A DNA stretch of 64,000 bases from Dechloromonas sp. H13 (GTDB lineage: Bacteria > Pseudomonadota > Gammaproteobacteria > Burkholderiales > Rhodocyclaceae): NCBI RefSeq assembly GCF_009469615.1, contig NZ_SSXX01000002.1, positions 393,501-457,500 on the forward strand, read 5' to 3'. Position numbers and translations under genes: made by a program. Under the pieces are notes generated by a model. The model saw only the letters and a list, made by a program, of their open reading frames with translations. It had not been told where the DNA came from and did no database searches. Below, piece by piece: positions 1 through 64,000 of the stretch (position 1 is its first letter; each line of letters starts with the position of its first letter).

Positions 1-357
1 GCCGAGCAGCATGCCGGCGGCGCTGGAGAGGCCGGCGACGAAGCGCGACAGCGCCCAGACCGTGACGTCGGTAGTGAGGCCCATGACGACGGTGCTGAGA
101 ATGGCGACCACCATGCCGATGCGGTAGAGGCGGTCCTTGAGCGCCAGGTCGCTGATCAGCGAGGCGATCAGTGCGCCGCTCAGGTAGCCGGCGTAGTTGA
201 TCGCCGCCAGCCAGCCGGCCTCGGCGACGCCCAGCCCGGCCTGCGCCTGCATCAGCGGCAGCAGCGGCGTGTAGGAGAAGCGGGCGACGCCGAGCACCAG
301 GATCAGGCTGAAGATGCCGGCGCCGAGCACCTTGATGCGCTCTCTCTGTTCGCTCAT
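1..357 (-). CDS. MFS transporter, YbfB/YjiJ-like (N-terminal part)
   Basis: The reverse strand from the ATG at 357 reads MSEQRERIKVLGAGIFSLIL and continues open to the window edge, so only about 119 residues are visible. They form hydrophobic helices with the short charged loops of a major facilitator transporter. The GVARFSYTPLLPLMQ segment after the first helix is typical of the YbfB/YjiJ group. The substrate is unknown; this group is often annotated as putative sugar or aromatic exporters. The gene diverges from a LysR regulator 101 bp away, which suggests control by that regulator. The C-terminal two thirds lie outside the window. Confidence 0.75.
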   Translation of the reverse strand, partial: MSEQRERIKVLGAGIFSLILVLGVARFSYTPLLPLMQAQAGLGVAEAGWLAAINYAGYLSGALIASLISDLALKDRLYRIGMVVAILSTVVMGLTTDVTVWALSRFVAGLSSAAGMLLG

Positions 358-458
358 GGGGTTCTCCTTCTTGATTTGATGGGAGAACGATAAACAGGGT
401 AAGCTATCGAATCAAATGAATTGTTAAGAACTGATCATTCGTTTTTGGAGATTGTTCG

Positions 459-1301
459 ATGGAGCTCGTCGCCCTGCGCACCTTTCAGACGGTCGTCGAG
501 GAAGGTGGCATCCTCGCCGCCTCGCGCAAGCTGAACACCGTCCAGTCGAATGTCACCAGCCGCATTCGCCGGCTCGAAGAGGAACTCGGCGCCGAGCTGT
601 TCTTCCGCAAGGGGCGCGGGCTGGAACTGGCGCCGTCCGGCCGCGTGCTTCTCGACTACGCGCGCCGCATGCTGCTGCTCGAGCGGCAGACCAGCGCCGC
701 CGTGCGCCAGGTCGGCGAGAGCGTCGGCGAACTGCGCATCGGCGCCATGGAAACCTTCGCTGCGCTGCGCCTGCCGGCGGCGCTCAAGGCCGTGCGCGCC
801 GGGCATCCACGCCTCGAACTGCGTGTCCATACCGACACCAGCGCCTTCCTGATCGACCGCGTGCTGGCCCACAAGCTCGACTGCGCCTTCGTCGCCGGGC
901 CGGTCATCCATCCCGACCTGGTGTTCGACGAACTGGTGGTCGAGGAGCTGGTGCAGGTCTGCGCCGTCGGCGCCAGCCCGGTGCTGCAGCCGCTGATCCT
1001 CTTCCGCGAAGGCTGCGCCTACCGCAGCCGGGCGCTCGCCTGGCAGCGCGCCATCGGCCACGCGGTCGCCGACGCCATGGAATTCGGCACCCTGGAAGGC
1101 ATCCTCGGCTGCGTCGCCGTCGGCCTCGGCTGGACCCTGATGCCGCGGCGCGTCGTCGAGCAGTCCGCCCATGCCGCCGACCTGGCGATCGAAAGGGTGC
1201 CCGACGAGATCGGCCGCGTGCCGACCGGCATGATCACCCTGCGCGACGCGCCGCCGATGGCGGCGTTGAAGACGCTGGCCGCCGCGCTGACGACGCCCTG
1301 A
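459..1301 (+). CDS. LysR family transcriptional regulator
   Basis: 280 aa. Residues 1-60 form the LysR winged helix-turn-helix (MELVALRTFQTVVEEGG, then the recognition region NTVQSNVTSRIRRLEEELG). A co-inducer-binding domain of the periplasmic-binding fold follows from about residue 88. The gene is divergent from the MFS transporter at 357, the classic arrangement in which a LysR protein binds the shared intergenic region and controls the transporter. The 101-bp intergenic region is AT-rich and has ATTTGAT/ATCAAAT half sites. The effector cannot be told from sequence. Confidence 0.88.
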   Translation: MELVALRTFQTVVEEGGILAASRKLNTVQSNVTSRIRRLEEELGAELFFRKGRGLELAPSGRVLLDYARRMLLLERQTSAAVRQVGESVGELRIGAMETFAALRLPAALKAVRAGHPRLELRVHTDTSAFLIDRVLAHKLDCAFVAGPVIHPDLVFDELVVEELVQVCAVGASPVLQPLILFREGCAYRSRALAWQRAIGHAVADAMEFGTLEGILGCVAVGLGWTLMPRRVVEQSAHAADLAIERVPDEIGRVPTGMITLRDAPPMAALKTLAAALTTP

Positions 1302-1327
1302 AAGGGCCTCATTCAGCGCTCTCCCGG

Positions 1328-1363
1328 CCGGTTGCGGTCGACCCGGAAAAGCGGGCCATTTCC
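1328..1363 (+). repeat. Dispersed TGCGGTCGAC repeat, copy 1
   Basis: CCGGTTGCGGTCGACC followed by an AAAA/GGGCC/ATTT tail, located just after the LysR stop and before the convergent cytochrome gene. It is one of about ten related short elements in this window that share the TGCGGTCGAC core and an A/T-tract tail. Confidence 0.6.
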
Positions 1364-1371
1364 ATGACGGG

Positions 1372-1860
1372 CTACTGCAGGCGATAGCCGGAATGGCAGG
1401 CGACGCAGGCGCCCATGACGTCGGACAGGGCGCCGACCGCTGGCCGGACGTCGCCGGTCACCGCGGCATCCCGGGCGACGACGGCGAACCGGCTGGCGCT
1501 GCGGTGCATCGCCGTGCCCGCATCCTGCATCCCTTTAGGCATGAATTTCGCCGACTCGTGGGCGCCGTGCAGGGTCAGGGAAGTCATGCCGAGCCGGCTT
1601 TCGGCGACGTCCGCGGCGCGGTCGTAGTCGGCGCGCGACAGGGCGGACTGGATTTCCTGCAGTGCCAGCAGGTGATCGCGCATGTTGGCCAGCGTGTGCT
1701 CCCGCATCTGGGCAGGGAATTTCACCGCCTGCCGGGCATCCTTCGCCGTCGTCGGCGCCGGCGCGCCGGCCATGTGCTGCTGGTGCAGCGCCGGGTCGTG
1801 CTGCTGGGCGAGGGCCGGCAGCGCCAGGGCGAGGGCGGTGAGGGGGGCGATCAGGCGCAT
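1372..1860 (-). CDS. Cytochrome c' family (class II c-type cytochrome)
   Basis: 162 aa with a signal peptide (MRLIAPLTALALALPALA|QQ), so it is periplasmic. The only haem motif is CVACH near the C-terminus, followed by SGYRLQ. This placement, in the last helix of a four-helix bundle, defines class II cytochromes (c'). Such proteins bind NO and CO and are linked to NO tolerance. The start at 1860 is preferred because it gives a clean signal peptide; a longer reading to 2886 runs through the divergent regulator. It diverges from a Crp/Fnr regulator 75 bp away, a likely controller. A c'-like electron carrier rather than an NO binder remains possible. Confidence 0.8.
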   Translation of the reverse strand: MRLIAPLTALALALPALAQQHDPALHQQHMAGAPAPTTAKDARQAVKFPAQMREHTLANMRDHLLALQEIQSALSRADYDRAADVAESRLGMTSLTLHGAHESAKFMPKGMQDAGTAMHRSASRFAVVARDAAVTGDVRPAVGALSDVMGACVACHSGYRLQ

Positions 1861-1920
1861 GGGGAGTCTCCGTTGGCGTTGTATGGCCGGGCAAGATAAG
1901 CTCGCAGCCGTGTCCATCCC

Positions 1921-1936
1921 TATGATCGCGATCATA
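1921..1936. promoter_or_regulatory. Fnr/Crp-type palindrome abutting the regulator start codon
   Basis: TATGATCGCGATCATA is a perfect 16-bp palindrome whose last base is the A of the ATG at 1936. The TGAT-N4-ATCA core matches the half-site geometry of Fnr/Dnr/NnrR boxes (TTGAT-N4-ATCAA), with A/T exchanged at the outer base. It lies between the divergent cytochrome c' gene and the Crp/Fnr gene, so it may serve autoregulation or cytochrome control. Confidence 0.6.
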
Positions 1937-2574
1937 TGACCACGCCCGCCGCCGACCTCGTCTGGCCGCAACGTCCCGAGTTCGCCGCCATGCCGCCCGC
2001 CCTCAGGGCCGCCGCGCAGGCGCGGCGCTATGCCGCCGGCGCGGCCCTGTTCAAGCTGGGCGAGGTGCCGCAGCGGATGTTCTACGTGGCGCGCGGCGAG
2101 GTGCGCCTCGGGCGCTGTTCTCCCGATGGCGGGGAAATCGTGCTGCAACGGGCGCGCGACACCTTCCTCGCCGAAGCCAGCATCGAATCGCCGGTCTACC
2201 ACTGCGATGCCATCGCCGCCGAAGAGGCGGCTGTCCTCGCCTTCCCGATGGCCGCGTTCCGCCTTGCGCTCGCCGAGTGTCCCGAGTTCCGCAACCGCTG
2301 GATGTCCCACCTGCTGCGCGAGATGCGGCGCAGCCGGACCCAGTGCGAGCGCCTGGCGCTGCGCGGCGCCGCCGCCCGCGTGCTCCACTACATCGACAGC
2401 GAAGGTGTCGCCGGCCGGGTGGTGCTGCCGCCCACGCGCAAGGCGTGGGCCGCCGAGCTGGGGTTGACGCACGAGGCGCTCTACCGGACGCTGGCCAGGC
2501 TGACGCGGGAAGGGAAGGTCGCGGTGGATGGGCAGGTCGCCCGCCGCCTGCCGGGAAAGCCGGCCGCCGCCTGA
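1936..2574 (+). CDS. Crp/Fnr family transcriptional regulator
   Basis: 212 aa. Residues about 20-130 form a cyclic-nucleotide-binding-like beta roll (FKLGEVPQRMFYVARGEVRL, then LQRARDTFLAEASI). A C-terminal HTH_Crp domain follows (RVVLPPTRKAWAAELGLTHE, YRTLARL). There is no N-terminal cysteine cluster, so it is not an Fe-S Fnr; it resembles haem or NO-sensing Dnr/NnrR-like or redox-type members. The divergent cytochrome c' gene and the palindrome at its own start codon suggest an NO- or redox-responsive pair. The ligand is inferred only. Confidence 0.85.
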   Translation: MTTPAADLVWPQRPEFAAMPPALRAAAQARRYAAGAALFKLGEVPQRMFYVARGEVRLGRCSPDGGEIVLQRARDTFLAEASIESPVYHCDAIAAEEAAVLAFPMAAFRLALAECPEFRNRWMSHLLREMRRSRTQCERLALRGAAARVLHYIDSEGVAGRVVLPPTRKAWAAELGLTHEALYRTLARLTREGKVAVDGQVARRLPGKPAAA

Positions 2575-2606
2575 GCGGCCACAGTGGAATCGGTGCCGCC
2601 GGCCGT

Positions 2607-3428
2607 TTACCTGGCCGCCGCCGGCAGCCGCTTGATCCAGTCGCGCTGCGCCTCGCCGCGCCGCTTGTCGGTCAGGCGCTCGATGATGCGCTGACGGACG
2701 TCGGCGAAAGGCAGCATGCCGCTCGCCAGGATCTCGTCGCAACGCACGAGGTGCAGGCCGATCGGCGATTCGAGGACGGCGCTGATCTCCCCCTCGGCGA
2801 GCGCGAAGGCACTCGGTTCGAGCTCCGCGTAGAGCTGCTGGCGCTTGACGACGCCGAGCTGGCCACCCTCCATCGCGGTCGGGCATTGCGAATGGCGCAG
2901 GGCGGCGGCAGCGAATTTTTCGGTATTTTTGACGGTCGACCGCAGCCCTTCGAGTTGCACTGCGGCCCTGGCCTTTTCCTGGTCGTTGTTGAAGGTGATC
3001 AGGATGTGACGCAGGCGGCGGGCCTCGGGGCGGTCGAAGGCTTCCGGGTGCAGGCGGTAGTAGATTTCGGCATCGACGGCGGTGACCGGCGCCGCCTGCG
3101 AGGCGACTTTTTCCAGCACGGCCTCGACCCGCAGGTCGCGTTCGACGGCCTTGTCGAGATCGCCGGCGGCGAGGCCGATGCGTTCCAGGTCGTGCGCCAG
3201 TTCGTCCGGATTCGGGTAGCGCTGGCGGATCTCCTTCAGGCGCGTCTGCAGCGTGGCGGCCGGGACGACGACGTTGGCGGCCTCGCGGCTGGCGAGGATG
3301 CGCTGCTCGATGCTGTCCTGCTTGCGGGCGACCTCGGCCAGGCGGTTGCGCTCCGGGTCGGAGAGCGTTTCCGGCGCTTTCTTGAAGAGTTCCCAGGAAA
3401 GTTTCAGTTCAAGATAGCCGAGCTGCAT
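2607..3428 (-). CDS. nifM: NifM, PpiC-type peptidyl-prolyl isomerase for NifH maturation
   Basis: 273 aa. An N-terminal helical region (about 1-125) is followed by a parvulin/PpiC rotamase domain (about 130-245, with EARRLRHILITFNN, QCPTAMEGGQLGVVKRQQL and LESPIGLHLVRCDEI). NifM acts on NifH folding and maturation in diazotrophs. It is the last gene of the leftward nifV operon, 4 bp after nifZ, the same order (nifV...WZM) known from Azotobacter-type clusters. That context favours NifM over a general secreted PpiC protein, as does the lack of a signal peptide. Confidence 0.9.
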   Translation of the reverse strand: MQLGYLELKLSWELFKKAPETLSDPERNRLAEVARKQDSIEQRILASREAANVVVPAATLQTRLKEIRQRYPNPDELAHDLERIGLAAGDLDKAVERDLRVEAVLEKVASQAAPVTAVDAEIYYRLHPEAFDRPEARRLRHILITFNNDQEKARAAVQLEGLRSTVKNTEKFAAAALRHSQCPTAMEGGQLGVVKRQQLYAELEPSAFALAEGEISAVLESPIGLHLVRCDEILASGMLPFADVRQRIIERLTDKRRGEAQRDWIKRLPAAAR

Positions 3429-3432
3429 CGCC

Positions 3433-3891
3433 TCACTCCTTCGCTTCGATCGCCGTCAGCGCGTCTTCCGGAATCTGCAGGACGCGGCCCGGCAGGCTGT
3501 CGAAGTGGATGTGGTAGGCGACGCCGCCGGGCGCGTCGCGGATCACCTTGATCACCTCGCCGAGGGCGCCGACGGGAACCAGCACCTCGCCGCCGACCGA
3601 GAGTCCCTTGGCCGCGCGAACCTTCTCGCGGAATTCGAAGCGCGACGGCAGCCACGGGTCGTCGGCGCCGATCAGCTCCTCCTCGCGGCAGCCGACGACC
3701 TTGCCTTCGTCGAGGAAGTTCACCGAGTAGATGATCTGGTCCTGGAGGAAGGTTCCGACATCGACGACATAGCCGATGCTGCCGCGGCGAACGAGGAAGG
3801 CGCCCGGGTCGAGGCCGGGGTAGGTCCCGTCGTTGCGGACGTTGCGGGTCAGACGTACGGCCTCGCCGTAGTCCCAGCGGGCGTCCATCAT
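3433..3891 (-). CDS. nifZ: NifZ, P-cluster maturation protein
   Basis: 152 aa. The NifZ fold is seen in DARWDYGEAVRLTRNVRNDG and in two later strand-rich blocks (GSIGYVVDVGTFLQDQIIYSVNFL and GGEVLVPVGALGEVIKVI). NifZ helps the second P-cluster of the NifDK protein to form. The start is an ATGATG that overlaps the nifW TGA, so nifW and nifZ are translationally coupled; the second ATG at 3888 is an equal candidate. A second, shorter NifZ-like gene lies in the nifF operon at 55853. Confidence 0.9.
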   Translation of the reverse strand: MMDARWDYGEAVRLTRNVRNDGTYPGLDPGAFLVRRGSIGYVVDVGTFLQDQIIYSVNFLDEGKVVGCREEELIGADDPWLPSRFEFREKVRAAKGLSVGGEVLVPVGALGEVIKVIRDAPGGVAYHIHFDSLPGRVLQIPEDALTAIEAKE

Positions 3892-4229
3892 TGGCGGAAC
3901 ACCTTGTCGAGCGAGACGAAGGAACTCATCCCGCCATCCGGCCTGGCCTGGTTCTGGAAGACGGCGAAGACCTTCTCGGTCAGCGAGTCGGAGGTGACGA
4001 AGTCCTGGTAGGCGCGTTCCAGCCACAGGCGGTAGATGCCGCGCTGCTGCGCTTCTTCCGGCGGCAGGTTGGGCGCCTGCTTGGTCAGGTAGTCGTGGAA
4101 GCGCTGCAGGATGTGCAGGCGGTTCACATGAACGACGGCGGGGTCGTAGGGCACCTCGAAGTAGTCGAGGAAATCTTCGGCGGAAACCAGGTCTTCCATG
4201 GCTTCGGCAAGGGTCAGGGTGTCATCCAT
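3888..4229 (-). CDS. nifW: NifW, nitrogenase stabilising/protective protein
   Basis: 113 aa, the usual NifW length. The family segments LVSAEDFLDYFEVPYDPAVV, HILQRFHDYLTKQAP and VFAVFQNQARPDGGMSSFVSL are visible. NifW binds the MoFe protein and is linked to its maturation or protection against oxygen. It overlaps nifZ by 4 bp and follows the unknown gene at 4239 by 9 bp in the same operon. Confidence 0.92.
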   Translation of the reverse strand: MDDTLTLAEAMEDLVSAEDFLDYFEVPYDPAVVHVNRLHILQRFHDYLTKQAPNLPPEEAQQRGIYRLWLERAYQDFVTSDSLTEKVFAVFQNQARPDGGMSSFVSLDKVFRQ

Positions 4230-4238
4230 GGGGCCTCC

Positions 4239-4781
4239 TCAGGCTGCGGCTAGGTTCAGTGAAGGGTTGTCGGCGTCGGCCGCGCCGTCGCACTGGAATT
4301 CATCGACGACTTCGAGCAGCTTGGCGGCGCCGAGGTGGTCGCGGCTGTCGAGGGCGGCGAGCCGGGTCAGGCGGTCGCGTGATTCGGCAATGCGCCCGAG
4401 GCGCAGCAGGACGACGCTTTCGGCCTTGAGCGCCAGCAGGTAGAAGCGCAGCAGGCCGAAGGAAATGGCGGCGGCGGTGCCGAGCTGGGCTTCGTCGATC
4501 TGGCGCCAGTCGCTGGGAATGCCGAGATGGCGGGCGGCGATGCGCTTGGCGTGGTCGGCGACGATCAGCACGTCGGCCAGCCGGTGCTGGTAGAAGTAGT
4601 AGCGGTAGAGGCCGACCAGCACGGTCAGGTGCTCCGGGGCGATCAGGTGGGCGCGCAGCAGCGCCATCTCGGCGTCCGGGCTGCCGTAGTCCTCGGCGGC
4701 CTGGGCGATCAGGCGCTCCGCCTCGACGGGCAGGGCGTCCTCGAAATACAGCTTGCAGTCGGAGAAGTCGAGCAGGTCCAT
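4239..4781 (-). CDS. nif-associated helical-repeat protein of unknown function
   Basis: 180 aa, mostly alpha-helical with TPR-like helix pairs (ALLRAHLIAPEHLTVLVGLY, then YLLALKAESVVLLRLGRIAE). No catalytic motif and no signal peptide are seen, so it is probably a cytoplasmic scaffold. It sits tightly between cysE/nifP (7 bp) and nifW (9 bp) in the sigma-54/NifA-controlled nifV operon, so a role in nitrogenase maturation is likely but unproven. I do not recognise a named family. Confidence 0.75.
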   Translation of the reverse strand: MDLLDFSDCKLYFEDALPVEAERLIAQAAEDYGSPDAEMALLRAHLIAPEHLTVLVGLYRYYFYQHRLADVLIVADHAKRIAARHLGIPSDWRQIDEAQLGTAAAISFGLLRFYLLALKAESVVLLRLGRIAESRDRLTRLAALDSRDHLGAAKLLEVVDEFQCDGAADADNPSLNLAAA

Positions 4782-4788
4782 GGGGCCC

Positions 4789-5565
4789 TCAGTGCATGGA
4801 CTCGTGCTCGCAGCACAAGTCGCCGGCGGTACAGGTTTTACATTGCCCGGTGTGATCGGACGGCGGCGGTTCGTTGCGGACTTCGGCCAGTTCCTTCTCC
4901 AGCGTCTCGATGCGCTCGATCAGGCAGGCGATGGATTTGGCGACCGGGTCGGGCAGCAGGTTGTGGTCGAGGCTGATGCCGTTTTCCGGGCGCTGGCCGC
5001 CGGCCCGCGTATCGACGATGCGGCCCGGTACGCCGACCACGGTGCGGTCGGCCGGCACGTCCTTGACGACGACCGAGTTGGCGCCGACGCGCACCCGCTC
5101 GCCGATGCTGATCGGCCCGAGGATCTTGGCGCCGGCGCCGACCACCACGCCGCTGGCCAGCGTCGGGTGGCGCTTGCCCTTGTTCCACGAGGTGCCGCCG
5201 AGCGTGACGCCGTGGTAGAGCGTGACGTCGTCGCCAACTTCGGCGGTCTCGCCGATCACCACGCCGGCCCCGTGGTCGATGAAGAAGCGGCGGCCGATGG
5301 TGGCGCCGGGGTGGATGTCGACATTGGTCAGCGTGCGCCCGAGGAAGGACAGGAAGCGCGCCGGGAAGCGCCAGCCGGAACGCCACAGGCGGTGCGACAG
5401 GCGGTGGGCGAGGATGGCATGGACGCCCGGGTAGGTGGTCAGCACCTCCAGCGTCGAGCGGGCCGCCGGGTCGCGCTGGAAGACGCAGGCCAGGTCTTCC
5501 TTGAGGGTTGCCCAGAGGCCGGGCGCGGCCAGTGCGGTTGCGGTCATGGTCATCGCTTCAGACAT
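4789..5565 (-). CDS. cysE: Serine O-acetyltransferase (nif-linked CysE/NifP)
   Basis: 258 aa. The CysE N-terminal helical domain ([20 protein letters not shown]) is followed by the left-handed beta helix ([39 protein letters not shown]). It makes O-acetylserine from serine and acetyl-CoA for cysteine synthesis; the nif-linked copy (NifP) raises sulfur supply for Fe-S clusters. The ATG at 5565 lies inside the nifV end (8-bp overlap). The C-terminus is unusual: it ends in a cysteine-rich tail ([14 protein letters not shown]) absent from housekeeping CysE. nifP is an alternative symbol. Confidence 0.88.
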
Positions 5566-6697
5566 GTTGGGGGCTCCGGACCGAAGCCAGGAGGGCGCGC
5601 AGGTCGGGCGTCTCCGGCGGATGCTTGTGTTCGGCGACGAAGTTGCGGACGCGCGGCAGCAGCGCCTGCGCCTCGCCGTCGTCGACGGTGATGCCAAGCC
5701 CGGCATAGACGACCTGCACCGCGCGCGAGCCGGAATGCTTGCCGAGCACGATGCGGTGCGCCTGGCCGACCTCGCGCGGGTCGAAGCCCTGGTAGTTGTC
5801 CGGATGCTTGAGCAGGCCGTCGACGTGGATGCCGGCCTCGTGCGTGAAGGCGCCGGCGCCGACGACGCTCTTCTGCCACGGTACGGCGCGCCCGGAAGCG
5901 CTGGCCACCTGGCTGGAGAGCGCCGGGAAGCCCTTGAGATTGACGCCGGTTTCAATGCCGTAAAGCTTGGTCAGGCCGAGCACCACTTCCTCCAGCGGCG
6001 CATTGCCGGCGCGCTCGCCGAGGCCGTTGACCGTCGTGTTCACATGCGTGGCGCCGGCCTTGCAGGCGGCCAGCGTGTTGGCGGTGGCCAGCCCCATGTC
6101 GTCGTGGGCGTGCATCTCGATTTCGAGGCCGGTGTTGCGGCGCAGGGTGGAAATCCGCTCGAAGGTGGCGAACGGTTCGAGGATGCCCAGCGTGTCGGCG
6201 AAACGCAGGCGGCGGGCGCCGGCACGTTCGGCGGTTGCGGCCAGGGCGCACAGGAAACCCATGTCGGCGCGCGAGGCGTCCTCGCAGCCGAGGCCGACTT
6301 CGAGGCCGAGGCTGAGCGCGGCGCCGATGTATTTCGGCAACTCGCGCAGCAGCCAAGCGCGGTCCTGCTTCAGCTTGTAGGCCAGGTGCTGGTCGGAAGC
6401 CGGCACCGAGATGTCGATCAGATGGGCGCCGAGGCCGGCGCAGGCGGCGATGTCGGCGGCGTGCATGCGGCTCCACACCATCAGGCGCGGCGCCAGCTTG
6501 AGCGCGGCGACGGCGCGGATCGAATCGCGCTCCTCCTCGCCCATCGCCGGGATGCCGACTTCCAGTTCCGGCACGCCGATGGCGGCGAGCTGGCGGGCGA
6601 TGCCCAGCTTTTCGTCCAGCGAGAACGCCACGCCGGCCGACTGTTCGCCGTCGCGCAGGGTGGTGTCGTTGATGGTGACGAATTGCGGCTGGGTCAT
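5558..6697 (-). CDS. nifV: Homocitrate synthase NifV
   Basis: 379 aa. HMGL-like TIM barrel with the catalytic N-terminal motif [19 protein letters not shown], the metal-ligand HAHDD segment and [19 protein letters not shown]. It condenses acetyl-CoA and 2-oxoglutarate to homocitrate, the organic ligand of FeMo-co. The start at 6697 is preferred over a reading from 6745 because it has an AAGGAG ribosome site 7 bp upstream and the longer reading would run across the sigma-54 promoter. It is the first gene of the operon nifV-cysE-unknown-nifW-nifZ-nifM. Confidence 0.93.
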
Positions 6698-6720
6698 TGG
6701 AAGTCTCCTTGCCGAGCTTC

Positions 6721-6737
6721 TAGCAAGGGCGGTGCCA
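6721..6737 (-). promoter_or_regulatory. Sigma-54 promoter of the nifV operon
   Basis: On the reverse strand TGGCAC-CGCCC-TTGCTA, an excellent match to the -24/-12 consensus (GG-N10-GC). It lies 24 bp upstream of the nifV start, so the transcript leader is short. Confidence 0.88.
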
Positions 6738-6798
6738 GCGACCAAGTCATTGAAAAATAAAGGTTCATGATTGCGCCGGTGCGGCCGTGTCGGCTTCG

Positions 6799-6814
6799 TG
6801 TCGCGAACCTGACA
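6799..6814. promoter_or_regulatory. NifA upstream activator site for nifV
   Basis: TGTCGCGAACCTGACA fits TGT-N10-ACA exactly and is about 70 bp upstream of the -24 element of the nifV promoter, the normal place for a NifA enhancer. It also lies 66 bp before the rightward aldolase gene. Confidence 0.8.
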
Positions 6815-6879
6815 AGCGCCCGCGTGTCGAACGCGAAACGAGTGTTTCCTTCAGTGTCCCGCGACGAAAGGAGCGCATC

Positions 6880-7644
6880 ATGAACGAGCCTGCCTGCGAA
6901 CTGCTGTCCGACGCCGAAGAACTCGAATGGTCGCTGCGCGTCGATCTCGCCGCCTGCTATCGCCTGGTCGCGATGTTCGGCTGGGACGACCTGATCTTCA
7001 CCCACATCTCGGCGCGCGTGCCCGGCCCCGAGCACCAGTTCTTCATCAACCCCTACGGCATGATGTTCGACGAAATCACCGCCTCCAGCCTGGTCAAGGT
7101 GGACCTGCTGGGGCGCAAGGTCGAGAGCAGCCCCCACGACATCAACCCGGCCGGCTTCGTCATCCACAGCGCCATCCACGCCGCCCGCGAGGACGCCCAG
7201 TGCGTGCTGCATGTCCACAGCGTCAACGGCGTCGCCGTCTCTGCGCAGGAGGCGGGCGTCCTGCCGCTGTCGCAACATTCCATCTTCGTCCTCTCGTCGC
7301 TCGCCTACCACGACTACGAAGGCGTCGCCCTGGTCGACGACGAAAAGCCGCGCCTCGTGCGCGACCTCGGCGACAAGCGCTTCCTGATGCTGCGCAACCA
7401 CGGCCTGCTGACCGTCGGCCGCTCGGTCGCCGAAGCCTTCGTCGCCATGTATTTCTTCGAGACCACCTGCATGATGCAGGTGCGCGCGCAGAGCGGCGGT
7501 CAGCCTCTGCGCCGCATCGGGCAACCGATCATCGACGGCGCCCAGGCGCAGTGGGAACAGGTCACCCGCGGCGTCGGCGGCGGCCTCGCCTGGCCGGCGC
7601 TGCTGCGCAGGCTCGACCGGGTGAATCCGGGCTACCGCGCCTGA
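6880..7644 (+). CDS. Class II aldolase/adducin family protein
   Basis: 254 aa. The fold starts with LRVDLAACYRLVAMFGWDDL, has the zinc-ligand block HVHSVNGVAVSAQ and a third-ligand histidine in LRNHGLLTVG. Members are fuculose/ribulose-phosphate aldolases, or aldolase-like enzymes that process aromatic or hydroxy acids. The sequence resembles the longer adducin-like proteins next to dioxygenase-type genes. The start at 6880 has an AAAGGAG site 7 bp upstream. It is followed by a VOC protein 33 bp later, so the two may act on the same small molecule. The substrate is unknown. Confidence 0.82.
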   Translation: MNEPACELLSDAEELEWSLRVDLAACYRLVAMFGWDDLIFTHISARVPGPEHQFFINPYGMMFDEITASSLVKVDLLGRKVESSPHDINPAGFVIHSAIHAAREDAQCVLHVHSVNGVAVSAQEAGVLPLSQHSIFVLSSLAYHDYEGVALVDDEKPRLVRDLGDKRFLMLRNHGLLTVGRSVAEAFVAMYFFETTCMMQVRAQSGGQPLRRIGQPIIDGAQAQWEQVTRGVGGGLAWPALLRRLDRVNPGYRA

Positions 7645-7677
7645 GCGGTTGCCTGCCAAAGACAAAGGAGACGCACG

Positions 7678-8049
7678 ATGAAACCCAATCCCGTCGGCTG
7701 GTTCGAGATTTATGTGCAGGACATGGCGCGCGCCAGGAAATTCTATGAATCGGTTTTCCGGACCACGCTGGAAAACCTGCACGCCGCGGATGCGGAAATG
7801 TGGGCCTTCCCGATGGCGCCGGATCTCTGGGGCGCGGGCGGCTCTCTGGTCAGGATGGCCGGCTGCCCCCCGGGTGGCAACAGCATCCGGGTCTATTTCA
7901 GCTGTGACGATTGCGCCGTCGAGGAAGGCCGGGTCGCCCAGGCGGGCGGGCGCGTCGAGCGCGCGAAAGCCTCCATCGGCCAGTACGGCTTCATATCGCT
8001 GGTGGTCGACAGCGAGGGCAACCTGATCGGCCTCCATTCGATGAAATGA
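7678..8049 (+). CDS. VOC (glyoxalase/bleomycin-resistance) family protein
   Basis: 123 aa, one full VOC unit: two beta-alpha-beta-beta-beta modules (GWFEIYVQDMARARKFYESV and the C-terminal GQYGFISLVVDSEGNLIGLHS). Such proteins are metal-dependent lyases or dioxygenases, or binding proteins. It follows the aldolase-like gene in the same direction with a good AAGGAG site. A dispersed repeat copy lies 21 bp after its stop. Confidence 0.82.
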   Translation: MKPNPVGWFEIYVQDMARARKFYESVFRTTLENLHAADAEMWAFPMAPDLWGAGGSLVRMAGCPPGGNSIRVYFSCDDCAVEEGRVAQAGGRVERAKASIGQYGFISLVVDSEGNLIGLHSMK

Positions 8050-8070
8050 TTACCGGGGGGCGCGCCCCCA

Positions 8071-8106
8071 CCGGTTGCGGTCGACCGCCCGCAAAGGCCA
8101 GAAACC
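8071..8106 (+). repeat. Dispersed TGCGGTCGAC repeat, copy 2
   Basis: CCGGTTGCGGTCGACC followed by a GCAAAGGCCAGAAACC tail, 21 bp after the VOC gene stop. The left part is identical to copy 1. Confidence 0.62.
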
Positions 8107-8180
8107 GGCCGGCCGCATACTTGGACGTCATTGCATTGTCTGCCACAATCATGCGCTCAACCCACCATGAGGACCGGACC

Positions 8181-9650
8181 ATGCACAAGGATGTGAAGAC
8201 GATGCTCGCCGGCGGCCTGATCGCCGTCGCGCTTCTGGGGGGCTGCGGGAAGAAGGAAGATCCCGTCAGCCAGGCGGCGAAGAAGGATGTCGCGGCCGGC
8301 GTGCCGGCGCCCGGCATCGCCGAGGTCAAGGCCATCGCCGAGGAAGCCTTCATCTACGGCCTGCCGATCGTCATGAACTACGGGGTGATGTACGAATTCG
8401 TCATCGACAAGAACTCGAATCAGTACAAGGCACCGTTCAATACCATCAACAACCAGCATCGCGTCTTCACCTGGGAGGACACGGCGATCCCCACGCCCAA
8501 CAGCGACACCCCCTATTCCATGGCCTGGCTGGACCTGCGTGCCGAACCGGTCGTCATTTCGGTGCCGGCGGTCGATCCCAAGCGTTACTACTCGGTGATG
8601 CTCAACGACGGCAACACTTTCAACTACGGCTACATCGGCAGCCGCGCCACCGGCAGCGAAGCCGGCGACTACCTGATCGCCGGCCCGCGCTGGAAGGGCG
8701 AGACGCCGCCGGGAATCAAGAAGGTATTCAATTCGACCACCGATTTCTCGCTCGCCGTGTTCCGCACCCAGTTGATCGACGCCAAGGATATGCCCAACGT
8801 CGAAGCCGTCCAGGCCGGCTACAAGGTGCAGCCGCTGTCGGCGTTCCTCAACCAGCCGGCACCGGCCGCTCCCGCTGCCGTCGAGTGGCCCAAGTTCGAC
8901 AAGGACCTGGTCAAGACCGAATTCTTCGAGTTCCTGGATCTCGCCCTGCAGTTCGCGCCGGCCGGTCCGGAAGAAGAAGCGATCCGCGCCAAGCTCGCGA
9001 GCATCGGTATCGGCCCGGGCAAGAAGTTCGCCTTCAAGGACCTCTCGCTCGAGCACAAGGCGGCGGTCTTGCTCGGCATGAAGGAAGGCGACAAGAAGGT
9101 CGACGAGAAGGTCGCCAGCATCGGCAAGTCGATCAACGGCTGGCACGTCGGCTCGGCGTTCGGCGACCGCGCCTTCTACAACGGCGACTGGCTGCTGCGG
9201 GCGGCTGCCGCGCGCGCCGGCATCTACGGCAACGATGCTGCCGAAGCCATGTACCCGATGACCAAGACCCTAGCCGACGGCACGGTGCTCGACGGCGCCA
9301 AGCACAAGTACACGCTGACCTTCGCCAAGGATCAGTTCCCGCCGGTCAACGCCTTCTGGTCGGTCACCATGTACGACGCCAAGAACCAGCTGCTGGTCAA
9401 GAACCCCATCAACCGCTACCTGATCAATTCGCCGATGCTGTCCGGCATGAAGAAGAACAAGGACGGTTCGCTGACCCTCTACATCCAGAAGGATTCGCCG
9501 GGCAAGGACAAGGAAGCCAACTGGCTGCCGGCCCCCGATGGCGATATCTATCTGGTGATGCGCCTCTACTGGCCGAAGGACACGCCGCCCTCCATCCTGC
9601 CCCCCGGTTCCGGCACCTGGAACCCGCCGGCACTCGCCATCGCCGACTGA
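8181..9650 (+). CDS. DUF1254/DUF1214 lipoprotein
   Basis: 489 aa. The N-terminus MHKDVKTMLAGGLIAVALLG is followed by GC, a lipobox (LLGGC), so it is a predicted lipoprotein. DUF1254 is seen in EEAFIYGLPIVMNYGVMYEF and DTPYSMAWLDL. The C-terminal DUF1214 has TFAKDQFPPVNAFWSVTMYD and NWLPAPDGDIYLVMRLYWP. Biochemical roles of the family are poorly known; some members are reported as putative exported hydrolases. It stands alone between two dispersed repeats. The ATG at 8181 was chosen because it directly starts the signal peptide. Confidence 0.85.
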   Translation: MHKDVKTMLAGGLIAVALLGGCGKKEDPVSQAAKKDVAAGVPAPGIAEVKAIAEEAFIYGLPIVMNYGVMYEFVIDKNSNQYKAPFNTINNQHRVFTWEDTAIPTPNSDTPYSMAWLDLRAEPVVISVPAVDPKRYYSVMLNDGNTFNYGYIGSRATGSEAGDYLIAGPRWKGETPPGIKKVFNSTTDFSLAVFRTQLIDAKDMPNVEAVQAGYKVQPLSAFLNQPAPAAPAAVEWPKFDKDLVKTEFFEFLDLALQFAPAGPEEEAIRAKLASIGIGPGKKFAFKDLSLEHKAAVLLGMKEGDKKVDEKVASIGKSINGWHVGSAFGDRAFYNGDWLLRAAAARAGIYGNDAAEAMYPMTKTLADGTVLDGAKHKYTLTFAKDQFPPVNAFWSVTMYDAKNQLLVKNPINRYLINSPMLSGMKKNKDGSLTLYIQKDSPGKDKEANWLPAPDGDIYLVMRLYWPKDTPPSILPPGSGTWNPPALAIAD

Positions 9651-9675
9651 CGGCGTCGTCAGGCGGCCGCCCGCG

Positions 9676-9711
9676 CCGGCTGCGGTCGACCGCCAAAAAA
9701 GGCCAAAAACC
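9676..9711 (+). repeat. Dispersed TGCGGTCGAC repeat, copy 3
   Basis: CCGGCTGCGGTCGACC then GCCAAAAAAGGCC and AAAAACC, 26 bp after the DUF1254 stop. It shares the tail GGCC(A)AAAACC with copy 2. Confidence 0.62.
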
Positions 9712-9720
9712 ACCCTCACT

Positions 9721-9741
9721 CCTCCCCCTTCAAGGGGGAGG
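9721..9741. terminator. Stem-loop, REP-like CCTCCCCC/GGGGGAGG element
   Basis: CCTCCCCC-TTCAA-GGGGGAGG is a perfect hairpin 70 bp after the DUF1254 gene, continued by GCCGGGAGGGGGATGGG. This kind of C/G-rich hairpin is common between genes in Proteobacteria. It may act as a terminator, although no T-run follows. The rest of the gap 9742-9920 holds no gene that I can support. Confidence 0.5.
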
Positions 9742-9920
9742 CCGGGAGGGGGATGGGTCAGGTGGCAATCTCCCGGCCATAACCCATACCCACCCGAATC
9801 CTGCCCTTGACGGGGAGGGTGCGTTTTCATCCGACTGGCCCCGCGCCAATCCCCGTCCGCCCGCGGCGCGCATGAAGATCGGGTATCCTTCCCGGCATTC
9901 GCAACCGCACCGGTCCGCCC

Positions 9921-12761
9921 ATGACCCCCGCCCAATTCATCGCCAAATGGCGTGACAACCCGCTCTCCGAACGCGCCGGGTCGCAGCCCTTTTTCATCGA
10001 CCTGTGCGCCATGCTCGACGTCGCGCCGCCCGACGACCCCGACCACTACTGTTTCGAGCGCGGCGCCACGCGCACCGGCGCCGGGCACGGCTGGGCCGAC
10101 GTCTGGAAGCGCGGCCACTTCGGCTGGGAGAACAAGGGCCCCGGCGGCGATCTCGGCGGCGCCCTCAAGCAGTTGATGACCTACGCGCTGGCGCTCGACA
10201 ACCCGCCGCTGCTCGTCGTCAGCAACCGCGACGTCACCCAGATCCACACCCATTTCACCGGCACCCCATCCGAAACCCACACCATCCGGCTCGCCGACAT
10301 CGGCACCCCGGAAAACCAGCAGAAGCTGCGCTGGCTATTCACCGACCCCGAAAAATTCCGCCCCGGCCGCACCGTGCAGGACATCACCGCCGACGCCGCC
10401 GGCCGCTTCGCCAGCATCGCCCGCTCGCTCACGGATCGCGGGCACGACCCCGAAAAAGTCGCCCACTTCCTCATCCAGTGCCTGTTCTGCATGTTCGCCG
10501 AAGACATCGGCCTGCTGCCCAGACGGTTGTTCGAGCGCGTGCTCGACAAGCGCGGCGGCGACACCGTCAAGCTCGGCGCCGCGCTCGGCGAACTCTTCCG
10601 CGCCATGCAGGCCGGCGGCGATTTCCTGCTCGAAGACATCGCCTGGTTCAACGGCGGCCTCTTCGCCCGCATCGAGCTGATCGAGCTCGCCCCCGGCGAA
10701 ATCGACGCCCTGCATGCCGCCAGCAAAATGGACTGGAGCGCCATCGAACCCGCGATCCTCGGCACCCTGTTCGAGCGCGGCCTCGACCCCAGGGTTCGCG
10801 CCCCGCTCGGCGCCAACTACACCGACCCCGGCACCATCATGAAGCTGGTCGGCCCACTCGTCGTCGAACCGCTGGCCCGCGAATGGGCTGCCGCCCGCGA
10901 ACGCATCGGCGCCCTCGTCGGCAAATACCACGCCGGCGGCAAAGGCTCGCAAAGCGCGCTCAAGGAAGCGCAAGGCCTCTTCCTCGGCCATATCGAACGC
11001 CTGAAGAACTTCCGCGTCCTCGACCCCGCCTGCGGCTCCGGCAATTTCCTGTACTTGAGCCTGCGCGCCCTCAAGGACCTCGAACACCGCGCCAACCTCG
11101 ACGCCGAAGCCCTCGGCCTGCAACGCCAGTTGCTGATCGAAACCAGCCCGGCCAACGTGCTGGGCATCGAAATCAACGCCTACGCCGCCGAACTCGCCCG
11201 CGTCACCGTCTGGATCGGCGAGATTCAGTGGATGCTCAGGAACGGCTACGACTGCCGGCGCAACCCCATCCTGGCCACCCTCGACCACATCGAGCACCGC
11301 GACGCGCTGTTGAACGAAGATGGCAGCGAGGCCGACTGGCCGGTGGCCGACGTCATCGTCGGCAACCCGCCGTTTCTGGGCGACAAGATGATGCGCGGCG
11401 AACTCGGCGCCGATTACGTCGAACGCCTGCGCAAGCGCTTCGACGGCCGCGTGCCGGGCGGTGCTGACCTCGTCACCTACTGGTTCGAGAAAGCGCGGGC
11501 GCAGATTGCCGCCGGCCAACTGCAAGCCGCCGGCCTCGTCGCCACCAATTCAATACGCGGCGGCGCCAACCGCAAGGTGCTGGAACGCATCGTCGACACG
11601 ACGCGCATCTTCGAGGCGTGGAGCGACGAAGCCTGGGTGAACGAGGGCGCGGCGGTGCGTGTGTCGCTGCTTGGATTTGGCCCTTTTTTCGGGGTCGACC
11701 GCAACAGCCGGTTGGATGGGGTGGAAGTTGATGCGATTCACGCCGATCTGACGACAGGCGTTGGTGTTGATCTAACGCAGGCGCTGCCATTGACCGAAAA
11801 CAGCAATACGTCATTTATTGGCACCCAGAAAACCGGTGCTTTTGATGTTCCTGGGGAGATGGCGCGTGCCTGGTTGAAACATCCCAACCCAAACAACAAG
11901 GCTACAGCAAACGTCGTTCGGCCTTGGGCAAACGGAATGGACATTACTCGTCGGCCTTCTGATACGTGGATTATAGATTTTGGCCATTCAACGCCAGAGG
12001 CCGATGCGGCCTTGTATGAGTTGCCATTTACGTATATCGAGGAGCTTGTACGCGTTGGCCGCGAAGGTAGTCGCGAGGCTATTGCGAGCAAATGGTGGTT
12101 ACACACTCGGCCTCGCCCAGAAATGCGGGCTGCGCTTGAGGGTTTGAGCCGCTATCTCATAACGCCGAGAGTTTCAAAGCACCGGCTATTTGTGTGGATG
12201 CCTCTAGCGACACTTCCGGATAGTGCCACTTCAGTTATCGCCCGCTCCGACGACACTACCTTCGGCATCCTGCATTCCCGCTTCCACGAACTCTGGTCGC
12301 TGCGCCTCGGTACCTCGCTCGAAGACCGCCCGCGCTACACCCCGACCACCTGCTTCGAAACCTTCCCGTTCCCCGCCGGCCTGACGCCGCGCGATACCGC
12401 CGTCGGCGCGCCGTCCGGCCCGCTGGCCGAACGCATCGCCGCTGCCGCCCGCCGCCTGAACGAGTTGCGCGAAAACTGGCTGAACCCGGCCGAATGGGTG
12501 GACTGGGTGCGCACGACGGAAGAGGAAAAGGCCGACTTCCCGCCGCGCCCGGTGGCCAAACCGGGCCACGAGGCCGAACTCAAGAAGCGCACCCTGACCA
12601 ACCTCTACAACGCCCGTCCGGCCTGGCTGGACCTCGCCCACCGCGAGCTCGACGCGGCGGTCGCCGCCGCCTACGGCTGGGCCGATTACACCCCGGAACT
12701 GCCCGACGACGAGATACTGCGTCGCTTGCTGGCGCTCAACCTGCAGCGCGCCGCCGCCTGA
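9921..12761 (+). CDS. MmeI-like type IIG restriction-modification enzyme
   Basis: 946 aa single-chain enzyme. The N-terminal nuclease-like domain has GWADVWKRGHFGWENKGPGG, where D and the E-x-K pair fit a PD-(D/E)xK site. The methylase core follows (LDPACGSGNFLYLSL, SAM motif I; GNPPF at about 490, the N6-adenine catalytic motif IV). A target-recognition region (about 600-780) and a C-terminal helical domain end the protein. Enzymes of this type methylate one strand and cut at a distance. Bases 11715-12240, encoding the recognition region, are clearly poorer in GC than the rest, which suggests exchange of specificity. No separate S or R gene is nearby. The recognition site is unknown. Confidence 0.88.
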   Translation: MTPAQFIAKWRDNPLSERAGSQPFFIDLCAMLDVAPPDDPDHYCFERGATRTGAGHGWADVWKRGHFGWENKGPGGDLGGALKQLMTYALALDNPPLLVVSNRDVTQIHTHFTGTPSETHTIRLADIGTPENQQKLRWLFTDPEKFRPGRTVQDITADAAGRFASIARSLTDRGHDPEKVAHFLIQCLFCMFAEDIGLLPRRLFERVLDKRGGDTVKLGAALGELFRAMQAGGDFLLEDIAWFNGGLFARIELIELAPGEIDALHAASKMDWSAIEPAILGTLFERGLDPRVRAPLGANYTDPGTIMKLVGPLVVEPLAREWAAARERIGALVGKYHAGGKGSQSALKEAQGLFLGHIERLKNFRVLDPACGSGNFLYLSLRALKDLEHRANLDAEALGLQRQLLIETSPANVLGIEINAYAAELARVTVWIGEIQWMLRNGYDCRRNPILATLDHIEHRDALLNEDGSEADWPVADVIVGNPPFLGDKMMRGELGADYVERLRKRFDGRVPGGADLVTYWFEKARAQIAAGQLQAAGLVATNSIRGGANRKVLERIVDTTRIFEAWSDEAWVNEGAAVRVSLLGFGPFFGVDRNSRLDGVEVDAIHADLTTGVGVDLTQALPLTENSNTSFIGTQKTGAFDVPGEMARAWLKHPNPNNKATANVVRPWANGMDITRRPSDTWIIDFGHSTPEADAALYELPFTYIEELVRVGREGSREAIASKWWLHTRPRPEMRAALEGLSRYLITPRVSKHRLFVWMPLATLPDSATSVIARSDDTTFGILHSRFHELWSLRLGTSLEDRPRYTPTTCFETFPFPAGLTPRDTAVGAPSGPLAERIAAAARRLNELRENWLNPAEWVDWVRTTEEEKADFPPRPVAKPGHEAELKKRTLTNLYNARPAWLDLAHRELDAAVAAAYGWADYTPELPDDEILRRLLALNLQRAAA
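11673..11711 (-). repeat. Dispersed TGCGGTCGAC repeat, copy 4 (inside the type IIG gene)
   Basis: On the reverse strand CCGGCTGTTGCGGTCGACC then CCGAAAAAAGGGCC and AAATCC. It is read in frame as LGFGPFFGVDRNSRL and lies exactly where the GC content of the gene drops. Confidence 0.6.
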
Positions 12762-12769
12762 TCCGACGC

Positions 12770-12797
12770 CGGCCGGGCAGGGCGCCGGCCGCTTTTA
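12770..12797 (+). terminator. Rho-independent terminator after the type IIG gene
   Basis: CGGCCGG-GCAGGGCG-CCGGCCG stem followed by CTTTTATT, 9 bp after the stop codon. Confidence 0.7.
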
Positions 12798-13020
12798 TTG
12801 ACATGTCACGTGCGGATTGCCTTTGCACGATTTCCGCCTACACTGGATTCATCCCTTCGTTTTCCGGGCAGCGCCGCATGGCCGGGTCATCCGGCAGGAG
12901 ACCATCGGCGCCGGTCCGCCGACGATTCACCCACGCAAGCGGTTTGCGCCCGTCTGCCCGCGGCAGGCGTGGCGGTGTTGCAGCGGCTCGCTGCTTGTTG
13001 TCCGACGAAGGAGAAAAATC

Positions 13021-13311
13021 ATGGCAACGCTCATTTCATTGGTGTCGTTCACCGACCAGGGCATCCGCAACATCAAGGATTCCCCGGATCGCTTCCTGGC
13101 TTTCCAGGCGCTCGCGGAAAAGGCAGGGCTCAAGGTCAAGGCCGCCTACTACACCATCGGCCAGTACGACATGGTGATCGTCGTCGAAGGCAACGAGCAG
13201 GCGGCGGTGGCCGCCATGCTCAAGGTCGGCTCGCTCGGCAACGTGCGCTCGCAGACGCTGCATGCCTTCTCGGTCGACGAAATGCGCGGGATGCTGGCCG
13301 GCATCTCCTGA
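13021..13311 (+). CDS. GYD domain protein
   Basis: 96 aa. The family signature is present: MATLISLVSFTDQGIRNIKD, the eponymous IGQYDMVIVVEG (GQYD variant of GYD) and a ferredoxin-like alpha/beta dimer fold. The function of the family is not established. The start has a good AAGGAG ribosome site (CGAAGGAGAAAAATC before ATG). It stands alone with about 220 bp of non-coding leader behind the preceding terminator. Confidence 0.82.
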   Translation: MATLISLVSFTDQGIRNIKDSPDRFLAFQALAEKAGLKVKAAYYTIGQYDMVIVVEGNEQAAVAAMLKVGSLGNVRSQTLHAFSVDEMRGMLAGIS

Positions 13312-13344
13312 TCCGTCACGACCGGCGGCGGTGCTGATGTTTCG

Positions 13345-13388
13345 TTGCATGTAACGTGATCCGGGGCTATCATCGGGTTGCATGTAAC
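13345..13388 (+). promoter_or_regulatory. Promoter/operator of the mazEF-like operon
   Basis: TTGCAT (13345-13350), 17 bp, TATCAT (13368-13373) is a good sigma-70 promoter. TTGCATGTAAC occurs twice, at 13345-13355 and 13378-13388, exactly 33 bp or three helical turns apart. It therefore flanks the -10 element as expected for autorepression by the antitoxin complex. Confidence 0.7.
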
Positions 13389-13410
13389 TACATCGATTCA
13401 GGAGCAAGAC

Positions 13411-13623
13411 ATGACGACAAGTGTTTCGGACCGCGTACAAAAGCATCGGACAGGTTTGCGTGCCTCCGGCCTGCGCCCGGTCCAGATCTGGGTGCCGGAC
13501 ACCCGTCGTCCCGGCTTTGCCGAGGAGTGCCGCCGCCAGTCCCATCTTTTGCGCGACGATGCGCTGGAGCGGGAAACCCTTGAGTGGCTGGCGGCTGCAG
13601 CCGACACGGATGACTGGGAATGA
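13411..13623 (+). CDS. mazE: Antitoxin, MazE family (DUF3018-like)
   Basis: 70 aa. KHRTGLRASGLRPVQIWVPD is the DUF3018 signature of MazE-type antitoxins. The acidic, aromatic C-terminus (LEWLAAAADTDDWE) is the part that usually wraps the toxin. The ATG at 13411 has AGGAG 6 bp upstream. The stop overlaps the toxin start by 4 bp (ATGA), so the pair is translationally coupled. Confidence 0.85.
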   Translation: MTTSVSDRVQKHRTGLRASGLRPVQIWVPDTRRPGFAEECRRQSHLLRDDALERETLEWLAAAADTDDWE

Positions 13624-13943
13624 GGCGTGGCGATCTGGTCACCGTTGCGCTGCAGGGGGCGTATGGCAAGCCGCGCCCGGCGCTGGTGATTCAATCCGAC
13701 CTTTTCGATGAACACCCGTCGGTGACGGTGTTGCCGATCACGAGCGAACTCCGCGCGACGCCGCTGTTTCGCATCACGATCGAGCCGGATGCCGGCAATT
13801 GCTTGCGCCAGGCTTCACAGGTCATGGTCGACAAGGCGCAGACCATTCCCCGCGAGAAAATTGGCGAGACATTCGGCCGCTTGAGCAATGAAAACCTGCT
13901 GGCGGTCAATCGCGCGTTGGCGGTGTTTTTCGGTTTCGCGTAA
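13620..13943 (+). CDS. mazF: MazF/PemK family endoribonuclease toxin
   Basis: 107 aa. The family start MRRGDLVTVALQGAYGKPRP is followed by ALVIQSDLF and the S/T-rich strand SVTVLPITSE. The catalytic Arg (RRGD loop region) and Thr of the MazF site are present. It cleaves mRNA when the labile antitoxin is lost. It is the second gene of the toxin-antitoxin operon, and a dispersed repeat begins 8 bp after its stop. Confidence 0.88.
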   Translation: MRRGDLVTVALQGAYGKPRPALVIQSDLFDEHPSVTVLPITSELRATPLFRITIEPDAGNCLRQASQVMVDKAQTIPREKIGETFGRLSNENLLAVNRALAVFFGFA

Positions 13944-13950
13944 GGCGGTC

Positions 13951-13987
13951 CTGCTGCGGTCGACGGCCGGACAAGGGCAAAAATCGG
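13951..13987 (+). repeat. Dispersed TGCGGTCGAC repeat, copy 5
   Basis: CTGCTGCGGTCGACGG then CCGGACAAGGGCAAAAATCGG, 8 bp after the mazF stop. The tail GGGCAAAAATCGG recurs in copies 9 and 10. Confidence 0.58.
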
Positions 13988-14116
13988 GGCGCAGTTCGGG
14001 CGGCGGTGGGCTAAAGTGAAAACAGTCATCCGCTGCACATGACGAACGTCTGGCGCCGACCTCCGGCACATGGTGGGGGCGCCCGGCTCCGATGGTTTCT
14101 CACTGAAAGGGACATC

Positions 14117-14677
14117 ATGAAACTGACCCAGCTCCTCGCGGTCGCCACGCTGGCGATCTTCTCGTTCACCTCGACCGGCGCCCTGGCGCAGTCGGAGAAG
14201 GAAAAGAATCAGGCCGAGGTCAATGCCAAGGCCGAGCAGACGCTCAACGACTTCTTCAAGGCCAAGCCGAAGCTGAAGGCCGAGGTGAAGAACGCTGCCG
14301 GCTATGGCGTGTTCACCACCTACGGGCTGAGCTTCCTGGCCGGCGGCAGCGGCGGCAAGGGCGTGGTGCACGACAACAAGACCGGGAAAAAGACCTACAT
14401 GGATCTCGCGCAGGCGAGCGTCGGCCTGCAGATCGGGGCGTCGGAAACCCGTTATCTGTTCGTCTTCAAGGACGCCAAGGGGATGCAGACCTTCATCGAT
14501 TCCGGCTGGGAAGCCGGCGGTGAAGTCGGCGCCGGCGCCGGTGCCGGCAAGCACGCGGCCGGCGGGACGGTCGGCCAGTTCACCTATGGCAACCTGTACA
14601 GCCTGACCAAGAACGGCTTCCAGGCCGGCGGCGCGATGGGCGGCACGAAGTTCTGGAAGGACAAGGACCTCAACTGA
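14117..14677 (+). CDS. SYLF/YSC84 lipid-binding domain protein, exported
   Basis: 186 aa with a signal peptide (MKLTQLLAVATLAIFSFTST, cleavage near ALA|QS), so it is periplasmic. The remainder is the SYLF (Ysc84) domain: FFKAKPKLKAEVKNAAGYGV, FTTYGLSFLAGGSGGKGVV and a glycine-rich C-terminal half. Eukaryotic SYLF domains bind phosphoinositides; bacterial ones are uncharacterised envelope proteins. The ATG at 14117 follows GAAAGGGACATC. It is monocistronic. Confidence 0.83.
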   Translation: MKLTQLLAVATLAIFSFTSTGALAQSEKEKNQAEVNAKAEQTLNDFFKAKPKLKAEVKNAAGYGVFTTYGLSFLAGGSGGKGVVHDNKTGKKTYMDLAQASVGLQIGASETRYLFVFKDAKGMQTFIDSGWEAGGEVGAGAGAGKHAAGGTVGQFTYGNLYSLTKNGFQAGGAMGGTKFWKDKDLN

Positions 14678-14861
14678 TTCCGGGCGCGCTGGCTTACGCA
14701 AAGGCTCGCGCGCATCTCTTTCCGGTAGCTTGGATTTCGCATGCTGCAATGCATTAATTTGTTTGCCGAATTATTGAGAATGCATTGACAGAAGCCTAAT
14801 ATCGGCTTGTTGCAAGGCAAAAATATTTGCAACGAGCATTTCAACCGATATAGGTGACACC

Positions 14862-15041
14862 ATGCCCCATACTCATGCGCATACGAAGGCCGAAGCTGTC
14901 CACGAAGCACTGGACGAATACGTCGAGGCACACCACCACTCGCCGGAAATTCACGAGAAGGCGCGCATCATCTCCAACGCGATCACGCAGTGGGAGCACG
15001 AAGAGGTGGATCTGCGCCACCCCGCCCCGGCAGCCGGCTGA
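14862..15041 (+). CDS. Small histidine-rich hypothetical protein
   Basis: 59 aa, starting MPHTHAHTKAEAVHEALDEY and ending RHPAPAAG. It contains eleven histidines, including HTHAH and a HHH run, in a predicted amphipathic helix with many Glu. TAGGTG 6-8 bp before the ATG is a plausible ribosome site, and the 180-bp leader is AT-rich. No family is recognised; metal binding is only a suggestion from composition. Codon use fits its neighbours. Confidence 0.55.
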   Translation: MPHTHAHTKAEAVHEALDEYVEAHHHSPEIHEKARIISNAITQWEHEEVDLRHPAPAAG

Positions 15042-15143
15042 CGGGCCAGTGCCGGCGGGCGACAGCGCCGGGCCGGGTGCCCGGCATCGCCTTGTGCGCG
15101 GACGCCGGGGCACAGAACGATACGCTTTGTTGCAAACCGTTAC

Positions 15144-15172
15144 TTGAACCCGGGCGCGCCGGCCCTTATCTT
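15144..15172 (+). promoter_or_regulatory. Sigma-70-like promoter of the candidate small RNA
   Basis: TTGAAC (15144-15149), a 17-bp GC-rich spacer, TATCTT (15167-15172). The predicted start is near 15179-15180, just before the hairpins of the candidate RNA. Confidence 0.5.
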
Positions 15173-15179
15173 TGCTCCA

Positions 15180-15275
15180 TGCGCTGACCAGACATCAGCC
15201 TGACGGCCCCACCTCCCTCCCTCCCCCCAACGGGCCGTCCAGAAAGCCTCGCACTTCCCCCGGTGCGGGGCTTTC
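15180..15275 (+). ncRNA. Candidate small RNA with C-rich loops
   Basis: About 95 nt, no reading frame. Three hairpins follow each other. GCTGA/TCAGC lies at 15183-15199. GACGGCCC/GGGCCGTC lies at 15202-15239 and has a loop carrying CCTCCCTCCCTCCCCCC. The terminator hairpin, with a CTTCCCCC loop, ends the RNA. Exposed C-rich loops can pair with Shine-Dalgarno sequences, as known for CcsR/cuckoo RNAs, sX13 and 6C RNA; homology to any of these is not claimed. A promoter lies directly upstream. Confidence 0.5.
15243..15274 (+). terminator. Rho-independent terminator of the candidate small RNA
   Basis: AAAGCCTCGCAC and GTGCGGGGCTTT form a 12-bp stem with one G-U pair and an 8-nt loop, followed by CGCCTTTCTGG. 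It can also stop transcription coming from the small gene at 14862. Confidence 0.7.
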
Positions 15276-15340
15276 GCCTTTCTGGGCCGGGGGTTCCGGA
15301 TTATGCTTGCGCCCGTGTGCGGCGGAGGCGACGAACCACG

Positions 15341-15847
15341 ATGGCGGGAAGGCGAAGGAAGAAGGCAGTGCGGGTGATTCACCAGTCGGTCGGGCCGCTG
15401 CCGCTGCGCCTGGCCGACCGCTTCGTCGGTCGCCGGCTGGTCTTCAGCGACGCCAGCCGGCAGCGCCACGGCGGGCTGGCCGTGGTGCTGTTCGGCGAGC
15501 CGGACGAAGCACCGCTGGTCGCCACGCGCACCGTGCCCGTTGTCGGCAGCAACGAGCTGGAACTGCAGGCCGCCCTGTTCGGGCTGCAGCAGGCGCACCG
15601 GCATTTTCCCGGCGAACCCTTCGCGCTGTTTTCCGACAACCAGGATGCGGTGATCCGCCTCGACCGCGCCCGCCTGCACGGGCTGGCGCAGGATCCGGCG
15701 CTGGCCGGCATGTTCGGCGACCTGCAGATCGCCGGCGTGCTCGACCATGCCGCCCTGTGCTGGGTGCCGGGCCACGCCGGCTGCCGCGGCAACACGCTGG
15801 CCGACCTGCATGCGCGCGCAGCGGCGTGCCGGGGTGGCGCGCCGTGA
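15341..15847 (+). CDS. RNase HI-like protein
   Basis: 168 aa. The RNase H fold is readable with all acidic positions: first Asp in LVFSDASRQRHG, Glu in SNELELQAALFGL, second Asp in FSDNQDAVI, and the terminal histidine/Asp block WVPGHAGCRGNTLADLHA. It would cleave the RNA strand of RNA-DNA hybrids. It is not the housekeeping rnhA type (shorter, divergent) and resembles phage- or plant-type RNase H-like proteins. The 4-bp GTGA overlap with the aminotransferase-like regulator is odd and suggests co-translation. A start at GTG 15371 is also possible. Confidence 0.78.
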   Translation: MAGRRRKKAVRVIHQSVGPLPLRLADRFVGRRLVFSDASRQRHGGLAVVLFGEPDEAPLVATRTVPVVGSNELELQAALFGLQQAHRHFPGEPFALFSDNQDAVIRLDRARLHGLAQDPALAGMFGDLQIAGVLDHAALCWVPGHAGCRGNTLADLHARAAACRGGAP

Positions 15848-17256
15848 GCCGTTACCAGGAACTCGCCGATCTTTCGCAAAGGCTGATCGCCGACGGCGTG
15901 CTGCGCGCCGGCGACCGCCTGCCGTCGGTGCGCCAGGCCTGCCGCATCCACGACGTCAGCCCGATCACCGTGACCCAGGCCTATTACCTGCTCGAAAGTC
16001 GCGGTCTGATCGAGGCGCGCCCGAAGTCCGGCTATTTCGTCCGCGCCCGCCTCGGTCAACGCCTGCCGGAACCGGAAATGAGCCAGCCGGCGGCCAGTTC
16101 GACACAGCTCGAGGTCAGCGATTTTATTTTCCAGATTCTCGAAAGCGTCAAGGATCCCGCGGTGGTGCCGCTGGGCTCCAGTTTTCCCAGTCCGTATCTG
16201 TTCCCGCTCGACAAGCTCGGCCGCTTTCTCGCCAACGCTGCACGCCGGCTCGACCCGCTGGCGACGGTGACCGACCTGCCGCCGGGCAACGAGGAGCTGC
16301 GCCGCCAGTTGGCCCTGCGTTACCTGGCGCACGGTGCCACCGTCTCGCCGCAGGAAATCGTCATCACCTCCGGCGCCATGGAGGGACTGAATCTCTGTCT
16401 GCAGGCGGTGACGCGGCCGGGCGACCTGATCGCCATCGAGTCGCCGACCTTCTACGCCGGGCTGCAGGCCAGCGAGCGCCTCGGGCTCAAAGTCATCGAA
16501 ATTCCCAGCCACCCGCGCGAGGGCGTCAGCCTGCCGGCGCTGGAAGAGGTGCTGCGCCAGCATCCGGTCAAGGCCTGCCTGTTCATGCTGAATTTCTCGA
16601 ATCCGCTGGGCTGCCTCGTCCCGGACGAGCGCCGCAAGGCGCTGCTCGAACTGCTGCGCCGCCACGAGGTGCCGCTGATCGAGGACGATGTCTATGCCGA
16701 ACTCCACTTCGGTCCGCAGGCGCCGCTGTGCAGCAAAGCCGAGGACCGCGAGGGCCTGGTCATGCACGTTTCGTCGTTCGCAAAATGCCTGGCGCCCGGC
16801 TATCGCGTCGGCTGGGTGGCAGCCGGGCGCTACGCCAGCCAGGTTCAGCGCCTGAAACTGTCCACCAGCCTGGCGACGACGGTGCCGGTGCAGATCGCGC
16901 TGGCCGAGTACCTTAAACATGGCGGCTACGAAAATCACCTGCGCCATCTGCGCCGCACCCTGGCCAGCCGCGAAGCGGCGATGACCGAGGCGGTCGAGCG
17001 GCATTTCCCGCCCGGCACCCGCCTGGCGCGGCCGCAGGGCGGCTATTTCCTGTGGCTGGAACTGCCGCAGTCGGTTGATGCCCTGTGGTTGCACCAGCAG
17101 GCGCTGGTGCGCGGTATCAGCATCGCACCCGGCCCCATCTTCTCGGCCAAGCGCGAATTCGGCAATTGCCTGCGCCTCAACTTCGGCCATCCCGATTCGC
17201 CGGAACAACAGGCGGCGATCGCTACCCTCGGGGAGCTGGCCGCGGCCGGTTCATAG
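15844..17256 (+). CDS. MocR/GntR-type PLP-dependent aminotransferase-like regulator
   Basis: 470 aa. An N-terminal GntR winged helix (SRYQELADLSQRLIADG, GDRLPSVRQACRIHDVSPIT) is fused to a fold-type-I aminotransferase domain. The PLP lysine is in MHVSSFAKCLAPGYRVGWVA. MocR proteins use the PLP domain to sense amines or amino acids and regulate nearby genes. The start is GTG at 15844, overlapping the RNase H-like stop. The target is unknown. Confidence 0.86.
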   Translation: MSRYQELADLSQRLIADGVLRAGDRLPSVRQACRIHDVSPITVTQAYYLLESRGLIEARPKSGYFVRARLGQRLPEPEMSQPAASSTQLEVSDFIFQILESVKDPAVVPLGSSFPSPYLFPLDKLGRFLANAARRLDPLATVTDLPPGNEELRRQLALRYLAHGATVSPQEIVITSGAMEGLNLCLQAVTRPGDLIAIESPTFYAGLQASERLGLKVIEIPSHPREGVSLPALEEVLRQHPVKACLFMLNFSNPLGCLVPDERRKALLELLRRHEVPLIEDDVYAELHFGPQAPLCSKAEDREGLVMHVSSFAKCLAPGYRVGWVAAGRYASQVQRLKLSTSLATTVPVQIALAEYLKHGGYENHLRHLRRTLASREAAMTEAVERHFPPGTRLARPQGGYFLWLELPQSVDALWLHQQALVRGISIAPGPIFSAKREFGNCLRLNFGHPDSPEQQAAIATLGELAAAGS

Positions 17257-17559
17257 CGTCGCCCAGTGGGCGAACTGGGTGCCGAAGAAGGCGGTCAGGA
17301 GCAGGGCGAGTGGCGTGAAGGCGATGAATCCGTGAAGCGTGCGATCGATGAAGGGATGCGTCTGCGGTGCTTCGATGAAGCGCTGGACGACCAGCCTGCC
17401 CTTGACCCAGACGATGGCGGCGACCAGCAGCGGCAGCCAGGGTGCGCCGTGGAACCATTGGCCGATGCCGAGCGAGAGCAGCGTCAGGGCGACCAGGGTG
17501 AGCCAGGCGAAGGTCAGTGTCGGCAGATTGGCCGGGGGAAGTTTCCTGTTGGCGTTCAT
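17251..17559 (-). CDS. norF: NorF-like / cytochrome c oxidase subunit IV-type protein
   Basis: 102 aa with three predicted membrane helices (TFAWLTLVALTLLSLGI, APWLPLLVAAIVWVKGRL, LHGFIAFTPLALLLTAFFG). The motif WVKGRLVVQRFIEA is typical of the small subunit-IV/NorF proteins coupled to NorE. It lies 3 bp after norE. The gene ends convergently against the MocR-like gene with a 6-bp overlap. Confidence 0.75.
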   Translation of the reverse strand: MNANRKLPPANLPTLTFAWLTLVALTLLSLGIGQWFHGAPWLPLLVAAIVWVKGRLVVQRFIEAPQTHPFIDRTLHGFIAFTPLALLLTAFFGTQFAHWATL

Positions 17560-17562
17560 GGT

Positions 17563-18168
17563 TCAGGCGAGGACGTAGAAGAACGGGAAGATGACGAGCC
17601 AGATGATGTCGGTGGCGTGCCAGTAGCTGGCCAGGGCTTCGAGGCCGTCGTGGTCGTCGGGCGTGTAGCCGCCGCCCAGGTGGCGGGCGAGCACCCAGAG
17701 GATGCCGAGAATGCCCCAGGTGGCATGGACCAGATGGTTGAAGGTCAGGTAGTAATAGACGGTGAAGAAGATGCCGGAATCGCCGTCGATGCCATGCGCC
17801 AGGTTCCAGCGGATTTCCAGGTACTTGGCGACCGGGTAGCCGAGCGCCACGACCAGCCCGGCGACCAGCCACCAGAGCGAGCGGCGCCGTTGCCCGGCAC
17901 GCATCGTCGCCACCGAGCAGGCGATGAAGAAGCTGCTGGTCACCATCAGCAGGGTGATGACCGTCCCGGCAAGGCGCGAAAGCCGTTCGGTACCCTGTTC
18001 GAAGGCGTCCGGAAAGTGGGCGCGGGCGACGAAATAGACGATGAAGAGCACCAGGAACTCGACGAACTCGCAACAGATGCCGACCCAGATCCCCTTGTTG
18101 CCGGGAATGCGCCCGCTGCTCTCCCGTTCTGCCGGCGGGTCGAATGCCGGTATCGCTGCCGCTGTCAT
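17563..18168 (-). CDS. norE: NorE-like, haem-copper oxidase subunit III family
   Basis: 201 aa with five to six membrane helices. NKGIWVGICCEFVEFLVLFI, YYYLTFNHLVHATWGILGI and the terminal SYWHATDIIWLVIFPFFYVL are the subunit III signature (HxxH and WHATDxxW). NorE assists assembly or activity of nitric oxide reductase. No norCB genes are in the window, so it may serve a NOR or quinol oxidase encoded elsewhere. Confidence 0.82.
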   Translation of the reverse strand: MTAAAIPAFDPPAERESSGRIPGNKGIWVGICCEFVEFLVLFIVYFVARAHFPDAFEQGTERLSRLAGTVITLLMVTSSFFIACSVATMRAGQRRRSLWWLVAGLVVALGYPVAKYLEIRWNLAHGIDGDSGIFFTVYYYLTFNHLVHATWGILGILWVLARHLGGGYTPDDHDGLEALASYWHATDIIWLVIFPFFYVLA

Positions 18169-18411
18169 GTCTGCTGCTCCTGAGGGATTCGATGGCGGAA
18201 TTGTTGCAGTCCGGCAAAAAAAGCACAGATACAGAAAAGTTGATTTTCTATGCGCACAGTTGCCAGGCGTCGGCGTCCGGGATCGCGAATCTGTTCCTAT
18301 AACAAATCGGATTAACTGAAACTGTTCCCATTCTTGGCGCGGTGTTCTACTTGCCTTTCAGATCGCCCGGGGAATTCGTCCCCGCGCATCGTCATCAGGA
18401 GCGAGGGCAGG

Positions 18412-19803
18412 ATGGGCAAAACAGTCAGCAAGGTGCGCGAGGCGAAGCTGGAGCTTTACCGCAGGAAGGGGAAGATCCACGCCAGGGAGACCGCGGGCCG
18501 CTTCAACACCCTGCGCTGGGCCATGGTTTGGCTTACCCAGAGCATTTTTTACGGCGCCTGCTGGCTGACCTGGGAGAGCGACGGCCTGCGCCGGCAAGCC
18601 ATTCTTTTCGACATCGCGCACGAGAAACTGTACCTGTTCGGCCTCGTCCTCTGGCCGCAGGATGCGTTGCTGCTGGCTATCGTGCTGATCCTGGCGGCGA
18701 CCGGGCTGTTTCTCGTCACCGCGCTGGCCGGGCGGCTGTTCTGCGGCTTCGCCTGCCCGCAGACGGTGTACACGACGATCTTCACCTGGGTCGAGGCCCG
18801 GGTCGAGGGCGACCATCTGGCCCGCCTCAGGCTCGATCAGGCGCCAAAGGGCGCGCGCAAGCTGCTGTTGCGGTCGACCAAGCACGGACTGTGGTTTTTG
18901 ATCGCCGCGTGGACGGCGATCACCTTCGTCGGCTATTTCACGCCGATTCGCGAACTGCTGCCCGCCCTCCCGCGCTGGGAAGTCGGCCCGTGGGAAGGTT
19001 TCTGGCTGATCTTCTACGCCGCCTTCACCTACGTGCAGGCGGGGCTGGCCCGCGAGGCGGTGTGCCAGCACATGTGCCCGTATTCGCGCTTCCAGGGCGT
19101 CATGTTCGACGACACGACGCGCAATGTCGCCTACGACCGGCAGCGCGGCGAACCGCGCAATCTCCGCCGGCAGGCCGGGAATACCGGCGACTGCATCGAT
19201 TGCGGCATCTGCGTGCAGGTCTGCCCGACCGGTATCGACATCCGCGATGGCCTGCAATACCAGTGCATCAACTGCGGCCTGTGCATCGACGCCTGCGACG
19301 AGGTCATGGACAAGACTGGCGCGCCGCGCGGGCTGATCCGCTTCGCCTCGGAACGGGAGCTGGCCGGGCAGGCGCAACCGGCCGGGCTGCGCCAGCGCCC
19401 GCGGGTCGCCGCCTACGCTGCGCTGCTGGCTATCTTCGCGGCCCTGGGGGCGTGGACCTTGAACCAGCGCTCGCTGCTGCTGGTCGACGTGCTGCGCGAC
19501 CGCGGCGCCCTGCTGCGCGAAACCGCCGACGGCCGGATCGAAAACGCCTACACGCTGAAGCTGATGAATCTGGCCGAAGCGCCGCGCGATTTCACGGTCG
19601 AGGTCAGCGGCCTGCCGGGCGTCGAGATCGTCGGGGAGCACGAGTTCTCGGCCGCGCCCGGCAGCATCCGGCCGGTTTCACTGACCGTCTCGGCCCCCGG
19701 AGACAATTCCCTGTCCGGCATCCAGCCGATCAGCTTCCGCATCACCGCCCGACAGGCGCCGGCCACCAGCGTCGTCGAGAAAAGCAGCTTCGCGCTGCCC
19801 TGA
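18412..19803 (+). CDS. ccoG: Cytochrome c oxidase accessory protein CcoG
   Basis: 463 aa. Five membrane helices and two ferredoxin-type clusters (CIDCGICVQVCP and CINCGLCIDACD), plus the CcoG block GRLFCGFACPQTVYTTIFTW. A C-terminal immunoglobulin-like FixG domain follows (FTVEVSGLPGVEIVGEHEF). CcoG reduces copper for the assembly of cbb3-type oxidase. Here it stands apart from ccoNOQP and diverges from norEF, across 243 bp of AT-rich DNA. A conserved leucine-rich stretch at 18865-18900 also contains a match to the dispersed repeat core. Confidence 0.92.
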   Translation: MGKTVSKVREAKLELYRRKGKIHARETAGRFNTLRWAMVWLTQSIFYGACWLTWESDGLRRQAILFDIAHEKLYLFGLVLWPQDALLLAIVLILAATGLFLVTALAGRLFCGFACPQTVYTTIFTWVEARVEGDHLARLRLDQAPKGARKLLLRSTKHGLWFLIAAWTAITFVGYFTPIRELLPALPRWEVGPWEGFWLIFYAAFTYVQAGLAREAVCQHMCPYSRFQGVMFDDTTRNVAYDRQRGEPRNLRRQAGNTGDCIDCGICVQVCPTGIDIRDGLQYQCINCGLCIDACDEVMDKTGAPRGLIRFASERELAGQAQPAGLRQRPRVAAYAALLAIFAALGAWTLNQRSLLLVDVLRDRGALLRETADGRIENAYTLKLMNLAEAPRDFTVEVSGLPGVEIVGEHEFSAAPGSIRPVSLTVSAPGDNSLSGIQPISFRITARQAPATSVVEKSSFALP

Positions 19804-19865
19804 CGGCGCGCTGGTCCGCCCGGCTGGCGTGCGCAGCTGCGAGCCGCCGCTCGCCGTCAATGCTC

Positions 19866-20447
19866 CTAACCCGGCCGTTGCGCGATCAGCCCGAAGTGGT
19901 AGGGCGCCGCCGCCTGCAGGTCGACCGGCGCCACCGACGCGAATCCGGCTTCCGCCAGCCATGCCGCGCATTGCGCCGGCGTGGGGCGGATGGCGAGCGG
20001 TGGACCGCGCGGGGTGTCGATATCGCTGCGCCAGTGAATCACCGAAAGGATGCCGCCGGGGCGCAGGTTGCGGAAAGCCTCCCGGAGCAGGGCGAGCGGC
20101 GCCTCGATGTGGAGCAGGTTGAACACCATGGCGTGATCCTGGGAGGCATTCGCCAGCCCGCTGCCGTGGTCCGCGAAATCGCGCAGGACGGTGCGGAGGT
20201 TTGCGTGACCCGCCATGGCAGCGCGTTGGCGGACGAGGGCGATCATGCCGGGTTCGATGTCCAGCGCGGTGACCAGCCCAGCGGTGCGACGGGCTGCGGG
20301 CAGCGTGAACGTTCCGTAGCCGCAGCCGAACTCGACCAGGTTGCCGGCCTGGCCGCCGGTGCCGAGCAGTCGCTCCAGAACCCCCGCCGGGTCGAAGAAG
20401 GATGACCAGGACGCTTCATCGGGCATCCCGCTCTCGCGCCCCTTCAT
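19866..20447 (-). CDS. Class I SAM-dependent methyltransferase
   Basis: 193 aa from the ATG at 20447; an internal ATG at 20426 is also possible. Motif I is NLVEFGCGYGTFTLPAARRT, motif II LVTALDIEPGM, and HIEAPLALLREAFRNLRPGG resembles motif III of ubiE-like enzymes. It lies 22 bp after the rhodanese gene in the same direction. Such methyltransferases near sulfur-transfer genes sometimes act on thiols or metalloids, but the substrate here is unknown. Confidence 0.82.
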   Translation of the reverse strand: MKGRESGMPDEASWSSFFDPAGVLERLLGTGGQAGNLVEFGCGYGTFTLPAARRTAGLVTALDIEPGMIALVRQRAAMAGHANLRTVLRDFADHGSGLANASQDHAMVFNLLHIEAPLALLREAFRNLRPGGILSVIHWRSDIDTPRGPPLAIRPTPAQCAAWLAEAGFASVAPVDLQAAAPYHFGLIAQRPG

Positions 20448-20469
20448 GCAGGTTCCCGGCCTTGTCGAT

Positions 20470-20922
20470 TCAGTGTTTTGCCGGCGCACTGGCCCGGGCT
20501 GCCGCGTCGAAGCCGCCCTTGGACTTCCACTCGGCGTAGCCGCCCTGCAGGATGCGGACGTTGTCGTAGCCGGCGACGCGCAGGGCGAACCCGGCCTGGG
20601 CCGACAGGGTGCCGGTGTTGCAGTAGATGAGCACCGGCTGGTCCTTCGGGATGCTGCTCCGCCTGGCCAGCGCCTGCCGCCATTCGAGGTTGACGGCGCC
20701 CGGGATGTGCTCCCTGGCGTACTGGTCCTTGTCGCGGGCGTCGATGACGTGGAATTTCTTCCAGTCCTCCTTCGGTATCTGCTCCGGGAAGATGGTGGCG
20801 CCGCCGTAGTCGACGAAATCGAGGTATTCCTCCATGGCCTTCACGGCCTCGTCGTTGGCCAGGGCGGGCGTGGCCGCCATCGCCAGGGCGAGCGCTCCGG
20901 CGCGCATCAGCTTGAATGGCAT
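20470..20922 (-). CDS. Periplasmic rhodanese-like protein
   Basis: 150 aa. Signal peptide MRAGALALAMAATPALA|ND. One rhodanese domain with the catalytic loop VLIYCNTGTLSAQAGFALRV, so the active Cys is present, and the end motif ILQGGYAEWKSKGG. It would transfer sulfane sulfur in the periplasm. It is the third gene of a leftward cluster with the ArsR-rhodanese fusion and the DsrE-like protein. Confidence 0.88.
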   Translation of the reverse strand: MPFKLMRAGALALAMAATPALANDEAVKAMEEYLDFVDYGGATIFPEQIPKEDWKKFHVIDARDKDQYAREHIPGAVNLEWRQALARRSSIPKDQPVLIYCNTGTLSAQAGFALRVAGYDNVRILQGGYAEWKSKGGFDAAARASAPAKH

Positions 20923-20958
20923 CTTGTCTCCTGTTGGGGTTGTGGCTGGGTCGTGTGG

Positions 20959-21300
20959 CTAGAAAACGAGCACCTTGTCGGCGGCGGCCGTCCACTCCGC
21001 CAGTTCCTTCAGGGTGCCGCGGCGCGCGCCCTCGACCAGCTGCTCTTCGCTCAGGCCGCGGGCATCCATGCAGGTGCCGCACAGGGCGACCTCACCGCCG
21101 GCCATGTGCACCATGTCTCCGGCGTTGTAGTAGCCTTCGGGCACTTTCTGGCCGGCCTTGGCGCAATTGACGGCATCGCCCAGCAGGAAGACCCGCACCG
21201 TCTGGCCGCCCGTCTTGGCCAGCACCCGTGCCAGGCGCAGCGCGTTGTAGCTACGTTCGGTGCCATATGGGGCATCGTTGAGGATGAACAGGGTGGTCAT
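20959..21300 (-). CDS. DsrE/DsrF-like sulfur relay protein
   Basis: 113 aa. LFILNDAPYGTERSYNALRL and the cysteine loop ALCGTCMDARGLSEEQLV match the DsrE/F (TusD/YchN) family. Two cysteines (CGTC) sit at the position of the active cysteine. The start at 21300 overlaps the stop of the ArsR-rhodanese gene (ATGA). It likely passes persulfide between the two rhodaneses. Confidence 0.88.
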   Translation of the reverse strand: MTTLFILNDAPYGTERSYNALRLARVLAKTGGQTVRVFLLGDAVNCAKAGQKVPEGYYNAGDMVHMAGGEVALCGTCMDARGLSEEQLVEGARRGTLKELAEWTAAADKVLVF

Positions 21301-22019
21301 GGTCGTTCTCCCGAGTGAATATCGCGAAGCTGCTCGCCGTCCGTATCGGGAACAGGCGGCTGGCGCTCGATGGGCAGGCCGCTGGCCAGCCATTCGCTCA
21401 CGCCGTCGGAAATCTTGTGGGCGGTGTAGCCGCGCTGGCGCAGCAGCCGGACCGCCTCGTCGGACATCAGGCAGAACGGACCGCGGCAGTAGGCGACGAT
21501 TTCCTTGTCCGCCGGCAGATCGGCCAGTCTTTTTTCGAGTTCGGCGAGCGGCATTGAACGGGCGAACGGCAGATGGCCGGCCTCGTATTCTGCGGCGGGG
21601 CGGACGTCGATGACCAGGACGTCGCCACTGCGCGCCTTGGCGAGCAGCGACGCCCGGCTTTCCGAACTCAGCGCATCGGGCGCCGCCGTCATCTGCGCCA
21701 GCGCGATGCGCAGTTCGACCAAGTGTTCCTCGGCGACTTCGCGCAGATTGACCCACAGTCGGCCGACATCCTCCCCGCTCAGGCGGTAGTTGATGAACTT
21801 GCCGGCGCGGCGTGTTTCGACCAGGCGCGCCTCGCGCAGCGCCCGTAGGTGCGCGCTGGCCAGCCGCATGTCGATCCGGGCCTGCGCGGCCAGGGTTTCG
21901 ACGGTCTTCTCGCCCTGCGCCAGCAACTCGATCAGTTCGAGGCGCTTCGGGCTCGACAACGCCTTGCCGATGCGCGACACGTGTTCATAGAGCTGGGATT
22001 TGGTGATGTTAGGCTTCAT
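21297..22019 (-). CDS. ArsR-family regulator fused to a rhodanese domain
   Basis: 240 aa. An N-terminal ArsR winged helix (GKALSSPKRLELIELLAQGE, RIDMRLASAHLRALREARLV) is followed by a rhodanese (DVLVIDVRPAAEYEAGH, active loop EIVAYCRGPFCLMSDEAVRL, with two cysteines). Such fusions sense sulfane sulfur or persulfides and control sulfur genes. It heads the operon with the DsrE-like, periplasmic rhodanese and methyltransferase genes. A perfect palindrome lies 4 bp upstream of its start. Confidence 0.9.
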   Translation of the reverse strand: MKPNITKSQLYEHVSRIGKALSSPKRLELIELLAQGEKTVETLAAQARIDMRLASAHLRALREARLVETRRAGKFINYRLSGEDVGRLWVNLREVAEEHLVELRIALAQMTAAPDALSSESRASLLAKARSGDVLVIDVRPAAEYEAGHLPFARSMPLAELEKRLADLPADKEIVAYCRGPFCLMSDEAVRLLRQRGYTAHKISDGVSEWLASGLPIERQPPVPDTDGEQLRDIHSGERP

Positions 22020-22022
22020 GAA

Positions 22023-22040
22023 AACAATCTAGCGATTGTT
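22023..22040. promoter_or_regulatory. ArsR-type operator
   Basis: AACAATC-TAGC-GATTGTT is a perfect 7+7 inverted repeat directly before the ArsR-rhodanese start codon, as expected for an autorepression site. Confidence 0.7.
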
Positions 22041-22182
22041 AGAGTGAAAGTAAAGGCCGGATCCATTGAAGGTCACCGGGAAGCAGGCCGGCAGTCCGTA
22101 CCGGCACCATGCGCGCTATCGCGCTTCCGATCCGGAACGGCGGATCCGGCGTGCCTTGGCGATGGTCGGCAAGGCGCCAATG

Positions 22183-22226
22183 CCGGTTTTGCCTCAATCG
22201 TGGGGTCGACCGCAACAGGTACCGGC
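22183..22226 (-). repeat. Dispersed TGCGGTCGAC repeat, copy 6
   Basis: Reverse strand: CCGGTACCTGTTGCGGTCGA then CC, CCACGATT, GAGGC and AAAACCGG. It lies in the 263-bp gap between the ArsR operon and the end of the nifHDK operon. Apart from this repeat and the operator the gap holds no gene that I can support. Confidence 0.58.
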
Positions 22227-22282
22227 TGTAGCCCGCCGCCGTCGAAAGCCGCCCCGGCCGGAATCGCGCTGCGGATCCCCGT

Positions 22283-23251
22283 TCAGACCGAATACGGCCG
22301 GTGCAGCCAGCCGCGCACGACATCGACGTCGCGCTGCGGCAGGTAGGCGAAGCCGGCCAGGGAATCCTCGACGACCGCCTGGGCGACCCAGTGCGGGACG
22401 GCCTTGGTAGTCAGCATGTGGAAGTACCAGGCCATCGGGTAGCCGGTTTCGCGGTCGAAGTGGGTCAGCGCGTCCTGCAGCTTGAGGCCGCTGGTGCCGG
22501 TGGCGGCGGCGAATTCCGGCGGGTCGCCGGCCAGCGTGGCGATCGGCTGGGCGCGGAAGACCGGCTGGTGGTAGCGGTCGAGGTGCTCGCGGGTGGCGAT
22601 CACCCAATGGTTGTAATAGGCGCTGGTGTGGGCGGCGCTGCTCTTCGCCCAGTCTTCGAGCATGCGGTGGATCGAGGCCGGCTCGGGCTTTTGCGCCAGC
22701 ATGCGCTTGAGGAAGGCGCCGATGTGCTGGATGCGGCGGAAGGTGTAGAAGGGCAGGTCGACCGCCTGCGGATTGTCGGCGCCGCCGCGCGGGTCGACCA
22801 GTTCCTCGAGCGAGCCGGGTTCGTTGACGAAGAGCTGGTGGACGCGCATTTCCTGCAGGTCCTCGATTTCCAGCTGCAGGAAGCCGTCGCTCTCGTCGCC
22901 GGCCGAGGCGACCAGGTAGTGCGTCTGGCCGACCAGGCGGGTGGCGAACAGGGTCTGGTCGGCGAAGTCGTCGATCAGCCGGTGGAAATCGCCGTCGCGC
23001 TCGTCGAGCGCGTCCTCGACCCAGGCCTCCAGGTTGTCGCTGATCCGCCGGCCGTCGCCGTCGAGGATGCCGCCCAGCCGGTACCAGCCGCCGCGGCTCA
23101 TCGCGTGGCGGAACTTCCAGTCGGGCAGGGCGACGCTCAGGGCCTTGACCAGGGCACCGGGGCCGCTGCTGACCGGAACCTTGGCGCAGGTTTCGACGAT
23201 GGCGGGGGCGAGCGACTTGCAGTATTCCGTCCAGGCCAGGGTTTCTTTCAT
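22283..23251 (-). CDS. nif-operon protein of unknown function
   Basis: 322 aa, no signal peptide, mixed alpha/beta. Visible features are LPFYTFRRIQHIGAFLKRML, WAKSSAAHTSAYYNHWVIAT and a C-terminal HWVAQAVVEDSLAGFAYLPQ; several His and Trp residues are suggestive but no cofactor motif is clear. It is the last gene of the leftward nifHDKT-ferredoxin-nafY-lrv run, 28 bp after lrv. The position suggests a nitrogenase-related role. I do not recognise its family. Confidence 0.7.
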   Translation of the reverse strand: MKETLAWTEYCKSLAPAIVETCAKVPVSSGPGALVKALSVALPDWKFRHAMSRGGWYRLGGILDGDGRRISDNLEAWVEDALDERDGDFHRLIDDFADQTLFATRLVGQTHYLVASAGDESDGFLQLEIEDLQEMRVHQLFVNEPGSLEELVDPRGGADNPQAVDLPFYTFRRIQHIGAFLKRMLAQKPEPASIHRMLEDWAKSSAAHTSAYYNHWVIATREHLDRYHQPVFRAQPIATLAGDPPEFAAATGTSGLKLQDALTHFDRETGYPMAWYFHMLTTKAVPHWVAQAVVEDSLAGFAYLPQRDVDVVRGWLHRPYSV

Positions 23252-23279
23252 CGGGAGTTCCTCGTGAGCAGGCGAAGTG

Positions 23280-24026
23280 TCATTCGGCGAGGCGGGCCTG
23301 CGCGGCTTCGCGCACCTCGAGTTCCGGGTCGCTGGTGAGCGGCTGCAGGAATTCGCGCGGGGCGTTGCCGACGGCGGCCAGCCGCACCCACCATTCCTCG
23401 TCCTGCAGCAGCGCGGCGGCGAGGCCGGGGAGGGCGCGCTCGGCGACGACGGCGCGGACTTCCGGCTCGGGGTCGTTGGCCAGCATGTGCAGGGCGAAGG
23501 GCGGCAGGCGGGAGGCGACGACCTTGCGCACCTCGCGTTCCGGGTCGCGCGCCAGCTTGGCGAGCTGGCCGTGCGGCAGGCGGCGGGCGACGGTGGCGCG
23601 GATCAGGTAATCCGGGTCCTCGATCAGGCGGACGAGCAGCGGCTCGGGCAGGCGGGCGGCGACCGACAGGCGCACCTCGCGGTCGGGGTCGCCGACCATG
23701 TCGACCAGTGAGTCGACCGGCAGGCGCATGGCGACGACGCGGCGGACCACCTCGTCGGGGTCGGATTTGAGTCCGAAAATGGCGTCGACCGGCGCATAGC
23801 GGGCGGCGATTGCGCGCCGCTCCCAGAAGATGTCGCCCAGGTAGTCGCGCGCCAGTTCCGGGTTGCCGCGCAGGAAGCGGTCGATCTGCCGGCCGCTGTG
23901 GGCGCGGATGCAGGCGTCGCCCGGCGTGCAGCGATGCGCGTTCAGGTAGTCCGGGTAATAGACGCAGCCGGAACAGAGGCCGAGGCGGCCGACGCCGGCC
24001 TCGGCGGGGCGGCTTTCATTCCTCAT
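23280..24026 (-). CDS. Leucine-rich repeat variant (LRV) Fe-S protein
   Basis: 248 aa. The N-terminus has a cysteine cluster (C-x2-C ... C-x5-C within residues 18-40) that binds a 4Fe-4S cluster in the Azotobacter LRV protein. About seven LRV repeats of 24 residues follow (for example RRVVAMRLPVDSLVDMVGDP and RLSVAARLPEPLLVRLIEDP). The LRV protein was first described from an Azotobacter nif region; its job is unknown. The ATG at 24026 overlaps the previous gene by 11 bp. Confidence 0.88.
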   Translation of the reverse strand: MRNESRPAEAGVGRLGLCSGCVYYPDYLNAHRCTPGDACIRAHSGRQIDRFLRGNPELARDYLGDIFWERRAIAARYAPVDAIFGLKSDPDEVVRRVVAMRLPVDSLVDMVGDPDREVRLSVAARLPEPLLVRLIEDPDYLIRATVARRLPHGQLAKLARDPEREVRKVVASRLPPFALHMLANDPEPEVRAVVAERALPGLAAALLQDEEWWVRLAAVGNAPREFLQPLTSDPELEVREAAQARLAE

Positions 24027-24279
24027 CGACCTTGGCGGCAACCAGAATGCCGGTGGCGGAGCCCGGATCGTTGGTCAGCTCCAGGCAGTGTCCGGAGGCG
24101 CCGGAGATCAGGTAGAGGTCGTAGCCGTCGACGCTGAAGGCCGGCCTGTAGCGCGGCGAAACGTCGTCCTCGCCGCACTCGGTGAAATGCATCCCGGGAA
24201 AGCGCTGGCGCAGCGAGGCGGCGCGCGCGTCGAGCAGGGTCGCTTCGCCGACCTGGGCGAGCTGGGTCGGGGTGATCAT
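24016..24279 (-). CDS. Small nif-associated protein of unknown function
   Basis: 87 aa, acidic (MITPTQLAQVGEATLLDARA, then LISGASGHCLELTNDPGSAT). No signal peptide or membrane segment. It overlaps nafY by 4 bp and lrv by 11 bp, so the three are translationally coupled. Similar small genes accompany nafY/lrv in other Azotobacter-like nif clusters. Function unknown. Confidence 0.75.
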   Translation of the reverse strand: MITPTQLAQVGEATLLDARAASLRQRFPGMHFTECGEDDVSPRYRPAFSVDGYDLYLISGASGHCLELTNDPGSATGILVAAKVDEE

Positions 24280-25007
24280 GCCGGCTCCTCGTTTTCCAGT
24301 TCTTCCTCGAAGCGTGCCAGCGACGCCGCCGGGACGCCCATGATCTGGGCCAGCCAGGGCGGCGGGCAGGACAGACGGCCCTGCAGTTCGGCCAGCACCT
24401 CGCGGGCCGGACCGCCGACCGGCTTCTTGACCGGATGGACGCCGGCGCGCACCACCTTGGCGGCAGCCGGGCCGCCGATCGACTGGATATAGACGATCTG
24501 GCAGTCGCCGATCAGCGCCGAGCGGGCGGCATTCTTGTCTTCGGCGGTGTCGGCCTCGGCCGTGCTGCGCACGTCGATCAGCTTGATTGCCTGCTGGCCG
24601 ACCTGGTAGACCAGGAAGCGGTCGCAGGAGCCGAAGTGGCCGTCGAGATTCTCGCCGCGGTTGGCGGCGACGGCGACGCGGATCGAGCCGGGCATTTCGC
24701 CGTCGGCATAGGCTTCGATGGCGGGGAAGTCGGTGTGCTCGATCCCCTGTCCCCAGAGCAGGCGGACGGCTTCCTTGAGCTGTTCGGGTTCGACGCCGAC
24801 ATGGCAGCCCTGCTCGGCGAAGTCGCCGGCGAGGATGGCGCGCAGATCCTCGACCGTCAGCTTGCCGAGCTTGGCTTCGGTCAGCGGGGCTTCGAGCTTC
24901 TCGATCAGGGCACCGACGAAGGCCTTGACGTCGAGGCCGTCGAGGGCGCGGGCAGCCAGCGCGATGCGCAGCGCGGCTTCGCGGGAGGCGATGGGGGTGG
25001 GCGACAT
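24276..25007 (-). CDS. nafY: NafY/NifY-type FeMo-co-binding protein
   Basis: 243 aa. An N-terminal helical domain (about 1-105, VEDLRAILAGDFAEQGCHV) is followed by the dinitrogenase FeMo-cofactor-binding core (IRVAVAANRGENLDGHFGSC, the HFG histidine, then LIGDCQIVYIQSIGGPAAAK). NafY holds FeMo-co and apo-NifDK during final assembly. The two-domain length separates it from NifX (single core domain). It lies between the ferredoxin gene and the small gene at 24016 in the nifHDK operon. nifY is an alternative name. Confidence 0.87.
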   Translation of the reverse strand: MSPTPIASREAALRIALAARALDGLDVKAFVGALIEKLEAPLTEAKLGKLTVEDLRAILAGDFAEQGCHVGVEPEQLKEAVRLLWGQGIEHTDFPAIEAYADGEMPGSIRVAVAANRGENLDGHFGSCDRFLVYQVGQQAIKLIDVRSTAEADTAEDKNAARSALIGDCQIVYIQSIGGPAAAKVVRAGVHPVKKPVGGPAREVLAELQGRLSCPPPWLAQIMGVPAASLARFEEELENEEPA

Positions 25008-25076
25008 GGTGGGCTCCTGGCAGCGTCTTCAGTGGAGCGTCCGCGTGGCGCGGACGCTCGGCTCAAGCCGCTGGGT

Positions 25077-25268
25077 TCAGGCGGCGCTGATGCAGCCCGA
25101 GGGGCAGACGTCGACGCACAGCGGGGAATCGTTGTGGCCGTCGCATTCGGTGCAGGTCGCGGCGTCGATCTTGTAGAAGATCTTGCCGGAACTGATCGAC
25201 TTGGTCGGGCAGACCGGCTTGCAGTCGCCGCAGGCGGTGCACATGTCGGGATCAATCTTCATTGCCAT
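25077..25268 (-). CDS. 2[4Fe-4S] ferredoxin
   Basis: 63 aa. First cluster C-x2-C-x2-C-x3-CP (MCTACGDCKPVCP), second CTEC-x8-C-x3-CP, the FdxN/Alv-type pattern with a loop insert (DGHNDSPL). It could pass electrons to nitrogenase or to cofactor assembly. GAAAGGAGAGC before the ATG is a strong ribosome site. It lies between nifT and nafY. Confidence 0.92.
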   Translation of the reverse strand: MAMKIDPDMCTACGDCKPVCPTKSISSGKIFYKIDAATCTECDGHNDSPLCVDVCPSGCISAA

Positions 25269-25336
25269 GATGCTCTCCTTTCAATCCGCCTTCGCTGGCT
25301 AATCGGCTGGCTGGGCGGTGAGATTCAACAACAAAC

Positions 25337-25564
25337 TTAGTCCTCGGCGGCGCCGAGGCGCTTGGCACGCAGGGAAATGGGCAGGCGGGGCGGTTTGGCG
25401 ATCGGGTCGATGTAGTAGGTGCCGCCGTTGTCCAGCTTCAGCTCGCCGCCCCATTTTTCCGGGGTGTCGAATTCGATGGACTCGATGGAGGCTTCCAGGT
25501 CGCGCTTCGGAAGGTAGAACACCAGCCCGCCGCCGGCACCCTGCTGGATCATGATGTTGGCCAT
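25337..25564 (-). CDS. nifT: NifT/FixU protein
   Basis: 75 aa, the usual length. LVFYLPKRDLEASIESIEFD and GTYYIDPIAKPPRLPISLRA are the NifT/FixU signature. It is the fourth gene of nifHDKT, 86 bp after nifK. Its role is unclear; deletion in other organisms gives little phenotype. Confidence 0.93.
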   Translation of the reverse strand: MANIMIQQGAGGGLVFYLPKRDLEASIESIEFDTPEKWGGELKLDNGGTYYIDPIAKPPRLPISLRAKRLGAAED

Positions 25565-25650
25565 TTCGGCTCCCTTAGGTTCGTTGTCACTGCACTTCGC
25601 GCCGATGCCCCGCCGCCGTTGCCGGTCGGCGGGGCTCGGGTCGGACCGCC

Positions 25651-27219
25651 TTAGCGGACCAGGTCGAAGTTGTAGTCGGTCGTCCCCATGCCGATCGTTT
25701 CCTTGTCGAGTTGCTCAAGGACGGCGTTGGTCAGTTGGGTGACCACGGACATCATGCCTTCGTAGCCCATGGTGGTGGCACGATGCTGATGGTGACGGTC
25801 GAAGATCGGGAAGCCGAGGCGGATCAGCGGTACTTCGAACTCTTCACCCTTGTGGCGGGTGTCGCGCTGGATGTACTTGCCGTAGCTGTTGCCGATCAGG
25901 AAGTCCGGCTTGTCCGTGAAGCACAGGCTGCGCATGTGCCATAGGTCGTTGCCGACATAGACCTTGCCCAGGGTGCCGAAGGGGCTGGAAGCGAGCAGCT
26001 TCTCGACCGCCTTGCCCCAGCGCTTGTTGGCGTTGTGGGACAGGATGTGGGTCGGCTCGGCGCCAACTTCCAGCAGGATCTTGACCATGCCCATGACGAA
26101 GTCCGGGTCGCCGTAGATGGCGAACTTCTTGCCGTGCAACCAGGCGTGGCTGTCGGATATCAGGTCCATGCAGCGGCCGCGTTCCAGTTCCAGCGAAGCC
26201 GGGATCGGCTGGCCGGTGACTTCGGAGACCTTCATCAGGAACTCGTCGGTCCACTCGACACCCATCGGGATGTTGAGCTTCGGAATGTCATGCTTCCAGG
26301 TGTTTTCGACGAACTTCTTCGTCTTTTCCAGCTGGGCCGGTTGCATCAGCAGCGTGGTGATGGCGTTCGGTGCGTCCTTGACTTCGTCCATCGTCGTGCC
26401 GCCGGAGTACATGCGGAATTCACCGTCAGCCGGGGTGTCGAAGACATCGGTCGGGTCGGAGAGCATGGTGTAGCCGACGCCCATCTCGGTCAGCATGCGC
26501 TTGATGACGCGGTAGTTGCCGAGGTAGGTTTCGAAGCCGGGAACGATGTTGACCTTCTTGTTCGAGCCGACGACCTTGCCTTCCATGCTGTTCAGCGTGA
26601 AGTAGCGCAGGATGCCTTCTTCCATGTTGTCCCAGCCGGTGGTGTGCGAACCGACGAAGGACGGGGTATGGGCGAAGGGAACCGGGTACTCCTGCGGCAC
26701 GTGGCCGGCCTTCTTGGCGTTGTTGATGAAGGCGTTGAGGTCGTCACCGATGACTTCGGCCATGCAGGTGGTGGAGACGGCGATCATGTCCGGCTTGTAG
26801 ATGGCCTTGGCGTTTTCCAGGCCGTCGAACATGTTCTTCTGGCCGCCGAACACCGCGGCGTCTTCCGTCATCGAGTCGGACACGCAGGAGCACGGCTCCT
26901 TGAAGTGACGGTTGAAGTAGGTGCGGAAGTAGGCGACGCAGCCTTGCGAACCATGCACGTAGGGCAGGGTCTTGTGGAAGCCGGAGGCGCAGAGGACGGC
27001 GCCGAGCGGCTGGCAGGCCTTGGCCGGATCGACGGTCAGGGCTTCGCGCTGGAAGTTGAGGTCCTGGTATTCCTTGGTGGTGGTCCACATGAAGGTTTCC
27101 CACACCTTTTCCGGGCCGTGACCTTCCTCGAACTGCTGACGCTTTTCCGTCAGGTTCTTCTTGTAGTCATCGTCGCGGAACAGCGGATAACAGGGTTTGA
27201 TCTTTTCTGCGGTTTGCAT
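25651..27219 (-). CDS. nifK: Nitrogenase MoFe protein beta chain NifK
   Basis: 522 aa. P-cluster cysteines are in AVLCASGFHKTLPYVHGSQG, the following CVAYF and STTCMAEVIGDD. FNRHFKEPCSCVSDSMTEDA and TTMGYEGMMSVVTQL are also typical. With NifD it forms the alpha2-beta2 dinitrogenase. The start MQTAEKIKP at 27219 has AAGGAG upstream; a reading from 27264 is rejected as too long. The long N-terminus marks the group-I NifK of Proteobacteria. Confidence 0.98.
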   Translation of the reverse strand: MQTAEKIKPCYPLFRDDDYKKNLTEKRQQFEEGHGPEKVWETFMWTTTKEYQDLNFQREALTVDPAKACQPLGAVLCASGFHKTLPYVHGSQGCVAYFRTYFNRHFKEPCSCVSDSMTEDAAVFGGQKNMFDGLENAKAIYKPDMIAVSTTCMAEVIGDDLNAFINNAKKAGHVPQEYPVPFAHTPSFVGSHTTGWDNMEEGILRYFTLNSMEGKVVGSNKKVNIVPGFETYLGNYRVIKRMLTEMGVGYTMLSDPTDVFDTPADGEFRMYSGGTTMDEVKDAPNAITTLLMQPAQLEKTKKFVENTWKHDIPKLNIPMGVEWTDEFLMKVSEVTGQPIPASLELERGRCMDLISDSHAWLHGKKFAIYGDPDFVMGMVKILLEVGAEPTHILSHNANKRWGKAVEKLLASSPFGTLGKVYVGNDLWHMRSLCFTDKPDFLIGNSYGKYIQRDTRHKGEEFEVPLIRLGFPIFDRHHQHRATTMGYEGMMSVVTQLTNAVLEQLDKETIGMGTTDYNFDLVR

Positions 27220-27355
27220 TGCTATCTCCTTGCCCGTACCGCTCATCTGCAGTGCCGGGCGCAAGGTTGATGATCGGGGCCACCGGGAGCGGGGCGGGTG
27301 AAGACCTCAGGGCCGCAATCACCCGCCGCCGCAGCGGCTTTCCAGTTCCTGAAAC

Positions 27356-28828
27356 TCAGGCAGCCTTCTTCACTTCTTCTTCAGCGACCTTCTTCCACGG
27401 CGGGGTCAGGTTCTTGAAGGTTGGGTTGGAAAGGGCGATGTCCATGTCACGGGCGAAGATGGCGAAACCGTCGTAACCGTGGTACGGACCGGAGTAGTCC
27501 CAGGAGTGCATCTGGCGCAGCGGAATGCCCATCTTCTGGAAGATGTACTTTTCCTTGATGCCGGAACCGACCATGTCGGGCTTGAGGCGCTTGACGAACT
27601 CTTCCAGCTCGAAACCGGTGACGTCGTCGTAGAGCAGGGTGGCATCGCCCATTTCCTTGATCGTGCGGTCGTAGTCGTCGTTGTGGGCGAATTCGTAGCC
27701 GGTGCCGATGACTTCCATGCCGAGATCTTCGTAGGCACCGATGACGTGGCGCGGACGCAGGCCGCCGACGTAGAGCATGACCTTCTTGCCCTGCAGGCGC
27801 GGTTTGTACTTGGCGATGATCTCGTCCATCATCACCTGGTAGCGGGCGATCATGGCCTCGGTCTTCTCCTTGACGGTATCGTCGAAGAAGGCGGCGATCT
27901 TGCGGCAGGATTCGATGATCTTGGTCGGACCGAAGAAGTTATATTCCAGGTAGGGAATGCCGTACTTCTCTTCCATGTGGCGCGAGATGTAGTTCATCGA
28001 GCGGTAGCAGTGCAGCAGGTTCAGCTTGACCTTCGGCGTGTTCATCATCTCGGCCAGGGTGCCGTCGCCGGACCACTGGGCCACGACGCGCAGACCCATC
28101 TCTTCGAGGAGGATACGGGTCGCCCAGGCGTCGCCGCCGATGTTGTAGTCGCCGATGATGGCCACGTCGTAGGGGGTGGATTCGTAGGGCTGGCCGTCGC
28201 GCTTGTCGAGCACCCAGTCACGGATCGCGTCGTTGGCGATGTGGTGGCCGAGGGACTGCGAGACGCCGCGGAAGCCTTCGCAGCGAACGGGAACGACCGG
28301 CTTGTCGATGGCGGCGGCAGCCTTCTTGGAAACCGACTCGATGTCGTCGCCGATGAGGCCGATCGGGCACTCGGACTGGACGGATATGCCCTTGTGCAGC
28401 GGGAACAGTTGTTCGATTTCCTCGATCAGCTTCGCCAGCTTCTTGTCGCCGCCGAAGACGATGTCCTTTTCCTGGAAGTCCGAGGTGAAGTTCATCGTGC
28501 CGAAGGTGTCGACGCCGGTGGTGCCGACATAGTAGTTGCGGCGACCGGCGCGGGAATACTGGCCGCAGCCGACGGGGCCGTGCGAGATGTGGATCATGTC
28601 CTTGATCGGACCCCAGACCACGCCCTTGGAGCCGGCATAGGCGCAGCCACGGATGGTCATGACGCCGGGCAGGGACTTGCGGTTGGATGTGATGCACTTC
28701 TTGGATTGTTCGACGGAAACGTCGTTGGCGGCCAGGTGCTTGGTGCGATCCTTCTTGGCCTTGTCCGGATAAACCTCCAGCACCTCGGCAATGAGGGCTT
28801 CGGTTTCTTCGCGAGTCATGGTGCTCAT
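27356..28828 (-). CDS. nifD: Nitrogenase MoFe protein alpha chain NifD
   Basis: 490 aa. P-cluster Cys in [25 protein letters not shown] and [11 protein letters not shown]; FeMo-co Cys in [17 protein letters not shown]; FeMo-co His in [18 protein letters not shown]. These define a molybdenum, not vanadium or iron-only, enzyme. AGGAGG lies 6 bp before the ATG. The 93-bp gap to nifH and the 136-bp gap to nifK hold no strong promoter. Confidence 0.98.
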
Positions 28829-28921
28829 GTTTTCCTCCTGACGCCGCTACCAATCTGTAGCCGGCGTGCTGGTTGAAATTGGCGGGTGCCTGCGCACCCG
28901 CCCGGGACGTGCAGGTGTTGC

Positions 28922-29815
<894 letters not shown>

Positions 29816-29866
29816 TTAGTCTGTCAGTCGATTTGCGAGGAATCAGTGAGAGTCGCACCTCACCTT

Positions 29867-29883
29867 CTGCACGGACCGTGCCA
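29867..29883 (-). promoter_or_regulatory. Sigma-54 promoter of nifHDKT
   Basis: Reverse strand TGGCAC-GGTCC-GTGCAG. The GG-N10-GC spacing is exact; the -12 box has G for the first T. It is about 64 bp upstream of the nifH start. Confidence 0.85.
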
Positions 29884-29981
29884 GGTCGACTGGCAGACCT
29901 CAAGCGATTGAATTTTCGATGAAAATTGAAAAACAGCCGGCGCTGGTCGGCATGTCGGCATCCGACAATTCCCCTACACCT

Positions 29982-29997
29982 TGTAGGGGTGACGACA
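29982..29997. promoter_or_regulatory. NifA upstream activator site for nifH
   Basis: TGTAGGGGTGACGACA fits TGT-N10-ACA and is about 100 bp upstream of the -24 element. Its ACA half is also the first three bases of the tandem repeat that follows. A weaker TGT-N9-ACA lies at 29953-29967. Confidence 0.75.
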
Positions 29998-30198
29998 ACG
30001 CGGCGAGCGCAAGCGAGACAAAGCCGTACTCGGGAGACGACAGTCTCCTCTCTAACTTGTTGCGAGGCGGCCGCGGGCTTGAGACCGTGGCAACTCACAA
30101 CGCGGCGAGCGCAAGCGAGACAAAACCCTGCTCAGGAGACGACAGTCTCCTCTCTGACTCCTTACGCAGCAGCCACGGGCTTCCGGCCGTGGCAGCGC
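29995..30198 (+). repeat. Two in-frame 102-bp tandem repeats before draT
   Basis: Units 29995-30096 and 30097-30198, with the first bases of a third unit at 30199. Each unit has GGAGAC-GACA-GTCTCC (30033-30048 and 30135-30150) and a second hairpin CCRCGG-8 nt-CCGTGG. In the second hairpin the G of copy 1 becomes A in copy 2 opposite the same T, so pairing is kept (G-U versus A-U). 102 is a multiple of three and both units are open in the draT frame. Confidence 0.82.
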
Positions 30199-31007
30199 AC
30201 AAGGCGTCGCTACCGCGCGAGGCGCGCCTGCCGATCAACCGCTGCAACCTGCCGGCCGTCGTGCTGGGCAGCCTGACCTACCAGCGGCATCCCTCGCCGC
30301 TGATGCTCGACGGCGTCGCCGAACTCCACGGCGATCTCTTCCGCCGCCTGCAGGCCGCCGCGCCGGAGGCGCGTGCGGCGGTGTTCCGCGATTACCTGAC
30401 CGTGCATTTCCGGCTCGAACGGCCGGAGGAGATGGGCTTCACCGGGCAGAAGAAAAGCCGGGCCAAGGCCAATTACGTGCGCATGATCCGCGGCTGGAGC
30501 TTCGATTCGGACAGCCGCGAGGGCGCCGTGCTCAAGGGCTGGGTCGAGTCGCGCTTCGGCCTGATGCCCCGGCACCACGGCCAGCCGCTGCGCGATCCGT
30601 CGGGCGCGGCCTACCGGCGCTACCTGGAAATGCGTTCGCAGGGCCTCTACGGCACCAACGCGCTGGAGGCCCAGCTCGACCTGGTCTATGCCTTCTGCCA
30701 GCAGGAACTGGCGCTGCGCCACCCGGGCGCCCGCCACGTCACCCTCTATCGCGGCGTCAATCGCATGGCCGACCACGAGGTGCTGGCGAAGGGCGACGGC
30801 GGACACCACGTCATCCTGCTCAACAACATCAGCTCGTTCACCCACAGCCGCGAGCGTGCCTGCGAATTCGGCGACTACATCCTTGCGGTCGACGTCCCGC
30901 TGAGCAAGATTTTCTTCCACTGCGGCCTGCTGCCCGGCGTGCTGCAGGGCGAGGACGAATTCCTCGTCATCGGCGGCGTCGTCGATGTCACCCTGTCTAC
31001 GCTGTGA
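30189..31007 (+). CDS. draT: NAD+-dinitrogen-reductase ADP-D-ribosyltransferase DraT
   Basis: 272 aa from a GTG at 30189. The DraT start block LPINRCNLPAVVLGSLTYQR is followed by EEMGFTGQKKSRAKANYVRM, HVTLYRGVNRMADHEVLAKG and NNISSFTHSRERACEFGDYI, with Glu in the catalytic region. It ADP-ribosylates NifH and switches nitrogenase off. The frame stays open back to an ATG at 29919 (362 aa), but the extra part is only the tandem repeats and lies over the nifH control region, so a start near 30189 fits DraT length better. The true start is uncertain. Confidence 0.87.
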   Translation: MAAHKASLPREARLPINRCNLPAVVLGSLTYQRHPSPLMLDGVAELHGDLFRRLQAAAPEARAAVFRDYLTVHFRLERPEEMGFTGQKKSRAKANYVRMIRGWSFDSDSREGAVLKGWVESRFGLMPRHHGQPLRDPSGAAYRRYLEMRSQGLYGTNALEAQLDLVYAFCQQELALRHPGARHVTLYRGVNRMADHEVLAKGDGGHHVILLNNISSFTHSRERACEFGDYILAVDVPLSKIFFHCGLLPGVLQGEDEFLVIGGVVDVTLSTL

Positions 31008-31048
31008 GTGTCGCGCCGACCCACATTCTGCTAACGGGAGTCATGCCC

Positions 31049-31423
31049 ATGCGCCATTCCCTGCTTCCGGCGCTCGTTGCGTCGTCCTTTCTCTTTCTGG
31101 CGGCCTGTGCGAGCCCGCCCAAAGAGCAGCCGCCGGCGGCCGGCAATCCACAGCTCGAACTGAAGCTGGCGAGCGGCACCTACAACTGCGAACAGCGGGT
31201 GCGCATCCAGGTCAGGCGCGAAGTCCGCGACAAGGTGAATTACCGCATCAATCTCGTCTGGAACGGCGACACCTACCGCCTTGAACGCGATCCTTCCCAT
31301 TCGGGCCTGCCGCGCTTCGAGGACAGCGCCAGCGGCCTGGTGTGGATCGACCTGCCGTGGAAGAGCATGCTGCTCGACGGCAAGACCGGCAAGCCGCTGG
31401 TCAACGAGTGCCGCCCGGCCTGA
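31049..31423 (+). CDS. Small putative lipoprotein
   Basis: 124 aa. MRHSLLPALVASSFLFLAAC has a lipobox (LAAC). The mature part (LELKLASGTYNCEQRVRIQV, YRINLVWNGDTYRLERDPSH) is beta-rich, with two further cysteines that could pair, as in MliC-like lysozyme inhibitor domains. This is only a resemblance. GGGAG lies 8 bp before the ATG at 31049. It follows draT by 41 bp and may be co-transcribed. Confidence 0.65.
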   Translation: MRHSLLPALVASSFLFLAACASPPKEQPPAAGNPQLELKLASGTYNCEQRVRIQVRREVRDKVNYRINLVWNGDTYRLERDPSHSGLPRFEDSASGLVWIDLPWKSMLLDGKTGKPLVNECRPA

Positions 31424-31441
31424 GGGGCGTGAGGCGGGCGC

Positions 31442-32590
31442 TCAGCGATCGGCGTCCCTGACGTCCGCTGCTGCAGCGCCGGTTTCGTCGTCCGGCACGG
31501 GCGGCAGGTCGGGTAGCGGGGATTCCTGTGGTGCCGCCGGCAGTTCGAGCGGCAGGGTTTCGGGCCGGGCCAGGCCTCCCTCGATCTGTCCGGCGATGTG
31601 ATCGACCGCTGCCATGACGCTGCTGGCGGGGTCTTCCGTCAGCGTGCGCCACTGCTCGTCGAGCGCCGCCGCCAGGTTCTCGCGGAGCTGCGCTTCCAGC
31701 GCCGGCCGCTCGCTTTCGTGCGCCAGCGCGCCGAAGCCGGCGGCACCCAGTGAAATCACCATGCCGGCAACGCCGCCGACCGCTGCCGCGGCAGCGCTGG
31801 CGCCGCCGCTGACGGCGAGCCTGGACATCATTTTTTCGCTGGCCTGTTCGGCCGCCGGCGAGATGCGGGCGCCCGACGGACCGGTGCCGGCCTCGCCGGC
31901 CGCCTTGCGGATCCGGGCGTTCAGTGCCGCGTAGGCCGGCAGCCGGGCGAGCGGATCGGCATCGACGAGTTCACGCAGCGAAGCGCCCGGCGCGCCCGGC
32001 GATGGCGGCGCGATTGCCGGAATGTCGGCGAGCCGGCGGTCGAACTGGTCGCGCGGCACACCGTGGCGGCGCGGGATGGCCTGCAACTGCTCGCCGAGCA
32101 GGCGCACGTAGAGGGTCGTCGTCCGGTCCCTGACCGCCGCAGGATCTATCTCCCGGGCGACCGGCGCCAAGACGCGCCCGTCGTATTGTTCCTGCAGGTA
32201 GGCGGCCAGTCGTCGCACGGCGGGGTCGTTGCCCTCGCCGTCGTTGAGCTTGTACCAGGCGACCCGGATCGCCAGCCATTGCCGGGTCCAGTAGCCGGTG
32301 AGCCAGGGAATGAAGTCCGACTCGGTGCGCTGGTGAACGAGTTCCCGCCAGCGCGCCATGAAGCCGTGCGCGTAATTGCGTGCCGGTTCACGCGCCGCCT
32401 GCGACGCGGCGACGATGTCGCCGTCGACCTGCAGCCAGGTATCGTCGGCGACCTGCACCGGCGGCGGTCCGGGCGCCCGCTCCGGCGTGGCGCAGCCGGC
32501 CGTCGCCAGCAACAGGGCGATGCCGAGGGCGCGCAGGATCGAGGCCGTGCGCCCGCCAGCCGGGTTCGCCGGCACCCGCTTGCCAGCCAT
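31442..32590 (-). CDS. Putative lipoprotein of unknown function
   Basis: 382 aa from ATG 32590 (32596 also possible). LRALGIALLLATAGC is a lipobox signal. The mature part is helical and Arg-rich. It has a Gly/Ala-rich hydrophobic stretch at about 265-295 (AVGGVAGMVISLGAAGFGAL) that could insert in a membrane, and a Pro-rich C-terminus. No family is recognised. It is convergent with the 31049 gene and divergent from the DUF3313 gene, so it is probably unrelated to nif. Confidence 0.65.
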   Translation of the reverse strand: MAGKRVPANPAGGRTASILRALGIALLLATAGCATPERAPGPPPVQVADDTWLQVDGDIVAASQAAREPARNYAHGFMARWRELVHQRTESDFIPWLTGYWTRQWLAIRVAWYKLNDGEGNDPAVRRLAAYLQEQYDGRVLAPVAREIDPAAVRDRTTTLYVRLLGEQLQAIPRRHGVPRDQFDRRLADIPAIAPPSPGAPGASLRELVDADPLARLPAYAALNARIRKAAGEAGTGPSGARISPAAEQASEKMMSRLAVSGGASAAAAAVGGVAGMVISLGAAGFGALAHESERPALEAQLRENLAAALDEQWRTLTEDPASSVMAAVDHIAGQIEGGLARPETLPLELPAAPQESPLPDLPPVPDDETGAAAADVRDADR

Positions 32591-32799
32591 GTTCATTCTT
32601 CCATCCTGGTCATCATCTGACCGCCATCGTCGAATGCGGGCGGGGATGCCCGATGCGTCATTATTCATCTTTGCCGGTCGCGGCGACAGCACTGCCGGCG
32701 GGCGATGCGATAAACTGCATCCCGGCCGTGCCGATGACAACCGGCTAGCGTGGCGGGGCGGCGATAGCGGATGACCAACAGACGAAACAAGGAAACGTG

Positions 32800-33636
32800 A
32801 TGATCATGACCATCAGGAAAAATACGGGGGCGGCTGCCGTGCGCGGTTTGGGTGTTTGTCTCGTGGCCGGCGCGGCGACGCTGTTCGCCGGCTGCCAGGC
32901 CTACGACGCCGCGCTGGGCAGCGGCACCAGCGTGACGGCGACCGACAGCGCGCGCCTGACGAAAAGCGGGTTTCTGAGCGACTACGCGCGGCTCAAGGCC
33001 AATCCGGCAGCGGGCGGCATCGAGTGCTGGCGCGACGCGCGCCTCGACGCCAAAAAATTCGACAAGGCGATGATCTCGCGCATCGTCGTCTCGCTCGTGC
33101 CGCCGAAGAGCGGCGAAGCCGGCGAGCAGCCGATGATCGATCCGAACGATCTCAAGACGCTGACCGACTACTTCCACGATTCGCTGACCAAAGCCCTCAA
33201 GCCGCAGATGCCGGTCGTCGACAAGGCGGGGCCAGGGGTCGTCGTGATCCGCATCGCGCTGACCAATCTGGTGCCGACCAAGGTGGCCGACAGCCTGACC
33301 GGGACCCTCGTTCCGTACGCCTTCATCGCCGAAGCGGGGTCCGGCGTGGCCACCGGCCGTCCGGCGGGGTCGACCCCTTACCTGGGCGAAACCGCGATGG
33401 AGATGCAATTCCGCGACGGTGCGAACGGCGCGATTCTCGCCGAATGTCGCGATACCCAGATCGGCCGCAAGTACGCCGCCGATGTCGATGCCGGCGCGGT
33501 CGGCACGGCGCAGACCTGGGCCAGCGGCTACATGAACTCGTTCCAGGCGTGGTCGTATGCCAAGAACGCCTTCGACAAGTGGTCGATGCTGGTCGCCAAA
33601 CGCTTCGCCGAACTGCGCGGGGTCGCGGTCAACTAG
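32800..33636 (+). CDS. DUF3313-like lipoprotein
   Basis: 278 aa. A signal with a lipobox (VCLVAGAATLFAGC) is followed by SGFLSDYARLKANPAAGG, RIVVSLVPPKSGEAGEQPMI and ETAMEMQFRDGANGAILAE, matching DUF3313 outer-membrane-type lipoproteins. Function unknown. AAGGAAACG precedes the ATG at 32800; a GTG at 32797 is in the same frame. The 200-bp divergent gap before it holds no recognised operator. Confidence 0.75.
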   Translation: MIMTIRKNTGAAAVRGLGVCLVAGAATLFAGCQAYDAALGSGTSVTATDSARLTKSGFLSDYARLKANPAAGGIECWRDARLDAKKFDKAMISRIVVSLVPPKSGEAGEQPMIDPNDLKTLTDYFHDSLTKALKPQMPVVDKAGPGVVVIRIALTNLVPTKVADSLTGTLVPYAFIAEAGSGVATGRPAGSTPYLGETAMEMQFRDGANGAILAECRDTQIGRKYAADVDAGAVGTAQTWASGYMNSFQAWSYAKNAFDKWSMLVAKRFAELRGVAVN

Positions 33637-33742
33637 GGCTGTTCGCCGACCATTCCCCGGCCGGGTGCGGCCGGGGGCGTTCCGGGGGTGAGCGCGCCTG
33701 AGCGGGCGGCGGGGCCGTTGTCGGGCCAGCCGCGAAACGCCC

Positions 33743-33758
33743 TGTCGTAAACACGACA
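33743..33758. promoter_or_regulatory. NifA upstream activator site for the SIR2 operon
   Basis: TGTCGTAAACACGACA is a TGT-N10-ACA site and a perfect TGTCGT/ACGACA palindrome. It lies 52 bp upstream of the candidate -24 element. Confidence 0.75.
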
Positions 33759-33808
33759 ATCGCGCGGCGCTGCGTCCGGAAAGGCGCGCCGCTGCGTCCT
33801 TCGGCGCC

Positions 33809-33824
33809 GGGCGTGGAATTTGCT
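33809..33824 (+). promoter_or_regulatory. Candidate sigma-54 promoter of the SIR2 operon
   Basis: GGGCGTGGAATTTGCT: GG (33810-33811), N10, GC (33822-33823), with a perfect TTTGCT -12 box but a weaker -24 box than the other nif promoters. It is 35 bp before the first gene. Confidence 0.6.
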
Positions 33825-33858
33825 GTGGAGGGGGGAGACCCACTTCAGAGCAAAAGAC

Positions 33859-34695
33859 ATGACCCCAGAACTTCGCGCAAAACTGCTGGCCGGCCTCAAG
33901 GACGGCAGCATCGTTCCCTATCTCGGCCCGGGCGTGCTGGCCGACGTCAAGAATGTCGCGACCGGCGCGCCGATTCCCGCCGACAGCGATTCGCTGATCT
34001 ACGCGATGAACGACGGCAAGCCGATGGCGCCCAAGCTGATGTACGAATTTCCGCGCGCGGCGATGAACGTCGAATTGAAGCGCGGGCGGACGACGGTGAC
34101 CAAGTTCCTGACCCGCGTCTACGGCGAGACGCAATGGACGCGTGCTGCGGTCCACGACTGGCTGAAGGCGATTTCGCCGCATTACGTCATCGACATCAAC
34201 CGCGACACGCAGCTGCAGGATTCCTACGCCGACCTGCCGCACAACCTGATCGTCGGCATCGCCCGCATCGGCGGCACCGATTTCCGCTACAAGCTGTATT
34301 TCTGGGACGGCGCCGCCTACCGGAAGACCGAGGTGATCAACCCGGCGCTGCCTATCCTGTTCAAGCCGATGGGCACGCCGAAGCCGGAGGCCGTCTATAT
34401 CGCCTCCGATGCCGACTACGTCGATTTCATCACCGAGCTGATGGGCGGCTTCTCGATCCCGCCGGAAATCAAGGAATTGCGCAAGGGCAAGCAGTACCTG
34501 CTGCTGGGCATGCGCCTGAACCGCGACACCGAGCGCATGGTCATGGCCGACATGATCTACAGCGCCGCCGAGCCGGCCGGCTGGGTGTTCATCAGCGAGC
34601 CGACGGAAAAGGAAAGGCGCTACTGCAGGAAGATCGGCCTCGAGATCATCGACGCCGACATTTTCGAATTCATCGGTGCCGCGCAGCCGGCCTGA
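33859..34695 (+). CDS. SIR2-like protein of a NifA-controlled operon
   Basis: 278 aa. The N-terminus LLAGLKDGSIVPYLGPGVLA resembles the nucleotide-binding start of SIR2-like (DUF4917/SIR2_2-type) proteins. ISPHYVIDINRDTQLQDSYA is the segment holding the second conserved SIR2-type motif. Canonical sirtuin zinc cysteines are not seen. A SIR2-like protein could use or sense NAD+, the same substrate as DraT. It heads the operon with the unknown gene at 34724, hemerythrin and Rieske genes. The ATG at 33859 is used; the ribosome site is weak. Activity is inferred only. Confidence 0.72.
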   Translation: MTPELRAKLLAGLKDGSIVPYLGPGVLADVKNVATGAPIPADSDSLIYAMNDGKPMAPKLMYEFPRAAMNVELKRGRTTVTKFLTRVYGETQWTRAAVHDWLKAISPHYVIDINRDTQLQDSYADLPHNLIVGIARIGGTDFRYKLYFWDGAAYRKTEVINPALPILFKPMGTPKPEAVYIASDADYVDFITELMGGFSIPPEIKELRKGKQYLLLGMRLNRDTERMVMADMIYSAAEPAGWVFISEPTEKERRYCRKIGLEIIDADIFEFIGAAQPA

Positions 34696-34723
34696 ACCAG
34701 TTCATAAAACGGGAGGAAAAACC

Positions 34724-35281
34724 ATGTTGTTGAATCGCTACGAACCCTATTTCTTTAACTCGAATTTCCGCGAAGCGGCCAGCGAGGCCGGCTGGGAAGG
34801 CTATCGCGGCGAACTGGTGGTCATTGAGGGGGAAGTCGCCGATGACCAGGGCCGCCGCAAGCCGCCCCATGCGCTGTTCAAGCAGGCCACCGTGCTCGCC
34901 CAGGGCGACGAGCTCAAGCTCATCTCCGGTTCGCTGGAGGAGTTGCAGCACTGGCCGCACTTCATGGAAAAGTTCGGGGCCGACTTCACGCCGGCCACCA
35001 TCGCCGTCATGTTCACGGTCAACATTCCCAAGCCCTTCGTGTCGACCATCAACGGCGCCACCGTCGTCTTCATCCCGCTGACCGAAGGCCTGTGCTGGAA
35101 TGAGCTGATCGACCTGGCGGCGCTGGAAAAGGGCGATTTCAAGGGGCAGGGGGCCGCCGACAAGATCGTCACCGTCTTCAACGCCTTGAAGGGCAACAAG
35201 TACAAATATCCGGAAGTGTCGGTCGAGGAAGCGCTGAAGACCACCAACAACGCCAAGCGCGAAGTGCACGGCGCGGTCTGA
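34724..35281 (+). CDS. Unknown protein of the SIR2/hemerythrin operon
   Basis: 185 aa, soluble. MLLNRYEPYFFNSNFREAAS, then a beta-rich region (LKLISGSLEELQHWPHFMEK, TIAVMFTVNIPKPFVSTING). No cofactor motif is evident. GGGAGGAAAAACC before the ATG is a strong ribosome site. Its stop overlaps the hemerythrin start by one base. I do not recognise a family. Confidence 0.72.
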   Translation: MLLNRYEPYFFNSNFREAASEAGWEGYRGELVVIEGEVADDQGRRKPPHALFKQATVLAQGDELKLISGSLEELQHWPHFMEKFGADFTPATIAVMFTVNIPKPFVSTINGATVVFIPLTEGLCWNELIDLAALEKGDFKGQGAADKIVTVFNALKGNKYKYPEVSVEEALKTTNNAKREVHGAV

Positions 35282-35655
35282 TGCCCTGGGGCGAACGTTA
35301 TGCGCTCGGAGTGGCCGAGATGGACGCCACCCACCGGGAATTCGTCGAACTGGCCGATGCCCTGCTGCTGGCCGGCGACGACGAGTTCCCGGCCCTCTTC
35401 GCGCAGCTGGCCGAGCATACCCGCCGGCATTTCGAGGACGAGGGCAGGCTGATGAAAAGCTGCCGCTTTCCGGCGATCGGCGAACACCACAGCGAGCACC
35501 TGCGGGTGCTCGGCGAGCTGGCCCATTTCGGGCGCGGCGTCGCCGCCGGCCGCCTAGGCCTGGCGCGCAAGTACGTCATGGGCCTGCCAGACTGGTTCGC
35601 GACCCATCTCGCGACCATGGATGCGGCGCTCGCCGGCTGCCTGAAGCGCGGCTGA
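35281..35655 (+). CDS. Bacteriohemerythrin
   Basis: 124 aa. All di-iron ligands of the hemerythrin four-helix bundle are visible: His in MDATHREF, H-x3-E in RRHFEDE, H-x3-H in EHHSEHLR and H-x4-D in HLATMD. It binds O2 reversibly and may scavenge it or deliver it to respiration near nitrogenase. It is the third gene of the NifA-controlled SIR2 operon, coupled to the gene before it. Confidence 0.9.
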   Translation: MPWGERYALGVAEMDATHREFVELADALLLAGDDEFPALFAQLAEHTRRHFEDEGRLMKSCRFPAIGEHHSEHLRVLGELAHFGRGVAAGRLGLARKYVMGLPDWFATHLATMDAALAGCLKRG

Positions 35656-35658
35656 ACG

Positions 35659-36033
35659 ATGCAGCAGCCGCAGCCGCCGAAGTTTCCCGTCTGTCCCAGC
35701 GCCGCCCTGGCCGACGGTCAGCATCGCAAGCTGACGATGGTTTTCGAGGGGCGCAAGGAGGAATGCCTGCTCCTGCGCTTCGACGGCCGGGTCTATGCCT
35801 ACCTCAACCGCTGCGTCCATATGCCGCCCCGGCTCGACTGCGAGGAGGCACGGATTTTCGACGCGACGGGGCGCCATTTGCGCTGCTCGATGCACGGCAT
35901 CGTCTACCAGCCGCAGACTGGCGCCTCGCTCAGCGCCATGTGCGAGGGCGAGCGCCTGCGCAGCGTCGGTGCCTATGAGGAGGAAGGGGAGGTCGGCATC
36001 GCCGACTTCCGGGTTGCCGCTGCCGGCAATTAG
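35659..36033 (+). CDS. Rieske [2Fe-2S] protein
   Basis: 124 aa. The Rieske motifs CVHMPPRL (C-x-H) and CSMHGIVYQPQTGA (C-x2-H) bind one 2Fe-2S cluster. It is the soluble, small type, without a membrane anchor, as found in dioxygenase ferredoxins and near nif genes. It would serve electron transfer. It is the last gene of the operon and converges with draG 6 bp away. Confidence 0.9.
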   Translation: MQQPQPPKFPVCPSAALADGQHRKLTMVFEGRKEECLLLRFDGRVYAYLNRCVHMPPRLDCEEARIFDATGRHLRCSMHGIVYQPQTGASLSAMCEGERLRSVGAYEEEGEVGIADFRVAAAGN

Positions 36034-36039
36034 ATCGGC

Positions 36040-36993
36040 TCAGCCCCCGGCCAGTTGCAGCAGGGCGGCGGCCTGCCGTTCGCAGGCCTGGTGCGTTGCC
36101 GGGTCGAGGGCGCGCAGCCAGCGCCGCGGGATGGCGTCGAGGCCGTAGCGGGCGCCGGCCAGCATGCCGGCGATGGCGCCGGTGGTGTCGGCGTCGCCGC
36201 CGCGGTTGACGACGTCGACCAGGCAGTCCTCGAACGAGGCGTTGGCGAAGAAGGCCTGGAACACCGCCTGGATGGTTTCGACGACATAGCCGCTCGGGTT
36301 GTCGCGACGCTTCCGGTCGTAGGCGAAAACCGGGTGACGGCGGACCAGTTCGGCGGCCCGCTCGCGCTGCACGGCGTCGGCGTCGCGGCCGGCGAGGAAG
36401 TCGGTCACCATGAAGACCAGCGTCTCGCAGGCGGCGTCCGAGAGCGCGTTGTGGTGGGTGACGTGGGCCTGGGCGCGGCTGGCAAAAACGGCCGTTTCAG
36501 GCGGTCGACCGTAGCAGGCGAGCGCCACGGGCAGGACGCGCATCGCCGCGCCGTTGCCGGCATCGTGCTCGGAAGCGGGTGCTTCCGGGTTGCCGGTCTT
36601 GCGGAACTGGATCAGGTTGCGGCGCACGGTGTTGCCGATGTCGACCGGCTTGCCGCGCATCCAGGCATCGAAGGCCTCGGCGGCAGCCGTCGCGTCAACG
36701 CAACCTTTGGCGAGGATGGATTCACCGAGCGCCAGCGACATCGTCGTGTCGTCGGTGACCTGGCCGGCCTTCAGGCGGAGCCAGCCACCACCGCTGATCT
36801 CGCGGTGCGAGCCGTGCTGGTGGCGGATCTCGCCGGGGGTCAGGAATTCGACGGTGGCGCCGAGGGCGTCGCCGATGGCGAGGCCGAGGTAGGCGGCGGT
36901 ACCTTTGGCCAAGTGTGGCAACTCCCACGGCGGCGGGCTGGCCCGGCGGCGGATCGGGGCATTGCGGGCGATCAGTTCTCCGGTCCAAAACAT
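36040..36993 (-). CDS. draG: ADP-ribosyl-[dinitrogen reductase] hydrolase DraG
   Basis: 317 aa. Binuclear Mn site motifs QVTDDTTMSLALGESIL (N-terminal) and VVNRGGDADTTGAIAGMLAG (C-terminal) are intact. It removes ADP-ribose from NifH and reverses DraT. The ATG at 36993 has AAGGA 9 bp upstream and overlaps nifQ by 22 bp; an ATG at 37011 is possible. draG is separated from draT by 5 kb and is the last gene of the nifB operon. A dispersed repeat is embedded in frame at 36481-36517. Confidence 0.92.
   Translation of the reverse strand: MFWTGELIARNAPIRRRASPPPWELPHLAKGTAAYLGLAIGDALGATVEFLTPGEIRHQHGSHREISGGGWLRLKAGQVTDDTTMSLALGESILAKGCVDATAAAEAFDAWMRGKPVDIGNTVRRNLIQFRKTGNPEAPASEHDAGNGAAMRVLPVALACYGRPPETAVFASRAQAHVTHHNALSDAACETLVFMVTDFLAGRDADAVQRERAAELVRRHPVFAYDRKRRDNPSGYVVETIQAVFQAFFANASFEDCLVDVVNRGGDADTTGAIAGMLAGARYGLDAIPRRWLRALDPATHQACERQAAALLQLAGG
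36481..36517 (-). repeat. Dispersed TGCGGTCGAC-type repeat, copy 7 (inside draG)
   Basis: Reverse strand CCTGCTACGGTCGACCGCC, then TGAAACGGCC and GTTTTTGCC. The core is one base off (TACGGTCGACC). It is read in frame as CYGRPPETAVFASR in DraG. Confidence 0.5.
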
Positions 36994-37544
36994 TTCGCGT
37001 AATCCTTGCATTCGCCGCAGGAGGGGGCCGGGCAGACGTAGATGCCCTCGCGCGAGCAGAACTGGCGATAGAGGAATTTCTTCCACTTCATGTCGCCGGT
37101 GTTGGCACGGGCGAGTTCGGGAAAATTCAGCAGCATCAGCCGGCTCAGTTCGTCGCGGCAGCTCAGGCCGAGATCCTGCCACAGATGGTCGCGGCCGGCG
37201 CAGGCGGTGGCGACGATGTCGGCGATCCACAGTTCGGAGTGGCGCGCGCCGGCGCGGTGGTCGAGCAGCAGTTTCTGCAGGTCGCTCCATTCCGGGATCG
37301 CTTCGGGCTGGTGGAATGTTGCGGGTGCTTCGAAACCGGGGAAGTAGTCGGCGACGAGCTGCCGGTAGCAGTCCTCGGCGAGGCCGAGGCGGGCCGGCAG
37401 GCAGCCGCTGTCGGCAGCCTGGCCGGCCAGCATGCTGGCCAGCAGGGAACGGTTCGGATCGCCGGCGGCCGCCGCCGCGGCCGGCGTCGCCAGCAACTCG
37501 GCGAGCACCAGCGCGCGGTAGGGCAGGCGATCCGGACCGTTCAT
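36972..37544 (-). CDS. nifQ: NifQ, molybdenum-iron-sulfur donor protein
   Basis: 190 aa. The C-terminal motif C-x4-C-x2-C-x5-C (CPAPSCGECKDYAKC) is the NifQ [Mo-Fe3-S4] site. HSELWIADIVATACAGRDHL and GDMKWKKFLYRQFCSREG are also typical. It feeds molybdenum to FeMo-co assembly on NifEN. It sits between draG and the FeSII-like gene in the nifB operon. Confidence 0.93.
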   Translation of the reverse strand: MNGPDRLPYRALVLAELLATPAAAAAAGDPNRSLLASMLAGQAADSGCLPARLGLAEDCYRQLVADYFPGFEAPATFHQPEAIPEWSDLQKLLLDHRAGARHSELWIADIVATACAGRDHLWQDLGLSCRDELSRLMLLNFPELARANTGDMKWKKFLYRQFCSREGIYVCPAPSCGECKDYAKCFGPEN

Positions 37545-37551
37545 GGCGTCG

Positions 37552-37914
37552 TCACTTGCTGGGGTACTCGACCAGGATGTCCTCGTCGCGGATGATCATC
37601 TGGCAGGCGAGGCGCCACTGGGTCGGCGGGATGTCGTCGACGTACATCTGCTCGATCTGCGCCTTGGTGATGTGGCCGAGTTCGGTCAGCGCGGCGACTT
37701 CACGGACATTGAGCGGGCCACCCATCGGGGCGCGCTTGCCGTCGACCGACGAGACCTTGACCAGACAGGTGCCGCAGTTGCCTTCCTGGCAGCCGAAGTC
37801 GATCGGGATGTGGTGTTCCTTGGCCAGCGCGAGGATGGTCTGGGTGTGGCTGCCGGCGACGGCGTAGACCGTCTTGTCCTTGTGCATGGGACTGCTGAAG
37901 GTGATGAGGGCCAT
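37552..37914 (-). CDS. [2Fe-2S] ferredoxin, Shethna FeSII-like
   Basis: 120 aa. Plant-type cluster cysteines CQEGNCGTC ... RLACQ. The length, the start FSSPMHKDKTVYAVAG and the helical insert (LGHITKAQIEQMYVDDIPPT) resemble the Azotobacter Shethna FeSII protein, which binds oxidised nitrogenase and shields it from O2. The insert, absent from ordinary ferredoxins, is the part that forms the FeSII docking loop. The likeness is from memory of that protein and needs an alignment. It lies 7 bp after nifQ's neighbour and 88 bp after the next ferredoxin. Confidence 0.8.
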   Translation of the reverse strand: MALITFSSPMHKDKTVYAVAGSHTQTILALAKEHHIPIDFGCQEGNCGTCLVKVSSVDGKRAPMGGPLNVREVAALTELGHITKAQIEQMYVDDIPPTQWRLACQMIIRDEDILVEYPSK

Positions 37915-38002
37915 TGTTTGGTTCTCCTGGTAAGCGGGTTGATTTGGATTTCTCTGTTTTTCGGGTTGGGCGATTGCTTTTAATCTTGTTCGGTAGCGGC
38001 GC

Positions 38003-38290
38003 TCAGGCCGGCTTGACGACGATGTCGCCGGAAAGGATCTGCGCCTGGCAGGCCAGGCGGTGGCCGCGCGGCGCCATGTTGTCCTTGAGCACCTGGTCTT
38101 CGAGAATGCTCGGCGGGGCGAGGTTTTCGCCGCCCGAGACGATCTTGGTCAGGCAGGTGCAGCACTCGCCTTCGCGGCAGCCGTAGGTGATGCCGGCGCC
38201 GACTTTCTCGGAGACTTCGATGAGGCGGGTGCCGGCCGGCACGGTGACCGAGACGCCGATATCCTGAAAGGTGACTTTGGCTTTTGGCAT
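38003..38290 (-). CDS. [2Fe-2S] plant-type ferredoxin
   Basis: 95 aa. C-x4-C-x2-C (CREGECCTC) plus the fourth Cys in HRLACQAQ. It is similar to FdxD-type ferredoxins of nif regions. Unlike its neighbour it has no FeSII insert. GGGAG precedes the ATG. It may supply electrons to cofactor assembly or to the flavodiiron protein encoded next door. Confidence 0.88.
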   Translation of the reverse strand: MPKAKVTFQDIGVSVTVPAGTRLIEVSEKVGAGITYGCREGECCTCLTKIVSGGENLAPPSILEDQVLKDNMAPRGHRLACQAQILSGDIVVKPA

Positions 38291-38306
38291 TGTTTTCTCC
38301 CTGTAA

Positions 38307-39578
38307 TCAGGCCAGTGCGGCCATGTCTATTTCGCGGTGCTCGACCTTGCCGGTCAGGTGGCGGGCCAGGCTTTCACCGAGGTCGCGGCATTGTTCGAGT
38401 TCGCCGGCGTCGGGCACTAGCTTGATGCGCAGCCCCTCGACCGGGACGCGCATCTTGAGGCCGCGCAGGCGGTCCTCGATCAGGCGCACCGCCTCGCCGC
38501 TCCAGCCGTAGGAGCCGAAGGCGGCGCCCAGCTTGCCCTTGACGTTGACCGTGGTCAGCGACGAGAGCACGTCCCAGATCGGCTTGACCGCATCGGCGTT
38601 GATCGTCGGGCTGCCGAAGGCGAGGCCGTCGGCTTCCTCGATCAGGTCAGTGAAGATGCCCGACTCGCCGCCTTCGAGGTCGTACAGCGAGACGCGCACG
38701 CCGCCGATCGATTCGGCGCCGGCGGCAAGCGCCTCGGCCATGCGCCTGGTGTTGCCGTAGGCCGAGATGTAGAAGACGACCAGCGTCTTCTCGCTGCGCG
38801 CCTCGTTGAACAGGCGCGGTGTCGCCAGCTCGCGGTAGCGGTGCACGTAGTCGCGCGGCTGGTGGCGCAGGATCGGGCCATGCGCCGGGGCGATCAGGTC
38901 GAGGTCGAGCGGTTCGATCAGCGCCACCGCGTCGAGCACGTACTCGCGGAACGGCCGCATGATGTGCGCGTAGTAGTACTCGAACGAAAAGCGGAAGTCG
39001 CCGACCGAATCGTTGAACAGGCGGGCGTCGCAGAAATGGCAGCCGAAGATGTCGCCGGTGAACAGCACGCCGTCCTCGACGAGATAGGTGCACTGCGTAT
39101 CCGGCCAGTGCAGGTAGGGCGTGTGCAGGAAGCGCAGGGTGCGGCCGCCGAGGTCGACCTCGTCGTCGGTGGTGACCGGGATGTACTCGGGTGCCTTCTC
39201 GCCGGTCGGCTTGAGCAGCGCCTTGAGCATCATCTGGGCGCGGCTCGACAGATAGACCTTGGCCTGCGGCGCGCGCTTGAGCAGTTCGGGCAGGGCGCCG
39301 CTGTGATCGGGCTCGAGGTGGTTGAGGACGATGGTGGTGATTTCCTCGTACCTGGCCACCGTTTCGAGGCGGCGGAAGAAATCGTCGGCGAAGTTTTCCT
39401 TCACCGTATCGACGATCGCCACGCCGTTCTCGCCGCGCACGACGTAGGCGTTGTAACTGGTGCCGTTGGCGGTTTTGAGGATGATGTCGAAATTCCGCAG
39501 ATGCGGGTCGAGGGCGCCCACCCAGTGGACGCCCGGTGCGATTTCTACGGCGCCGTCAGTGAGTGCCGCAGCAACCAT
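38307..39578 (-). CDS. Flavodiiron protein (A-type flavoprotein)
   Basis: 423 aa. A metallo-beta-lactamase-like domain with di-iron ligands NHLEPDHSG (H-x-E-x-DH), GDIFGCHFCD and APAHGPI, then a flavodoxin domain (FYISAYGNTRRMAEALAAGA, AFGSYGWSG). Such proteins reduce O2 to water or NO to N2O. The start at 39578 overlaps nifO by 23 bp. In a nif operon it most likely removes O2 near nitrogenase. Confidence 0.92.
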   Translation of the reverse strand: MVAAALTDGAVEIAPGVHWVGALDPHLRNFDIILKTANGTSYNAYVVRGENGVAIVDTVKENFADDFFRRLETVARYEEITTIVLNHLEPDHSGALPELLKRAPQAKVYLSSRAQMMLKALLKPTGEKAPEYIPVTTDDEVDLGGRTLRFLHTPYLHWPDTQCTYLVEDGVLFTGDIFGCHFCDARLFNDSVGDFRFSFEYYYAHIMRPFREYVLDAVALIEPLDLDLIAPAHGPILRHQPRDYVHRYRELATPRLFNEARSEKTLVVFYISAYGNTRRMAEALAAGAESIGGVRVSLYDLEGGESGIFTDLIEEADGLAFGSPTINADAVKPIWDVLSSLTTVNVKGKLGAAFGSYGWSGEAVRLIEDRLRGLKMRVPVEGLRIKLVPDAGELEQCRDLGESLARHLTGKVEHREIDMAALA

Positions 39579-40035
39579 GGCTGCTTTCCTCTGCCTCATC
39601 ATCGTGAGCATGGCTGCCGCAGCTGCCGTGCCCGGCCGGGCCATGCACGCAGGCTTCGATGTCGCCTTCCGGCAGCTCGACGTTTTTCAGCCCGATCCAG
39701 GCGTCGACCGCAGCGATGTCGAAACCGACCCGCCGCTCGTCGCCGACCTCCATCAGCGGCCGGCGAATCAGCAGCGGATTGGCGAGCAGCAGTTGCAGGG
39801 CATGCTCGAACCCGATGTTCTCCGGCACGATCTCGCCCGACTTGACGGCCGGCGCGCTCGGGTTGAACCACTGGCCGATCGGCAGCCGGCCGAGAAAGGC
39901 GAGCAGCCGGTCGGCCGTCCACGCCTCGGTCTTGAGACTTTTGGCCTGGACGGTGTGGCCGGCGGCGGCGAGCAGGGTCTTCTGGCGCAGATTGCCCTTG
40001 CAGCCCGGCTTCTCGTAGAAGGTGACGACCGCCAC
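39556..40035 (-). CDS. nifO: NifO, ArsC-like nitrogenase-associated protein
   Basis: 159 aa. ArsC/Spx thioredoxin-like fold: VVTFYEKPGCKGNLRQKTLL, RLPIGQWFNPSAPAVK, NPLLIRRPLMEVGDERRVGF. NifO is tied to molybdenum use in diazotrophs. The C-terminal tail is rich in His and Cys (CVHGPAGHGSCGSHAHDD, then HGCCGTH), beyond the normal fold, and may bind metal. It lies 1 bp after fdxN. Confidence 0.9.
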   Translation of the reverse strand: MAVVTFYEKPGCKGNLRQKTLLAAAGHTVQAKSLKTEAWTADRLLAFLGRLPIGQWFNPSAPAVKSGEIVPENIGFEHALQLLLANPLLIRRPLMEVGDERRVGFDIAAVDAWIGLKNVELPEGDIEACVHGPAGHGSCGSHAHDDEAEESSHGCCGTH

Positions 40036-40036
40036 G

Positions 40037-40315
40037 CTAGGCCGCCTCGCGCCAGAGGCCGAATTCCTTCAGCTTCTCGATGGGGATGCCGGTCAGCGAG
40101 CCGGGCGGGTTCAGGAACTCGCCCAGTTCGTTGACGATGGCCATCTCGATCGGGCAGATCGCGGCGCACTGCGGATCGGCGTGGTCGCCCAGGCACTCGG
40201 TGCACTTGCCGTCGTCGATCAGGAAGTGCGGGGTGTCCTGGTAGATCGCGTCGTTCGGGCAGACATCGACGCAGGCCCAGCAATTGACGCAGGATTGGGT
40301 GATTTGCAGGGCCAT
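40037..40315 (-). CDS. fdxN: FdxN-type 2[4Fe-4S] ferredoxin
   Basis: 92 aa. CVNCWACVDVCP and CTECLGDHADPQCAAICP bind two 4Fe-4S clusters, and the C-terminal extension is typical of ferredoxins next to nifB. FdxN supplies electrons to NifB for NifB-co synthesis. It starts directly after the nifB stop. Confidence 0.93.
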   Translation of the reverse strand: MALQITQSCVNCWACVDVCPNDAIYQDTPHFLIDDGKCTECLGDHADPQCAAICPIEMAIVNELGEFLNPPGSLTGIPIEKLKEFGLWREAA

Positions 40316-41818
40316 TTACGCCACCTTCAGGCTTTCTGCGGCGGGAAGCAGTTTCCCGGTCGCCGCGATTTCCTTGTACACCGCCATCACGGCGTCCTCG
40401 ATCGGCTCCATCGCATGTTCGCCGTTCGGCGCGATGCCGGCAGCTTCCAGCTTGGCCCAGGGCTCGTAGCCGACCTTGGAACAGAGGACGACCTCGCAGC
40501 CGGCGAGCACGCGGATGTTGCGGTCGAGCAGCGATTCTGTCGCCCCGGCTTCGACCACGTCACCATCGCCGCAGGAGTCCATGCCGCCGCAGTAAAGCTC
40601 GGTCTTGCGGTGGCTGATGAAGCGGACGCCTTCCGGCGAGGCTTCGTAGATCAGGAATTCCTTGGCGTGGCCGAAGTGCTCGGCGACGACGCCGTTCTTG
40701 CCGGCCACCGCCATCAGCACCGGGCGCGAACCTTCGGGAATGCCCTCGGCTTTCGGCTTGACGATGCCGCGCTTGGCGTCCAGCTTCTCGATGATCTCGT
40801 CGTGGACAACCTTGCGGCGGACCATGGCGGCTTCGTAATCGACATCCATGACGTCGATCTTGTCGAGCGTGAACTCGTCGCCGCGGTCTTCGCCCAACAG
40901 GCCGACCGCATCGGCGCGGCACTGGCGGCAGTGGCGCATCATCGCCATGTCGCCGGCACAGGCGTCCTGCAACTCCTGGAGCTGTTCCGGCGTCGGTTCC
41001 GGCTGTTCCATGATGCCGTAGTAGGTGCCGTGCTCGGGTTCGGCGATCAGCGGCATGACGTTGTGCAGGAAGGCGCCCTTGGCCTTGACGATCTTCGAGA
41101 CTTCCTTGAGATGCTCGTCATTGACGCCGGGGATCAGCACGGAATTGACCTTCACCAGGATGCCGCGGTCGGTCAGCATCTGCAGACCCTTTTGCTGCTG
41201 CTCGATCAGGATGCGCGCGCCTTCGACGCCGGTGATGCGCTTGTTTTCCCAATAAATCCACGGGTAGATCTTGGCGCCGACTTCCGGATCGACGCAGTTG
41301 ATGGTGATCGTCACATGGTCGATGTTGTGTTTGGCGATTTCGTCGACGTATTGCGGCAGGCTGAGGCCGTTGGTCGACACGCACAGCTTGATGTCCGGGG
41401 CGCGCGCGGACAGCTGTTCGAAGGTTTCAAAGGTGCGGCCCGGGTTGGCGAGGGGGTCTCCCGGTCCGGCGATGCCGAGCACCGTCATCTGCGGGATCTC
41501 GGCGGCAACGGCGAGTACCTTCTTGATCGCCTGGTCGGGCGTCAGCAGCTCGGAAACGACACCCGGACGCGACTCGTTCGAGCAGTCGTACTTGCGGTTG
41601 CAGTAGTTGCACTGGATGTTGCAGGCCGGGGCGACGGCGACGTGCATGCGGGCGAAGTAGTGATGCGCTTCTTCCGAATAACAGGGGTGGTCCTGCACCT
41701 TGGCGCGGATGTGGTCGGGCAGGTGGCCCAGGGCGTCGGGCGCGGTGCCGCAGCCGCTGGAAGAACAGCCGCCGCCTTCCGCTGCCGGCGCGTTGTTGCT
41801 GATGACTGGAAGTTCCAC
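40316..41818 (-). CDS. nifB: NifB, FeMo-co precursor synthase (radical SAM)
   Basis: 500 aa. Radical SAM C-x3-C-x2-C in ACNIQCNYCNRKYDC; GIAGPGDPLANPGRTFETFE; C-terminal NifX-like domain (VLMAVAGKNGVVAEHFGHAK). It makes NifB-co (8Fe-9S-C) from two 4Fe-4S clusters. The start is GTG at 41818, 7 bp after GAGGAGC. It is the first gene of nifB-fdxN-nifO-flavodiiron-fdx-FeSII-nifQ-draG. Confidence 0.97.
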   Translation of the reverse strand: MELPVISNNAPAAEGGGCSSSGCGTAPDALGHLPDHIRAKVQDHPCYSEEAHHYFARMHVAVAPACNIQCNYCNRKYDCSNESRPGVVSELLTPDQAIKKVLAVAAEIPQMTVLGIAGPGDPLANPGRTFETFEQLSARAPDIKLCVSTNGLSLPQYVDEIAKHNIDHVTITINCVDPEVGAKIYPWIYWENKRITGVEGARILIEQQQKGLQMLTDRGILVKVNSVLIPGVNDEHLKEVSKIVKAKGAFLHNVMPLIAEPEHGTYYGIMEQPEPTPEQLQELQDACAGDMAMMRHCRQCRADAVGLLGEDRGDEFTLDKIDVMDVDYEAAMVRRKVVHDEIIEKLDAKRGIVKPKAEGIPEGSRPVLMAVAGKNGVVAEHFGHAKEFLIYEASPEGVRFISHRKTELYCGGMDSCGDGDVVEAGATESLLDRNIRVLAGCEVVLCSKVGYEPWAKLEAAGIAPNGEHAMEPIEDAVMAVYKEIAATGKLLPAAESLKVA

Positions 41819-41853
41819 GATGAAAGCTCCTCGAATGCTGTGCGGAGCCTTTT

Positions 41854-41870
41854 CAGCAATCGCTGTGCCA
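41854..41870 (-). promoter_or_regulatory. Sigma-54 promoter of the nifB operon
   Basis: Reverse strand TGGCAC-AGCGA-TTGCTG, a near-perfect -24/-12 element 36 bp before the nifB start codon. Confidence 0.88.
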
Positions 41871-41933
41871 GTTGATTTAGTTATTCAAAATCAGTTGGTT
41901 GCCGGATTTTCGGCAAGGCCGTGTCGGCCGTCT

Positions 41934-41949
41934 TGTCGGGAATGCGACA
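41934..41949. promoter_or_regulatory. NifA upstream activator site for nifB
   Basis: TGTCGGGAATGCGACA fits TGT-N10-ACA, about 70 bp upstream of the -24 element. It closely matches the nifF site (TGTCGGCTATGCGACA). From here to 42208 no gene is seen. Confidence 0.82.
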
Positions 41950-42208
41950 GAGGGCGGGCGATGGCTGCCGGGATGGCTGGAGACGCAGTGTGGCGGAGTT
42001 TTCAGGGAAGGCGGTCGAGGTCAGCTAATTGAACCTAGTGCTCAATTATCACAATCGGCCATCACCTGCCGTTGGCTGTTACGTTTGAATTCGTCACGTT
42101 GAGTGGAAGCAAACAGCTGCTTTACGGCGCCGAAATTGGAACCCGAACTGGCTCAACCTGGCCAAAAGCGGACAAGGACCGTGTTATTATCATCACCGCT
42201 AGTAGGAA

Positions 42209-42265
42209 GTGAGGACGACCTCACCTCTCCAGTTCATCCGGGGACGGCCCCTCTTTTTTGAGGAG
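42209..42265 (+). promoter_or_regulatory. Guanidine-II (mini-ykkC) riboswitch
   Basis: Two hairpins with ACGR tetraloops: GTGAGG-ACGA-CCTCAC (42209-42224) and GGGG-ACGG-CCCC (42240-42251), separated by 15 nt. This is the mini-ykkC architecture, in which guanidinium binds a pair of ACGR loops. The CCCCTC of the second hairpin is complementary to the GAGG of the ribosome site (GAGGAG, 42260-42265). Ligand binding would therefore free the ribosome site of the SMR exporter that follows. Confidence 0.9.
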
Positions 42266-42271
42266 CCGTTT

Positions 42272-42589
42272 ATGAACTGGATAATTCTTTTTGCAGCCGG
42301 ACTGCTGGAAGTCGGCTGGGCAATTGGTCTCAAATACACCGAAGGTTTCACCCGGCTCTGGCCAACCGTGTGGACAGTTCTGTCCATGCTTTTAAGCGTT
42401 GGCTTGCTCGGTGTCGCGATGAAGTCGCTGCCAGTCGGTACCGCCTATGCGGTTTGGGTTGGGATTGGCGCTATCGGAACCGTAGTAATGGGAATGCTCT
42501 TGTTTGGAGAGTCGGCGACCACAATGAGATTACTCAGCCTTCTTCTCATTTTTATCGGCATCGTTGGCCTAAAGCTCTCAGCATCCTGA
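42272..42589 (+). CDS. gdx: Guanidinium exporter Gdx (SugE subfamily SMR)
   Basis: 105 aa with four membrane helices. Glu in [15 protein letters not shown] is the transport carboxylate; [20 protein letters not shown] is the SMR motif. SugE/Gdx proteins export guanidinium in exchange for protons. The upstream guanidine-II riboswitch supports this over a general drug pump. The ATG at 42272 has GAGGAG 6 bp upstream. Base composition is lower in GC than the nif genes nearby. Confidence 0.92.
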
Positions 42590-42766
42590 CAGTCCGCTTT
42601 GGGTCGGGTGTACCCCGTGGCGACTGGCCGTTTCCGGGAAGCGGAGTTCCAGTGACCGCTTTCCGGCAATGAATTCGAAGAACTGACTGACGCAAGCCGA
42701 CCCGAAGGAGGCGGTCACATCGTCTGAAACCTAACGGCGGAAAAGGATAGTTAGCAGTCGGACGAA

Positions 42767-43417
42767 TCAGACCTTAGTACCCTCATCAATTGCATTTGAT
42801 ACAAGCGTTGCCATGGCCCCCGCCATATCGCCAGAGACTTTCCGCAAGCCCGCGACCGTTCCCAGTCGATCCTGCATATGCTCATCGCGACTGACCTTGA
42901 GCTTGCCCTCCAAGCGATCGATAGGAATTTCGATACCCACGATGGCGCGTAGCAGCTTGTCAATGTACTCGGGTGGCGCATCATTCACCCGCCACGGAGT
43001 AGGCTGATTCGCTTCGCTCGCCCCGGTGAGTTGATTCAGCATCGCTAGCAGCCATTCGCGGTCTTCTATCGCACGAGCGATGCCATGCACATGCGTGACA
43101 GCATAGTTCCATGTCGGTACCACCTTCCCATGCTCGGCTTTGCTTGGATACCAGTTCGGCGTAATGTAGGTCTGCGGCCCCTGAAACATCACCACCGAAG
43201 CGATTCCGGCTTCCAACTCACGCCACACCGGGTTAGCCCGCGACACATGCCCAATGAGTGTGCCTAACTCTCCCTTACTCCGTTCAAGATAAAACGGCAC
43301 GTGATTGGCGATCAGTCCATTCGGACCAGCAACTACCCATGCCCCAAGGGGGTACTCTTCGATGAGTCCCGCAATGGCTTCTTGGTCGTTCTGTTGGTGA
43401 TACCTCGGTATGTACAT
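42767..43417 (-). CDS. PaiB-family FMN-binding protein
   Basis: 216 aa. MYIPRYHQQNDQEAIAGLIE, LGTLIGHVSRANPVWRELEA and YITPNWYPSKAEHGKVVPTW are PaiB signatures (flavin reductase-like split barrel). PaiB was described as a transcriptional repressor-type protein in Bacillus; its exact role is unclear. The start at 43417 has GAGAG upstream. It is co-directional with the LysE gene, 10 bp after it. Confidence 0.88.
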   Translation of the reverse strand: MYIPRYHQQNDQEAIAGLIEEYPLGAWVVAGPNGLIANHVPFYLERSKGELGTLIGHVSRANPVWRELEAGIASVVMFQGPQTYITPNWYPSKAEHGKVVPTWNYAVTHVHGIARAIEDREWLLAMLNQLTGASEANQPTPWRVNDAPPEYIDKLLRAIVGIEIPIDRLEGKLKVSRDEHMQDRLGTVAGLRKVSGDMAGAMATLVSNAIDEGTKV

Positions 43418-43427
43418 GGTTACTCTC

Positions 43428-44051
43428 TCAAAAGCCATTCAGAACGTGGCGTACCAGCATCGCAGCCATCACCCACATGGTCAATCCGATCAGTCCGTCC
43501 ATGACCTGCCATGCCCGTGGTCGTACAAAAACCGGCGCTAACCAACGTGCGCCGAACCCCAGCAGGCCAAACCAGACCATGCTGGCCGTACTGGCACCCA
43601 TGACAAACCACCCGCGCAAGGCCGCCTCGTGCTGTGCGCCAATGCTGCCAACCAGCAATACGGTATCCAGATAAACGTGTGGATTAAGCAACGTGAAGGC
43701 GGCCGCCTGGGCGATCGCTGCTCGCTGGCTCAGCCCTTCACCACCCGTCGTTGCATTGAGTTGGTGTGAATTTCCCGCTCGGCGCAACGCCTGAACACCG
43801 TAATACGCCAGAAAGACAGCACCACCGAGCGATAGTGCGCGAGCGAGATTTGGGCTTTCCCCCAATGCCTGCGCCATGCCCATAACGCCCGCAGTAATCA
43901 ATATGGCATCGGCCAGCGCACAAAACGCCACCACACTACCCACATGCTCGCGGCGCAAGCCTTGGCGCAAGACGAAGGCGTTCTGTGCGCCGATGGCGAC
44001 GATCAGCCCGAAGCTCAATGCCAGACCTTGAATGAAGACCGATAAAAACAT
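43428..44051 (-). CDS. LysE/ArgO family amino-acid exporter
   Basis: 207 aa with six membrane helices. GLIVAIGAQNAFVLRQGLRR and LNPHVYLDTVLLVGSIGAQH are the LysE/ArgO motifs for basic amino acid export. It diverges from a LysR gene of the ArgP/LysG type 98 bp away, the usual regulator-exporter pair. The start at 44051 was preferred over 44111 because it begins the first helix. Confidence 0.9.
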   Translation of the reverse strand: MFLSVFIQGLALSFGLIVAIGAQNAFVLRQGLRREHVGSVVAFCALADAILITAGVMGMAQALGESPNLARALSLGGAVFLAYYGVQALRRAGNSHQLNATTGGEGLSQRAAIAQAAAFTLLNPHVYLDTVLLVGSIGAQHEAALRGWFVMGASTASMVWFGLLGFGARWLAPVFVRPRAWQVMDGLIGLTMWVMAAMLVRHVLNGF

Positions 44052-44148
44052 CCGTGCCGTTCCTGCAGCTGTGATGGCGTACAGATTGCCTAACGCATCA
44101 AATGAAGGCAAACTATCTTTAATGCAGTCACATTAACAAATCTAACGA

Positions 44149-45051
44149 GTGCTCGATTACGATTCCTTGTTTGCTCTGGCCGCCGTGATCCGGGAGGGTA
44201 GCTTTGATCGTGCTGCACGCTCGCTCAATGTCACCCCGTCGGCGGTGTCACAGCGGATTCGGTTGCTGGAGGAACGCATCGGTTCCGCCTTGGTGATACG
44301 GGGCCAGCCTTGCCAGGCTACGGAAATGGGGCGGCGACTGTGCCAGCACATTGACCGTGTGCGCCTGTTGGAACAGGAACTGCACGACGCTTTGCCGACA
44401 CTGGCGACAGAGGGGACCGTCCGCGTCCGATTGCCAATTGCCGTCAATGCCGACAGCCTCGCCACATGGTTTGCACCCTCGGCGGCCGCCTTTGCTGCAG
44501 AAAGCCCTGTACTGATCGACGTTGCTGTCGATGATCAAGATCACACGGCAGAATGGCTGCGCAGCGGTGTTGTCCTGGCAGCTGTCACCGGTTCATCCCG
44601 GCCGACAGTGGGCTGTAACAGCCAAGTCTTGGGTGCGATGCGCTATTTGGCAGCAGCAAGCCCGTCCTTTATGGAACGGTATTTCAGTGACGGGGTGGGT
44701 GCTGGGACATTGGTCCGTGCGCCGAGTCTAGTCTTTAACAGTAAAGATGAACTGCAGACACGCTGGGCGCATCGCTTGTGTCATCGGCACGTGGAGTTGC
44801 CACGCCATACCTTGCCCTCTCCCCAGGCGTTTGTCACCGCTTCGCTGGCAGGCATGGGTTGGGGGATGCATCCAATGTCGCTTATTGAACCTTACTTGAA
44901 GACGGGTGCGTTGGTAGAACTGCTGCCTGATAAACCGTTGGATGTACCGTTGTACTGGCAGCAGGCGCGTGCATCATCCACGCTGTTGGATGGATTGAGC
45001 AAGGTAATTCTGGCTGCCGGGCGTGCTGCGTTGATACAGCCGAATTCCTGA
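44149..45051 (+). CDS. LysR regulator, ArgP/LysG type
   Basis: 300 aa. HTH at 1-60 (LDYDSLFALAAVIREGSFDR, NVTPSAVSQRIRLLEERIG) and a co-inducer domain. The opening YDSLFALAAVIREGSFDRAA is characteristic of ArgP/IciA/LysG regulators that activate LysE/ArgO exporters in response to arginine or lysine. The start is GTG at 44149. It is divergent from the exporter gene. Confidence 0.88.
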   Translation: MLDYDSLFALAAVIREGSFDRAARSLNVTPSAVSQRIRLLEERIGSALVIRGQPCQATEMGRRLCQHIDRVRLLEQELHDALPTLATEGTVRVRLPIAVNADSLATWFAPSAAAFAAESPVLIDVAVDDQDHTAEWLRSGVVLAAVTGSSRPTVGCNSQVLGAMRYLAAASPSFMERYFSDGVGAGTLVRAPSLVFNSKDELQTRWAHRLCHRHVELPRHTLPSPQAFVTASLAGMGWGMHPMSLIEPYLKTGALVELLPDKPLDVPLYWQQARASSTLLDGLSKVILAAGRAALIQPNS

Positions 45052-45331
45052 AGAGCCGCCTATTTACCGAAGGGCCAGATTCGATAGATAGCGGACTTCT
45101 AAAGGGCCGCTTTCTGGAATTGGCGACCGACTGCAGTTGGCCGATAGCGAGAGGCCACCAGCGGCCACTTTGTAGCACTCCAGTTCGCAGAAACTGCTTT
45201 TGGCTGAATGGCCGCTCAGGAGAAGGCCGACTGGCCGGATTGGGTCGATAAGGTGAGTCCAAGTTTTTCGGAAGCGGCCATTCATTGCCAAGAATGGCGG
45301 GTTCCCACACCCGCTTGCGCGGTACGGCGTT
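45052..45331. other. Non-coding spacer with GGCCGC-type short repeats
   Basis: No credible gene. The stretch contains several degenerate copies of a GGCCGCTT/GGCGACCGACTGCAGTTGGCC type sequence in both orientations, similar in style to the spacer at 42590-42766. Both spacers bound the lower-GC segment and may be traces of the insertion event. Confidence 0.45.
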
Positions 45332-46018
45332 TCAGCTAATGACCAGATGCGCCCCGGCGCGCCGCACCGGCATGGCGAACGCGAACAGGTCAGCGCTCGC
45401 AGCCAGTTCCAGGTCGTCGTGCGGCAGGTTGGGCCAGGTGCCGGCGGCAAAGCGCCGGCCGAAATCGGAGTCGCGTACCCGGCGGACGAAGGGGGCGGGG
45501 GCGGCCGGTTCGCCGCGCAACAGGGACTCGATGTAGTCGGCGCAGGCGATGTCCTCGTCGCCGTCGCGGTCGATCCATTCGCCGGTGATGACGAAGCAGA
45601 TTTCCTGGGCGCCAGAGGCGCGGATCGCCGTCGCCGTCGCCTGCGCGCAGACGAGGCTGGCGGCATAGAGATGGCGCGCCTGGCGGAAGCGCTGCAGGCC
45701 CTGGACGCCGGCCGCCGTGCTGAGCACGATGTGTTTCCCTGCCAGGTCGGCCTGCATCAGCCGGGCGGGTGAGTTGCCGAAGTCGAATCCGGGCACCGGG
45801 TCGCCGCCGCGCACCGCGCCGACCGACACGGAATTCGCGATCCGGTCGCGCAGCGCGCTGGCTGCGGCGATCCCGTCGACCGGATAGACCGCCGCCGCGC
45901 CTCTGGCCAGCGCCACCGCCGCGGTCGTGAACGAGCGCAGCACGTCGATCACGACGACCGTGTCTTCCGAGTGCTGCAGGTTCTGCAGGCGGTTGAGGAA
46001 GAGGCGGGAGAATTTCAT
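45332..46018 (-). CDS. 2-phosphosulfolactate phosphatase (ComB-like)
   Basis: 228 aa. VVVIDVLRSFTTAAVALARG, GDPVPGFDFGNSPARL and STAAGVQGLQRFRQARHLYA are ComB motifs (Mg-dependent acid phosphatase of the coenzyme M pathway). In bacteria without coenzyme M the substrate is uncertain. It stands alone, with the lower-GC segment behind it. Confidence 0.85.
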   Translation of the reverse strand: MKFSRLFLNRLQNLQHSEDTVVVIDVLRSFTTAAVALARGAAAVYPVDGIAAASALRDRIANSVSVGAVRGGDPVPGFDFGNSPARLMQADLAGKHIVLSTAAGVQGLQRFRQARHLYAASLVCAQATATAIRASGAQEICFVITGEWIDRDGDEDIACADYIESLLRGEPAAPAPFVRRVRDSDFGRRFAAGTWPNLPHDDLELAASADLFAFAMPVRRAGAHLVIS

Positions 46019-46216
46019 GGCCGATGAGTAACGCGGGATTCGCTGCTTTCAGCATAGCTGCCGTTATGCGGAGTGCGCAAAAATCTCCCGCCCCGGCAGC
46101 CGGGGCATGCCTGGCAAAAAGTGCCGCGGCGCTTGTCGCGTTGACCACAAGCCGATTTTTCCTGCCTTTGAATTCAATGGCTTGGCCGATGGCGTCGCTC
46201 TTGCTTGGTCTCCGGC

Positions 46217-47557
46217 ATGAAGACCCATCTCGACTGGTCGGCCTACGACACCTACGGCGTCGGCGACGCCTACGCCGGCATTCCGGCCACCGGCGGCGAC
46301 TACGCCAAGGCGGTGGCCGTCTGCATGAACAATCACCAGTGCCAACGCGACGGCAAGGGCGTCATGTGCCCGAGCTACCGCATCACGCACGATCCGGCGC
46401 ACTCGACCGGCGCCCGGGTCAAGGCTTTCAAGGCGGCGCTCAATGGCGAGCTGGGCGAGCGGCCGTTCACGCATCCCGGCCTCGCGGCGGCGATGGATCT
46501 CTGCGTCTCGTGCAAGGGGTGCAAGAAGGAGTGCCCGAGTGCCGTCGACATGACGCTGATCAAGACCGAGTACCTCGCCCAGCGCAACGAGCAGTCCGGC
46601 CTGCCGCGCCGCGCCCGGCTCTTCGGCGGCCTGCCGGCCTGGCTGCACGGCCGGCGGCGGACGTTGGCGCTGCTGGTCGGCTGGCGCAACGCCTCGCCGC
46701 TGCTGGCGCGGCTCGCCGGACGCTGGCTGGGCATCGCACCGGCGCGGCCGATCCCGGCGCCGGCCGCTTGGCCTTTCAGGCCGGAAAAAACCGACAGCTG
46801 CGGTCGACGCGGAAAAGTGGTGCTTTTTGTCGATACCTTCACCCACTACTACACGCCGGAAGTGGCGGCGGCAGCCAGCGCCGTGCTGCGCGCCGCCGGT
46901 TATGCGGTCGAGGTGCTGCAGCCGGCGGCCGACGACGCCGAACCCGGGCGCCCGCTGTGCTGCGGCCGGACTTACCTGTCGCAGGGCATGGTCGACGCGG
47001 CGAAGCTGGAGGGCCGGCGCATGATGGCAGCGCTCGCCCCGGCCCTGGCGGCGGGAACGCCGATCGTCGGCCTCGAACCTTCGTGCCTGCTGGCGCTGCG
47101 CGACGAGTTCTACAGCCTGTCACTCGGCCCCGGCGTGGCGCAGCTCGGCAAGCAGGCCTTCCTGTTCGAGGAATTCCTGATGCGCGAGGGCAACAAGGGC
47201 CTGAAGCTGGATCTCAGGCCGCTGCCCGGCGGCCGCGCGGTGGTGCATGGCCATTGTCACCAGAAGGCCTTCGGCGCCATGAAGGCGGTGAAGAAGGTGC
47301 TCGGCTGGATTCCGGAATTCGAGTTCGACATCGTCGATGCCAGCTGCTGCGGCATGTCGGGCAGCTTCGGGCTGGAGGTAGAGCATTACGAGGCGTCGGT
47401 GAAGATGGGCGAACTGGCCCTGTTGCCGGCGGTACGGGCGGCGCCTGCTGATGCGGCGATCGTCGCCGACGGCTTTTCCTGCCGGCACCAGATCCGGGAC
47501 GGCACGGGGCGCGACGCCGTGCACGTCGCCGTGCTGCTCGCCCGCGCGCTGGCCTGA
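46217..47557 (+). CDS. Fe-S oxidoreductase with CCG domains (GlcF-like)
   Basis: 446 aa. Ferredoxin-like clusters in the first third (CMNNHQCQRDGKGVMCPSYR and CVSCKGCKKECPSAVDM) are followed by two CCG cysteine-rich domains (RPLCCGRTYLSQGMVD, GHCHQKAF and ASCCGMSGSFG). This is the iron-sulfur partner of FAD-linked oxidases such as glycolate or D-lactate dehydrogenase; no FAD subunit is adjacent. The ATG at 46217 has no clear ribosome site. A dispersed repeat copy fills the linker between the Fe-S and CCG domains. Confidence 0.82.
   Translation: MKTHLDWSAYDTYGVGDAYAGIPATGGDYAKAVAVCMNNHQCQRDGKGVMCPSYRITHDPAHSTGARVKAFKAALNGELGERPFTHPGLAAAMDLCVSCKGCKKECPSAVDMTLIKTEYLAQRNEQSGLPRRARLFGGLPAWLHGRRRTLALLVGWRNASPLLARLAGRWLGIAPARPIPAPAAWPFRPEKTDSCGRRGKVVLFVDTFTHYYTPEVAAAASAVLRAAGYAVEVLQPAADDAEPGRPLCCGRTYLSQGMVDAAKLEGRRMMAALAPALAAGTPIVGLEPSCLLALRDEFYSLSLGPGVAQLGKQAFLFEEFLMREGNKGLKLDLRPLPGGRAVVHGHCHQKAFGAMKAVKKVLGWIPEFEFDIVDASCCGMSGSFGLEVEHYEASVKMGELALLPAVRAAPADAAIVADGFSCRHQIRDGTGRDAVHVAVLLARALA
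46795..46829 (+). repeat. Dispersed TGCGGTCGAC repeat, copy 8 (inside the Fe-S gene)
   Basis: CAGCTGCGGTCGACGC then GGAAAAGTGGTGCTTTTT. It is read in frame as SCGRRGKVVLF at the junction of two domains. Confidence 0.52.
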
Positions 47558-47567
47558 GGTTCAGGCC
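47551..47567. terminator. Hairpin containing both stop codons of convergent genes
   Basis: GGCCTGA-GGT-TCAGGCC is a perfect palindrome. Its left arm holds the TGA of the Fe-S gene, and its right arm holds the TGA (reverse strand) of the gene at 47561. It may act as a compact bidirectional terminator, though without a T-run. Confidence 0.5.
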
Positions 47568-48535
47568 GGCAGCGGGGCCGGGGCCAGCGGGAGGCGCCCG
47601 GTGGCGAGGTAGACGGCGCAGCGCTCGATGTATTCGCGGGTGCTCTTGGGCATCGGCGTGCGCGCACGGGCGATGTAGAAGATCAGGTCGCGGCCCTGGC
47701 GCAGCAGCAGCAGGCCGTCGGAAACGCGGTGGCCGTGCGGGTCGGCCCTGTCGTTGTCGATCGTCTGCGGCAGCGGGGTGAAGTTGGCCAGGCGCTCGGC
47801 GGCGGTGACCAGCTGCGCCCAGACCTCGAAGATGTCGTGGTCGGTGCGCAGGTTCTCGGCCTTGACCTTGGCGGTCTCGGCGAAGTCGCGGATCAGGCCG
47901 GCGACCGAGGCGAAGGCGGGAACCTGCGTGAAGTTTTCGACCATGGCGTCGGCGATGCGATCGATGTCGCGCATCGTCTGGCCGATCTTGATGTAGCGGC
48001 TTTCGTAGAAGTCCTCGAGCGGGATCGAGAAGGCGCGGAAGGGTTCTCCCCACAGTTCGTCGATGCCTTCCTCGCCGCTGCGGTGGAGCACGAAGCGGCC
48101 GAGTTCCATGGCGTCGAGCAGGCATTGGCCGCATTCGCGCATCAGCGCGTCGTCGCTGCGGATCTCGATGCCGTCGGCCTGCAGTTCGACGAGCTTGCGA
48201 AAGATGTCGGTTGCGCGGTTGAAATAGGCGCCGGCCAGCATGGCCGCCTTGACGCGCTTGCGCGCCGGGTCGGTTTCCGCGGCGTGGGCGGCCTTGGCCT
48301 CGTTGAGGCGGGTGCCGGGAATGTTGAGACCGTGCTCGGTATGGTTGAACAGCCGCCGCGTCAGCCCCTCGATCAGGCGCTTCTTGGCTTCCAGGGTGTC
48401 GGCCGGCACCGGGTAGGTCTTGATCCAGTAGCCGTCGTAGAACACGCGCTCGGCGCCGTCGATCATGCGGCGGGTGCCCTCCGGCGGACGGCTGTCGGTC
48501 TCGGAGGGAAGTTCCAGTTGGTGCACGTTGAACAT
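47561..48535 (-). CDS. Hypothetical protein
   Basis: 324 aa from ATG 48535; starts at 48568 or 48610 are possible. It is helical and soluble: RVFYDGYWIKTYPVPADTLE, AKKRLIEGLTRRLFNHTEHG, CGQCLLDAMELGRFVLHRSG. The CGQC pair might bind metal or form a disulfide. No family is recognised. It is not clearly tied to its neighbours. Confidence 0.65.
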   Translation of the reverse strand: MFNVHQLELPSETDSRPPEGTRRMIDGAERVFYDGYWIKTYPVPADTLEAKKRLIEGLTRRLFNHTEHGLNIPGTRLNEAKAAHAAETDPARKRVKAAMLAGAYFNRATDIFRKLVELQADGIEIRSDDALMRECGQCLLDAMELGRFVLHRSGEEGIDELWGEPFRAFSIPLEDFYESRYIKIGQTMRDIDRIADAMVENFTQVPAFASVAGLIRDFAETAKVKAENLRTDHDIFEVWAQLVTAAERLANFTPLPQTIDNDRADPHGHRVSDGLLLLRQGRDLIFYIARARTPMPKSTREYIERCAVYLATGRLPLAPAPLPA

Positions 48536-48703
48536 GGTGAACTGCTGCCGGTGAGCGGGAATGAACATCAAGCAAAAAACATGCGGAAAACTTCGGCTTC
48601 CGTAATGCACTGATTTTATGCGGGAAACCGGCGCCTTACCCGGGCGCCCCGGTCCGCGGATGCTTCAGGGAGGTGCATTATGCGCCCGAAGCGGGCGAAT
48701 GTG

Positions 48704-49783
48704 TCAGGCGAGCAGGGCGACGGCCTTGATCTGCGCCCGCAGCGCGAGGCCGGGGCGGATCGCCAGCTTGTCGGCCGAGCGCCGGGTGATGCGGGCGAGC
48801 AGCGGGTCGCCGCCGACGTCGAGGCGGACCAGCACGTGGCCCGGCGTGTCGGTCGGCGCCAGGTCTACGACGGTGGCGTCGACGCAGTTGAGGATGCTGG
48901 TGTGCACCTGCGGGACGAGCGCCAGGCTGACGTCGCGGGCGTGGATGCGGCAGCGCAGCGGGGTGCCGGGCGGCTCGCCGCGGCGCGAGACGAAGATGGC
49001 GCCGCCGGGGAATTCGAGGCGCGTCAGGTCGTCGGCCTCGTGCGCCGCGACCTTCGCTTCGATGACGACCCCGGCGTCGTCGGCGAAGGCGGCCGGCAGG
49101 TCGATGCGGCCGAGTACCTCCTTGAGCGGGCCGCTGGCGACGACGCGGCCGGCGTCGAGCAGCACGAGGTGGTCGGCCAGGCGCGCCACCTCGTCAGGCG
49201 CGTGGCTGACGTAGATGACCGGGATCGCCAGCTCGCGGTGCAGGCGCTCCAGGTAGGGCAGGATCTCCAGCTTGCGCTTGAGGTCGAGGGCGGCCAGCGG
49301 CTCGTCCATCAACAGGATGCGCGGCGCGGCGAGCAGGGCGCGGGCGATCGCGACGCGCTGGCGCTCGCCGCCGGAGAGCTGGCTCGGGGCGCGGTCGAGC
49401 AGATGGGCGATGCCGAGCAGTTCGGCGATTGCGGGCAGCCGGAAGCCGTTGGTTGCGGTCGACGCCCGTTTTTGCCCGAATTCCATGTTGCCGCGCACCG
49501 AAAGGTGCGGGAACAGGCTGGCTTCCTGGAAGACGACGCCGAGCGCCCGGCGGTGCGGCGGCACGAACAGGCCACGGCTTTCGTCCTGCCAGACCTCGTC
49601 GCCGACGGCGACATAACCGGCGGCGGCGCGTTCGAGTCCGGCAAGGGCGCGCAGGCAGGTCGTCTTGCCCGAGCCGGAATGGCCGAACAGCGCGCTGACG
49701 CCGCGCCCGGGCAGGGCCAGGTCGACGTCGAGCGTGAACTCGCCGCGGTCGACCCGGAAGCGGGCACGGATTTCGCCGCTCAT
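48704..49783 (-). CDS. modC: Molybdate ABC transporter ATPase ModC
   Basis: 359 aa. Walker [11 protein letters not shown]-loop [17 protein letters not shown], signature [16 protein letters not shown], Walker B ILLMDEP. A C-terminal Mop-type domain ([20 protein letters not shown]) senses molybdate. A dispersed repeat lies in frame in the helical subdomain ([17 protein letters not shown]), making that loop longer than usual. It overlaps modB by 4 bp. Confidence 0.93.
49446..49484 (+). repeat. Dispersed TGCGGTCGAC repeat, antisense in modC
   Basis: CCGTTGGTTGCGGTCGACGC then CCGTTTTTGCCCGAATTCC. It is in frame with ModC on the reverse strand, between the Q-loop and the ABC signature. Confidence 0.52.
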
Positions 49784-50454
49784 GCCGCCTTGCGCCGCGC
49801 CGGGTTGAAGGTGTACAGCGCCAGCAACACGACGAAGCTGAACAGCACCATGCCGCCGGCCAGCCAGTGGGCTTGCGTGTATTCGAGCGCCTCGACGTGG
49901 TCGTAGATCTGCACCGAGACGACGCGCGTCCTGCCCGGAATGTTGCCGCCGATCATCAGCACGATGCCGAATTCCCCGACCGTGTGGGCGAAGCCGAGGA
50001 TGGCGCCGGACAGGAAACCGGGTCGGGCGAGCGGCACGGCGACCGACCAGAAGGCGTCCCACGGGCTGGCGCGCAGCGTCGCGGCGACTTCCAGCGGGCG
50101 CTCGCCGATCGCCTCGAAGGCATTCTGGATCGGCTGGACGACGAAGGGCAGCGAGTAGAAGGTCGAGGCGATGACCAGGCCGGGAAAGGTGAAAGGCAGC
50201 AGGCCGAGGCCGATCGCCTGGGTCAGCTGGCCGATCGGCCCGTTCGGCCCCATGGTGACGAGCAGGTAGAAGCCGAGGACAGTCGGCGGCAATACCAGCG
50301 GCAGCGCGACGACGGCGCCGACCACGCCCTTGAGCCGCGAACGCGTGCGTGCCAGCCACCAGGCGATGGGGGTGCCGACGAGCAGCAGCAGCACGGTGAC
50401 CACCGTGGCCAGCTTGAGCGTCAGCCAGACGGCGGCGAGGTCCGGGGCTTCCAT
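49780..50454 (-). CDS. modB: Molybdate ABC transporter permease ModB
   Basis: 224 aa with five membrane helices. The EAA loop [20 protein letters not shown] faces Mod[18 protein letters not shown] is typical of ModB. The operon order is modE-modA-unknown-modD-nifX-like-modB-modC. Confidence 0.93.
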
Positions 50455-50460
50455 GAACGA

Positions 50461-50853
50461 TCAGTGTCTCGAGAACAGGTCGCGAATCTTACACAGGCTG
50501 GTCGTGATGTCGAAGCGCGGGTCGGCCAGTGCCTCGCCGGCCAGGATGCGGGTGATGGCGACCGCCGGGTCGTGTTCGCCGGTCAGCAACACCTCGGTGC
50601 CACGCTTCTTCATGTGGCGGACGAAGCCGTCGCCGGCGCTGTGGGCGACGACGATGTCGACGCCGTCGAGCGGGTGCGCCCGGTCGTCGGCGAAAACGTG
50701 CAGTACTTCATCCTTCGCCAGGTCGATGCGCCGCGGGGCGGGCAGCAGCTGGTTGGACTGGTGGGCGGAAAGGTCGTAAAGCAGCCATTCGCGGGCTTGC
50801 CCGGCGTGGCCGCTGACTTCGGTGAAATCCTTGGTGGCGATGGCGATCTTCAT
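50461..50853 (-). CDS. NifX/NafY-like FeMo-co-binding-domain protein in the mod operon
   Basis: 130 aa. [20 protein letters not shown], then [20 protein letters not shown] and [12 protein letters not shown] match the dinitrogenase iron-molybdenum cofactor-binding domain, with His in place of the HFG motif (GHAG). It is coupled to modD (4-bp overlap) and 6 bp before modB. It may bind molybdenum clusters or hold Mo after uptake. nifX itself is not claimed. Confidence 0.82.
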
Positions 50854-51719
50854 GGGGTGCTGGGCCTTGTCTGGAGAGCGGTCAGGGTTACCGCCACGTC
50901 GCGCGGCGGTGCGAAGTAGGGGGCCGAAGTGACGAGAATGTCGGCCCCGGCCCGCGCGTACGCTTCCGCATTAGCAGAATTTATGCCGCCCGCCGCGGCG
51001 ATGCGCGTCCGGGTGCCTGTGGGAAATTGCCGGCGGATGCGGTCGACGGCTTCCGGCGGCAGTTTTTCGAGCTGCACGATGTCGGCGCCGGCCTGTTGCC
51101 AGCGCAGCGCCTCGGCCTCGTCGCCGACCTCGACGACGACGGCGCGCTCCGGCCATTGCCGGCGCAGGCGGCGCACCGTGGCGGCCGGCGCTTCGGCGCC
51201 GAGAAAGCAGCGATGCTCGGCGAAGACGAGCAGGGTTTCCGACAGGCTCAGGCGGTGCGGGCTGGCGCCGCCGCACAGCACGGCCTTGATCGCCGCCGCC
51301 TTGGTGCCGGGAAAGTTCTTGCGCGTGCAGGCGACGGCGATTTCCGGGTGGCCGCGGCGGGCGGCGGCGACGATGTCGGCGGTCGCCGTGGCGATGCCGG
51401 CGAGGTATTCCATCAGCGTCTGCGCCGTCTTCCAGACCTGGTGCAGGGCGGCGGCATCGCCGGCCAGGGTCAGGATTTCCGCACCGGCGGCCAGCCGCTC
51501 GCCGCTGGCGCGGACCGGCCCGGCGCCGGGCAGGCCGCGCAGTTCGCCCATGCGCAGCGCCTCTTCGACACCGCACAGCACCATGGCATGGCGCGCCCGG
51601 AAAACCATGTGCCCCGCCTGCCCGCCGATGCCGAGGGCGCAGGTCGTCGCGTCGCCGAACGGCGCGTCGTCGGCGAGCAGGGCTTCGAGGTCGGGGTCGG
51701 GCAGGCGGTAGGGATTCAT
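50850..51719 (-). CDS. modD: ModD, quinolinate phosphoribosyltransferase-like protein
   Basis: 289 aa. The NadC fold is clear (DAPFGDATTCALGIGGQAGH, ACTRKNFPGTKAAAIKAVLC, EVGDEAEALRWQQAGADIVQ). The sequence belongs to the ModD group found in molybdate operons rather than housekeeping NadC. Its reaction in molybdenum physiology is unknown. The start at 51719 follows the short gene at 51725. Confidence 0.88.
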   Translation of the reverse strand: MNPYRLPDPDLEALLADDAPFGDATTCALGIGGQAGHMVFRARHAMVLCGVEEALRMGELRGLPGAGPVRASGERLAAGAEILTLAGDAAALHQVWKTAQTLMEYLAGIATATADIVAAARRGHPEIAVACTRKNFPGTKAAAIKAVLCGGASPHRLSLSETLLVFAEHRCFLGAEAPAATVRRLRRQWPERAVVVEVGDEAEALRWQQAGADIVQLEKLPPEAVDRIRRQFPTGTRTRIAAAGGINSANAEAYARAGADILVTSAPYFAPPRDVAVTLTALQTRPSTP

Positions 51720-51724
51720 GGCGG

Positions 51725-53699
<1,975 letters not shown>

Positions 53700-53704
53700 G
53701 GCTT

Positions 53705-53730
53705 CGTGATATGTTTATTTATATAGCGAT
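53705..53730. promoter_or_regulatory. ModE box before modE
   Basis: Reverse strand ATCGCTATATAAATAAACAT then ATCACG, close to the ModE consensus (ATCGCTATATA-N6-TATATAACGAT). It suggests autorepression of modE-modABC. Confidence 0.75.
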
Positions 53731-53837
53731 GACTATAACCTAGGTTGGGCGTGGGCGAATATTCAAGATTTTCTAAGGCGTTATGGTTGAATTGACCAGA
53801 CGGTTGGCGTTAGATTGTGGGCAACCCGACAATAATT

Positions 53838-53861
53838 CGTTACTTAGTTTTGTATATAGCG
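53838..53861. promoter_or_regulatory. ModE box before mop
   Basis: Reverse strand CGCTATATACAAAACTAAGT then AACG, a second ModE-type palindrome, 40 bp before the mop start. The two boxes bracket the divergent promoter region. Confidence 0.68.
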
Positions 53862-53901
53862 AGAACCGGGCCAGGCACCTCAACCCGACAAGGAGAACAG
53901 C

Positions 53902-54330
53902 ATGAAGGTCAGCGCACGCAACGTATTCAAGGGCAAAATCACCACATTGGTCGATGGCGCGGTCAACGCCGAAATCGAACTCACCCTGCCCGGCGGCGAC
54001 AAAATTGTCGCAATCGTGACGGAAGGCAGCGTCAAGGCGCTCGGCCTCGCCGTCGGCAAGGAAGCCGTCGCCTACGTCAAGGCGCCCTGGGTGATGCTGC
54101 TTTCCGGTACGGCGGACGTGAAATTTTCCGCCCGCAACCAGCTCGCCGGCACCGTCAGCGAGATTCGCAAGGGGGCGGTCAATACCGAGGTGGCAATCAC
54201 GCTGCCCGGCGGCACCATGGTGCATGCGGTGGTCACCAACGAGGCGGTGCTCGAACTCGGCCTCAAGGCAGGCGCCCCGGCCAGCGCCTTGATCAAGGCC
54301 AGCAACGTGATTCTCGGGGTGCCGGCCTGA
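53902..54330 (+). CDS. mop: Molbindin (two-domain Mop protein)
   Basis: 142 aa. Two Mop domains, KVSARNVFKGKITTLVDGAV and KFSARNQLAGTVSEIRKGAV, each with the SARN molybdate loop. Molbindins store molybdate as hexamers in the cytoplasm. AAGGAG precedes the ATG. It is divergent from modE and likely ModE-controlled. Confidence 0.94.
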   Translation: MKVSARNVFKGKITTLVDGAVNAEIELTLPGGDKIVAIVTEGSVKALGLAVGKEAVAYVKAPWVMLLSGTADVKFSARNQLAGTVSEIRKGAVNTEVAITLPGGTMVHAVVTNEAVLELGLKAGAPASALIKASNVILGVPA

Positions 54331-54343
54331 AGCGCCCGGGCGC

Positions 54344-54889
54344 CTAGCGGTCGCGGTCCGCCGGCAGCGCCCGGCGGGCCTCGACGAACCAGTTCTCGAG
54401 CGCTTCCAGCTTCGGCTCCAGTTCGGTGAACAGTCCGCCGGTGAAGGTTTGCCAGGCGTCGGCGTGCTTTTCGGGAACGGTGGTAAGGACCGGGATGCCG
54501 AGGGCCATGATGCCGAGCATTTCGGCGGCGAAGCCCTGGCCGATCGCCTCGAGGCCGGCGAAGCGGTTGAAGATGGCGAGGTCGGCGCCTTCGGTGGCGA
54601 TGCGCCGCATGACGGCGGTGGCGTCGGCGATGCCGGCGGGGTCGACGCGGCACGACTCGGAGCAGCTGCCGAGGTCCTGGGTGATCGGATAGAGCGTGCC
54701 GTCGTCGAGGTCCACCAGCGAGACGCTGCAGCCGTTGCCGGTCTGGCGCATTTCCTGGATCAGGCCGCGCACGCGCCAGCCGCGTTCGATCAGCGCGAGG
54801 GCGAAACCGGCGACGAGGTCGTCGACACCGGCACCGCCGCGCACGGCGGCGATGATCGTTGGTGGCGAAGGGGCGGTGATCGGGTTCAC
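54344..54889 (-). CDS. DUF2478 putative NTPase
   Basis: 181 aa from GTG 54889. TIIAAVRGGAGVDDLVAGFA is a degenerate P-loop region; DLGSCSESCRVDPAG has the conserved CSESC of DUF2478; FNRFAGLEAIGQGFAAEML follows. Related proteins occur near molybdenum and nif genes. No ATG fits; the start codon is uncertain. It converges with mop, with 13 bp between. Confidence 0.8.
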   Translation of the reverse strand: MNPITAPSPPTIIAAVRGGAGVDDLVAGFALALIERGWRVRGLIQEMRQTGNGCSVSLVDLDDGTLYPITQDLGSCSESCRVDPAGIADATAVMRRIATEGADLAIFNRFAGLEAIGQGFAAEMLGIMALGIPVLTTVPEKHADAWQTFTGGLFTELEPKLEALENWFVEARRALPADRDR

Positions 54890-55013
54890 GGCGGGCTCAC
54901 GGGCGGCGGTTCGATGCCCGCTATAGTGCGGCAAACGGCGCCGCGCCTCAATGACATTCGGGCGCTCGGCCGCTTGGCGCGCGGTTGCGGCATGTAGCGG
55001 GCGGGCGTGCGCC

Positions 55014-55319
55014 TCAGGCGTCGAAATGCATGGCCAGGCTGGCCAGCACCTGCGGCAGCGGCAGGTTTTCCTCGGACTCGAGGATGCCGGGCACCGGATG
55101 CGGGTATTCGTAGAAGATGCCGTAGGTGCCGGTGCGCTGCCCGTGCAGGTAGACATGGGCGCGCAGCTTGTCGAGCTCGGCGTGGCGCAACGTGACGATA
55201 TGCGGGTCGGCACCGTCGTCGGGCACGATGTCGCAGGCCTGGGCGATGCGCTCGTCGAGCGATACGAGGACGCGGCGGATTTCGCGGGATTTGGGGGCGG
55301 CCCAGGGGTTGGCGTTCAT
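55014..55319 (-). CDS. nifF-operon protein of unknown function
   Basis: 101 aa, soluble. IVTLRHAELDKLRAHVYLHG and GTYGIFYEYPHPVPGILESE. It overlaps nifF by 4 bp (ATGA) and is the last clear gene of the NifA-controlled nifF operon. A possible start for a nitrogenase-related function. No family is recognised. Confidence 0.75.
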   Translation of the reverse strand: MNANPWAAPKSREIRRVLVSLDERIAQACDIVPDDGADPHIVTLRHAELDKLRAHVYLHGQRTGTYGIFYEYPHPVPGILESEENLPLPQVLASLAMHFDA

Positions 55320-55849
55320 GGCATCAGCTCCGGTCGGATTTGCGCCAGCCAGGCGTCGAGCCGTTCTTCGGTCAATACCGGCTGGTTGATCTGGTCGAGG
55401 GCGAGGCCGAGGAAGAGCTCGCCGTCGACGGCTTGCGAGGCGTTGAATTCGTAGCCGGCGGTCGGCCAGTAGCCGATCGGGCGGGCGCCACGCGCAACCA
55501 GGGCGTAGTGGATGATGCCGATGGCGTCGACGAATTCGTCCGGGTATTTCTTCTGGTCGCCGAGGCCGAAGATGGCGACGACCTTGCCGGAAAGGTCGAC
55601 GGCGGCCAGCTGCGGCAGGAATTCCTCCCAGCTCGGCTGGGCCAGACCGGTCGACTGCCCCGGCAGTTCGCCGTCGCCGAGTGTCGGGCTGCCGAGGATC
55701 AGGGCCTCATAGGCAAGGAACTGCTCGAGCGTGGCGCGGCCGATATTGACCGGAGCGTCGGCAGCATCACCCAGTTTCCTGGCGATCTGCTTGGCGACCA
55801 GCCGCGTGCGGCCGGTGTCGGTGCCGAAGAAGATGCCGATTTTTGCCAT
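55316..55849 (-). CDS. nifF: Nitrogenase flavodoxin NifF
   Basis: 177 aa. FMN phosphate loop IGIFFGTDTGRTRLVAKQIA, long-chain flavodoxin with insert (GDQKKYPDEFVDAIGIIHYA). It donates electrons to NifH. Its ribosome site and start codon overlap a dispersed repeat copy. It is the third gene of the operon after the ferredoxin and NifZ-like genes. Confidence 0.93.
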   Translation of the reverse strand: MAKIGIFFGTDTGRTRLVAKQIARKLGDAADAPVNIGRATLEQFLAYEALILGSPTLGDGELPGQSTGLAQPSWEEFLPQLAAVDLSGKVVAIFGLGDQKKYPDEFVDAIGIIHYALVARGARPIGYWPTAGYEFNASQAVDGELFLGLALDQINQPVLTEERLDAWLAQIRPELMP

Positions 55850-55873
55850 TTTTCAGGCGTCGACCGCAACATC
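55840..55873 (-). repeat. Dispersed TGCGGTCGAC repeat, copy 9 (gene junction)
   Basis: Reverse strand GATGTTGCGGTCGACGCC then TGAAAAATGGCAAAAATCGG. It contains the TGA of the NifZ-like gene (55855-55853) and the ATG of nifF (55849), so it forms the junction of the two genes. Confidence 0.58.
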
Positions 55874-56122
55874 CTGGGTCAGCTCTTCCGGCAGGCAGCC
55901 GACCGGGTGGCCAAGGCTGCCGTCGGGGCCATTCTCGAACTGCACCAAGTAGATTTCCCGGCTTTCGTCCATCTCGGCGACGCCGTAATGGACGATCACC
56001 CCGCGCGTGCCGGCGGCGGCGATCAGGCCTTCCTCATCCTCGATGCCGGGCATGCCGCCATCGTTGAGGATGTCCTCGGCGGCGAAGACCATGTCGCCGA
56101 TCTCGTATCTGACGGTTTCCAT
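55853..56122 (-). CDS. Short NifZ-domain protein
   Basis: 89 aa. METVRYEIGDMVFAAEDILN and LIAAAGTRGVIVHYGVAEMD, then IYLVQFENGPDGSLGHPVGC follow the NifZ/SH3-like fold. It is about half the length of NifZ at 3433 and is probably a paralogue acting with it. The start at 56122 is 4 bp after the ferredoxin gene stop. Confidence 0.78.
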   Translation of the reverse strand: METVRYEIGDMVFAAEDILNDGGMPGIEDEEGLIAAAGTRGVIVHYGVAEMDESREIYLVQFENGPDGSLGHPVGCLPEELTQDVAVDA

Positions 56123-56126
56123 GATC

Positions 56127-56456
56127 TCAGACCCAGACGTCGGCCGGCGCCTTGAGGCGCTCGACCGGTTGGTCGAAGAGCAGGTGCTCGTCAATGATCG
56201 TCGCCACGTCTTCCGGCTTGACGCCGGTGTACATGACGCCTTCCGGGTACACCAGCACGCTCGGGCCGAGGTGGCAGGGGCCGAGGCAGCCGGTGTTGGT
56301 GAGCTGGAAGCCGGACGCCCACAGGTTGCGGGTGGTGAATTCGTCCGAAAACGCTTGCCAGGTCTGGCCGCAGCCCTTTTCCTGGCAGGAACCGCGCGGG
56401 TGGCCCTGGGGGCGGCCCTGGACGCAGACGAGTACGTGTTTCTTCGGTCTTGGCAT
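56127..56456 (-). CDS. Thioredoxin-like [2Fe-2S] ferredoxin
   Basis: 109 aa. HVLVCVQGRPQGHPRGSCQE then NTGCLGPCHLGPSVLVYPEG: four cysteines in the C-x8-12-C ... C-x3-C pattern of thioredoxin-like ferredoxins (FdIV/Shethna FeSI type). Such ferredoxins are common next to nifF/nifX. It is the first gene of the nifF operon. Confidence 0.9.
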   Translation of the reverse strand: MPRPKKHVLVCVQGRPQGHPRGSCQEKGCGQTWQAFSDEFTTRNLWASGFQLTNTGCLGPCHLGPSVLVYPEGVMYTGVKPEDVATIIDEHLLFDQPVERLKAPADVWV

Positions 56457-56484
56457 GCTGTTCTCCTTGTCGATGGCTAGCCTG

Positions 56485-56501
56485 TTGCAAGGGTAGTGCC
56501 A
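56485..56501 (-). promoter_or_regulatory. Sigma-54 promoter of the nifF operon
   Basis: Reverse strand TGGCAC-TACCC-TTGCAA, a perfect -24/-12 element 29 bp before the ferredoxin gene. Confidence 0.9.
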
Positions 56502-56544
56502 GGTGTTAATTCAATGAATTCAGTGGCTTGTCCGATTGAGGCAT

Positions 56545-56560
56545 TGTCGGCTATGCGACA
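56545..56560. promoter_or_regulatory. NifA upstream activator site for the nifF operon
   Basis: TGTCGGCTATGCGACA fits TGT-N10-ACA, about 50 bp upstream of the -24 element. Confidence 0.82.
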
Positions 56561-56684
56561 ACCGGGGTTTGCCCTGGCGTTCGCCGCATGTCTCGCAGGA
56601 AGCCCGCGGGCAGCGTCGCCGCCATGCACCGGTGGCGAGCACGCCGCTTCAACATGGTGCGACTTTCCGGGTGCCGTCGGTGCC

Positions 56685-57341
56685 TCAGAACTCCATTTCC
56701 AGTTCCTCGATGTCGTCCGGCTCGCCCTTGGCGGCGTCTATCCATTCCTGCATTGCCGGCAGCGCCATGATGGTCTGGCAATAGGCGGCACAGGCTTCGT
56801 CGAGGGCGACGTCGTAGGTCACGAAGCGAGTGGCGACCGGCGCGTACATGGCGTCGGCCAGGGTAGGTTTCTTGCCGAACAGGAACGGGCCGCCGTAGCG
56901 CTGCAGGCAGTCGTTCCAGATCTCGGCGACGCGCTCGATGTCGCCCTTGGCGCGCGACCAGACGGTGAATTTGGGGAAGCGCGCCTTGAGGTTCATCGGC
57001 AGCGCCGAGCGCAGGGCGCTGAAGCCGGAATGCATCTCGCCGCACACCGAGCGGCAGTGTGCGCGGGCGGCGGCATCGGCCGGCAGCAGCCCGGCCTTGG
57101 GCTTGATTTCGTTGAGATATTCGCCGATCGCCAGGGTGTCCCACACCGAAATGTCGCCGTGCGTCAGGCGCGGCACGCGCACCGAGGGGGCGAGCAGCAG
57201 CAGTTCGGCGCGGGCGCTGGCGTCGTCGGCTTCGACCATTTCCTCGACGAAGTCGATGCCGGCCAGGCGGGCCATCAGCCAGCCGCGCAGCGACCAGGAC
57301 GAGTAATTCTTGCTGCTCAGGGTAAGGGTTGCGACGGGCAT
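56685..57341 (-). CDS. Glutathione S-transferase family protein
   Basis: 218 aa. A thioredoxin-like N-terminal domain (TLTLSSKNYSSWSLRGWLMA with the catalytic Ser) and an all-helical C-terminal domain (FLFGKKPTLADAMYAPVATR). The N-terminal SSKNYSSWSLR resembles the maleylpyruvate-isomerase/zeta-like group. The start at 57341 gives the standard length. It diverges from phaZ. Confidence 0.88.
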   Translation of the reverse strand: MPVATLTLSSKNYSSWSLRGWLMARLAGIDFVEEMVEADDASARAELLLLAPSVRVPRLTHGDISVWDTLAIGEYLNEIKPKAGLLPADAAARAHCRSVCGEMHSGFSALRSALPMNLKARFPKFTVWSRAKGDIERVAEIWNDCLQRYGGPFLFGKKPTLADAMYAPVATRFVTYDVALDEACAAYCQTIMALPAMQEWIDAAKGEPDDIEELEMEF

Positions 57342-57480
57342 CGGATTCGGTCTCCACAAAAAGGGAAAGGCGCTGCGAGGGCGCGCTGCGTGGCTGTTTC
57401 TTAGCAAGGCACATGCCAGTGGACTGGCCGCCGGCGGCATGCGCTTTGCTTGTATCGGCTGTCGCCCACTTGCCGGAAAC

Positions 57481-58731
57481 ATGACCATGACCGCGTTCAG
57501 CCCTGCATTGCATTACCAGGCCTACCAGGCCCTGGCAGACCTCACGACGCCGATGCGCACGGTGGCCCGCCACCTGGCGCCGTGGCTGCATCACAGCCTG
57601 TTCTGGTTCCCCGAGAGCAAGGGCCTGCGCAAGGCCGCCGCCGCCTGCGAGGTGCTGGCGCTGGCCGGGCTGACCCACGCCCGCCCGCCCTTCGGCATCG
57701 ACAAGGTGGAAACCGAAAACGGCATCGTGGCGGTGAGCGAGGAGGCGGTGTACGCGACGCCCTTCTGCACCCTGCAACGCTTCCGCAAGGAAAACGCACC
57801 CGAAGGCGAACCCAAGGTGCTGCTGGTGGCGCCGGCTTCCGGCCACTTCGCGACGCTGCTGCGCGGCACGGTGGAAACCCTGCTGCGCGACCACGATGTC
57901 TACGTCACCGACTGGCACAACGTGCGCGACATACCGCTTTCCGCCGGCCCTTTCGACCTCGATGCCTTCATTGGGCACATCATCGCCTTCGTCGACTGGC
58001 TCGGCCCGCATACCCATCTGGTCGCCGTCTGCCAGCCGACGGTGCCGACCCTGGCCGCGGTCGCGGTGATGGCCGAGGAGAATCACCCGCACCAGCCGCG
58101 CAGCATGACGCTGATGGCCGGGCCGATCGACTGCCGGATCAACCCGACCGAGGTCAACCGCCTGGCCACCGACAAGCCCATCGAATGGTTCGAGAAGAAC
58201 CTGATCGGCACCGTCCCGCTGCGCTACAAGGGCGCCCTGCGCAAGGTCTACCCCGGCTTCCTGCAGATTTCGGCCTTCATGAGCATGAACCTCGACCGCC
58301 ACAAGGAATCGTTCCGCAAGATGTACGCGCACTATGCAGCCGGCGAGACGGCGAGCGCGGTCGGCATCAAGGAGTTCTACGACGAATACCTGGCGATGAT
58401 GGACCTGCCCGCCGAGTTCTACCTGCAGACGGTGCGCAAGGTCTTCCAGGAATACCACCTGCCGAAGGGCAAGCTCGAATATAAGGGCCGCCTGGTGCGC
58501 CCGGAACTGATCCGCCGCACCGCGCTATTCACCGTCGAAGGCGAGCGCGACGATATTTGCTCGATCGGCCAGACCCTCGCCGCCCACGATCTGTGCAGCA
58601 AGCTGGCGCCATACCGCAAGCAGCACCACCTGCAGGCCACCGTCGGCCATTACGGCGTGTTCAACGGCAAGCGCTGGCAGCGCCAGATCTACCCGCGGCT
58701 GCGGGATTTCATTCATGCGTTCGACGAGTGA
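57481..58731 (+). CDS. phaZ: Intracellular polyhydroxyalkanoate depolymerase PhaZ
   Basis: 416 aa. The alpha/beta hydrolase has a cysteine nucleophile in LVAVCQPTVPTLAA, the PhaZ1-type lipase box of intracellular enzymes. ALFTVEGERDDICSIGQTLA and VGHYGVFNGKRWQRQIYPRL complete the triad. It breaks down stored PHB granules. The start ATG at 57481 matches family length. It is convergent with the photolyase gene. Confidence 0.93.
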   Translation: MTMTAFSPALHYQAYQALADLTTPMRTVARHLAPWLHHSLFWFPESKGLRKAAAACEVLALAGLTHARPPFGIDKVETENGIVAVSEEAVYATPFCTLQRFRKENAPEGEPKVLLVAPASGHFATLLRGTVETLLRDHDVYVTDWHNVRDIPLSAGPFDLDAFIGHIIAFVDWLGPHTHLVAVCQPTVPTLAAVAVMAEENHPHQPRSMTLMAGPIDCRINPTEVNRLATDKPIEWFEKNLIGTVPLRYKGALRKVYPGFLQISAFMSMNLDRHKESFRKMYAHYAAGETASAVGIKEFYDEYLAMMDLPAEFYLQTVRKVFQEYHLPKGKLEYKGRLVRPELIRRTALFTVEGERDDICSIGQTLAAHDLCSKLAPYRKQHHLQATVGHYGVFNGKRWQRQIYPRLRDFIHAFDE

Positions 58732-58744
58732 GGGTGAAGCGCCC

Positions 58745-60274
58745 CTACAAATCCTCGATTCCGGCCCGAATTTCATCCGCTCTGGCCTGCGTGACATCCA
58801 GGGCTGCCGGACTCATTCCGGCGAGTTGACGATAGACCATGCCCAGCCTTGGGTTGCTCGACAAACGTTGGCTGTTGCGGGCGAAAAAATCCCAGTACAG
58901 CGCATTGAAAGGGCAGGCGCGCTCGCCGACACGCGCCTTTTTGTCGTAATGACAGCCCTTGCAGTAATCGCTCATGCGGTCGATGTAGGCAGCGCTCGAC
59001 ACGTAGGGCTTGGTCGCCAGCTTGCCGCCGTCGGCGAACTGGCTCATGCCGACGGTGTTGGGCAGCTCGACCCATTCGAAGGCGTCGATATAAACGCCGA
59101 GATACCAGCCATGCACGGCGGCCGGATTCAGTCCGGCGAGCAGCGCGAAATTGCCGATGACCATCAGGCGCTGGATATGGTGGGCGTAGGCATGTTCCAG
59201 CGATTGGCCGATGGCGTGCGCCAGGCACCGCATTCTGGTTTGGCCGGTCCAGAACCAGGCGGGCAGCGGCCGCTGGTGATCGAAATGATTCTGCATTTCG
59301 TAGCCGGGCATGTTGGCCCAATAGACACCGCGCACGTACTCGCGCCAGCCGAGTATCTGTCGGATGAAACCTTCCGCCGCCGCCAGCGGTACGCGCCCGG
59401 ATTCATAATCCGCGGCCGCCTTGGCAACGACCTCGCGCGGATTGAGCATCTTCGTGTTCAACGCGAAGGAGAGCAGCGAATAGAAAAGCCGCCAGGCGCG
59501 AAAGGTCAGCGCGTCCTGGAAATCGCCGAAATGCGGTAGCGCTTCGGCGATGAAATCGTCCAGCTGCTGCAAGGCTTCGGCCCGGTTCAGCGGCCAGCGA
59601 AAATGCTGCGCACTCGGCTCGCCGAAACTGGCCACACCGGCCAGCTGGATGCTCTGCCAGAGCGCCGAATGATCGTGTTCACCACGCCAGTCGGCCGGTT
59701 CGCGCGGCAGGCCGGGCCAGGGCTTGCGGTTGTCGTGATCGAAATTCCACTGGCCGCCCAGCGGCTTGCCCGGGCCGGCCATCAGCACGCCGTGGCGCAT
59801 GCGCATCTGGCGGTAGAAATGCTCCATCAGCCATTGCTGGCGCCCGGCAAAAAGCTGTGCAGCTTCGTCGCGGCGGCTGTAGAAGTGCTCGCTATCGGCC
59901 ATCCGGCCGGGGATGCCGAGCTGGCGGGTGTACTCGGCGAGTTGCTGGTCGAGCCGCCATTCGTCGGGCGCCTGGTACTCGAAGGCATTGGCCGAATAGT
60001 CGGCGATCAGCGCATCCAGATTGGCCGCCAGCGATTGGCGGTTGGCCGGGTCGTCAATCGCCAAGTAATGCACACGATGGCCCGCAAGGCGTAGCTGTCG
60101 GGCGAAGTCGCGCATGGCGGCGAAGATGGCGATGATTTTCTGGGCGTGGTGCAGGACGTAATCGGTTTCCTGGCGGATCTCCATCAGCACGTAGAGCACC
60201 GCGTCGTCGGGCGCCGCAAACCAGCTGTGTTCCGGATTGAGCTGGTCGCCGAGGATCAGGCGCAGCGTGGTCAT
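58745..60274 (-). CDS. Cryptochrome/photolyase, FeS-BCP type
   Basis: 509 aa. LRLILGDQLNPEHSWFAAPD opens the family; the FAD-binding C-terminal half has LPNTVGMSQFADGGKLATKP and a cysteine cluster (CKGCHYDKKARVGERACPFN) that, with further Cys, holds 4Fe-4S. Members are prokaryotic (6-4) photolyases. The ATG at 60274 overlaps the DUF2256 gene by 4 bp. Confidence 0.93.
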   Translation of the reverse strand: MTTLRLILGDQLNPEHSWFAAPDDAVLYVLMEIRQETDYVLHHAQKIIAIFAAMRDFARQLRLAGHRVHYLAIDDPANRQSLAANLDALIADYSANAFEYQAPDEWRLDQQLAEYTRQLGIPGRMADSEHFYSRRDEAAQLFAGRQQWLMEHFYRQMRMRHGVLMAGPGKPLGGQWNFDHDNRKPWPGLPREPADWRGEHDHSALWQSIQLAGVASFGEPSAQHFRWPLNRAEALQQLDDFIAEALPHFGDFQDALTFRAWRLFYSLLSFALNTKMLNPREVVAKAAADYESGRVPLAAAEGFIRQILGWREYVRGVYWANMPGYEMQNHFDHQRPLPAWFWTGQTRMRCLAHAIGQSLEHAYAHHIQRLMVIGNFALLAGLNPAAVHGWYLGVYIDAFEWVELPNTVGMSQFADGGKLATKPYVSSAAYIDRMSDYCKGCHYDKKARVGERACPFNALYWDFFARNSQRLSSNPRLGMVYRQLAGMSPAALDVTQARADEIRAGIEDL

Positions 60275-60420
60275 GACTTTTCCTGGCGATTGCGCCGGCA
60301 GCGCTCGGAGCAATACTTAACTTCTGCCCAAACCGTCGCCCATTTTTTGCACCAAAAATACGGTCGACCGCAGCAAAGGCAGATTTTGCTCGGCAGATCG
60401 CATTTTTTCCGGGCGCGCAT
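60271..60420 (-). CDS. DUF2256 small zinc-ribbon-like protein
   Basis: 49 aa, too short for most ORF cut-offs. It reads MRARKKCDLPSKICLCCGRP then YFWCKKWATVWAEVKYCSER and CRRNRQEKS: the DUF2256 pattern CxxC...W..KW...YCS..CR. Four or more Cys could bind zinc. It overlaps the photolyase start (ATGA). DUF2256 genes typically travel with this photolyase type. Confidence 0.88.
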   Translation of the reverse strand: MRARKKCDLPSKICLCCGRPYFWCKKWATVWAEVKYCSERCRRNRQEKS

Positions 60421-60438
60421 TCAGGAATACCGGCCGGG

Positions 60439-60984
60439 TCAATTCGTGTCGTTCCGCTTGTGCTCGACCCAGATCAGCTTGTCGGTGGCAAAGCCAAGCG
60501 CCTGCGCCTGAGCGAGCAGCTGTTCGCGAACCTCGGCCGGCAGCGTCCTGTCACGGGCGAGAATCCACAAATAGTCGCGGTCCGGACCGGCGACGAGCGA
60601 CCAGCGATAGTTCTGTTGATCGAGCGCAATGACGTGATAACCACCGTAGAACGGGCCGAAGAATGACACCTTCAGCGACGCGGTATTGCTGTCGCCGATG
60701 AACACCGCGCGGCCGACGGCTTCCTTCCACGCCTGGCGCTGCGTGTCGTAACCGCGGTTGATGACCTTGACGCTGCCGTCTCCCTGCAACTGGTAGGTGG
60801 CATTGACGTCGCTCATGCCGCGCTCGAACGAATGGTCGAGCCGGGCGATTTCGTACCACTGGCCGAGGTAGCGATTGATGTCGAACGACGTGACCGGCCG
60901 CACGCCGTCAGGAGGCGCAGTCGCGCAGGCGGCCAGGGTCAGGGCGAAGAGCAGGGCGAGGAGGGCAGGGCGAAGAGACGACAT
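60439..60984 (-). CDS. blc: Lipocalin Blc (outer-membrane lipoprotein)
   Basis: 181 aa. Signal with a lipobox (LLFALTLAAC). Lipocalin motifs DINRYLGQWYEIARLDHSFE (GxW) and YRWSLVAGPDRDYLWILARD. Blc binds lysophospholipids and is stress-induced. It lies upstream of the DUF2256-photolyase pair in the same direction, sharing one leftward operon. Confidence 0.92.
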   Translation of the reverse strand: MSSLRPALLALLFALTLAACATAPPDGVRPVTSFDINRYLGQWYEIARLDHSFERGMSDVNATYQLQGDGSVKVINRGYDTQRQAWKEAVGRAVFIGDSNTASLKVSFFGPFYGGYHVIALDQQNYRWSLVAGPDRDYLWILARDRTLPAEVREQLLAQAQALGFATDKLIWVEHKRNDTN

Positions 60985-61038
60985 GGGCAGGCTTTCGGAA
61001 CGCGACTCGGGGAATTTTTGAGAACTGGATTGACTTTA

Positions 61039-61055
61039 TTTTGTCCTAGACAAAA
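61039..61055. promoter_or_regulatory. Palindromic operator between blc and the SDR gene
   Basis: TTTTGTC-CTA-GACAAAA is a perfect 7+7 inverted repeat in the 166-bp divergent region, next to a TTGACT (61030-61035) that could be a -35 box. It may bind a light- or stress-responsive MerR or similar regulator; the regulator gene is not in the window. Confidence 0.6.
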
Positions 61056-61150
61056 ATGGAAAGCAACCACAATAATTTGCTCATCAGCCCTTAAATGTTC
61101 AACCAGATGAATTTCGTTCTGGACGAAATGAAAGTAACCGAGGAAACGAC

Positions 61151-61891
61151 ATGACCAGATCGGCAATCGTCACCGGCGCCTCGGGCGGTGTCGGGCGGGC
61201 CATGGTGGCTCGACTTGCTGCCCGGGGTTGGCAACTGATCGTCACCAGCCGCCGGGCAGAGCACCTGGCGGCAGCCTTCGGTGACCAGCACCTGCAGGTG
61301 GTCGCCGATTGCTCGACGCCGGCCGGCGCCCGCCAGATTCTGCAGGCGGCCAGGGATCACCGGATGCAGCCCACCGCGCTGGCCCATTGCGTCGGCAATA
61401 TTCGCCTGGGCGCCATGCACCGCATGAGCGAAGCGGATTTCAACGATTGCCTGAGCGCCAATCTGATCAGCACCTTCCACACGCTGGCCGCCTTCGTCGG
61501 CGCCCTGCGCGAGGCCCGCAGCCCCGGTGCCGCCGTGCTGGTCTCATCCGCCGCTGCGCGCATCGGCACCCCCAACCACGAAGCCGTCGCCGCCGCCAAG
61601 GCCGGGCTGGAAGGCATGGTCCGCGGCGCTGCCGCAACCTATGCCGCCAACGCCATCCGGATCAATGCTGTGGCGCCCGGCATCATGGAAACGCCGGCCT
61701 CGGCGGGGGTCATTGCCAGCCCCGCCGCCCGCGAAGGTGCCGCCCGCCAGTACCCGCTGCCGGGCATCGGCTCGCCGGACGAACTGGCCGAGCTGATGGT
61801 CTGGCTGCTTTCCGACGCGGCCGCCCGCGTCACCGGACAGGTCTGGTCGCTCGATGGCGGTTTTTCCAGCATCCGCCCCCTGGTCAAGTGA
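61151..61891 (+). CDS. Short-chain dehydrogenase/reductase
   Basis: 246 aa. NAD(P) motif IVTGASGGVGRAMVARL, NNAG-equivalent AHCVGNIRLG, Ser in VLVSSAAARIGT, and a C-terminal GQVWSLDGGFSSIRP. The catalytic Tyr of YxxxK is replaced: the region NHEAVAAAKAGLEG has His/Glu at that place, so a changed or absent activity is possible. It heads a rightward stress-type operon. Confidence 0.87.
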   Translation: MTRSAIVTGASGGVGRAMVARLAARGWQLIVTSRRAEHLAAAFGDQHLQVVADCSTPAGARQILQAARDHRMQPTALAHCVGNIRLGAMHRMSEADFNDCLSANLISTFHTLAAFVGALREARSPGAAVLVSSAAARIGTPNHEAVAAAKAGLEGMVRGAAATYAANAIRINAVAPGIMETPASAGVIASPAAREGAARQYPLPGIGSPDELAELMVWLLSDAAARVTGQVWSLDGGFSSIRPLVK

Positions 61892-61899
61892 GGTGCATC

Positions 61900-62358
61900 A
61901 TGGCTGAAGAAAATCCTGTCGCGCTGCCCCGCACCGTCGCCTGGCTCGGCTACGGCGGCCTGCTCCCCTTTCTGGCGCTGGCGCCGGCCAGCCTGCTCGA
62001 CTACCACCATGGCGCGGTATGGAGCGATGCGCTCTACGCCTACGGAGCGATCATCCTCAGTTTCATCGGCGCCCTGCACTGGGGACTGGCGATGAGCCTG
62101 CCCGAACTGAGCGAACGCCAGCGCTCGGCGTGGTTCACGTGGAGCGTCGTGCCGGCCCTGATCGCCTGGCCGGCCGTCCTCTTATCGCCACCGCTGGCCG
62201 CGCCACTGCTGGTCTTCGGCTTTATCGCCCACTACCTGCAAGACCTGCGGCTGGCCCGGCAGGCGAGACTGCCGGGCTGGTACCTGCCGCTCCGCCTGCG
62301 CCTGAGCAGCGTCGCCGTCATCTGTCTGGTGGCCGGTGTTTTTGCATCCTGCGTTTAA
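61900..62358 (+). CDS. DUF3429 membrane protein
   Basis: 152 aa with four to five membrane helices. TVAWLGYGGLLPFLALAPAS and AIILSFIGALHWGLAM are the DUF3429 signature. Function unknown; such genes often lie beside photolyase/SDR stress clusters. Start at 61900, 8 bp after the SDR stop. Confidence 0.88.
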   Translation: MAEENPVALPRTVAWLGYGGLLPFLALAPASLLDYHHGAVWSDALYAYGAIILSFIGALHWGLAMSLPELSERQRSAWFTWSVVPALIAWPAVLLSPPLAAPLLVFGFIAHYLQDLRLARQARLPGWYLPLRLRLSSVAVICLVAGVFASCV

Positions 62359-62385
62359 CTTCGTGATTTGCATGGAGGTCGCGCC

Positions 62386-62748
62386 ATGAACCTGTTCAAT
62401 CGCCTGCCCGGTTTTACCCGCACACCGGCCGGGAAGGAACGTGTCGTCCTCCGCCGACTCCCCCGGGCATTCCTGCTCGGCTCGCTGCTGCTCGCCATCC
62501 CGTCGCTACTGGTCCGGCTGCTCGCCGGCACGGATGAAGCGCTGGCGGTCACCACTACGGACATTTATGTCATCAGTCTGGTCATCCTGCACTGGACGGT
62601 TGTATTCACCGTCGGCATTGCCGCCTTCATCATCATGATGATGAAAGGACCGGCCTATGTCGCCGACGCCTATCCGCTGAACGAAGCGGAAACGCTGGAT
62701 GAAGCACAAAAATGGAAGCCGGCAAATGAAAAGCCACATGGCCGTTGA
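62386..62748 (+). CDS. Hypothetical two-helix membrane protein
   Basis: 120 aa. Helices at FLLGSLLLAIPSLLVRLLAG and YVISLVILHWTVVFTVGIAA, with a charged C-terminus. GGAGG lies 8 bp before the ATG. It overlaps the next gene by about 23 bp. No named family; similar small proteins accompany ABC1-family genes. Confidence 0.75.
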   Translation: MNLFNRLPGFTRTPAGKERVVLRRLPRAFLLGSLLLAIPSLLVRLLAGTDEALAVTTTDIYVISLVILHWTVVFTVGIAAFIIMMMKGPAYVADAYPLNEAETLDEAQKWKPANEKPHGR

Positions 62749-64000
62749 GCGGGTAACCAAGTCGTCGGCCGTTCCCGACGGTCGCTGGTCGCGCCTGGCC
62801 CGGCTGGGTTCGCTGGCCGGCGGGGTGGCCGGCAGCATGCTGGCCGAAGGGGCGCGGCAGTTTGCCCGGGGCAAGCGGCCGCAAATGCATCAACTGCTGC
62901 TCACGCCGGCCAACGCCCGCCGCTTGGCCGACCAACTGGCGCAATTGCGCGGGGCGGCGATGAAAGTCGGGCAGTTGCTGTCGATGGATGCCGGCGAACT
63001 GTTGCCCCCGGAACTGGCCGAAATCCTCTCCCGACTGCGCGCCGATGCCATCCCGATGCCGATGAGCCAGGTTGTCAGCACCCTCAACGCCAACTGGGGA
63101 GAAGGCTGGGATCGGCATTTCGAGCGTTTCTCCTTTACCCCGATGGCGGCGGCCTCGATTGGCCAGGTGCATTTTGGGCAACGCAAGGATGGACGAAAAG
63201 TCGCCGTCAAAATCCAGTACCCCGGCATCCGCCGCAGCATCGACAGCGATGTCGACAACGTTGCTACCTTGCTCCGCGTTTCCGGCTTGCTACCGAAGTC
63301 TCTGGACATCAAGCCGCTGCTCGACGAAGCGAAAAAGCAGCTCCACGACGAGGCCGACTACCGCCGCGAAGGGGCCTGCATGATGCAGTTCTCCAGCCTG
63401 CTGGCCGATGCCGGCGAGTTCATGGTGCCGGAAATGCACGACGATCTGACGACGGAAAACATCCTGGTCATGACCCGCCTAGACGGCGATGCGGTAGAGA
63501 CCTTGATTCACCTGCCCCAGGGCGAACGCGATCGCATTGTGAGCCTGCTATTTCGCCTGCTGTTTCGCGAAATCTTCGAATTCCGGCTGATCCAGACCGA
63601 CCCGAACTTTGCCAACTATCGCTATGCGGCAGAATCACAACAGATCATCCTGCTCGACTTCGGCGCTACCCGCGCCTATCCGGTGGCGATGGTCGACAGT
63701 TATCGGCGACTGATGAACTGCGCCATGCGTCACGACCGGCTGGGCATGAACGAGGCAGCCATGGCCATCGGCTATTTTCAGCAGGACATCAAGGAAGGCC
63801 AGCGCGAGGCCGTCCTCGACATTTTTGCGCTGGCTTGCGAACCCCTCGGCCACATGGGCGAATACGATTTTGGGACATCCGACCTCGGCGTACGTATCCG
63901 CGACGCCGGTATGGTACTCGGCATGGATCGCGACTTCTGGCACACGCCGCCGGCCGACGCGCTCTTCCTGCATCGCAAGCTGGGCGGGCTTTATTTGCTG
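62726..64000 (+). CDS. ABC1/UbiB-family atypical kinase (3' end outside the window)
   Basis: 425 codons visible, open to the window end. The KxGQ motif is MKVGQLLSMDAGELLPPEL; AAASIGQVH is the A-rich loop; VAVKIQYPGI, QTDPNFANYRY and LLDFGATRAYP are the nucleotide-site motifs. ABC1 proteins are ATPase-like kinases linked to isoprenoid lipids or quinones. This one is probably not the ubiquinone-pathway UbiB because its neighbours are stress genes. ATG 62738 is an alternative start. Confidence 0.88.
   Translation, partial: MKSHMAVERVTKSSAVPDGRWSRLARLGSLAGGVAGSMLAEGARQFARGKRPQMHQLLLTPANARRLADQLAQLRGAAMKVGQLLSMDAGELLPPELAEILSRLRADAIPMPMSQVVSTLNANWGEGWDRHFERFSFTPMAAASIGQVHFGQRKDGRKVAVKIQYPGIRRSIDSDVDNVATLLRVSGLLPKSLDIKPLLDEAKKQLHDEADYRREGACMMQFSSLLADAGEFMVPEMHDDLTTENILVMTRLDGDAVETLIHLPQGERDRIVSLLFRLLFREIFEFRLIQTDPNFANYRYAAESQQIILLDFGATRAYPVAMVDSYRRLMNCAMRHDRLGMNEAAMAIGYFQQDIKEGQREAVLDIFALACEPLGHMGEYDFGTSDLGVRIRDAGMVLGMDRDFWHTPPADALFLHRKLGGLYLL

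What the first reader, a model, noticed from the sequence alone, without database searches (positions are those of the whole stretch)
33743..36033. A NifA/sigma-54-type operon joining a SIR2-like protein, an unknown, a hemerythrin and a Rieske protein next to draT
The sequence shows a perfect palindromic TGT-N10-ACA site (TGTCGTAAACACGACA) 52 bp before a GG-N10-GC element and then four tightly spaced genes. A SIR2-like protein could bind or consume NAD+, which is the substrate of DraT encoded 3 kb away; hemerythrin and Rieske proteins handle O2 and electrons. Inference: the operon may sense the redox or NAD+ state and protect nitrogenase or tune its ADP-ribosylation. I know of no description of this combination, but the literature could not be searched.
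Basis: partly seen in the sequence, partly recalled or inferred. Interest (0 to 1): 0.78.

Follow-up and report, generated by a model that had tools for sequence, protein, structure and literature searches.

The report
NifA-driven pnfA–hemerythrin operon
Next to the nitrogenase genes of an Azonexus/Dechloromonas-type bacterium lies a four-gene unit that looks switched on with nitrogen fixation; its first gene is probably the known accessory gene pnfA, here recognised as a degenerate relative of antiphage NAD-cleaving proteins, and the unit more likely helps nitrogenase work at low oxygen than tunes its ADP-ribosylation.

Summary
Four tightly spaced genes (33859-36033) follow a NifA-type palindrome and a -24/-12 element. 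Each motif alone is near chance, but both are footprinted in 37 same-genus loci. Gene 1 is best read as the orthologue of PnfA (P. stutzeri PST1325), already published as NifA/sigma54-dependent, diazotroph-specific and needed for full nitrogenase activity at 0.5% O2. A draT-azo0536-dcrH1 order is in print for Azoarcus. New here: PnfA has the fold of ThsA/KomC/DSR2 Sir2 NADases (Z about 19), but 0 of 63 family members keep both catalytic Asn and His. Gene 2 belongs to an unnamed family seen only in NifH-positive genomes (15 of 43 against 0 of 354), with no PDB match found; its P. phymatum homologues show the two largest numeric drops in a published nifA-mutant table. The NAD+/DraT idea is weakly supported at best: 9 of 18 NifH+ genomes with the protein lack DraT (2 of 5 in its own subfamily), as does P. 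stutzeri A1501. Best reading: a NifA-controlled module supporting nitrogenase under oxygen or nitrate respiration, with PnfA a non-catalytic Sir2-fold protein.

The parts
33743..33758 (.). [quoted passage not shown]
   Evidence: present in 36 of 37 same-genus loci at -113 to -130; TGT and ACA columns 0.99 conserved
33809..33823 (+). sigma54-type -24/-12 promoter GGGCGTGGAATTTGC
   Evidence: GG and TTGC columns 100% conserved in the upstream alignment of 39
33859..34695 (+). gene 1: likely PnfA orthologue (degenerate Sir2/ThsA-type fold, 278 aa)
   Evidence: Pfam SIR2_2; model pLDDT 89.2; SeThsA Z 19.7, 243 aligned, rmsd 3.3; published PnfA
34724..35281 (+). gene 2: nif-restricted protein without known family or fold (185 aa)
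   Evidence: no Pfam/NCBIfam match; 15 of 43 NifH+ against 0 of 354 other genomes; model pLDDT 91.7, no PDB match found
35281..35655 (+). gene 3: bacteriohemerythrin-type protein (124 aa)
   Evidence: TIGR02481 73.9 bits, cut-off 51.75; H18, H50, E54, H69, H73, H109, D114 conserved in 37-38 of 38
35659..36033 (+). gene 4: Rieske [2Fe-2S] protein (124 aa)
   Evidence: PF00355; C52-x-H54 and C76-xx-H79 in 11 of 12
29919..31007 (+). draT ORF, neighbour (context)
   Evidence: PF07357 E 3e-99, residues 106-358; the true start may lie inside the ORF
36040..36993 (-). draG, convergent neighbour (context); start at 36993 chosen by eye
   Evidence: TIGR02662 397.8 bits, cut-off 337; translation

Best explanation
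This is the pnfA locus of an Azonexus/Dechloromonas-type diazotroph. NifA bound at 33743-33758 activates sigma54-RNA polymerase at 33809-33823, and pnfA, gene 2, a hemerythrin and a Rieske protein are made together when nitrogen is fixed (inferred from conserved sites; shown by experiment in print only for pnfA of P. stutzeri and, as expression loss in a nifA mutant, for gene-2 homologues of P. phymatum). The unit supports nitrogenase under microaerobic or nitrate-respiring conditions: hemerythrin as an O2 binder (buffer, carrier or sensor), Rieske as an electron carrier, PnfA as a protein that kept the Sir2/ThsA fold but not the catalytic pair and so more likely binds a ligand or partner than cleaves NAD+. 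It does not need DraT. Shown here: conservation, nif restriction, fold, absence of the catalytic pair. Inferred: orthology to PST1325, and the division of labour.
For: In 7 of 37 same-genus loci 2.6-4.3 kb separates pnfA from gene 2; there gene 2-hemerythrin has its own -24/-12 site in 7 of 7 and UAS in 6 of 7 (no shuffle control run there). All 38 relatives with NifH over cut-off carry a gene-1 family member, 34 the close form and 4 a distant one. Phylum sample: 18 of 43 NifH+ against 3 of 354 others, two of the three on nif contigs. Published: NifA and RpoN dependence, 23% activity at 0.5% O2, no defect without O2, loss of nitrate-supported fixation. Azoarcus azo0536 and dcrH1 induced on N2. 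Gene-2 homologues Bphy_7752/7807 at log2FC -11.54/-11.11 in nifA nodules (homology). Metal ligands intact. 0 of 63 have both catalytic Asn and His (columns checked against ThsA).
Against: No expression or phenotype data for this organism. PST1325 was not held, so orthology rests on published identities, copy number and synteny. Loss of nitrate-supported fixation occurred without O2, so the published phenotype is not purely oxygen protection, and the pnfA mutant still grows on nitrogen-free semisolid medium. Seven distant members keep the His (with Trp at the Asn place) and own PnfA keeps the Asn (N114), so residual chemistry is not excluded. Rieske is in only 10 of 37 same-genus cassettes. Of 19 neighbours of distant gene-2 homologues scanned, only 6 were redox or Fe-S families.
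Confidence: 0.64

Rival explanations
1. NAD+/redox-state sensor for DraT/DraG: PnfA binds or uses NAD+ or ADP-ribose and tunes NifH ADP-ribosylation.
For: draT directly before pnfA on the same strand (start-to-start 1.3 kb or less) in 13 of 80 named loci; draG convergent here; Sir2-type fold; DraT in 3 of 5 NifH+ genomes with the gene's own subfamily.
Against: 9 of 18 NifH+ genomes with the gene-1 family lack DraT. P. stutzeri A1501 has a pnfA phenotype and is reported to have no DraT/DraG. Overall association absent (p = 0.20, opposite direction). Catalytic pair never intact. Azoarcus draT is not N2-responsive while azo0536 is.
Confidence: 0.13
2. PnfA is an active Sir2-type deacetylase or NADase acting on nif proteins (a deacetylase role was proposed for Zymomonas ZMO1821 in PMC8600466).
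For: SIR2_2 match; fold Z about 19 to NADases; seven distant members keep His, and own keeps Asn.
Against: 0 of 63 keep both catalytic residues; own has Met171 in place of His; the second Gly and the Ser of the GAGxS motif (motif recalled) are not kept throughout; a single Cys in the protein, so no four-Cys zinc site of classical sirtuins.
Confidence: 0.12
3. A derelict or active antiphage Sir2 gene that happens to lie in a nif cluster.
For: Closest folds are antiphage Sir2 effectors.
Against: Nif-restricted distribution, NifA/sigma54 promoter, published nitrogenase phenotype.
Confidence: 0.03
4. The unit chiefly delivers electrons to nitrogenase (Rieske), with hemerythrin as a side function.
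For: Among 19 scanned neighbours of distant gene-2 homologues: Rieske (L120, L128), nitroreductase (L120), flavodoxin (L124), LRV-FeS (L121), Fe-S biosynthesis (L127); also Rieske in L217. The pnfA authors named electron transfer as one option.
Against: Rieske follows in only 10 of 37 same-genus cassettes, hemerythrin in 36 of 37; 13 of the 19 scanned neighbours were not redox or Fe-S families.
Confidence: 0.2

Closest known systems
PnfA (PST1325) of Pseudomonas stutzeri A1501, PMC2820453 (section 9 and passages read)
   Same: nif-linked, NifA/sigma54 promoter, homologues reported only in diazotrophs, 31.7 kDa; Dechloromonas aromatica homologue listed at 54%
   Different: there divergent from nifH in a strain reported to lack DraT/DraG; here followed by gene 2, hemerythrin and Rieske
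draT-azo0536-dcrH1 of Azoarcus olearius BH72, PMC8467165 (passages read)
   Same: draT, a gene in the pnfA position, then dcrH1 (hemerythrin-like by its name, compare DcrH); both downstream genes N2-induced; a second promoter after draT was suspected, which fits the site found here
   Different: gene 2 and Rieske are not mentioned in the passages seen
ThsA / KomC / DSR2 Sir2-domain NADases
   Same: fold over the full length, Z 18-20
   Different: catalytic His position is Met171; nif context; the protein is the Sir2 domain alone
Nif-cluster 'SIR2 family' proteins Rcc03262, PST1325, ZMO1821 (PMC6925177, PMC11332353, PMC8600466; passages read)
   Same: nif-cluster SIR2 annotation; Rcc03262 not found in the nifA1-nifA2 mutant
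   Different: Rcc03262 is listed next to NifT, the order of the second subfamily; these sequences were not compared here
Bphy_7752 / Bphy_7807 of Paraburkholderia phymatum, PMC8305402 (Table 1 read in full, rest in passages)
   Same: gene-2 family (188 and 187 bits), largest numeric drops in the nifA mutant table
   Different: beside nifH copies; no hemerythrin annotated in the stretches shown

Membership tests
PnfA | restricted to diazotrophs | tested here: met
   34 of 38 NifH+ relatives have the close form and 4 a distant one; phylum sample 18 of 43 NifH+ against 3 of 354 others, 2 of those 3 on nif contigs
PnfA | NifA UAS plus -24/-12 promoter | tested here: met
   expression itself not testable
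PnfA | sequence identity to PST1325 (about 50% or more) | not tested
   PST1325 sequence not held; the published 54% for D. aromatica is indirect
PnfA | linkage to nifH | tested here: met
   nifH 4 kb away in the window; within the held flanks in 43 of 80 named loci
PnfA | O2-dependent nitrogenase defect when deleted | not testable with these tools
   needs a mutant
ThsA/KomC/DSR2 Sir2 NADase | Sir2 fold over the domain | tested here: met
   Z 19.7 SeThsA, 243 residues, rmsd 3.3
ThsA/KomC/DSR2 Sir2 NADase | catalytic Asn and His pair | tested here: not met
   N114 kept, His position is M171; 0 of 63 members have both
classical sirtuin deacetylase | four-Cys zinc module | tested here: not met
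   one Cys in 278 aa
bacteriohemerythrin | di-iron ligands H/HxxxE/HxxxH/HxxxxD (pattern recalled) | tested here: met
   H18, H50-E54, H69-H73, H109-D114 in 37-38 of 38; below the NCBIfam bact_hemeryth cut-off (66.6 of 84) but above the hemerythrin domain cut-off
Rieske ferredoxin | CxH...CxxH (pattern recalled) | tested here: met
   C52/H54, C76/H79 in 11 of 12; the exception is a 59-aa copy
DraT/DraG regulatory partner | co-occurrence with DraT | tested here: not met
   9 of 18 NifH+ genomes with the gene-1 family are DraT+, against 18 of 25 without; own subfamily 3 of 5, too few to judge

The most novel reading that the evidence does not exclude
A Sir2 NADase domain of the antiphage type was recruited early into proteobacterial nif clusters, lost catalysis in two subfamilies by different halves of the catalytic pair, and became a nucleotide- or partner-binding protein (PnfA) that keeps nitrogenase active under O2 or nitrate; in Azonexus/Dechloromonas it is run together with a second nif-restricted protein of possibly new fold and a hemerythrin O2 binder as one NifA-driven oxygen-handling module.
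Probability: 0.4. Interest if true: 0.68.

Novelty: new variant of a known kind. Interest (0 to 1): 0.48.

Why it matters
How nitrogenase is kept working in cells that respire is a long-standing question. The locus names concrete, conserved, NifA-controlled parts: a pseudo-Sir2 protein with a published but unexplained nitrogenase phenotype, a hemerythrin, and a nif-restricted family without a name or known fold. It also questions the reading of these nif 'SIR2 family' genes as deacetylases and loosens their tie to DraT.

Tried and rejected
Active deacetylase/NADase: weakened by the catalytic-pair census. An early HMM alignment put the KomC His beside 'ydadG'; with His-keeping relatives placed it at KPHG, in register with the ThsA His, and I used that. 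The ThsA residue numbers (N112, H152) are recalled and agree with the aligned numbering; KomC H146 and DSR2 H171 mutants are named in PDB rows.

Gene 2: no Pfam/NCBIfam family; PDB sequence best E 0.015 to ABCD1, taken as chance; Foldseek none at E <= 0.001; VIA best Z 3.2. A new fold is possible, not shown.

Second-subfamily genes: no UAS in front of any of the 13 such genes scanned, and in 1 of 5 (L069, at -244); nifT lies upstream on the same strand within about 2.3 kb in 15 of 15 loci, so their promoter may lie further up. Rieske as a core member: rejected (10 of 37).

Literature searches. No held paper with nif + SIR2 + hemerythrin + Rieske, with draT + hemerythrin + operon, or with pnfA + sir2. 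pnfA + nitrogenase gives 2 held papers, one opened. Searches were seen as listings. The Oetjen 2009 paper is not held, so what it shows for azo0536 and dcrH1 is known only through PMC8467165. That azo0536 is the pnfA homologue is inferred from gene order.
Full report
WHAT IS THERE. Four genes lie head to tail at 33859-36033: a 278-aa SIR2_2-type protein, a 185-aa protein without family, a hemerythrin and a Rieske protein. Gaps are 28 nt, an overlap of 1 nt, and 3 nt; draG runs towards them with 6 nt between. draT lies 2.9 kb upstream with three other likely ORFs between.

IS IT MORE THAN CHANCE. By motif count alone, no: TGT-N10-ACA occurs 7 times in the window against 4.55 expected; the promoter element has three consensus mismatches, and sites of that quality occur by chance in 13.0 of 43 upstream regions. 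By conservation, yes. In 36 of 37 same-genus loci the UAS sits 113-130 bp before gene 1 (37 of all 43 loci examined, 2.1 expected). In the aligned upstream regions (39 rows) TGT and ACA columns average 0.99, the -24/-12 columns 0.93 and the other columns 0.54. In 7 of 37 same-genus loci 2.6-4.3 kb lies between gene 1 and gene 2 (an inverted 795-857-aa ORF in the four read); there gene 2 and hemerythrin have their own -24/-12 site (7 of 7) and UAS (6 of 7) (no shuffle control). Both halves thus kept NifA-type control when parted.

LINK TO NITROGEN FIXATION. Of 100 relatives, 38 have NifH over the family cut-off and all 38 have a gene-1 family member: 34 the close form, 4 (G073, G092, G093, G095) a 23-28% relative. 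Six of the other 62 also match: G001 and G026 have NifH fragments, G012, G021 and G088 have nif or dra genes on the same contig, G054 has only a short contig. In 397 genomes of the phylum, 18 of 43 NifH+ and 3 of 354 others have a full-length member; one NifH+ genome with only a fragment (G460) was counted as negative. Two of the three exceptions carry it in a nifA-nifB-nifZ-nifT-SIR2 order. Gene 2 is in 15 of 43 NifH+ and 0 of 354 others, and goes with gene 1 (11 shared, p = 0.0035).

DRAT. Among the 43 NifH+ genomes DraT is present in 9 of 18 with and 18 of 25 without the gene-1 family (p = 0.20). Restricted to the own subfamily it is 3 of 5. The NAD+/DraT link is thus not general; since draT directly precedes gene 1 in 13 of 80 named loci, a local link in some lineages is not excluded.

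WHAT GENE 1 IS. PMC2820453 (section 9 and passages read) describes PnfA (PST1325): NifA- and RpoN-dependent by qRT-PCR, homologues reported only in diazotrophs including Dechloromonas aromatica (54%), two subfamilies, non-polar mutant at 23% activity at 0.5% O2, similar to wild type without O2, unable to fix with nitrate as acceptor, complemented (data not shown), still Nif+ on semisolid medium. The paper states that DraT and DraG were not found in A1501. It saw partial likeness to UspA and ETF proteins and does not mention Sir2. Named Dechloromonas and Azonexus records are 83-88% identical to our protein, and each of the 100 relatives has at most one match, so orthology is the simplest reading, though PST1325 itself was not held.

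FOLD AND CATALYSIS. The model (31 sequences, pLDDT 89.2, pTM 0.89) matches SeThsA, KomC and DSR2 with Z 18-20 over about 240 residues. Sequence profiles place TTNxD at own 111-116 and the HG motif at FKPMG 168-172. Over 63 members (43 loci, own, and 20 phylum loci less one duplicate; some near-identical): Asn + Met 41, Asn + Leu 2, Trp + His 7, Trp + other 13, Asn + His 0. The two subfamilies thus lack different halves of the catalytic pair.

GENE 2. The model is confident (33 sequences, pLDDT 91.7) but no PDB match was found. Its P. phymatum homologues, Bphy_7752 beside nifH and Bphy_7807 beside a second nifH copy, have log2FC -11.54 and -11.11 in nifA-mutant nodules, the lowest numeric values of Table 1 in PMC8305402 (11 further rows are NA because no reads were left). 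In Methylococcus sp. EFPC2 it lies between a truncated globin and a Rieske protein. Of 19 neighbours of other distant homologues, 6 were redox or Fe-S families.

HEMERYTHRIN AND RIESKE. Ligands are intact. Hemerythrin follows gene 2 with a 1-nt overlap in 36 of 37 same-genus loci, Rieske follows in 10 of 37, and gene 2 follows gene 1 within 400 nt in 30 of 37. In the 80 named loci profiles find hemerythrin in 24 (one weak), gene 2 in 18 (two on the other strand) and Rieske in 5 (one far off on the other strand). PMC8467165 (passages) reports draT-azo0536-dcrH1 in Azoarcus, the last two N2-induced and draT not, and suspects a second promoter; the site conserved here before pnfA is a candidate for it.

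VERDICT. A real, conserved, NifA-type operon; a new variant of the known pnfA locus. Most likely an oxygen/respiration-handling module for nitrogenase with a non-catalytic Sir2-fold protein. The division of labour is inferred.

Noticed in passing
   Followed up: partly
L055, L058, L059, L061, L062, L065, L066: Between pnfA and gene 2 these seven same-genus loci carry 2.6-4.3 kb; in the four read it holds an inverted 795-857-aa ORF that looks by eye like a membrane sensor with a GGDEF-type domain.
   Followed up: partly
L104, L106-L119: The second gene-1 subfamily lies downstream of nifT (within about 2.3 kb, same strand) in 15 of 15 loci, also on R. etli p42d (nifA-nifB-4Fe4S-nifZ-nifT-SIR2).
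   Followed up: yes
31004-33636: Between draT and pnfA the window has three likely ORFs (a lipoprotein-like one, a 432-aa one on the other strand, a DUF3313 protein); loci where draT directly precedes pnfA have no room for them.
   Followed up: no
41855-41949, 56486-56560, 6722-6814: Other pairs of UAS and consensus -24/-12 sites in the window, one in front of nifB (start 41818).
   Followed up: no
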